Assembly (NCBI GenBank): GCA_023379465.1
Contig: JAMCTM010000028.1
Coordinates: forward strand, 1 to 17,724
Length of the DNA stretch: 17,724 nucleotides
From: Patescibacteria group bacterium
Lineage (GTDB): Bacteria; Patescibacteria; Microgenomatia; Levybacterales; UBA12049
Direction of reading: 5' to 3'
Positions 1 through 17,724 of this stretch are shown piece by piece. Positions within the stretch are counted from its first letter, which is position 1. Each line of letters opens with the position of its first letter. The notes under the pieces were generated by a model. The model made no database searches. It was not told the DNA's origin and saw only the letters and a program-made list of their open reading frames with translations. The position numbers and the translations under genes are program-made.

Positions 1-255
1 TTTCTTCAAGGCCCCCATTAATTTGCTATACGATGTGCCCTCTTTTTTAGCCGCTTCCGAAATCCTGATATTCCAAAGGCTCCTAAAGTCCCTTTTCCTT
101 AGTTTTCTTCCATGGTATGCATATGCACCTGCGTGAAGCGACGCTTCTTTCGCAGTTTTGATAAGCCTCCCCTTCGTTCCTCTGTAGCCTTTCGTAAGCT
201 TTGCGAGCTTGTTATGTTTTCTTCTTGAAACTGTCCCTCTTTTTACTCTTGCCAT
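1..255 (-). CDS. rplT: 50S ribosomal protein L20, 3'-truncated by window edge
   Basis: The reading frame runs from an ATG at 255 to the window edge and gives 85 residues starting MARVKRGTVSRRKHNKLAK, with the later stretch YHGRKLRKRDFRSLWNIRI. Both are typical of bacterial L20, which binds 23S rRNA early in large-subunit assembly and in many bacteria represses its own operon. About the last quarter of a usual 115-120 residue L20 lies outside the window. A GGGGGAAGG Shine-Dalgarno is embedded in the last codons of rpmI, whose TAA ends 4 nt before this ATG, so the two genes are translationally adjacent. It is the distal gene of thrS-infC-rpmI-rplT. Identification is certain; the C-terminus cannot be judged. 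Confidence 0.97.
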   Translation of the reverse strand, partial: MARVKRGTVSRRKHNKLAKLTKGYRGTKGRLIKTAKEASLHAGAYAYHGRKLRKRDFRSLWNIRISEAAKKEGTSYSKLMGALKK

Positions 256-259
256 AATA

Positions 260-457
260 TTAACCTTCCCCCAACATTTTCTTTACTTTTTTTGCAAACT
301 TACCCTTAAGAACGCCAGGTTCTTTCTGTCTTCTTATCCTTGACCTTCTTTTATTAAGTTTTTTATGGCTACCATACTGGTGGCCAAACATTACTTTTCC
401 CGTTTTGGTAACTTTGAATCTTTTAGCTACCGATTTTTTGATTTTCTTCTTTGCCAT
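260..457 (-). CDS. rpmI: 50S ribosomal protein L35
   Basis: The product is 65 residues, very basic, beginning MAKKKIKKSVAKRFKVTKTG and carrying the L35 pattern GHQYGSHKKLNKRRSRIRR. L35 is a small zinc-free protein of the large ribosomal subunit, and the length is normal for the family. An AGAGGA Shine-Dalgarno lies 8 nt upstream of the ATG. The first 35 nt overlap the 3' end of infC in another frame, which suggests translational coupling between IF3 and L35 synthesis. It sits in the conserved order infC-rpmI-rplT and should be transcribed from the thrS promoter. Confidence 0.97.
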   Translation of the reverse strand: MAKKKIKKSVAKRFKVTKTGKVMFGHQYGSHKKLNKRRSRIRRQKEPGVLKGKFAKKVKKMLGEG

Positions 458-1031
458 CTTTTTTTCCTCTTTCGTCTATGTTTTCGGAATGTTTTTTGTC
501 GGGAGAAATAATAGTAATCAATTTTCTCCCTTCCAAATGCCTTTCCCGTTCTACCTTTGATATCTGAGACAGCTCATTTATTACTTTATCCAGAACTTGG
601 TGCCCAAATTCGGGATGTGTAATCTGTCTTCCGCTAAAAAAAACGACGAGCTTTACTTTATCACCGCTTTGCAAAAATTCTTTTGCTCTTCGGGTCATAA
701 CCGTAAGGTCGTTATCGCCCATAAAAGGTCCCAGTCTTACCTCTTTGGTCTCAGAGACTTTTGCCTTTTTCTTCTCTTCCTTTTTCTTTTTTTCCTCCTG
801 GTACAAAAATTTATTAAAGTCAATAATTTTTGCAACCGGAGGCTTGGCTTGAGGGGCTATTTCAACCAAGTCTAAACCCTGCTCCTGGGCAAGTTTTAAA
901 GCTTCCGCTTTTGGTAAAACGCCTATTTGCTTTCCCTCGCTGTCCAGCACTCTTAACTGGAAAGCAAATATATGTGCGTTTGTTCTGTAAAACCTTCTAT
1001 TGTCGGTTTGTTTCTTATGCCTTTTTATCAA
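423..1031 (-). CDS. infC: Translation initiation factor IF-3
   Basis: IF3 binds the 30S subunit, blocks premature 50S joining and checks start-codon pairing. The 202-residue product shows the N-domain (RRFYRTNAH at 12-20, then VLDSEGKQIGVLPKAEAL and GLDLVEIAPQAKPPVAKIIDF), a Lys/Glu-rich linker at about 79-92, and the C-domain (KEVRLGPFMGDNDL, KVKLVVFFSGR). The start codon is TTG at 1031, inside the last codons of thrS (17-nt overlap). An in-frame TAA at 1041-1043 rules out a longer form, and no ATG lies before the conserved N-domain. A rare start codon is typical of infC, where it permits autoregulation by IF3. No good Shine-Dalgarno is visible, so coupling to thrS translation is likely. A polar C-terminal tail of about 25 residues overlaps rpmI. 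Confidence 0.95.
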   Translation of the reverse strand: MIKRHKKQTDNRRFYRTNAHIFAFQLRVLDSEGKQIGVLPKAEALKLAQEQGLDLVEIAPQAKPPVAKIIDFNKFLYQEEKKKKEEKKKAKVSETKEVRLGPFMGDNDLTVMTRRAKEFLQSGDKVKLVVFFSGRQITHPEFGHQVLDKVINELSQISKVERERHLEGRKLITIISPDKKHSENIDERGKKDGKEENQKIGS

Positions 1032-2238
1032 TTTCTTGTCTTAATTTTTTAGTAAGATCCGGCAATTTAAACTTTCCTAAATCTTTTCCGCTTCTAAATC
1101 TTACCGAAATGGATTCATCTTCCATTTCTCTTTCGCCTATTATACCTAAATATGGGACTTTTTGCAAAGTTGCATCCCTTATTTTTGCACCTAATTTCTC
1201 GTTTCTTATATCTACCTCGCTTCTAATGTTTAGCTCAAGCAAGTCCTGGTTAAGTTTCTCCGCATATGAATTCACAGTTTCAGTTATAGGCAAGAGTATT
1301 ATTTGAATGGGCGAAAGCCATAAAGGAAATGCGCCTTGAAAATGTTCGGTAAGAATCCCAATGAATCTTTCGAAGCTTCCAAAAATTGCCCTGTGGATCA
1401 TGACCGGCCTTTCGAATTTACCTTTTTCGTTTACATACTTAAGGTCGAATGCCTCCGGCATGTGGAAGTCAAGCTGGACTGTGGCAAGTTGCCATTCTCT
1501 GTCGAGGGCGTCTTTTATGTGCAAATCAATCTTTGGTCCGTAAAAAGCACCGTCGCCTTTTTTGTCTCCTGCTTTAATCCCTTTTTTCTTTAATACGTCT
1601 TCCATGTCTTTTTCCGCCTTATCCCACATTTTGTCCGTTCCGGCGCGCTGGTCGGGGCGTGTAGCAAACCTGAATTCATATTCAAAACCGAAGTTTTTGT
1701 AAAAAGCAATCATCATGTCCAAAATCGCCGACACCTCGTCAAAAATCTGATTTTCCCTTACGTAAAGGTGTGCGTCGTCCATCGTAAGCTGTCTTACCCT
1801 TAATAGGCCGTTCACCTCGCCTGATTTTTCGCGCCTGTGGAGTCTTCCAAGCTCCGCAAGTCTTAACGGCAGCTCCTTGTAGGTTCTTGGTCTAAATCTG
1901 TAAAGAATAGTTGATTCGGGACAATTCATGGGTTTAAGAGTGTAGCTTTCAGGGTGCTGGTCGTTCTCGTCATCTGCAAGTGTCAAATTATACATATTGT
2001 GTTCGCCGAACTTAACCCAGTGCCCCGATTCCTTGAATAGTTTAGATTTAACCATTATCGGAGTTGAAGTTTCTACATATCCTGCTTTTTCGGTTAATTC
2101 CCTTATGTATCTTTCGAGTTCCTTAAAGATCACCATTCCCTTGGGAAGCCAGAATGGGGCACCCGGCGCGTAATCATGTGTAAAAAATAATTCCAGCTCC
2201 TGCCCTATTTGTTTATGGTCTTTCAATTTTTTGTCCAT
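1015..2238 (-). CDS. thrS: Threonyl-tRNA synthetase lacking the TGS and editing domains
   Basis: This class II synthetase charges tRNA-Thr. The 407-residue product begins directly at the catalytic domain (KDHKQIGQELELFFT), where full-length bacterial enzymes have about 240 residues of TGS and N2 editing domain first. Visible catalytic features are the zinc ligands Cys106 (MNCPES), His157 (DDAHLY) and His282 (IHRAIFGS), motif 2 (LGRLHRREKSG) and motif 3 (GSFERFIGILTE). The anticodon-binding domain follows from about residue 311 and includes VDIRNEKLGAKIRDA and VPYLGIIGERE. The ATG at 2238 is only 6 bp from a -10 element, so the protein cannot start further upstream and the missing half is not an annotation error. 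It heads the infC-rpmI-rplT operon. Without N2, misacylated Ser-tRNA-Thr would have to be cleared by another protein or tolerated. Confidence 0.96.
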   Translation of the reverse strand: MDKKLKDHKQIGQELELFFTHDYAPGAPFWLPKGMVIFKELERYIRELTEKAGYVETSTPIMVKSKLFKESGHWVKFGEHNMYNLTLADDENDQHPESYTLKPMNCPESTILYRFRPRTYKELPLRLAELGRLHRREKSGEVNGLLRVRQLTMDDAHLYVRENQIFDEVSAILDMMIAFYKNFGFEYEFRFATRPDQRAGTDKMWDKAEKDMEDVLKKKGIKAGDKKGDGAFYGPKIDLHIKDALDREWQLATVQLDFHMPEAFDLKYVNEKGKFERPVMIHRAIFGSFERFIGILTEHFQGAFPLWLSPIQIILLPITETVNSYAEKLNQDLLELNIRSEVDIRNEKLGAKIRDATLQKVPYLGIIGEREMEDESISVRFRSGKDLGKFKLPDLTKKLRQEIDKKA

Positions 2239-2244
2239 GTGGAG

Positions 2245-2273
2245 ATTTTACCAGATTTAAAGCCTAATTTGAA
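2245..2273 (-). promoter_or_regulatory. Promoter of thrS operon, leaderless type
   Basis: An extended -10 TGGTAAAAT has its hexamer at 2245-2250, with TTCAAA at 2268-2273 after a 17-bp spacer. The thrS ATG starts 6 bp after the -10, where transcription itself should begin, and there is no Shine-Dalgarno. The expected mRNA is leaderless. Confidence 0.65.
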
Positions 2274-2276
2274 CAT

Positions 2277-2537
2277 CTATTTGGTGAGTAAATTAGGATT
2301 TTTAGTAAGAATAAATTCTATTACCCCTGCAACAAAATTGCCTACGTAGGGAATAAGATTTACGTTCTTTAATATGAATCCAAGTATAGCAACAATCAAA
2401 GCTAAGCCGACCGTTACTCCGAGTGCCCAGGCGACACCTCCTAAAAAGTTATTAAATAAAATTTGTTTTTTTGATCTTAAAACCAGTTCTTCCCTTTCCA
2501 CATTTTTAGCATATGGGTAATTGACCGTTTTTGTCAA
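2277..2537 (-). CDS. Small membrane protein, DUF5665-like
   Basis: An 86-residue protein has a polar N-terminus (about 1-27) and a hydrophobic stretch FLGGVAWALGVTVGLALIVA followed by ILGFILKNVNLIPYVGNFVAGVIEFIL. This arrangement (short polar head, Gly-rich membrane segment, then a second hydrophobic or amphipathic segment with a VG-F motif) matches my recollection of the DUF5665 family, whose function is unknown. The start codon is TTG at 2537, overlapping the stop of the upstream HD-domain gene in a TTGA junction, so translation is probably coupled. It is the last gene of the yjbQ unit and ends just before the thrS promoter, with no clear terminator between them. Membrane location is well supported; the family assignment is from memory. 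Confidence 0.8.
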   Translation of the reverse strand: MTKTVNYPYAKNVEREELVLRSKKQILFNNFLGGVAWALGVTVGLALIVAILGFILKNVNLIPYVGNFVAGVIEFILTKNPNLLTK

Positions 2538-3118
2538 GCAAGTCCTAGTTCCGGAGCTATGTTTTGCATAGACGATAGTACAATTTCTATAAAATCATCC
2601 AACTTTATGCCAAGGCTTTTTTCGCATAACTTAATTTGATTTCTGTCAGCTCCTTTTGCAAACGATTTTTCGTTGTACCTTTTTTTTACAAAGTCAACGT
2701 CGACCATTGAAAGTTTTTTTTCAGGATGAACAAGGGTCGCCGCAATTATAAGGCCCGTCAGCTCGTCGCATGTATAAATAGCCCAATCAAGATTTGATAA
2801 AGGATTTGCTTTGCTAAATTTATAATTATGAGCCTTAATAGCATACATTAATTCCGGAGGAAGTTCTTTGCCGATTTTTTGCTCCAAGACAAGCGTATGT
2901 TTTTCGGGATGGCCTTTTGTAAGTTCGTAATCAGCATCATGAAGAAGACCCACAATTCCCCAATCTTTTTCCTCTTGTTCGTCAATAAGTTTTTTATCTC
3001 TTCTTTGAATATATTCGTAAATTGCCTTCATTGCGGCTTCGCAAGCCAAGTGGTGTTTTATCAGGTTTTCGTTAGAAATTAACGTTGTTAAAGTTTGGTA
3101 AGCCTGGTCTCTGGTCAT
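2534..3118 (-). CDS. HD-domain metal-dependent phosphohydrolase family protein
   Basis: The 194-residue protein has the HD superfamily signature in order: His22/His23 (LIKHHLACEAA), His60-Asp61 (GLLHDADYE), His97 (AIKAHNY) and Asp118 (TCDEL). HD enzymes use one or two metals to hydrolyse phosphate esters, often of nucleotides. The substrate cannot be read from the sequence. The stretch CDELTGLIIAATLVHP resembles stand-alone HD proteins common in small genomes. The ATG is preceded by a strong AGGAGGAG Shine-Dalgarno, and the upstream yjbQ stop lies 4 nt from it, so it is the second gene of that operon. The TGA overlaps the TTG of the DUF5665-like gene. Confidence 0.88.
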   Translation of the reverse strand: MTRDQAYQTLTTLISNENLIKHHLACEAAMKAIYEYIQRRDKKLIDEQEEKDWGIVGLLHDADYELTKGHPEKHTLVLEQKIGKELPPELMYAIKAHNYKFSKANPLSNLDWAIYTCDELTGLIIAATLVHPEKKLSMVDVDFVKKRYNEKSFAKGADRNQIKLCEKSLGIKLDDFIEIVLSSMQNIAPELGLA

Positions 3119-3122
3119 AAAT

Positions 3123-3515
3123 TCACTCCTCCTTTATATAATTTACCACAATTTCTCTTTCCCGTGGACCGCTAAATTCAAAGAGTACTATTTTCTGCCA
3201 TGTTCCTAGTGTTAGCGCTCCGGATTTTACGGGAATACTAAGGTCCGTTCCTATAATCGTTGAAAGAAGATGATCGTTAAAATGCGAAGGGTCATGAGGG
3301 TGTGCATAAGTCAAAGGAGGGGCTATTTTTTCAAATGCTTTCATATAATCTTCCTCTGCCCCAGGGTCAAGGTCGGCTGTTGCAATGGCGCAGGTCGTAT
3401 GCCTGACAAATACCTGCAGTATTCCATTTTCATGTTCTTGCGCAACAGCCGATAATAAATGAGTAATGTCAATAACCTGTTTATTCTTTTCGGTAGTGAC
3501 TTTAATGGTAACCAT
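3123..3515 (-). CDS. yjbQ: YjbQ/UPF0047 family protein
   Basis: The 130-residue length and motifs fit the YjbQ (UPF0047) family: HTTCAIATADLD (39-50), the His cluster in YAHPHDPSHFNDHLLST, and GALTLGTWQKIVLFEFSGPRERE near the end. YjbQ proteins are small trimeric proteins, and some have been reported with thiamine-phosphate-synthase-like activity. The physiological role here is unknown and no thiamine gene is nearby. The conserved His and Cys residues suggest a metal site. The ATG lies 6 bp from an extended -10 with no Shine-Dalgarno, so the message is probably leaderless. It is the first gene of a three-gene unit with the HD protein and the DUF5665-like protein. Confidence 0.88.
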   Translation of the reverse strand: MVTIKVTTEKNKQVIDITHLLSAVAQEHENGILQVFVRHTTCAIATADLDPGAEEDYMKAFEKIAPPLTYAHPHDPSHFNDHLLSTIIGTDLSIPVKSGALTLGTWQKIVLFEFSGPREREIVVNYIKEE

Positions 3516-3521
3516 ATAAGA

Positions 3522-3550
3522 ATTTTACCAAAACAAACAGGTTTTATAAA
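3522..3550 (-). promoter_or_regulatory. Promoter of yjbQ operon, leaderless type
   Basis: The extended -10 TGGTAAAAT has its hexamer at 3522-3527, ending 6 bp before the yjbQ ATG at 3515. The 17-bp-spaced -35 (TTTATA, 3545-3550) is weak. The element lies between yjbQ and the stop of the small gene at 3556. Confidence 0.6.
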
Positions 3551-3555
3551 TGAGG

Positions 3556-3765
3556 TTATAGACCAAATCTCCAAGCTTCGTGAGCCGGCCCTTCTGTAAG
3601 ATTTAGTCCTTCGTAACGAGGGTGTTCGGAGCCAAGATGGTTTTGCTGTTCTCCAGTGCTTTGTGACTCGTCTTCTTTTTTAGACGATGAAGTCACAGCG
3701 CTTAACGCGCGAAGAGCATGTTCAACCTTTGCTCCCTGGTTTACACCAGAAAGTTTTTCTCTCAT
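3556..3765 (-). CDS. Small hypothetical protein under attenuator C (69 aa)
   Basis: I do not recognise this 69-residue protein. It has a short helical-looking N-terminal part (GAKVEHALRALSAVTSSS), then a polar, probably disordered part rich in Ser, Glu, Gln and His, and ends EGPAHEAWRFGL. There is no signal peptide, membrane segment or Cys pair. It is supported as a real gene by a strong AGGAGGTGA Shine-Dalgarno before the ATG and by the leader peptide and terminator directly upstream. The phrase VEHALRAL resembles VESALRAF in the protein encoded at 4280-4513, which may be a faint sign of relatedness. Expression should depend on attenuator read-through. Confidence 0.75.
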   Translation of the reverse strand: MREKLSGVNQGAKVEHALRALSAVTSSSKKEDESQSTGEQQNHLGSEHPRYEGLNLTEGPAHEAWRFGL

Positions 3766-3792
3766 TTAATCACCTCCTTTTAAAAGAGCATT

Positions 3793-3819
3793 AAAAATCT
3801 CCCGCTAAAGGGGAGACTT
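3793..3819 (-). terminator. Intrinsic terminator of attenuator C (segments 3:4)
   Basis: Segment 3 (GTCTCCC, 3811-3817) pairs with segment 4 (GGGAGA, 3798-3803) around a short loop and is followed by five U residues (3793-3797). It lies 28 nt before the ATG of the 69-aa gene, so it must be bypassed for that gene to be made. Confidence 0.8.
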
Positions 3820-3878
3820 ATATATGTCTCCCACAATCAAATTCCCTTAATAAGGGTAATTTTGTTGATTTGGAAGAC
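3793..3878 (-). promoter_or_regulatory. Attenuator C: 1:2 / 2:3 / 3:4 leader RNA
   Basis: Segment 1 (3865-3878, GTCTTCCAAATCAA, codons 6-10 of the leader peptide) pairs with segment 2 (3826-3840, TTGATTGTGGGAGAC) over 14 bp with one bulge and one G-U. The GGGAGAC part of segment 2 pairs with segment 3 (GTCTCCC, 3811-3817) over 7 bp. Segment 3 alternatively pairs with segment 4 to form the terminator. The leader stop codon (3837-3839) lies inside segment 2. Expected behaviour: the gene is off if the leader is untranslated or fully translated, and on if a ribosome stalls over segment 1. No promoter of its own is apparent between tRNA-Val and the leader ORF. Confidence 0.78.
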
Positions 3879-3893
3879 TTCTAAGTTATCCAT
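3837..3893 (-). CDS. Leader peptide C, 18 aa
   Basis: The ORF encodes MDNLEVFQINKITLIKGI and ends in TGA. An AAGGA Shine-Dalgarno, starting at the last A of the tRNA-Val CCA end, lies 9 nt before the ATG. Codons 6-10 form segment 1 of attenuator C and the stop codon lies in segment 2, the positions expected for a regulatory leader peptide. Codons 7-8 (TTC CAA) are identical to codons 7-8 of leader peptide B. Codons 13-17 contain a small CCCTT/AAGGG inverted repeat. There is no run of one amino acid, although Ile occurs four times. The peptide itself probably has no function beyond positioning ribosomes. Confidence 0.72.
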   Translation of the reverse strand: MDNLEVFQINKITLIKGI

Positions 3894-3906
3894 AATGTAT
3901 TTTCCT

Positions 3907-3983
3907 TGGTGGATCCGAGAGGATTCGAACCTCTGACCTTTGCAATGTCAATGCAACGCTCTAACCAACTGAGCTACGAATCC
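3907..3983 (-). tRNA. tRNA-Val(GAC) with encoded CCA
   Basis: A complete cloverleaf is visible. The acceptor pair is GGATTCG/CGGATCC, the D-arm GCTC/GAGC, the anticodon stem TTGCA/TGCAA with loop TTGACAT (anticodon GAC), and the T-arm AGAGG-TTCGAAT-CCTCT. Discriminator A is followed by a genomic CCA, unlike the other tRNAs here. It lies between the three-gene small-protein unit and leader peptide C, whose Shine-Dalgarno begins at the last base of its CCA. It is probably co-transcribed with attenuator C. Confidence 0.97.
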
Positions 3984-3988
3984 TAATG

Positions 3989-4009
3989 CCTGTCTGAATC
4001 TAAGACAGG
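3989..4009 (-). promoter_or_regulatory. Perfect 7-bp hairpin at the 5' leader of tRNA-Val
   Basis: CCTGTCT and AGACAGG flank a 7-nt loop, 6 nt upstream of the mature tRNA 5' end and right at the predicted transcription start. No U-tract follows on the minus strand, so it is more likely a 5'-leader structure or processing signal than a terminator. Confidence 0.5.
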
Positions 4010-4013
4010 TATA

Positions 4014-4042
4014 ATTTTATCAGAATAAATTCCTCAATACAA
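4014..4042 (-). promoter_or_regulatory. Promoter for tRNA-Val and attenuator C unit
   Basis: The extended -10 TGATAAAAT (hexamer 4014-4019) is spaced 17 bp from TTGTAT (4037-4042). Transcription would start near 4007, just upstream of the hairpin and tRNA. It overlaps the end of the upstream small-protein operon. Confidence 0.55.
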
Positions 4043-4046
4043 TTTT

Positions 4047-4274
4047 CTAAAGACTGTATTGTCGTCTCTCAAAAATAATTGATACTTTCTCTGCCTCTTC
4101 AGGTGGAGGGACAAATAATGTATCTTTTCCCCCGTTGACTGTAATAGGGACAACTTTTATCTCTATTCGCTGGCCGTTATAAGCTTTTGCGTCAATCTTC
4201 GTATCGGCGTGAACTCCCCTTCTAAAGAGTCCGGCTTTTTCAAGCAAGGACCAGCCGCTACTTTTTTCTTTCAT
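4047..4274 (-). CDS. Small hypothetical protein, third gene of attenuator-B operon (75 aa)
   Basis: I do not recognise this 75-residue protein. It starts MKEKSSGWSLLEKAGLFRRG and continues with alternating hydrophobic residues that suggest a small beta-rich fold (RIEIKVVPITVNGG, then EKVSIIFERR), with a PPPEE turn between. No signal peptide, membrane span or metal-ligand cluster is seen. The ATG lies 5 nt after the stop of the preceding small gene with no clear Shine-Dalgarno, so it probably depends on coupled translation. Its first residues (MKEKSSG) resemble the MREKLSG start of the 69-aa protein at 3556-3765, which may be chance. Confidence 0.72.
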   Translation of the reverse strand: MKEKSSGWSLLEKAGLFRRGVHADTKIDAKAYNGQRIEIKVVPITVNGGKDTLFVPPPEEAEKVSIIFERRQYSL

Positions 4275-4279
4275 AATGC

Positions 4280-4513
4280 TTATGAATTCTTTTGACCTTC
4301 ATTAAATACTTCAATAGGTTGACTTTGTCCTGTAAATTTTTCAGCAGATGGATTTAAATATCCTGATTGAAAAGCACGTAAAGCAGATTCGACTTGTGCT
4401 TGATCCGGTTCAACTCCTATTCTACTTGCTTGAAAGAAATCTTCTGAAGTCGGATACTCTCCTTTGTTTGGTACTTTTCCTCTTCTCCCTACTTCTACAC
4501 TATAATAGGCCAT
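4280..4513 (-). CDS. Small hypothetical protein, second gene of attenuator-B operon (77 aa)
   Basis: No family is recognised. The 77 residues are hydrophilic, beginning MAYYSVEVGRRGKVPNKGEY and including a likely amphipathic helix (PDQAQVESALRAFQSGYL) before a polar tail. A strong AGGAGGTGA Shine-Dalgarno overlaps the TGA of the previous gene and lies about 10 nt before the ATG, so this is a real, efficiently initiated gene in an operon. It is cytoplasmic by composition. Function is unknown; co-regulation with its neighbours through attenuator B is the only clue. Confidence 0.74.
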   Translation of the reverse strand: MAYYSVEVGRRGKVPNKGEYPTSEDFFQASRIGVEPDQAQVESALRAFQSGYLNPSAEKFTGQSQPIEVFNEGQKNS

Positions 4514-4520
4514 ATATTTT

Positions 4521-4751
4521 TCACCTCCTTTTATTTAATTCTCCATACCATAATTCTCGTGTTCTTTCGGCATCTTTTTGGCAATTGATACATCTGCAAA
4601 TTTGAGCCCTTTTTTCTGCTGTAGCAATTTCCCGATTGGCTCTGGAGTTGTAGATTGTTAAAGCTTCTCTAATTGCAAGAGGAACCACTTCGTCTACAAT
4701 TGGATCGGATAATTGCGAATCGGTCAGTTGTTTTTCTATTATTTCTTTCAT
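4521..4751 (-). CDS. Small hypothetical protein with CxCxxC, first gene after attenuator B (76 aa)
   Basis: No family is recognised. The 76 residues from ATG 4751 (MKEIIEKQLTDSQLSDPIVD) look helical and end with a basic segment containing CRCINCQKDAER, a Cys-x-Cys-x-x-Cys cluster that could bind a metal or form half of a zinc site. I chose ATG 4751 over the upstream TTG 4763 because a GGAG Shine-Dalgarno at 4757-4760 lies 5 nt before it, directly after the attenuator U-tract. It heads a three-gene unit with the 77- and 75-residue proteins. Read-through of the terminator at 4762-4789 is required for expression. Confidence 0.74.
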   Translation of the reverse strand: MKEIIEKQLTDSQLSDPIVDEVVPLAIREALTIYNSRANREIATAEKRAQICRCINCQKDAERTRELWYGELNKRR

Positions 4752-4761
4752 AGATAACTCC

Positions 4762-4789
4762 AAAAAAAATCTCCCTTGTTTGGGAGATT
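4762..4789 (-). terminator. Intrinsic terminator of attenuator B (segments 3:4)
   Basis: AATCTCCC and GGGAGATT form an 8-bp stem with loop AAACAA, followed by eight U residues (4762-4769). The U-tract touches the GGAG Shine-Dalgarno of the 76-aa gene. Confidence 0.88.
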
Positions 4790-4883
4790 GTTATTTTGTT
4801 TAAAATTTTGTTTTATTACATCTTTTCTCCCAAACAATTACGCCTCCATAAGGAGGTTAATAATCGTTTGGAAAAGAAAAGAT
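4762..4883 (-). promoter_or_regulatory. Attenuator B: four-segment leader RNA
   Basis: Segment 1 (4862-4883, leader codons 3-10) pairs with extended segment 2 (4820-4839) over 20 bp with a single 2-nt bulge. Segment 2 core TTGTTTGGGAGA (4826-4837) is perfectly complementary over 12 bp to segment 3 TCTCCCAAACAA (4776-4787). Segment 3 alternatively forms the terminator with segment 4 (4770-4775). The leader stop codon (4838-4840) abuts the segment 2 core. A small CCTCC/GGAGG hairpin (4843-4856) sits in the loop of 1:2. These mutually exclusive pairings are the best evidence in the window for ribosome-mediated attenuation. Confidence 0.88.
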
Positions 4884-4891
4884 CTTTTCAT
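4838..4891 (-). CDS. Leader peptide B, 17 aa
   Basis: The ORF encodes MKRSFLFQTIINLLMEA and ends in TAA. It starts only 11 bp after a consensus -10, so the mRNA leader before the ATG is about 4-5 nt with no Shine-Dalgarno. Codons 3-10 make up segment 1 of attenuator B, and the stop codon directly precedes segment 2. Codons 7-8 are TTC CAA, as in leader peptide C. The peptide is hydrophobic with paired Ile and paired Leu codons, but no single-amino-acid run identifies a limiting amino acid. Confidence 0.78.
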   Translation of the reverse strand: MKRSFLFQTIINLLMEA

Positions 4892-4902
4892 ACTATAAAA
4901 AA

Positions 4903-4931
4903 ATTCTACAAAAGGTATCATTCCCTGTCAA
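4903..4931 (-). promoter_or_regulatory. Promoter of attenuator B unit
   Basis: A consensus -35 TTGACA (4926-4931), a 17-bp spacer and TAGAAT (4903-4908) lie 8 bp past the stop of the upstream gene. This is one of the strongest promoters in the window, as expected for a constitutively transcribed attenuator leader. Confidence 0.8.
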
Positions 4932-4939
4932 GAGGCAAA

Positions 4940-5467
4940 TTACCTTCTTTTTCTCGAATTCCACGATTTTGGAGCCTCATATTGTCCCTCGACCCTGAAT
5001 TGATTCTCGATTTTATCGGCATCTTTTTTTCTTCCGCGCGCATCCTGGATAATCGCAGGAACTCCCTCAAAAATGCCCCTGTGGCAGTATAGCCTTAAGC
5101 TGTTGTCATCATAAGGGTTGCCTATTATAAATATATGTATATCGGGTTTTCCCTCTGTTCTTGAAGCTAAAACCGCGCTGCTTCCGGTTATTGCACCGTC
5201 TAAGGAAAACTGGGTAGTTAGTTGTTGCCATACGCTGTCTATTTTTTCACTTTCGTTTTTTGATAATCTACCTGCTATCTCCGTAAACGAAGACCTGCTG
5301 CCAAGAGTTGAGGCAACGAATAGCGGTCTACCATGATCGGGAAACGGAGCAAAGGTTACGGGATGTCTTTCTCCTTTTCTTATGCTTGCGCACGGAACGA
5401 TAGTTGCATCCGCACTTATCGTAACGTTAGGATGCCTAAATCTTTCTTCTAAATATTTTTCTGTCAT
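4940..5467 (-). CDS. Hypothetical protein under attenuator A (175 aa)
   Basis: I do not recognise this protein. ATG 5467 is preferred to GTG 5476 because the GGAGGTGAT Shine-Dalgarno is correctly spaced (8 nt) only for the ATG; the GTG lies inside the Shine-Dalgarno. The 175 residues have no signal peptide or membrane span. Stretches such as ATIVPCASIRKGERHPVTFAP, ITGSSAVLASRTEG and DIHIFIIGNPYDDNSLRLYC suggest a mixed alpha/beta cytoplasmic domain, followed by a very basic tail rich in Arg and Lys. Cys residues in VPCAS and LYCHRG are not arranged as an obvious metal site. It is the largest member of the attenuator-controlled group. Confidence 0.78.
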   Translation of the reverse strand: MTEKYLEERFRHPNVTISADATIVPCASIRKGERHPVTFAPFPDHGRPLFVASTLGSRSSFTEIAGRLSKNESEKIDSVWQQLTTQFSLDGAITGSSAVLASRTEGKPDIHIFIIGNPYDDNSLRLYCHRGIFEGVPAIIQDARGRKKDADKIENQFRVEGQYEAPKSWNSRKRR

Positions 5468-5487
5468 ATTTATCACCTCCAGTCCAT

Positions 5488-5514
5488 AAAAAAACCTCCC
5501 GCTTGGGAGGCTTT
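5488..5514 (-). terminator. Intrinsic terminator of attenuator A (segments 3:4)
   Basis: AAAGCCTCCC and GGGAGGTTTT pair over about 10 bp (one G-U) around an AAGC tetraloop, with a tract of seven U residues at 5488-5494. It lies 7 nt upstream of the GGAGG Shine-Dalgarno of the 175-aa gene. Confidence 0.88.
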
Positions 5515-5568
5515 AAGGCGCATTTAATTAAAAGCTACGCCAAGAAACCTCCCCTTAAGGAGATCTTG
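5488..5568 (-). promoter_or_regulatory. Attenuator A: four-segment leader RNA
   Basis: Segment 1 CAAGATCTCC (5559-5568, leader codons 10-13) pairs with segment 2 (5541-5554) as 5 + 4 bp around an internal loop. Segment 2 GGGAGGTTTCTTGGCG (5538-5553) pairs with segment 3 CGCCTTAAAGCCTCCC (5505-5520) as 9 + 4 bp around a 3x3 internal loop. Segment 3 alternatively pairs with segment 4 GGGAGG (5495-5500) to form the terminator. The leader stop codon (5535-5537) directly follows segment 2. The arrangement is the same as attenuators B and C but with different flanking sequence. Confidence 0.85.
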
Positions 5569-5597
5569 ATAAGCTTCTTAATAAAAATTAATTTCAT
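5535..5597 (-). CDS. Leader peptide A, 20 aa
   Basis: The ORF encodes MKLIFIKKLIKISLRGGFLA and ends in TAG. The ATG lies exactly 6 bp after the -10, so translation should begin at the first nucleotides of the transcript, as inferred for other leaderless genes here. Codons 10-13 form segment 1 and codons 15-20 form segment 2 of attenuator A. The peptide is rich in Ile, Lys and Leu (four Ile, four Lys, four Leu) and cationic. Stalling within codons 8-13 would free segment 2 to make the antiterminator. Confidence 0.76.
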   Translation of the reverse strand: MKLIFIKKLIKISLRGGFLA

Positions 5598-5603
5598 AAA
5601 ATT

Positions 5604-5632
5604 ATTTTTTCAAAACTTATAATTTATGTCAA
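5604..5632 (-). promoter_or_regulatory. Promoter of attenuator A unit
   Basis: TTGACA (5627-5632), a 17-bp spacer ending in TG-A, then AAAAAT (5604-5609); the leader ATG follows after 6 bp. The -35 lies 8 bp past the stop of the DUF5660-like gene, with no terminator visible in between. Confidence 0.72.
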
Positions 5633-5640
5633 CAACCAAA

Positions 5641-6318
5641 TTATCCGACTTGGGTTGCAACATTTCGTTCGCCCGACAAAGTAAAGCTCGTCCCGTAAGC
5701 TTTCGCAGATGGCCAATAGCCCTTTTTATGAGTTTTTGCAGAAATTACCGTAAGCCAGCTCGTTGAATCTTCGATTTTTATTCGCGCACTTTGAAGCGTT
5801 ACCAAAAGCCATTCGAAAAAGTTTAGATGGTATTTGCCGGCGTTAGGGATGATATTTTCGATAGTTACGTCCTTTACGATCACCTCAAGCTCTGTCGAGC
5901 TCTTCGCAAGTTTTGCAATTTCCACTCTTACTTCTTCGATTTTTTGGCTTAGCTCCCTTTGTTCCTGCGAGGAAGCGCGTTCGGTGGCATTAATGATTTC
6001 GGAAAAATAGTCTATTGCGGGTTCTATTTCGGCCATTCTTTCCGATTTGCCGAGCACAATTTCCTCGCCTTCCCGCATCTCAATGAAATCATTTTGACCG
6101 ACAGGACCTTCGTTGGAAGTGTGTTTTATGTCCTCTTTTTTAGCTTGCTTGCTTGCGCCCAAGAGTTGGTTCCAGAGGGCATTGACTTCAAGCTGGGCTT
6201 CGTCTTGCAATGCTTTCCTGGTCGCATCCAATGCAACAGATCCCGTATCCCTAAGTGCCTCCACAGGATTTCTGTCAAAATTTTTTATCCTATTTTTCTG
6301 GGTTTTTGTTTTATCCAT
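5641..6318 (-). CDS. DUF5660-like protein of unknown function (225 aa)
   Basis: The 225-residue protein begins MDKTKTQKNRIKNFDRNPVE and has a charged helical middle (about 105-140, EQRELSQKIEEVRVEIAKLA) that could form a coiled coil. Its conserved-looking C-terminal region (163-200, YHLNFFEWLLVTLQSARIKI then EDSTSWLTV) is followed by a Gly/Ser-rich tail. This C-terminal pattern matches what I recall of DUF5660, a family found in Microgenomates; function is unknown. There is no signal peptide or membrane segment. A strong AGGAGGC Shine-Dalgarno precedes the ATG, and the trigger factor stop is 15 nt upstream, so the two are in one operon. The pairing suggests a role near the ribosome or in protein handling, but that is only context. 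Confidence 0.78.
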   Translation of the reverse strand: MDKTKTQKNRIKNFDRNPVEALRDTGSVALDATRKALQDEAQLEVNALWNQLLGASKQAKKEDIKHTSNEGPVGQNDFIEMREGEEIVLGKSERMAEIEPAIDYFSEIINATERASSQEQRELSQKIEEVRVEIAKLAKSSTELEVIVKDVTIENIIPNAGKYHLNFFEWLLVTLQSARIKIEDSTSWLTVISAKTHKKGYWPSAKAYGTSFTLSGERNVATQVG

Positions 6319-6333
6319 ATTGCCTCCTATATA

Positions 6334-7161
6334 TCACAGGTTCCTCAAGAAATCAAGCGTTTTTTGCTGTCGTATAATACTTGCCAATAGGTATCTGTTT
6401 GCAGATAGATTTTGTCTCTCGGTTTCATTTTTTGCCTGGGCAATTGCTTCGTCTATTTCTTTTTCTTCTACCTTAATGCCTTCGCTTTCCGCGATTTTTT
6501 GCAAGATAAATTCAAGTCTTATGTCGGTTTCGGCTTTTACGGCGTATTCTTTTCTTAAACCGTCGGAAGTCCTGTTCGTTGAAGACAAATACTGGTCCAA
6601 AGTAAGCCCGAGTCTTTTTACTTCGTCCAGAGTCTGGGATAAGAGTCTGTCAACCTCCTGATCTATTATAATTTGCGGAATACGCACTTTTGAGTTTGAC
6701 AGAAGTTCCTTAGAAATAGCTTCGAAACTTACGGGTTGAGGCTCCTTTCCGGGAACGACAATTTTTGAAACCGCAGTAACTTTTTTTACCGCGTCTTTGT
6801 AATTTCCAAGCTCAACATTTGGCGCTTCCGCCGTTAGTGCCTTGAATATCCAGTCTTTTCCGTCTTCAAGTTTCTCTACATGGATTTTGGGACTAAGTAC
6901 AGGGTTTAAATTATGGGTTTTTACTGCTTCGACATACCCCTGGGGAAGTAATTTTCTTAGTATATCCTCCCTCAAGTGGTCCTTGTCCAAAGAACTTTCA
7001 ACGATATCTTTTGGGGCCATTCCTTTTCTGAATCCCGGCATCTGGGTATCTTTTCGGTGTTCTTCGATTACCTCATCTTTGGTTTTTTCAACGAGGTTCC
7101 ACGGCAGAGTAACTGTTAATTCTATTGTCCCGTCTTCCTGTTTTTGTATTGCTGTAGTCAT
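6334..7161 (-). CDS. tig: Trigger factor lacking the PPIase domain
   Basis: Trigger factor binds the ribosomal exit tunnel and shelters nascent chains. The 275-residue product has the ribosome-binding N-domain with the signature GFRKG at 43-47 (MPGFRKGMAPKDIVE) and its end PNVELGNYKD (114-123). It then passes through a short linker to the C-terminal chaperone arms (RIPQIIIDQEVDRLLSQ, LGLTLDQYL, LEFILQKIAESEGIKVEEKEIDE). The FKBP-type PPIase domain between them, about 90 residues in the 432-residue E. coli protein, is absent. I chose ATG 7161; a longer frame to 7212 would read into tRNA-Leu and is not credible. The ATG starts 8 nt after the tRNA discriminator base and has no Shine-Dalgarno. 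It is co-transcribed with the DUF5660-like gene. Confidence 0.93.
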   Translation of the reverse strand: MTTAIQKQEDGTIELTVTLPWNLVEKTKDEVIEEHRKDTQMPGFRKGMAPKDIVESSLDKDHLREDILRKLLPQGYVEAVKTHNLNPVLSPKIHVEKLEDGKDWIFKALTAEAPNVELGNYKDAVKKVTAVSKIVVPGKEPQPVSFEAISKELLSNSKVRIPQIIIDQEVDRLLSQTLDEVKRLGLTLDQYLSSTNRTSDGLRKEYAVKAETDIRLEFILQKIAESEGIKVEEKEIDEAIAQAKNETERQNLSANRYLLASIIRQQKTLDFLRNL

Positions 7162-7169
7162 GGTTTTTG

Positions 7170-7252
7170 TGCGGACGAAGGGATTTGAACCCCCACAGCC
7201 TTGCGGCCACAAGGTCCTAAACCTTGCGTGTCTACCGTTCCACCACGTCCGC
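7170..7252 (-). tRNA. tRNA-Leu(UAG)
   Basis: Acceptor GCGGACG/CGTCCGC, anticodon stem CAAGG/CCTTG with loop TTTAGGA (anticodon TAG), a long variable arm typical of tRNA-Leu, and a T-loop TTCAAAT. Discriminator A is followed by CAA, so CCA is not encoded. Its 3' end is 8 nt from the trigger factor start codon. Confidence 0.97.
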
Positions 7253-7267
7253 TCGTAGACACGTTTG

Positions 7268-7301
7268 ATTATACAGGATTTATCCTGTTTAATCTAGCCG
7301 T
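7268..7301 (-). promoter_or_regulatory. Promoter of tRNA-Leu(UAG)-tig unit with palindromic spacer
   Basis: A consensus TATAAT (7268-7273) lies 15 nt before the tRNA 5' end. The spacer just upstream contains the perfect inverted repeat ACAGGA-taaa-TCCTGT (7274-7289 region), which could be an operator or the end hairpin of the upstream gene. No good -35 is evident, and no U-tract follows the hairpin. Confidence 0.5.
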
Positions 7302-7310
7302 TTAAAAAGC

Positions 7311-7868
7311 TTATAATGTGAGGGAAAGTGAATCCTTAGGGTCGTTTAAAGCGAATTTCTGGATGTCATTAAGGTAATAAAGTACGTGCGAAGCCCATAC
7401 GGGAGATGACGCGTACATAGACCCTATTTGGTATATGTTTTGACCTCCCCATTTGTCCATGTATCTTTGTCTTAATCCTGCCGAAACGGTTTGTATGCCC
7501 TCTTTCCAGGAACTAAATCTTATTACATTGTCGCCGTATACCCCCCATCCCCAACCATTATAAGAAGAGGGTGGAATTGACTTACCGAATGTGGATTCAA
7601 CTCCGGCAATTGCGGCAACCAGTCTCCAGTCCAGATTGTACTCATCGGCATAATAGATAAAATCCTGCGCATTTTTTGCCAACGGAGAATGCTGTTTTAA
7701 CAGATATTTCTTTAGTATTTTTACACGGTAATCAGAACTTTCCGTAACCGATTGGAAAGTTTTAATGTCCGCGGAGGACGCTGAAGCCTTTTCCTGTGAA
7801 TACGCTTTTTGAGGAATAATCGTTAGTGCCGCAATAAAAAATATTGCAAGCAAAATTTTATTTCCCAT
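7311..7868 (-). CDS. Secreted lysozyme-like / glucosaminidase-fold protein, paralog 1
   Basis: The 185-residue protein starts with a signal peptide (MGNKILLAIFFIAALTIIPQ, likely cut after KAYS) and carries a lysozyme-superfamily domain from about residue 60. The sequence NLDWRLVAAIAGVESTFGKS places the likely catalytic Glu at 91, followed by NGWGWGVYG, WKEGIQTVSAGLRQRYMDKW and the C-terminal helix WASHVLYYLNDI. Such domains cleave or remodel peptidoglycan outside the membrane. No cell-wall-binding domain is attached. It is a paralog of the next gene upstream (8006-8572). The ATG directly follows a terminator-like hairpin and seven U residues with no Shine-Dalgarno, so expression is probably controlled in the leader. 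Confidence 0.87.
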   Translation of the reverse strand: MGNKILLAIFFIAALTIIPQKAYSQEKASASSADIKTFQSVTESSDYRVKILKKYLLKQHSPLAKNAQDFIYYADEYNLDWRLVAAIAGVESTFGKSIPPSSYNGWGWGVYGDNVIRFSSWKEGIQTVSAGLRQRYMDKWGGQNIYQIGSMYASSPVWASHVLYYLNDIQKFALNDPKDSLSLTL

Positions 7869-7907
7869 AAAAAAAGGTTTAATTCCGTATTTTTGCAGAA
7901 TTAAACC
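7869..7907 (-). terminator. Second tandem terminator-like hairpin before lysozyme-like gene
   Basis: A perfect 10-bp stem GGTTTAATTC/GAATTAAACC (7898-7907 with 7876-7885) has a 12-nt loop and is followed by seven U residues (7869-7875) that end at the ATG of the gene at 7311-7868. It would stop or slow transcription right at the coding region. Confidence 0.72.
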
Positions 7908-7942
7908 AAAAAAAATCCTAACGTATGTATTTGGAAAGACAT
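7901..7942 (-). CDS. Possible mini-ORF spanning the tandem hairpins (13 aa)
   Basis: The frame encodes MSFQIHTLGFFLV and ends in TAA at 7901-7903, inside the 5' arm of the second hairpin. It begins within the 5' arm of the first hairpin and runs through its 3' arm and U-tract. A ribosome on this ORF would disrupt both hairpins, so translation could act as antitermination. It has no properly spaced Shine-Dalgarno and starts about 13 nt from the predicted transcript start, so translation is uncertain. The FQI triplet also occurs in leader peptide C. Confidence 0.35.
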   Translation of the reverse strand: MSFQIHTLGFFLV

Positions 7943-7952
7943 ACCTTAGGAT
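7908..7952 (-). terminator. First tandem terminator hairpin in lysozyme-like gene leader
   Basis: Arms at 7939-7952 and 7915-7928 pair over 13 of 14 positions (one mismatch) around the loop CTTTCCAAAT and are followed by eight U residues (7908-7914 plus the adjoining base). It begins only a few nt after the predicted transcript start, so most transcripts from this promoter would be short, about 50 nt. Confidence 0.75.
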
Positions 7953-7961
7953 CTGTCCGAC

Positions 7962-7990
7962 AATATATCACACAACTATAGGTTTGTCAA
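7962..7990 (-). promoter_or_regulatory. Strong promoter of lysozyme-like gene leader
   Basis: TTGACA (7985-7990), a 17-bp spacer and TATATT (7962-7967) with an extended TG-A. It lies just past the stop of the upstream paralog. The 11-bp direct repeats listed at 7974-8007 flank its -35. Confidence 0.75.
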
Positions 7991-8007
7991 GAGGCAAACT
8001 ATAGGTT
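7974..8007. repeat. Two 11-bp direct repeats around the -35: candidate operator
   Basis: AACTATAGGTT occurs at 7974-7984 (in the -35/-10 spacer) and again at 7997-8007 (upstream of the -35), 23 bp apart, about two helical turns. Each copy is an imperfect palindrome. The placement suits a repressor or activator binding the same face of the helix. The second copy overlaps the stop codon of the gene ending at 8006. Confidence 0.45.
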
Positions 8008-8572
8008 ATATAGAAAGTTGATCCATGACTGTATTAACGCCTATAGCCCAGCTTCCGTTGCTGGAAGGGGTGTATTTGGTCATTATCTGCTGTGGAGTTT
8101 GGAGACCTTGGGCTTTATATTGTCTTGCCAAGGTTTTTGTAACAGTATCTATGGCTTGGCTAAAATTATTGAATCTTGTAACTTTTTTCCCGTAAATTCC
8201 GAAACCCCAGCAGTTATATGAGTCTTTTGGGGCTTTTTTGCAGAGCGTTGATTCCTGCATGGCGATTGCCGGTACAAGACGGTAATCTAGTCCGTATTTA
8301 TCTGCAGTTGAAACTATGTCCGAAGCATAAGGGTAAAGAACAGAGTTATATTTTTGAAAAAAATCTTTTACAACGGTTACTCTTGCATCCTGGAAGGTTA
8401 TTTGTGTTTTAAGTGTGCCCGACGCGGCAGGCAAAGCTGCATAAGCAACTTTTGGGAAAGGTTTTTGGGACAAAAAACTTGACCTGAAATTAAGAGACAA
8501 TAAAAAAAGGCTTAAAGCCAGTAACGAAGGGGTAAATACAAAAAATGAGGCAAGCAGGAACACTTTTCTCAC
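8006..8572 (-). CDS. Secreted lysozyme-like / glucosaminidase-fold protein, paralog 2
   Basis: The protein has an N-terminal hydrophobic signal (RKVFLLASFFVFTPSLLALS) and a lysozyme-superfamily domain: YGLDYRLVPAIAMQESTLCK with the likely catalytic Glu, then YNCWGFGIYGKKVTRF, FSQAIDTVTKTLARQY and a C-terminal WAIGVNTVMDQLSI. It matches the paralog at 7311-7868 motif for motif (Q/VEST, WGFGIYG versus WGWGVYG) and probably acts on peptidoglycan. The start is uncertain: GTG 8572 is 6 bp from a candidate -10 and gives a compact signal peptide with an RK head, whereas GTG 8623 would add 17 polar residues. Two Cys (CKK, YNCWG) might form a disulfide. It lies downstream of the PEBP gene on the same strand. 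Confidence 0.84.
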   Translation of the reverse strand: MRKVFLLASFFVFTPSLLALSLFLLSLNFRSSFLSQKPFPKVAYAALPAASGTLKTQITFQDARVTVVKDFFQKYNSVLYPYASDIVSTADKYGLDYRLVPAIAMQESTLCKKAPKDSYNCWGFGIYGKKVTRFNNFSQAIDTVTKTLARQYKAQGLQTPQQIMTKYTPSSNGSWAIGVNTVMDQLSI

Positions 8573-8578
8573 CACCTT

Positions 8579-8607
8579 AGATTGACATATTTTGCTGTTT
8601 TTGTCAA
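8579..8607 (-). promoter_or_regulatory. Candidate promoter of lysozyme-like paralog 2
   Basis: A perfect -35 TTGACA (8602-8607), a 17-bp spacer ending in TG-T, then a poor -10 CAATCT (8579-8584); GTG 8572 follows after 6 bp. The spacing matches the leaderless pattern elsewhere, but the weak hexamer makes this tentative. Confidence 0.4.
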
Positions 8608-8659
8608 GCTTTTGAAGCTTCACGCAGTTAAATCTGACGCATGTATTTATCAGGGTAAA

Positions 8660-9223
8660 TTATTGTCTTTTATAAAGTCCCGTAAGCTCAGCCTCTTCTA
8701 TGACGTGTCCTCCAATGTCTGATAAAACTTGTGCCTTTGTAGCGCCTCTTTGAAGAAGCAGTATCGTGTTTATGGCATAAAGTTTAAAAACGTACCTGTG
8801 CGTGCCGGATTGCGGACAAGGTCCTCCGTACCCATCCTGGCCGAAGTCGTTTACGCCCATAGCAACATTATCAGAAATAAAATTTTCGGGAATTTCGTTT
8901 GTGTAGGGGTTTATATTAAACATTACCCAGTGAGTAAAACCGGATGGATTTGAGTCACGGTCTTCGACAATAAGCACGAGACTTTTGCTGCCGTATGGAA
9001 CTCCGTTGAAAGTAAGAGGAGGGCTTTGATTCTCAGCGTCACAAGTATATTTTGCCGGAATATTGCCGTTATTATTAAATGCCGGGCTTGCGAGAGTCAT
9101 ATCTTCTGCCTGTCCGAACATAGTTCGTTTTGTTCCTTTGAAGTATGGGCTATTCACATAGTATATAGTTAATGCTGCTCCCGCAACTATTAAAAAAGCT
9201 ATAAATAAAAAGAGGGATCTCAT
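8660..9223 (-). CDS. YbhB/YbcL family (PEBP-like) protein, membrane-anchored or exported
   Basis: The 187 residues have an N-terminal hydrophobic segment (MRSLFLFIAFLIVAGAALTI) that is a signal or anchor, then a phosphatidylethanolamine-binding-protein fold. Motifs are SPAFNNNGNIPAKYTCD, the conserved block EDRDSNPSGFTHWVMFNI (87-104) and GPCPQSGTHRYVFKLYA (134-150). Bacterial PEBP-like proteins bind small ligands in a surface pocket; the ligand and role here are unknown. ATG 9223 was chosen: a longer frame would read into tRNA-Gly. The ATG lies 3 nt after the tRNA discriminator base and has no Shine-Dalgarno, so the mRNA would be created by tRNA 3' processing. It is the end gene of a five-tRNA transcript. 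Confidence 0.92.
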   Translation of the reverse strand: MRSLFLFIAFLIVAGAALTIYYVNSPYFKGTKRTMFGQAEDMTLASPAFNNNGNIPAKYTCDAENQSPPLTFNGVPYGSKSLVLIVEDRDSNPSGFTHWVMFNINPYTNEIPENFISDNVAMGVNDFGQDGYGGPCPQSGTHRYVFKLYAINTILLLQRGATKAQVLSDIGGHVIEEAELTGLYKRQ

Positions 9224-9226
9224 ATG

Positions 9227-9298
9227 AGCGGGCGATGGGAATCGAACCCACTGCCTTCTCCTTGGCAAGGAGACGTTCTACCGATGAACTACGCCCGC
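9227..9298 (-). tRNA. tRNA-Gly(GCC)
   Basis: Acceptor GCGGGCG/CGCCCGC, anticodon stem CTCC/GGAG with loop TTGCCAA (anticodon GCC), T-loop TTCGATT, discriminator T, no encoded CCA. The PEBP start codon follows 3 nt later. Confidence 0.97.
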
Positions 9299-9302
9299 TT
9301 TG

Positions 9303-9375
9303 TGCCGAGAGTGTGAGTCGAACACACATAGCCTGTTCTTCAGACAGGTGCCTTGACCACCTTGGCTATCTCGGC
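9303..9375 (-). tRNA. tRNA-Phe(GAA)
   Basis: Acceptor GCCGAGA/TCTCGGC, anticodon stem CCTGT/ACAGG with loop CTGAAGA (anticodon GAA), T-arm GTGTG-TTCGACT-CACAC, discriminator A, CCA not encoded. It lies 4 nt upstream of tRNA-Gly, so both share one transcript. Confidence 0.95.
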
Positions 9376-9391
9376 GCATTATGTATATGAA

Positions 9392-9397
9392 ATTATA
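9392..9397 (-). promoter_or_regulatory. -10 element upstream of tRNA-Phe
   Basis: A consensus TATAAT lies 16 bp before the tRNA-Phe 5' end, in an AT-rich spacer with repeated TAGTAT motifs. A convincing -35 is not seen. It may give tRNA-Phe, tRNA-Gly and the PEBP gene an internal start. Confidence 0.4.
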
Positions 9398-9433
9398 CTA
9401 AATACTAACTACTTAATACTAGTTATTGGTGTG

Positions 9434-9508
9434 TGGACGATTAGGGATTCGAACCCCAGACCTTCGCAGTGTAAATGCGACGCTCTAAACCAGCTGAGCT
9501 AATCGTCC
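9434..9508 (-). tRNA. tRNA-Val(UAC)
   Basis: Acceptor GGACGAT/ATCGTCC, D-arm GCTC/GAGC, anticodon stem TCGCA/TGCGA with loop TTTACAC (anticodon TAC), T-loop TTCGAAT, discriminator A, no encoded CCA. Confidence 0.97.
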
Positions 9509-9512
9509 TTTG

Positions 9513-9596
9513 TGCGGATGAGAGGACTCGAACCTCCACGCTTTTTAAGGCACAGCCACCTCAAGGCTGCGTGTATGCCAGTTTCACCACATCCGC
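9513..9596 (-). tRNA. tRNA-Leu(GAG)
   Basis: Acceptor GCGGATG/CATCCGC, anticodon loop TTGAGGT (anticodon GAG), a long variable arm, T-loop TTCGAGT, discriminator A, no encoded CCA. It lies 4 nt from tRNA-Val(UAC). Confidence 0.97.
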
Positions 9597-9624
9597 GTAT
9601 TATTTCTTATTAATGAGCCCAAAG

Positions 9625-9630
9625 ATTATA
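9625..9630 (-). promoter_or_regulatory. Extended -10 upstream of tRNA-Leu(GAG)
   Basis: TGATATAAT in the 45-nt gap after tRNA-Leu(CAG), 28 nt before the next tRNA. No -35 is visible. It could be an internal promoter for the distal tRNAs. Confidence 0.4.
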
Positions 9631-9641
9631 TCAAAAAAGTG

Positions 9642-9723
9642 TGCCCGGGGGGAGATTCGAACTCCCATGCCTTGCGGCACACGCACCTGAAGCGTGCGCG
9701 TCTGCCAATTTCGCCATCCGGGC
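9642..9723 (-). tRNA. tRNA-Leu(CAG)
   Basis: Anticodon stem CACGC/GCGTG with loop TTCAGGT (anticodon CAG), a long variable arm, T-arm GGGAG-TTCGAAT-CTCCC, discriminator A, no encoded CCA. The acceptor GCCCGGA/CCCGGGC leaves an A-C mismatch at the seventh pair, a minor oddity. Confidence 0.95.
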
Positions 9724-9733
9724 GGCAAATTAC

Positions 9734-9739
9734 ATTATA
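9734..9739 (-). promoter_or_regulatory. Promoter of the five-tRNA/PEBP unit
   Basis: The extended -10 TGTTATAAT has its hexamer at 9734-9739; the first tRNA begins 10 nt further on. The 17-bp-spaced -35 position (9757-9762) is a poor match and overlaps the -35 of the divergent gene at 9794. Confidence 0.65.
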
Positions 9740-9757
9740 ACAAAATTAATTTAATTC

Positions 9758-9786
9758 TTGACAAGTTTTTTAATATAAACTACTAT
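9758..9786 (+). promoter_or_regulatory. Promoter of the envelope-protein pair at 9794, leaderless type
   Basis: TTGACA (9758-9763), a 17-bp spacer, TACTAT (9781-9786), and the ATG at 9794 after 7 bp; no Shine-Dalgarno. Confidence 0.7.
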
Positions 9787-9793
9787 TTTTTCT

Positions 9794-10342
9794 ATGGACC
9801 AAATTCCTCAAGATACAACCCAAGAAGCACAACCAACGGTAAGTCAGGCTGCGGGAACAACTCCCGACCAGACAGTTTCTCCTATGCCTCAACAAACACA
9901 GGTTTTATCTGAGCCGCAGACACCAGTTTCAGAGCAGCAGACGGTATCTAATCCCGTACTGCAATCAGATAATTTGCAAGAGGTCAGCCAGCGATCTCAA
10001 ACATCTAAACCCCAAAGTGAAAAAAAGGGATCAATGGCGAAAACATTGTTCGAGTTGGTTATTTTTCTGGTTGTTATCGTAGGGCTTACTTACGGAGTCT
10101 ACCTTTATTTTAACTCCAGCAAGGTAACAGTTATTCCGCGTAACAACGCAGTTTTTACCCAGCCCGCAACCGTAGTTACCCCCGCCGCCTCTTCTTCGGG
10201 ATACGTTGTTAATCCAAGTGATACATCTAACCAGTCTATAAATAACGATACTTCTAATATTAACCAAAGCATGAATAATATTAACTCTGACATGAATACC
10301 GTTGACCAGAGTTTTAATGATCAGCAAACCAATTTACAATAA
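9794..10342 (+). CDS. Single-pass membrane protein with disordered flanks (182 aa)
   Basis: No family is recognised. Residues 1-80 are rich in Pro, Gln, Ser and Thr and probably disordered. A hydrophobic helix at about 87-106 (LVIFLVVIVGLTYGVYLYF) is the single membrane span, and the remainder is Asn/Ser/Thr-rich with repeated NQS and NIN motifs, also low in predicted structure. Such Q/P-rich plus TM proteins are common in CPR envelopes and may be scaffolds or surface anchors, but this is inference. By the positive-inside rule (KKGSMAK just before the helix) the N-terminus is cytoplasmic. It starts a two-gene unit with the exported coiled-coil protein 6 nt downstream. Confidence 0.82.
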   Translation: MDQIPQDTTQEAQPTVSQAAGTTPDQTVSPMPQQTQVLSEPQTPVSEQQTVSNPVLQSDNLQEVSQRSQTSKPQSEKKGSMAKTLFELVIFLVVIVGLTYGVYLYFNSSKVTVIPRNNAVFTQPATVVTPAASSSGYVVNPSDTSNQSINNDTSNINQSMNNINSDMNTVDQSFNDQQTNLQ

Positions 10343-10348
10343 TTAATT

Positions 10349-11152
10349 ATGAAAAAAGCAGTTTTGTTATTATTAGTTTTTATGAGCTTAGCTTTCTCAG
10401 TTAATGCGTATGCCGCTAATGGCATATTGCAAAATATTAGAAGTACGGATTCCTCTGCTGCGGGTTCACTGAAAACTCAAGTCCAGACAACCCAAATGGA
10501 TAATTTAAGACAAAGGGCCCAAACAGAGATAAATAGGAGATTAGGTTTCCTTAATTCATTGCTTACAAAAATTGCAGATATTAAAAAGCTTTCGTCTTCT
10601 GATAAAACCGATCTTCAGGCACAAATCCAGGACCAGATTACGAGCCTGACAAACCTTCAGACTAAAATTAATGCCGATACAGACTTAATAACACTTCGAG
10701 CGGACGTTAAGTCAATAGTAAACGGCTACTTTATTTTCGCATTCTTTAGGGTAAAAGTAAGCTTGCTTTATGCGGCGGACAGGATGTCCAATGTTTCGAA
10801 TAACCTAACGCTTCTCCATGAAAAACTGCAGACAAGAATAAATGATTTAACCTCTCAAGGTCAAAATGAAACAACATTGAATAGTGACTTATCGGACATG
10901 GCATCTAAAATTGATGCAGCCAATACCCAGCTTCAAAATGTAGAAACACAGCTTGCAACGCTCACCGCCCAAGGCTTTCCCGGGAATAAGCAGAACCTTT
11001 ATAACGCAAGGACGGAGCTAAAAACCGCATTTTCTGATTTGATGTCCGCTTATCAGGATGCTGTGCGAATAAAAGCAAGCTTGGAGGCGAATAATTCAAC
11101 TCCGGCAGCACATATTTCTCCATCTCAGGTTTCTACGTCAAGCGGAAAATAG
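10349..11152 (+). CDS. Exported helical/coiled-coil protein (267 aa)
   Basis: A clear signal peptide (MKKAVLLLLVFMSLAFSVNA, likely cut near AYA-A) is followed by a long, almost entirely helical protein rich in Leu, Gln, Thr, Asp and Asn. Heptad-like stretches occur at LRQRAQTEINRRLGFLNSLL, LQAQIQDQITSLTNLQTKI and LQNVETQLATL. A hydrophobic insert YFIFAFFRVKVSLLYA (about 127-142) may be a buried helix or membrane contact. No catalytic motif is seen, and it is probably an extracytoplasmic structural protein. Translation lacks a Shine-Dalgarno and likely depends on coupling to the gene 6 nt upstream. Its stop codon lies 2 nt from the stop of the convergent gene. Confidence 0.84.
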   Translation: MKKAVLLLLVFMSLAFSVNAYAANGILQNIRSTDSSAAGSLKTQVQTTQMDNLRQRAQTEINRRLGFLNSLLTKIADIKKLSSSDKTDLQAQIQDQITSLTNLQTKINADTDLITLRADVKSIVNGYFIFAFFRVKVSLLYAADRMSNVSNNLTLLHEKLQTRINDLTSQGQNETTLNSDLSDMASKIDAANTQLQNVETQLATLTAQGFPGNKQNLYNARTELKTAFSDLMSAYQDAVRIKASLEANNSTPAAHISPSQVSTSSGK

Positions 11153-11154
11153 AT

Positions 11155-11538
11155 TTATTTTTCTTCGAGGAATTTTTTAAGAGGGCCCAAGTAGTTTTGT
11201 TTCCAGTCTTTTTTTAAGCCTTTTTCTTCATAATTGGGTATATCTTCGTGTACAAGATTTATTATTGTTACCCCGTTTTTTTCTTTGAGTGTAAAATTTA
11301 CTATAGATGCCTTGTCCCACTTTCCGCCAAACCATTCCTGGACTAGAAGTTTATTTTTTTCCACACTTATATTTTTGCCGAAAATTTTTCCACCCCAAAG
11401 CGAAAATCTAAATCCTACGTCGTCAGTCATTTTTGCGGGTCCACCGCCCCATTTTGCGATAATTTTTGGGTTTACGAGTGCGTTCCAAACTCTCCTTGCT
11501 GAAGCATTTATTTTGTATCTTTGTTTTATAGTTTTCAT
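11155..11538 (-). CDS. SRPBCC/AHSA1-type protein (127 aa)
   Basis: The 127 residues follow the Bet v1-like/AHSA1 pattern: KQRYKINASARRVWNALVNP at the start, IIAKWGGGPAKMTDDVGFRFSLWGG, then beta strands including LLVQEWFGGKWDKASIVNFTL and GVTIINLVHEDIP, and a C-terminal helix WKQNYLGPLKKFLEE. The fold forms a hydrophobic ligand pocket; members act as lipid binders, enzymes or Hsp90 co-chaperone-like proteins, and the ligand here cannot be inferred. The protein is cytoplasmic. The ATG follows a -10 after 12 bp with no Shine-Dalgarno, giving only a few nt of leader. It is monocistronic, convergent with the preceding gene. Confidence 0.88.
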   Translation of the reverse strand: MKTIKQRYKINASARRVWNALVNPKIIAKWGGGPAKMTDDVGFRFSLWGGKIFGKNISVEKNKLLVQEWFGGKWDKASIVNFTLKEKNGVTIINLVHEDIPNYEEKGLKKDWKQNYLGPLKKFLEEK

Positions 11539-11550
11539 TTCTAAGGGTGG

Positions 11551-11556
11551 ATTATA
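11551..11556 (-). promoter_or_regulatory. -10 of the SRPBCC gene
   Basis: TATAAT lies 12 bp before the ATG at 11538, implying a leader of about 5-6 nt and no room for a Shine-Dalgarno. No clear -35 is seen. Confidence 0.55.
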
Positions 11557-11625
11557 CTACATTTTAGGCAAAAATGCTCGTTTTTAATATGGAAATGAGG
11601 TTGTTGATTATAAGTTTGAAATTTT

Positions 11626-12126
11626 TTAATAGCCTAAATTCTGCAATTCGTTAAACTGCGACATGGATTTGTTATATGAACTCATGATTTTTATAAATAG
11701 TACATAAGAAATATAGGTCATAATAATTGTTAATGCAAGGGTAATGATCCCTACTGTTTTTGCGTGTTTTTCTTTGGAAACGAGGTATCTTACCGCAGGT
11801 ATTATCCCAAGCGGAGGAAGAAGCACTGCGAATGTGTAAACTTTAATCTGCGCGGAAATTGAAGTTGATAAAGGCGGGTTTTTAAGTTTTTTCCCGCAGT
11901 TTGGACAATAGTAGACATTGGGAAATATTGTAGCGCCGCAATATCTACAAAATTGCATGGGCTGAACCTGTTCCGGACCCTGAGGGTGGTTTTGTGAAAT
12001 ATTCTGTTCGGTTGAAGAACTTATTGGATTATCTATCGTCGGGGTATTCAGGGGTTCAGCCAAAGTTTGTTTTGCGCCTAAAGTTTGTTCCGGCGGTTGC
12101 GGCTGATTTTTGGTTTTGGGGTCCAT
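11626..12126 (-). CDS. Zinc-ribbon membrane protein (166 aa)
   Basis: The N-terminal 55 residues are Pro/Gln/Asn-rich and probably disordered. They are followed by a zinc-ribbon with Cys60, Cys63 (FCRYCG) and Cys74, Cys77 (YCPNCGKKL), then two predicted membrane helices (about 96-115 and 124-147) and a short polar tail. Zinc-ribbon plus two-helix proteins are common in bacteria and mostly uncharacterised; the ribbon would face the cytoplasm. The ATG lies 19 bp from a TATAAT, with no clear Shine-Dalgarno. It is monocistronic and divergent from the beta-lactamase-fold gene, with only 74 bp between the two start codons. Confidence 0.87.
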   Translation of the reverse strand: MDPKTKNQPQPPEQTLGAKQTLAEPLNTPTIDNPISSSTEQNISQNHPQGPEQVQPMQFCRYCGATIFPNVYYCPNCGKKLKNPPLSTSISAQIKVYTFAVLLPPLGIIPAVRYLVSKEKHAKTVGIITLALTIIMTYISYVLFIKIMSSYNKSMSQFNELQNLGY

Positions 12127-12145
12127 TTATTTAGCATCTCATAGA

Positions 12146-12151
12146 ATTATA
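12146..12151 (-). promoter_or_regulatory. -10 of the zinc-ribbon gene
   Basis: TATAAT at 12146-12151 in an AT-rich stretch, 19 bp from the ATG at 12126. It faces away from the promoter at 12185. Confidence 0.45.
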
Positions 12152-12184
12152 TATATATCAAGGCATGAGAGAATTTAATTTTGT

Positions 12185-12190
12185 TATAAT
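12185..12190 (+). promoter_or_regulatory. Extended -10 of the beta-lactamase-fold gene
   Basis: TGTTATAAT ends 10 bp before the ATG at 12201, so the transcript leader would be about 3-4 nt. No Shine-Dalgarno and no good -35 are seen. Confidence 0.6.
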
Positions 12191-12200
12191 TTACTGACTT

Positions 12201-13184
12201 ATGTATGAGGTTAAAAGTTACATTAAAGAGAAAAATAATAAGCCTTCAATGGTTGTCAAAATTTTTCGCTATTTTTTTGCGTGCATTCTGTTATTGTTCG
12301 TATTAAATTTTTTCGTAAACATTTATTTCTTCAAGGATCAGGCATCAAATGCTCTGATGATTAACCCTCTTGCGGGAGAAGCCATCCATACAGCCACAAC
12401 ATACATAAATTCAAGACAGGATAGTACAAAGCTTGAACGACTGGTTCAGAATGTTCTGGGACAGGACAAAGACGATTACGGTATCGTAATCGAAAATCTA
12501 AATACCGGTGAAAGATATTACTTCAATCAGAATAAACAGTTCGAAACAGCGAGTCTATATAAATTATGGGTAATGGCTGTAGTTTTTAAAGACATCCAAG
12601 ATGGTATTTTTAACAAAAACGATGTATTAAGTAAAAACGTATCTGCGCTTAACTCAGACTTCGGAATATCCTCGGAATCAGCGGAACTTACCGAGGGAAC
12701 AGTTAGTCGTACAGTGGAAGATGCACTAACCCAAATGATAACCGTATCGGATAACTATTCGGCATATCTTTTAACAGAAAAAATAGGGGTAAAAAGTATG
12801 GCTTCGTTTTTAACCGAAAATGGATTTTCAAATTCGAAAACTGGTACTCTTACAACTGAGCCGGTCTCTACCCCATCTGATATGGCGTTATTTTTTAAAA
12901 AGCTTTATCAAGGAGAACTAGCCAATAAGGAATATACGGATGAAATGCTTAATTTATTAAAACAGCAGGAAGTAAATAATAAACTCCCCAAAGATCTCCC
13001 GCAGGGCGTAGTAATGGCTCATAAAACAGGTGATCTAAACGGATACAGTCACGATGTGGGAATTGTCTACACACCTAAGGGAAATTATATTATTGTAATA
13101 ATGTCAAACACGGATTCTCCTTTAGATGCTGACGACAATATTGCTCTTATATCAAAATCGATCTACAAATATTTTACGGATTAG
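12201..13184 (+). CDS. Class-A beta-lactamase-fold serine hydrolase, membrane-anchored
   Basis: The 327 residues begin with a short cytoplasmic head and a membrane anchor at about 21-44 (FRYFFACILLLFVLNFFVN). The extracytoplasmic domain has the penicillin-recognising motifs Ser118-x-x-Lys121 (SLYK), Ser183-Asp-Asn185 (SDNYSA) and Lys275-Thr-Gly277 (HKTGD), in the order and spacing of class A enzymes. The omega-loop region (TTEPVSTPSDMALFF) is short, and I see no residue placed like Glu166, needed for deacylation by true class A beta-lactamases. A role in peptidoglycan peptide trimming or another serine-hydrolase function is therefore more likely than antibiotic resistance. Its stop codon is immediately adjacent to that of the convergent alpha/beta hydrolase gene. 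Confidence 0.88.
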   Translation: MYEVKSYIKEKNNKPSMVVKIFRYFFACILLLFVLNFFVNIYFFKDQASNALMINPLAGEAIHTATTYINSRQDSTKLERLVQNVLGQDKDDYGIVIENLNTGERYYFNQNKQFETASLYKLWVMAVVFKDIQDGIFNKNDVLSKNVSALNSDFGISSESAELTEGTVSRTVEDALTQMITVSDNYSAYLLTEKIGVKSMASFLTENGFSNSKTGTLTTEPVSTPSDMALFFKKLYQGELANKEYTDEMLNLLKQQEVNNKLPKDLPQGVVMAHKTGDLNGYSHDVGIVYTPKGNYIIVIMSNTDSPLDADDNIALISKSIYKYFTD

Positions 13185-14255
13185 TTATTTATTGAGATAT
13201 TTTTTGAAGAATTGAACTGTCCTTTGCATAGCAAGATCAAAGCTTGGACCCGAAATATTATGTCCTCCGGTAGGGTAAGTATAAAACTCATGAGGGACGT
13301 CAGTTTTATTTAAGAGAGCATTTAATTCCTCGCTATACTTAATGCTTACCACATTATCGTCAAGAGCGTGGTCTATTTGTATAGCGCCTTTTAAATCGTT
13401 TAGATACGTTGTGGGCGCAACCTCATGCCAGAATTTACTTTGGGCACTGGGGGTACCTACAATCTGGAATATGGACTCGCGGTTTATTCTCTGTGTTCCG
13501 GTGACTCTGGGTGTTTGATAACTCGGGTCGTGGATTCCGAACTCCCGTTGGTCTATATAAGTATATACTGCGCCTGCCCATATAACTGTAGCGGGAATTG
13601 TAGGTTCTACTGTCATTGCCCTTAAGACAACGTTTCCGGCCATGCTGTGTCCCCAAAGCCCGATCTCTTTAGAGTTAACAAAACTTGCGTTTTGCAAAGC
13701 TGCATAGGCATTCAGGGTGTCTATTACGTATCCTGAACTAAAATAGGCTCCGCTTGCCTGACCTTGCGAATTTCCGTTTCCCCTAAGGTCTATCTTAAAT
13801 ACAACGAATCCATTTCTCGCCAGATAATCTACGTAATCAACGTATCTTTGCATGGTATTGTATTCTTGCGGAGGGATGTATCCGTGTACAAATACAATTG
13901 CGGGAAATCCTCCTTTTGGTACTGTGCCAGTTGGTATCGTTAAAAGACCGTTTATCTTTAGCCCGTCCGAGATATAGTTCGTAAGATAAGAAGTATAACT
14001 TGCATTTTCGTCAATTTTGTCGAGGATCCCCAAAGAGCTTTTGTAGGTTCTGTTTCTTAAGTATGGAATTGTTAAGTCCTCAAACTGAGCTGGAATTTCG
14101 GTATTTGTAAGTTTTGATGATGTTTTGTTAACAATGTCCGTAACATCATTATGGTAACCGTTTTTTATTAAATAAAATACAACCCCTAATATTATAACTA
14201 AAAGTAAACTGAGTGTAATTTTATAAGGTTTGGGCGGGTCTTTTGTAGATTTCAT
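13185..14255 (-). CDS. Membrane-anchored alpha/beta hydrolase
   Basis: The 356 residues have an N-terminal anchor (about 13-31, ITLSLLLVIILGVVFYLI) and an extracytoplasmic alpha/beta-hydrolase domain of the dienelactone hydrolase / S9 peptidase type. The oxyanion region is FVHGYIPP (122-129), followed by DLRGNGNSQG. The nucleophile elbow is GHSMAG with Ser204 (the usual GHSMGG has Ala here). The acid is probably Asp299 or Asp300 in HALDDNVV, and the base His332 in TGGHNI. Substrate is unknown; esters or peptides in the envelope are possible. The ATG lies 3 nt after the stop of the upstream three-helix membrane protein without a Shine-Dalgarno, so the pair is probably translationally coupled. 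Confidence 0.9.
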   Translation of the reverse strand: MKSTKDPPKPYKITLSLLLVIILGVVFYLIKNGYHNDVTDIVNKTSSKLTNTEIPAQFEDLTIPYLRNRTYKSSLGILDKIDENASYTSYLTNYISDGLKINGLLTIPTGTVPKGGFPAIVFVHGYIPPQEYNTMQRYVDYVDYLARNGFVVFKIDLRGNGNSQGQASGAYFSSGYVIDTLNAYAALQNASFVNSKEIGLWGHSMAGNVVLRAMTVEPTIPATVIWAGAVYTYIDQREFGIHDPSYQTPRVTGTQRINRESIFQIVGTPSAQSKFWHEVAPTTYLNDLKGAIQIDHALDDNVVSIKYSEELNALLNKTDVPHEFYTYPTGGHNISGPSFDLAMQRTVQFFKKYLNK

Positions 14256-14258
14256 CGG

Positions 14259-14573
14259 TTATCTAGTAAGAGCAACTAAAAGTAAAATGGATGCTATGGT
14301 TATGATAAAGAATATTACAAGGGTATTTGTAAGAAGAGATAGCGCTTCTTTTTTCTTTCCATCAACATACATTTGTGCAGGTTTTCCAAATATCAAAAAC
14401 CCCGTTAAAGCGGCTGAAAAAACGAATAACATCAAAAGCGCAACTGGTGCAAGAAAAGCGTTGGCTCTTCCGATTTTTACAAGCGACCCGTAATACATGA
14501 ATAAGCCTACAGCCACAATATAGGCGGCGGTTAAAATTGCGTTTTTTAGCGCTTCTTTTCTTGTTATCTTCAT
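14259..14573 (-). CDS. Small three-helix membrane protein (104 aa)
   Basis: No named family is recognised. From ATG 14573 the protein is 104 residues: a basic head (MKITRKEALKNA), three hydrophobic helices (about 12-32, 39-62 with FLAPVALLMLFVFSAALTGF, and 80-101), and a loop KPAQMYVDGKKKEAL that should be cytoplasmic. I prefer ATG 14573 to ATG 14579 because the latter touches the -10 hexamer and would lie upstream of the transcript start, whereas 14573 is 6 bp from it. It is the first gene of a two-gene unit with the alpha/beta hydrolase. A role as partner of that hydrolase is possible from context only. Confidence 0.83.
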   Translation of the reverse strand: MKITRKEALKNAILTAAYIVAVGLFMYYGSLVKIGRANAFLAPVALLMLFVFSAALTGFLIFGKPAQMYVDGKKKEALSLLTNTLVIFFIITIASILLLVALTR

Positions 14574-14579
14574 GTCCAT

Positions 14580-14585
14580 ATTATA
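14580..14585 (-). promoter_or_regulatory. Extended -10, decides start of the three-helix protein
   Basis: TGGTATAAT has its hexamer at 14580-14585. One ATG begins immediately after it and a second 6 bp further on; only the second can be in the transcript. This matches the 6-bp spacing of other leaderless genes here. Confidence 0.65.
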
Positions 14586-14603
14586 CCAGAGCTTTGCTAT
14601 TTG

Positions 14604-15737
14604 TTACGGGTGTTGAAGCGGTGGCCTTTGTCCTGAGGGAGGAAGCTGTCCTGAATTTTGTAAATCAGAATTATTTTGAGCATTTGGCCGGTTTACCCGT
14701 ACTGGCGTTCCCATAAAACAGCCTACCGTGTAAGGATATTCCCTTGTTAACACATAATGGTACATTTTTACCATTTTTCCGTTCCATGGGATTACACTGG
14801 TTGTCCCGTGGCAGGCATCCAAATCAGCGTTTGTAATTTCTTTTCCACTGGCATCGTACATGCTGTAGATCCCAAACCCGTCCAAGGCATATCCTATCAG
14901 CTTATTATTCTGCGTTTCCTGCGGGATGCAAGAGCTCGGACCGTGGTAGTGGTACTCCCCTGTTGATTCTGGATGTCCGTCGCAACTGTCCTGTACCTCA
15001 TGTGCAACGGCATCTCTTCCTGATGCGTCCAAGGCGTTATATATGGCTACTCCGTTTACCGCAACTCCTATCATTCCCATGGGGACACAAGAAGGGTTTT
15101 GGGCAATCGTAGGGTTAAGCGGAAGCATAAGGGATATATTTTGTGCGGTAATGGTGTTAGGATTTCTGTCAATTTGGTAGGCGGGATCAAAAGGCTGTAT
15201 CGGAAAAATTCCGGTCGTTGCATTAACCGGAAGGCCATTTCCGGTTATAACCCTTTCGGAGCCCTCTGCTAAGACTAAAAACTGTGCTGACGGCCAGCTT
15301 ACTTTTCCCTCAACAGAAATTTTTTGCGTAGAGTCCCATGTAGTACCGTGAATCCAATTCCCTATATGCTGAGCACCTCCCTGCTTAAAATTTTGTATGC
15401 AGGAATAAACATAACCTACCTTAGGTGAACTACTTACCTTACCGTCCCCAAGCGGCAAAGCCTTGGGATTTAAAACATTTATTTGTGCGCTTGGTGAAGA
15501 ATTTAGACTTGTAGCCTGCGTTTGGGTTTGGCCACTTGCTGTATTTGCAGCGCCTTGATTTTGCGAACTAGCGGATTTACTTAGATTAAGAAATAAATAT
15601 GATCCGGCAAGTAGTCCTAATATTAGTACGGATAAAATAACAACTAATGCTAAATATTTGGGGATTCGGGCGGTTTTAGGAGGAGTAGTATGTAAGTTTT
15701 CTTGCTGTTGCTGGTTTTCTTGGGCTTTTTCTTCCAT
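14604..15737 (-). CDS. YHYH-domain protein, membrane-anchored (377 aa)
   Basis: A Gln/Glu-rich cytoplasmic head precedes a membrane helix at about 29-50 (LALVVILSVLILGLLAGSYL) and a Ser/Gln/Thr-rich linker. The extracytoplasmic domain ends in YHYH-family features: GMIGVAVNGVAIYNALDASG, CDGHPESTGEYHYHGPSSC (252-270, YHYH at 262-265), IGYALDGFGIYSMYDASGKE and MYHYVLTREYPYTVGCFMG. Several Cys and His residues suggest disulfides or metal binding. YHYH proteins are found in diverse bacteria and eukaryotes without an agreed function. The C-terminus is Pro/Gln-rich. The ATG is 6 bp from a -10 and lacks a Shine-Dalgarno. It is monocistronic. Confidence 0.92.
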   Translation of the reverse strand: MEEKAQENQQQQENLHTTPPKTARIPKYLALVVILSVLILGLLAGSYLFLNLSKSASSQNQGAANTASGQTQTQATSLNSSPSAQINVLNPKALPLGDGKVSSSPKVGYVYSCIQNFKQGGAQHIGNWIHGTTWDSTQKISVEGKVSWPSAQFLVLAEGSERVITGNGLPVNATTGIFPIQPFDPAYQIDRNPNTITAQNISLMLPLNPTIAQNPSCVPMGMIGVAVNGVAIYNALDASGRDAVAHEVQDSCDGHPESTGEYHYHGPSSCIPQETQNNKLIGYALDGFGIYSMYDASGKEITNADLDACHGTTSVIPWNGKMVKMYHYVLTREYPYTVGCFMGTPVRVNRPNAQNNSDLQNSGQLPPSGQRPPLQHP

Positions 15738-15743
15738 TTTTTA

Positions 15744-15772
15744 AGTATTGCAAAGTGCTTAATGGATGTCAA
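15744..15772 (-). promoter_or_regulatory. Promoter of the YHYH gene, leaderless type
   Basis: TTGACA (15767-15772), a 17-bp spacer ending TG-C, AATACT (15744-15749), then the ATG at 15737 after 6 bp. Confidence 0.7.
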
Positions 15773-15855
15773 TTTAGCAAAGACTAATATTTAAACTTGT
15801 CAAAAAATTTCTTGGTGGTGGGCCATAATGGAATATTAGACATTGCATTTGTATG

Positions 15856-15926
15856 CTGCCGAGCCTGGACTCGAACCAGAATAAACGGATCCAAAGTCCG
15901 TTGTCCTACCATTAGACGACTCGGCA
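15856..15926 (-). tRNA. tRNA-Gln(UUG)
   Basis: Acceptor TGCCGAG/CTCGGCA (starting with U1 as usual for tRNA-Gln), anticodon stem ACGGA/TCCGT with loop CTTTGGA (anticodon TTG), T-loop TTCGAGT, discriminator G. Only CA follows, so CCA is not fully encoded. Confidence 0.94.
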
Positions 15927-15960
15927 TTAACTAATTATCAAATTTTCACACATTACGATT

Positions 15961-16007
15961 ATTGCCTACGGCTCAACACTTCGTATCTTTGACACTCACT
16001 CGGCAAT
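15961..16007. other. 47-nt inverted-repeat element between tRNA-Gln and small EF-like gene
   Basis: ATTGCC (15961-15966) and GGCAAT (16002-16007) bracket a 35-nt interior. No U-tract follows on the minus strand, so it is not an obvious terminator. It could be the 3' end structure of the 83-aa gene transcript. Confidence 0.35.
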
Positions 16008-16012
16008 GATAT

Positions 16013-16264
16013 TTATTCCAAGTAAACAAGTGTTCCGGATTTTACATTTTTGTCCACTTTTACGGCAACTTCCTGGCCTTTTTTCCCGCTTTCAATCTGT
16101 TCATGTTCTAATTGCATTGATTCAACGGATTGATAAAACTCATCCTGGCCATGCACAAACTTAAGCTTATTCCCTGTTTTTAAGGGTTTATCTAGTTTTA
16201 TTACCGCGACCCCTAGTCTGTCGTAATAATGGGTCACTTTCCCAAGCAAATCTTTACTTGCCAC
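16013..16264 (-). CDS. Translation-factor domain-2-like small protein (83 aa)
   Basis: From GTG 16264 the product is 83 residues starting MASKDLLGKVTHYYDRLGVA. A strong AGGAGGTGAG Shine-Dalgarno 8 nt upstream fixes this start over the longer frame to 16336, part of which lies upstream of the promoter. The sequence is a small beta-barrel of the EF-Tu domain 2 type: GVAVIKLDKPLKTGNKLKFV, a middle VESMQLEHEQIESGKKGQEV, and VKSGTLVYLE at the end. Related stand-alone proteins are annotated as translation elongation factor-like and resemble the C-terminal part of U32 peptidases. They lack a GTPase domain, so a nucleic-acid- or protein-binding role is likely; function is unknown. Confidence 0.87.
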   Translation of the reverse strand: MASKDLLGKVTHYYDRLGVAVIKLDKPLKTGNKLKFVHGQDEFYQSVESMQLEHEQIESGKKGQEVAVKVDKNVKSGTLVYLE

Positions 16265-16326
16265 TGTACTCACCTCCTTGCTGCCCGATTTAGGCATATT
16301 ATTATGTCTAAGAGGGGTACAGGCGT

Positions 16327-16355
16327 ATGATATCAAAATAGCAGAAAAGCTTCAA
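16327..16355 (-). promoter_or_regulatory. Promoter of the EF-domain-2-like gene
   Basis: TTGAAG (16350-16355), a 17-bp spacer ending TG-A, TATCAT (16327-16332). It gives a leader of about 55 nt with a strong Shine-Dalgarno. Its -35 overlaps the -35 of the divergent carboxypeptidase gene. Confidence 0.6.
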
Positions 16356-16379
16356 CAAAGCTTGAAAATAATGTAAAAT
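16351..16379 (+). promoter_or_regulatory. Promoter of the carboxypeptidase gene, leaderless type
   Basis: TTCAAC (16351-16356), 17 bp, extended -10 TGTAAAAT (hexamer 16374-16379), then the GTG start at 16388 after 8 bp; no Shine-Dalgarno. Confidence 0.62.
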
Positions 16380-16387
16380 TATACCTT

Positions 16388-17350
16388 GTGGGTAAAAAAA
16401 AATATATTTTCTTATTCTTGGTAGTAGCTTTATCTTTGGTAATTGTATTTACTTTGCATTACAAGTTTAATAGTAATTTTTCTCAGGTTGTTGCGCCTGT
16501 ACCAAACTATTTAAATCTCTCGGACAACAATCAGGTTTCAACAATTAGCTTGTGGATTCCAACTCTTACAAATTATCTGTTTGGAAAGTCCAGTGTTCCG
16601 CAGATAAGCGCAAAATCGGCTTTTGTTTATGATACGACCACGGGAAAAGTTTTATATTCCAAAAACCCTGTTGAAAAGCTTCCGATGGCATCGCTTACCA
16701 AGATTATGACCGCAATTGTTGGTTTGGAGCACCAAAAAGCCGATGACGAATATTTGGTAACCCAATCCGATTTGGTCGGAGAGGATTCTATGGGGTTAAC
16801 AGCAGGCGAAAAGCTTTCCTTGCAGGATTTGTTGTACGGATTGGTGCTTCATTCCGGAAACGATGCCGCAGAAACAATAGCATCCAATTATCCGGGTGGA
16901 AGGGCCGTTTTTATAAAAGCAATGAATGATAAGGCAAAATCTTTAGGGCTTTCAAACACCAATTTTACAAATCCGACGGGACTTGAAGGTGACGGTAACC
17001 AATACACAACTGCTTACGACCTTTCTGTTATGACTAGATATGCCTTGATTCATTTTCCTTTATTTGATAAGGTAGTTGCGACTTTTGACTACACAATTCC
17101 ATCAACTAAAACCCATAAAGAATATATTTTGGAAAACGAAACAAACCTTATTTCAAGCTATCCGGGAGTAAAAGGCGTAAAAGACGGCTATACTCCTGAA
17201 GCAGGTCTTTGTCTTGTAACATACCTTGATTACGGCGGACACAAAATTATTGCAGTAATCCTCGGTAGCGACAATAGAAGGCAGGAAATGAAGGATTTAC
17301 TTGATTATTCTCTAAATTCAATTGGAATCGCACCGCCCAACCATGGGTAA
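16388..17350 (+). CDS. D-alanyl-D-alanine carboxypeptidase, S11 family
   Basis: This penicillin-binding protein trims the terminal D-Ala from peptidoglycan stem peptides outside the membrane. The 320 residues start at GTG with a basic head and a membrane anchor at about 6-24. They contain the S11 motifs Ser102-Leu-Thr-Lys105 (ASLTKIMTAIV), Ser156-Gly-Asn158 (LHSGNDAAE) and the third motif as Lys265-Asp-Gly267 (VKGVKDGYTPEAG), where most relatives have KTG. The blocks NFTNPTGLEGDGNQYTTAYD and VILGSDNRRQEM also match the family. The C-terminal membrane-binding domain of E. coli PBP5 is absent, and the N-terminal helix probably does the anchoring. It is monocistronic and divergent from the EF-like gene. 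Confidence 0.93.
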   Translation: MGKKKYIFLFLVVALSLVIVFTLHYKFNSNFSQVVAPVPNYLNLSDNNQVSTISLWIPTLTNYLFGKSSVPQISAKSAFVYDTTTGKVLYSKNPVEKLPMASLTKIMTAIVGLEHQKADDEYLVTQSDLVGEDSMGLTAGEKLSLQDLLYGLVLHSGNDAAETIASNYPGGRAVFIKAMNDKAKSLGLSNTNFTNPTGLEGDGNQYTTAYDLSVMTRYALIHFPLFDKVVATFDYTIPSTKTHKEYILENETNLISSYPGVKGVKDGYTPEAGLCLVTYLDYGGHKIIAVILGSDNRRQEMKDLLDYSLNSIGIAPPNHG

Positions 17351-17379
17351 AAAAGAATAAGAGATACGAAATGTTCATG

Positions 17380-17451
17380 TCGGAGTGGAGGGAATTGGAC
17401 CCACTACTTCTCGGTCCCAAACCGAGCGTTCTACCGATGAACTACACTCCG
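17380..17451 (-). tRNA. tRNA-Pro(UGG) with irregular T-arm
   Basis: Acceptor CGGAGTG/CACTCCG, D-arm GTTC/GAAC, anticodon stem CTCGG/CCGAG with loop TTTGGGA (anticodon TGG), discriminator A, no encoded CCA. The T-arm reads GTGGG-TCCAATT-CCCTC: position 55 is C instead of the near-universal U, and one stem pair is T-T. The rest is normal, so it is called as a tRNA with a caution. Confidence 0.85.
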
Positions 17452-17469
17452 AGATGACGTTATACGTTG

Positions 17470-17554
17470 TGCCGCGGGAGAGAGTCGAACTCTCACGTCC
17501 GATTAAGGACAAAGGCTCTTAAGGCCCTCGTGTCTGCCATTCCACCACCACGGC
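17470..17554 (-). tRNA. tRNA-Leu(UAA)
   Basis: Acceptor GCCGTGG/CCGCGGC, anticodon stem AGGGC/GCCTT with loop CTTAAGA (anticodon TAA), a long variable arm, T-loop TTCGACT, discriminator A, no encoded CCA. It lies 18 nt upstream of tRNA-Pro in one transcript. Confidence 0.96.
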
Positions 17555-17563
17555 ACGATAATA

Positions 17564-17592
17564 ATTTTACCTTAAAAACCTTTTTTATTCAA
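17564..17592 (-). promoter_or_regulatory. Promoter of tRNA-Leu(UAA)-tRNA-Pro
   Basis: TTGAAT (17587-17592), 17-bp spacer, TAAAAT (17564-17569), 9 bp before the tRNA 5' end. Confidence 0.65.
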
Positions 17593-17609
17593 TTTAATGT
17601 GCTGGTTGG

Positions 17610-17724
17610 CTAGATAGAGGACGGTTGTTCTCCTTTCTGTTGTTGCATCAACATATTAACATACTCTCCGGGTTTTTTGTATCCTAAAGATCTATGATAT
17701 CTTTTGTAATTATACTTTTGATTA
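17610..17724 (-). CDS. Integrase-core transposase, C-terminal fragment (runs off window)
   Basis: The last 37 codons of a frame that enters from the right edge include NYKRYHRSLGYKKPGEYVNM and end QPSSI. The pattern Y-N-x-x-R-x-H-x-S-L-G-Y-x-x-P-x-E-Y is the C-terminal hallmark of rve-type transposases of the IS3/IS481 group. The catalytic DDE residues and the element's other end lie outside the window, so it cannot be said whether the gene is intact. No clear terminal inverted repeat was identified between its stop and the tRNA promoter. It lies 18 bp from the -35 of the tRNA-Leu(UAA) promoter. Confidence 0.8.
   Translation of the reverse strand, partial: NQKYNYKRYHRSLGYKKPGEYVNMLMQQQKGEQPSSI

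Follow-up and report, generated by a model that had tools for sequence, protein, structure and literature searches.

In trp-type transcription attenuators, a leader ORF with regulatory codons is followed by four RNA segments that form either an antiterminator or a terminator, each excluding the other, and by a U-tract. The ermK-like leaders are an example of antibiotic-type attenuators, and the attenuator leader peptides of C. glutamicum are leaderless. Cami1 is a ribosome-bound nuclease with a RelE domain. Two reports, in their accessible parts, describe classical attenuators, or candidate leader peptides, upstream of trp, ilvB, leuS and trpS genes: one for Actinobacteria (PMC1262725), the other for C. 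glutamicum, where 33% of mRNAs are leaderless (PMC3890552). In E. coli, the accessible part of a third report describes toiL, a short upstream ORF of the topAI-yjhQ toxin-antitoxin operon that senses stalling by antibiotics and controls a toxin gene through translation and Rho-dependent termination; its target TopAI inhibits topoisomerase and has an antitoxin (PMC12121999).

The window analysed here, 17,724 nucleotides of DNA from a Patescibacteria genome of the Levybacterales, carries three units (U1, U2 and U3) with the trp-type layout on its minus strand. They appear to be part of a large set of switches, found in relatives, that respond to amino-acid starvation. Unlike trp-type attenuators and the Rfam leaders, most leader ORFs of the set lack a Shine-Dalgarno word (in the window, only U3 has a Shine-Dalgarno-like AGGA) and start 6-13 nt after a -10 box (57 of 85 units). 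Other differences are a single GGGAG or GGGG core shared by units for many amino acids, an arm 4 that can also serve as ribosome-binding site, and targets that include small orphan genes and a RelE-like protein. The actinobacterial and C. glutamicum attenuators come from a different phylum, the trp terminators there are rich in GC and conserve other triples, and the accessible parts of the reports mention no orphan-gene set (PMC1262725, PMC3890552). In contrast to toiL, the units here combine an intrinsic terminator with amino-acid codons, and no antitoxin is recognised. At the gathering score, an Rfam search of the window returned tRNAs only, with no T-box or riboswitch in U1-U3. Sub-threshold matches on the units' strand were mostly attenuator leaders: U1 spans Phe_leader end to end (35.4 bits; gathering score 55), U2 matches Phe_leader at 28.0 bits beside STnc230 at 29.1, U3 matches His_leader (27.1 of 49 bits), and Trp_leader reached 21.4 of 41 bits.

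All three units proposed in the earlier note were found (Table 1). In each, a short putative leader ORF terminates at or near segment 2, and the 1:2, 2:3 and 3:4 pairings are mutually exclusive, 3:4 being an intrinsic terminator. The leaders of U1, U2 and U3 are more stable than their dinucleotide shuffles, with folding z-scores of -2.8, -7.4 and -3.6; 2, 0 and 0 of 200 shuffles, respectively, folded as well as the real leader. Staged folding reproduced the switching logic that the note had claimed. In the free leader 1:2 forms (-18.7, -33.4 and -20.6 kcal/mol); with a ribosome stalled upstream, 2:3 forms before segment 4 is synthesized (-25.0, -14.8 and -12.5 kcal/mol); and with a ribosome on the stop codon, the pre-terminator structure is near nil (-1.0, 0.0 and 0.0 kcal/mol). 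Two details of the earlier description need adjustment. The stop codon, said to lie at or in segment 2, is within the extended segment 2 in U1 (5537-5535, starting 16 nt after the start of the core), whereas those of U2 and U3 are just 5' of segment 2, starting 9 and 7 nt before that point. A stall favours read-through in staged folding of all three units, but the equilibrium full-length fold of U2 and U3 with a ribosome stalled at the Leu codons retains the terminator, suggesting that antitermination there depends on co-transcriptional order.

Table 1. Positions of the features of U1, U2 and U3 in the window
Feature	Position	Strand	Basis
U1 promoter-like TTGACA-17-AAAAAT	5604..5632	-	sequence
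U1 putative leader ORF MKLIFIKKLIKISLRGGFLA, 20 aa	5535..5597	-	reading frame
U1 1:2 protector hairpin; segment-2 core GGGAGG 5553-5548	5530..5578	-	staged folding
U1 2:3 antiterminator	5505..5553	-	folding
U1 3:4 terminator, then T run	5491..5514	-	sequence/folding
U1-controlled 175-aa protein	4940..5467	-	ORF; no Pfam/NCBIfam match; AlphaFold2 RelE-like
U2 promoter-like TTGACA-17-TAGAAT, 11 nt upstream of leader ATG	4903..4931	-	sequence
U2 putative leader ORF MKRSFLFQTIINLLMEA, 17 aa	4838..4891	-	reading frame
U2 1:2 protector hairpin	4817..4885	-	staged folding
U2 2:3 antiterminator, arms 4837-4826 and 4787-4776, 12 perfect pairs	4776..4837	-	sequence and staged folding
U2 3:4 terminator with T run	4768..4789	-	sequence/folding
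U2-controlled 76-aa orphan protein	4521..4751	-	ORF; relatives in 0 other fetched genomes
U2 operon 77-aa orphan protein	4280..4513	-	ORF; relatives in 0 other fetched genomes
U2 operon 75-aa orphan protein	4047..4274	-	ORF; distant L170 relative, 29% over 68 aa
tRNA gene just upstream of U3	3910..3983	-	anticodon GAC (Val) by eye
U3 putative leader ORF MDNLEVFQINKITLIKGI, 18 aa	3837..3893	-	reading frame
U3 1:2 protector hairpin	3826..3878	-	staged folding
U3 2:3 antiterminator, 3832-3826 with 3817-3811	3811..3832	-	scan and staged folding
U3 3:4 terminator with short T run	3795..3819	-	sequence/scan
U3-controlled 69-aa orphan protein	3556..3765	-	ORF; relatives in 0 other fetched genomes

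The units are not confined to these three. A scanner tuned on U1-U3 met 227 terminators in the window together with ~0.93 Mb of G001, the nearest genome. Seven places survived its strict filter. Besides U1-U3 these were the copies of U1 and U2 in G001, the doubtful L085 and a fourth unit (U4, L099); G001 thus carries at least a fourth unit. The G001 copy of U3 has 6 rather than 7 2:3 pairs, which puts it under the strict cut and in the loose list. No good promoter is seen at its leader ATG, suggesting that U3 and the tRNA may share a transcript. The core shared by the units occurs in 37 of 73 family genomes, compared with 0 of 73 for a reversed-pattern control. The duplex flanking the searched core is stronger than in dealt controls (-5.6 vs -3.44 kcal/mol; 0/300; 82 units), and the best 1:2 run exceeds both dealt and shuffled sequences (0/200 each; 86 units). 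Leader ORFs are present in all 87 units read, a count made under permissive rules and without a chance rate. Where tested, relatives did not keep the terminators while losing leaders or pairings; G002 and G003 retain both at the tig-DUF5660 locus. By scan, an attenuator stands behind the DUF5660 gene in five of nine named DUF5660 loci; none was seen behind the gene in L197, L201 and L202, and L199 ends at the gene. These results support the ribosome-mediated attenuation, the duplicated and diverging module and the CPR host put forward earlier.

Leader residues in the relatives fit the downstream gene, with a score of 138 compared with 55.4 (sd 7.6) for dealt leaders (0/20,000; 35 units). This test left aside the PIG-L units L121, L177 and L184, the M20 peptidase unit L190, two units before a HAD gene (L185), the PfkB/aroB-like L132 and all orphans. 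A stricter test on critical codons, which further drops L139, L119, L130 and L137, gave matches at 115 of 186 codons 12-29 nt from segment 2 and at 43 of 390 outside this range (observed 0.618 vs dealt 0.158; 0/20,000; 31 units). The match drops sharply below 12 nt, as expected from the ribosome footprint. The regulatory codons of the related set therefore specify the amino acid of the controlled pathway or synthetase, as in trp-type attenuators; targets include pheS, hisG, leuA and ilvB, and class I lysS follows eight Lys-type leaders. Downstream genes were named by reading their Pfam matches, except that lysS in seven of the eight loci, pheS in L110 and DAHP synthase in L127 (a piece with no Pfam match) were assigned by clustering with Pfam-confirmed members; a 134-aa protein of L193 also falls in the lysS cluster and was not counted. 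We take further genes to be dapL-, cimA-, aroB-, methyltransferase- and kbl-like, and those of L212 and L214 to be pheS, from sequence likeness. By a simple rule, 15 of the 87 leaders, with the L116 copies of U2 and U3 counted in, have no clear residue class; the G003 relative of U2 (MKRSFLFQIITNLLMEA) is among them. The earlier note had named as trigger a translation block by amino-acid shortage or a ribosome-targeting compound. This generic trigger can be narrowed towards amino-acid shortage by the codon-gene match in relatives with the same core.

The U2 leader is, from its codons, Leu-type: the critical codons CTC and CTT (L24 and L21, in nt before the segment-2 core) align with the Leu codon positions of leuA leaders, and I33 and I30 are farther upstream. 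The U1 leader (I29, K26, K23, L20, I17, K14) is best read as Lys-type, with three Lys against three Ile/Leu codons; its relatives are L157, L154, L139 and L007, the last with K20 and K17. Least certain is the U3 leader (I28, T25, L22, I19), a putative Leu/Ile type.

The genes behind the units are small and unrecognised, as claimed earlier, and none of their proteins matches Pfam or NCBIfam. That they resemble nothing known does not extend to predicted structure, in which the 175-aa product of U1 resembles the RelE superfamily of mRNA-cutting bacterial toxins (AlphaFold2). Against Pfam this protein hits no family at E up to 1, and one of the 20 members of its family matches DUF4258 at E 0.049. 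Basic residues occur at positions 75, 107, 125, 144 and 152 in 20, 17, 16, 18 and 19 of the 20 sequences. Relatives lie between the Lys-type leader and lysS in five of eight Lys-leader lysS loci, and a further relative follows a KK leader at the tig-DUF5660 locus of G002; the neighbouring genes differ among loci. From the model, we infer that the protein may act on starved ribosomes or their mRNA. It differs from RelE, ParE, HigB and Cami1 in having no sequence-family match, an N-terminal extension and no recognised antitoxin, and its control would be by attenuation instead of the antitoxin autorepression of RelE, ParE and HigB. It is possible, although we think it unlikely, that attenuation is correct but U1 senses isoleucine or leucine, and that the RelE likeness reflects a common alpha/beta arrangement without ribosome function.

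Other explanations fare worse. In relatives, units with the same core have leader residues that match the gene and keep a constant spacing from segment 2, and KK leaders stand ahead of lysS; the Leu codons of U2 are in register with leuA leaders. All of this argues against antibiotic- or general-stress-type attenuators, in which any leader stall would free segment 2, no one amino acid would be sensed and the orphan genes would counter ribosome-targeting compounds. We consider such attenuators improbable, although the U1-U3 leaders mix Lys, Ile and Leu without a clean run, the controlled genes match no biosynthetic family and, in the accessible part of the report, the E. coli upstream ORF governing a toxin-antitoxin operon senses several ribosome-targeting antibiotics (PMC12121999). 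Terminator/antiterminator pairs that act on amino-acid and synthetase genes are also found in metabolite riboswitches and in T-box-like leaders that bind tRNA, and the relative L181 has a SAM-I/IV riboswitch match, but no other reached the gathering score in the window or the 20 loci searched, and leader codons at a fixed distance would be superfluous for such RNAs, which leaves this reading very little probability. Terminators and short ORFs are frequent. Even so, it is highly implausible that the units are ordinary terminators ending upstream genes, beside which leader ORFs and pairings arose by chance: promoter-like sequence stands directly before the U1 and U2 leaders, segments 1:2 and 2:3 pair more than chance allows, the position is conserved and the codons match the genes.

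U1-U3 are therefore very probably trp-type attenuators, U1 most likely sensing lysine, U2 leucine and U3 leucine or isoleucine. From sequence architecture, pairing logic, conservation, the codon-gene match in relatives and the predicted fold, all observed or computed, we infer the transcription start, the switching, the amino acids sensed and the protein roles. In U1 and U2, RNA polymerase would start at or a few nucleotides before the leader ATG (the U1 start codon begins 6 nt past the -10 hexamer, a putative leaderless start), and a ribosome would load on the leaderless or near-leaderless ORF. When the sensed amino acid is ample, the ribosome at the stop codon would cover segment 2, and 3:4 would pair and terminate transcription; without ribosome loading, 1:2 would form and 3:4 would again terminate. 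When the charged tRNA is scarce, the ribosome would stall on the critical codons ~12-29 nt before segment 2 and leave it free, so that 2:3 pairs first and RNA polymerase continues past the terminator. Read-through would yield the small orphan proteins and, from U1, the protein with the RelE-like predicted fold.

The mechanisms governing differentiation in CPR bacteria are described as wholly unknown, with translation regulation likely key, in the accessible part of a 2024 review (PMC11665869). How these bacteria sense nutrient supply is poorly known, and the units represent a wide, readable regulatory layer. Since the leader codons name the sensed amino acid, they allow each orphan gene to be assigned to the starvation expected to induce it. 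We suggest, quite tentatively, that Levybacteria keep an antitoxin-free, ribosome-acting protein of RelE fold under a Lys-codon attenuator, often with lysyl-tRNA synthetase. Starvation for a single amino acid, via the stalled leader ribosome, would then induce, together with the synthetase, a factor by which starved ribosomes are trimmed or silenced. The other orphans, which follow Leu, Ile, Phe, Thr and Met attenuators, would have their place in this programme as well, a form of dormancy specific to the amino acid in a bacterium that depends on a host. The units would also tie lysine starvation to a RelE-like protein for which no antitoxin is recognised.

Re-inspection of the sequence bore out the leader ORFs, segments and terminators of the three attenuator units on the minus strand of the window (U1, U2 and U3), at the positions that the earlier note had assigned to them. 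The gene order on this strand is tig, DUF5660, U1, the 175-aa gene, U2, the 76-, 77- and 75-aa genes, a tRNA gene, U3, the 69-aa gene, UPF0047 and more genes including thrS. Almost every shuffle of the U1-U3 leaders folds worse than the leader itself. Each unit was also folded computationally in stages, in the order of transcription. The protector hairpin (segments 1:2) forms without a ribosome; with a stalled ribosome, the antiterminator (2:3) is already paired before segment 4 exists; with a ribosome at the stop codon, the terminator (3:4) forms alone. This is trp-type logic in each of the three units. The full-length equilibrium folds of U2 and U3 retain the terminator despite a ribosome stalled at the Leu codons, which counts against a purely equilibrium reading.

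The nearest genome, G001, matches the window over 2141 bases (100% as rounded) and shares 79% of its sampled 31-letter words; by sequence it is from the same species or a very close one. The two are not identical, with small differences in, for example, U3. We scanned the window and ~0.93 Mb of G001 for terminators. Of the 227 terminators met in these 946,417 bases, a strict filter passed the three window units, the two G001 counterparts of U1 and U2, a fourth unit (U4) and one doubtful candidate. With so few strict passes, the three units within 1.8 kb, as earlier claimed, are a genuine cluster. Single changes distinguish the window from G001 in segment 3 of U3 and in the 69-aa protein, and the G001 copy of U3 lacks the promoter-at-ATG arrangement typical of most units.

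What the leaders sense was read from their residues and the genes behind them. Pfam reported a family for 32 of 40 downstream proteins, one of them (L192) under the curated cut-off. Leader residues match leuA (2 units), ilvA (2), ilvB (2), ilvE, DAHP synthase (6), chorismate mutase, hisG, metE-like, a serA/B fusion, pheS (4), thrS (2) and lysS (8). None of 20,000 deals of leaders among genes matched as well, the expected amino acids having been assigned by the analyst with the sequences in view. The matching codons are concentrated ~12-29 nt before segment 2 (115/186 inside this interval vs 43/390 outside), and they all but vanish below 12 nt. A stalled ribosome needs this spacing to leave segment 2 bare, and the confinement is the strongest individual argument for the mechanism.

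Pairing also extends beyond the searched core. Among 82 units with a gap of at least 20, the segment 2/3 flanks outside the pattern-fixed letters pair at -5.6 kcal/mol with their own partner vs -3.44 kcal/mol with dealt partners (0/300), and the excess holds separately in class A (56 units) and class B (26). Segment 1 complementarity lies above both dealt and shuffled controls (86 units). Class B has no 3:4 excess outside the core.

A good sigma-70-like promoter (score of at least 10) has its -10 hexamer 6-13 nt before the leader start codon in 57 of 85 units. A distance of 4-12 nt is found in 52/85 units vs 3.2% in shuffled upstream DNA, and an SD-like word is present in only four of the 85, suggesting that most leaders are probably leaderless mRNAs. 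An ORF of at least 45 aa begins 4-13 nt after the arm-4 GGGAG in 23/60 class-A units (ATG start in 12, raw count). The terminator arm could thus double as a ribosome-binding site, which may explain the shared core. A short ORF behind U1 (MDWR) is possibly a relic of this design.

Features located in the window and in relatives
Feature	Location	Strand	Remarks
MDWR ORF	window 5487-5473	-	ATG start, 4 codons; 3' of U1 terminator arm GGGAGG and T run; stops within SD of 175-aa gene
tRNA gene with U3 leader	window 3983-3837	-	U3 follows the tRNA gene immediately
U4	L099 (G001)		leader MKLNSELVKKAKKNSFNGGYRLG; passed strict filter of terminator scan
175-aa relatives	L138, L144, L154, L157, L165		between Lys-type leaders and lysS
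175-aa relative	L007		behind KK leader at tig-DUF5660
175-aa relative	L006/L134		behind leader without KK
SAM-I/IV riboswitch match	L181:1365-1489	+	41.4 bits (gathering 41.1); directly before attenuator leader rich in Met (MMEMM) and metE-like gene
Tandem attenuators	L185 near 1561 and 1668	+	Thr runs in both; then HAD-family gene and thrS-like gene

U2 has CTC CTT where leuA leaders have Leu codons, and these are kept in its relative in genome G003; from its codons, U3 reads as Leu/Ile-like. U1 in the window is split evenly between Lys codons (three) and Ile/Leu codons (three), and its tail (..GGFLA) is common to Lys-type leaders before lysS or a DapL-like aminotransferase. Relatives of the 175-aa protein occur at seven other distinct loci. 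In G001, a different site holds lysS, 38 nt downstream of another gene, which leaves no space for an attenuator. The Lys-type unit, together with its orphan gene, thus seems to have been separated from lysS.

In 13/82 unit-bearing loci, DUF5660 is followed after 94-377 nt by the start of a same-strand unit, as it is by U1 in the window; L007 and L200 are two further such loci. Genome G002 repeats the window order: its KK leader is accompanied by a 172-aa protein related to the 175-aa one, and a Leu/Ile-rich leader comes next. At L197, L201 and L202, DUF5660 is present and the scan detected no attenuator. Three of nine named DUF5660 records are called Levybacteria or Levyibacteriota, the others 'bacterium' only.

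Orphan ORFs recur behind an attenuator and ahead of the synthetase or biosynthesis gene that matches it (L145, L171, L110, L123, L130, L153 and L154; genes thrS, pheS, chorismate mutase, methyltransferase-like and lysS). The riboswitch match and Met-rich leader of L181 form tandem sensors. Cys runs (CCC, CC) mark the leaders of L121 and L184, where a PIG-L family deacetylase follows, and of L151, where the next gene is an orphan. A third PIG-L unit (L177) has a leader without Cys; a thiol-related role would be a guess. HH leaders precede an aromatic amino-acid lyase in L137, presumably histidine ammonia-lyase-like, and an M20 peptidase in L190; these targets are scavenging, not synthesis, genes.

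The core pattern matches 37/73 family genomes and its GGGG/CCCC/GGGG version 23/73, with no match to the reversed-pattern control in either case. It is rarer outside the family, being found in 16 of 379 genomes of a phylum sample, two of these 16 within the family. All 15 places outside the family were read, and by eye at least nine leaders carry runs of one residue class (e.g. FFFF, WWVW, MIMAMM, LLLLLL); those of L208 and L215 do not. Similar run-bearing leaders occur in further families and classes of this phylum (L203-L217), indicating that the system extends beyond this family. The GGGAG pattern probably gives too low a count of these attenuators.

Trp-type attenuation itself is already known; the system is ordinary in principle and new in place and reach. 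Open-access literature searches on attenuation, leader peptides, riboswitches or starvation, both for these organisms and more broadly, listed no paper describing amino-acid attenuators for CPR bacteria. This CPR family appears to have an undescribed, amino-acid-by-amino-acid set of mostly leaderless attenuators, which precedes synthetases, enzymes and many orphan proteins, one of them with a predicted RelE-like fold.
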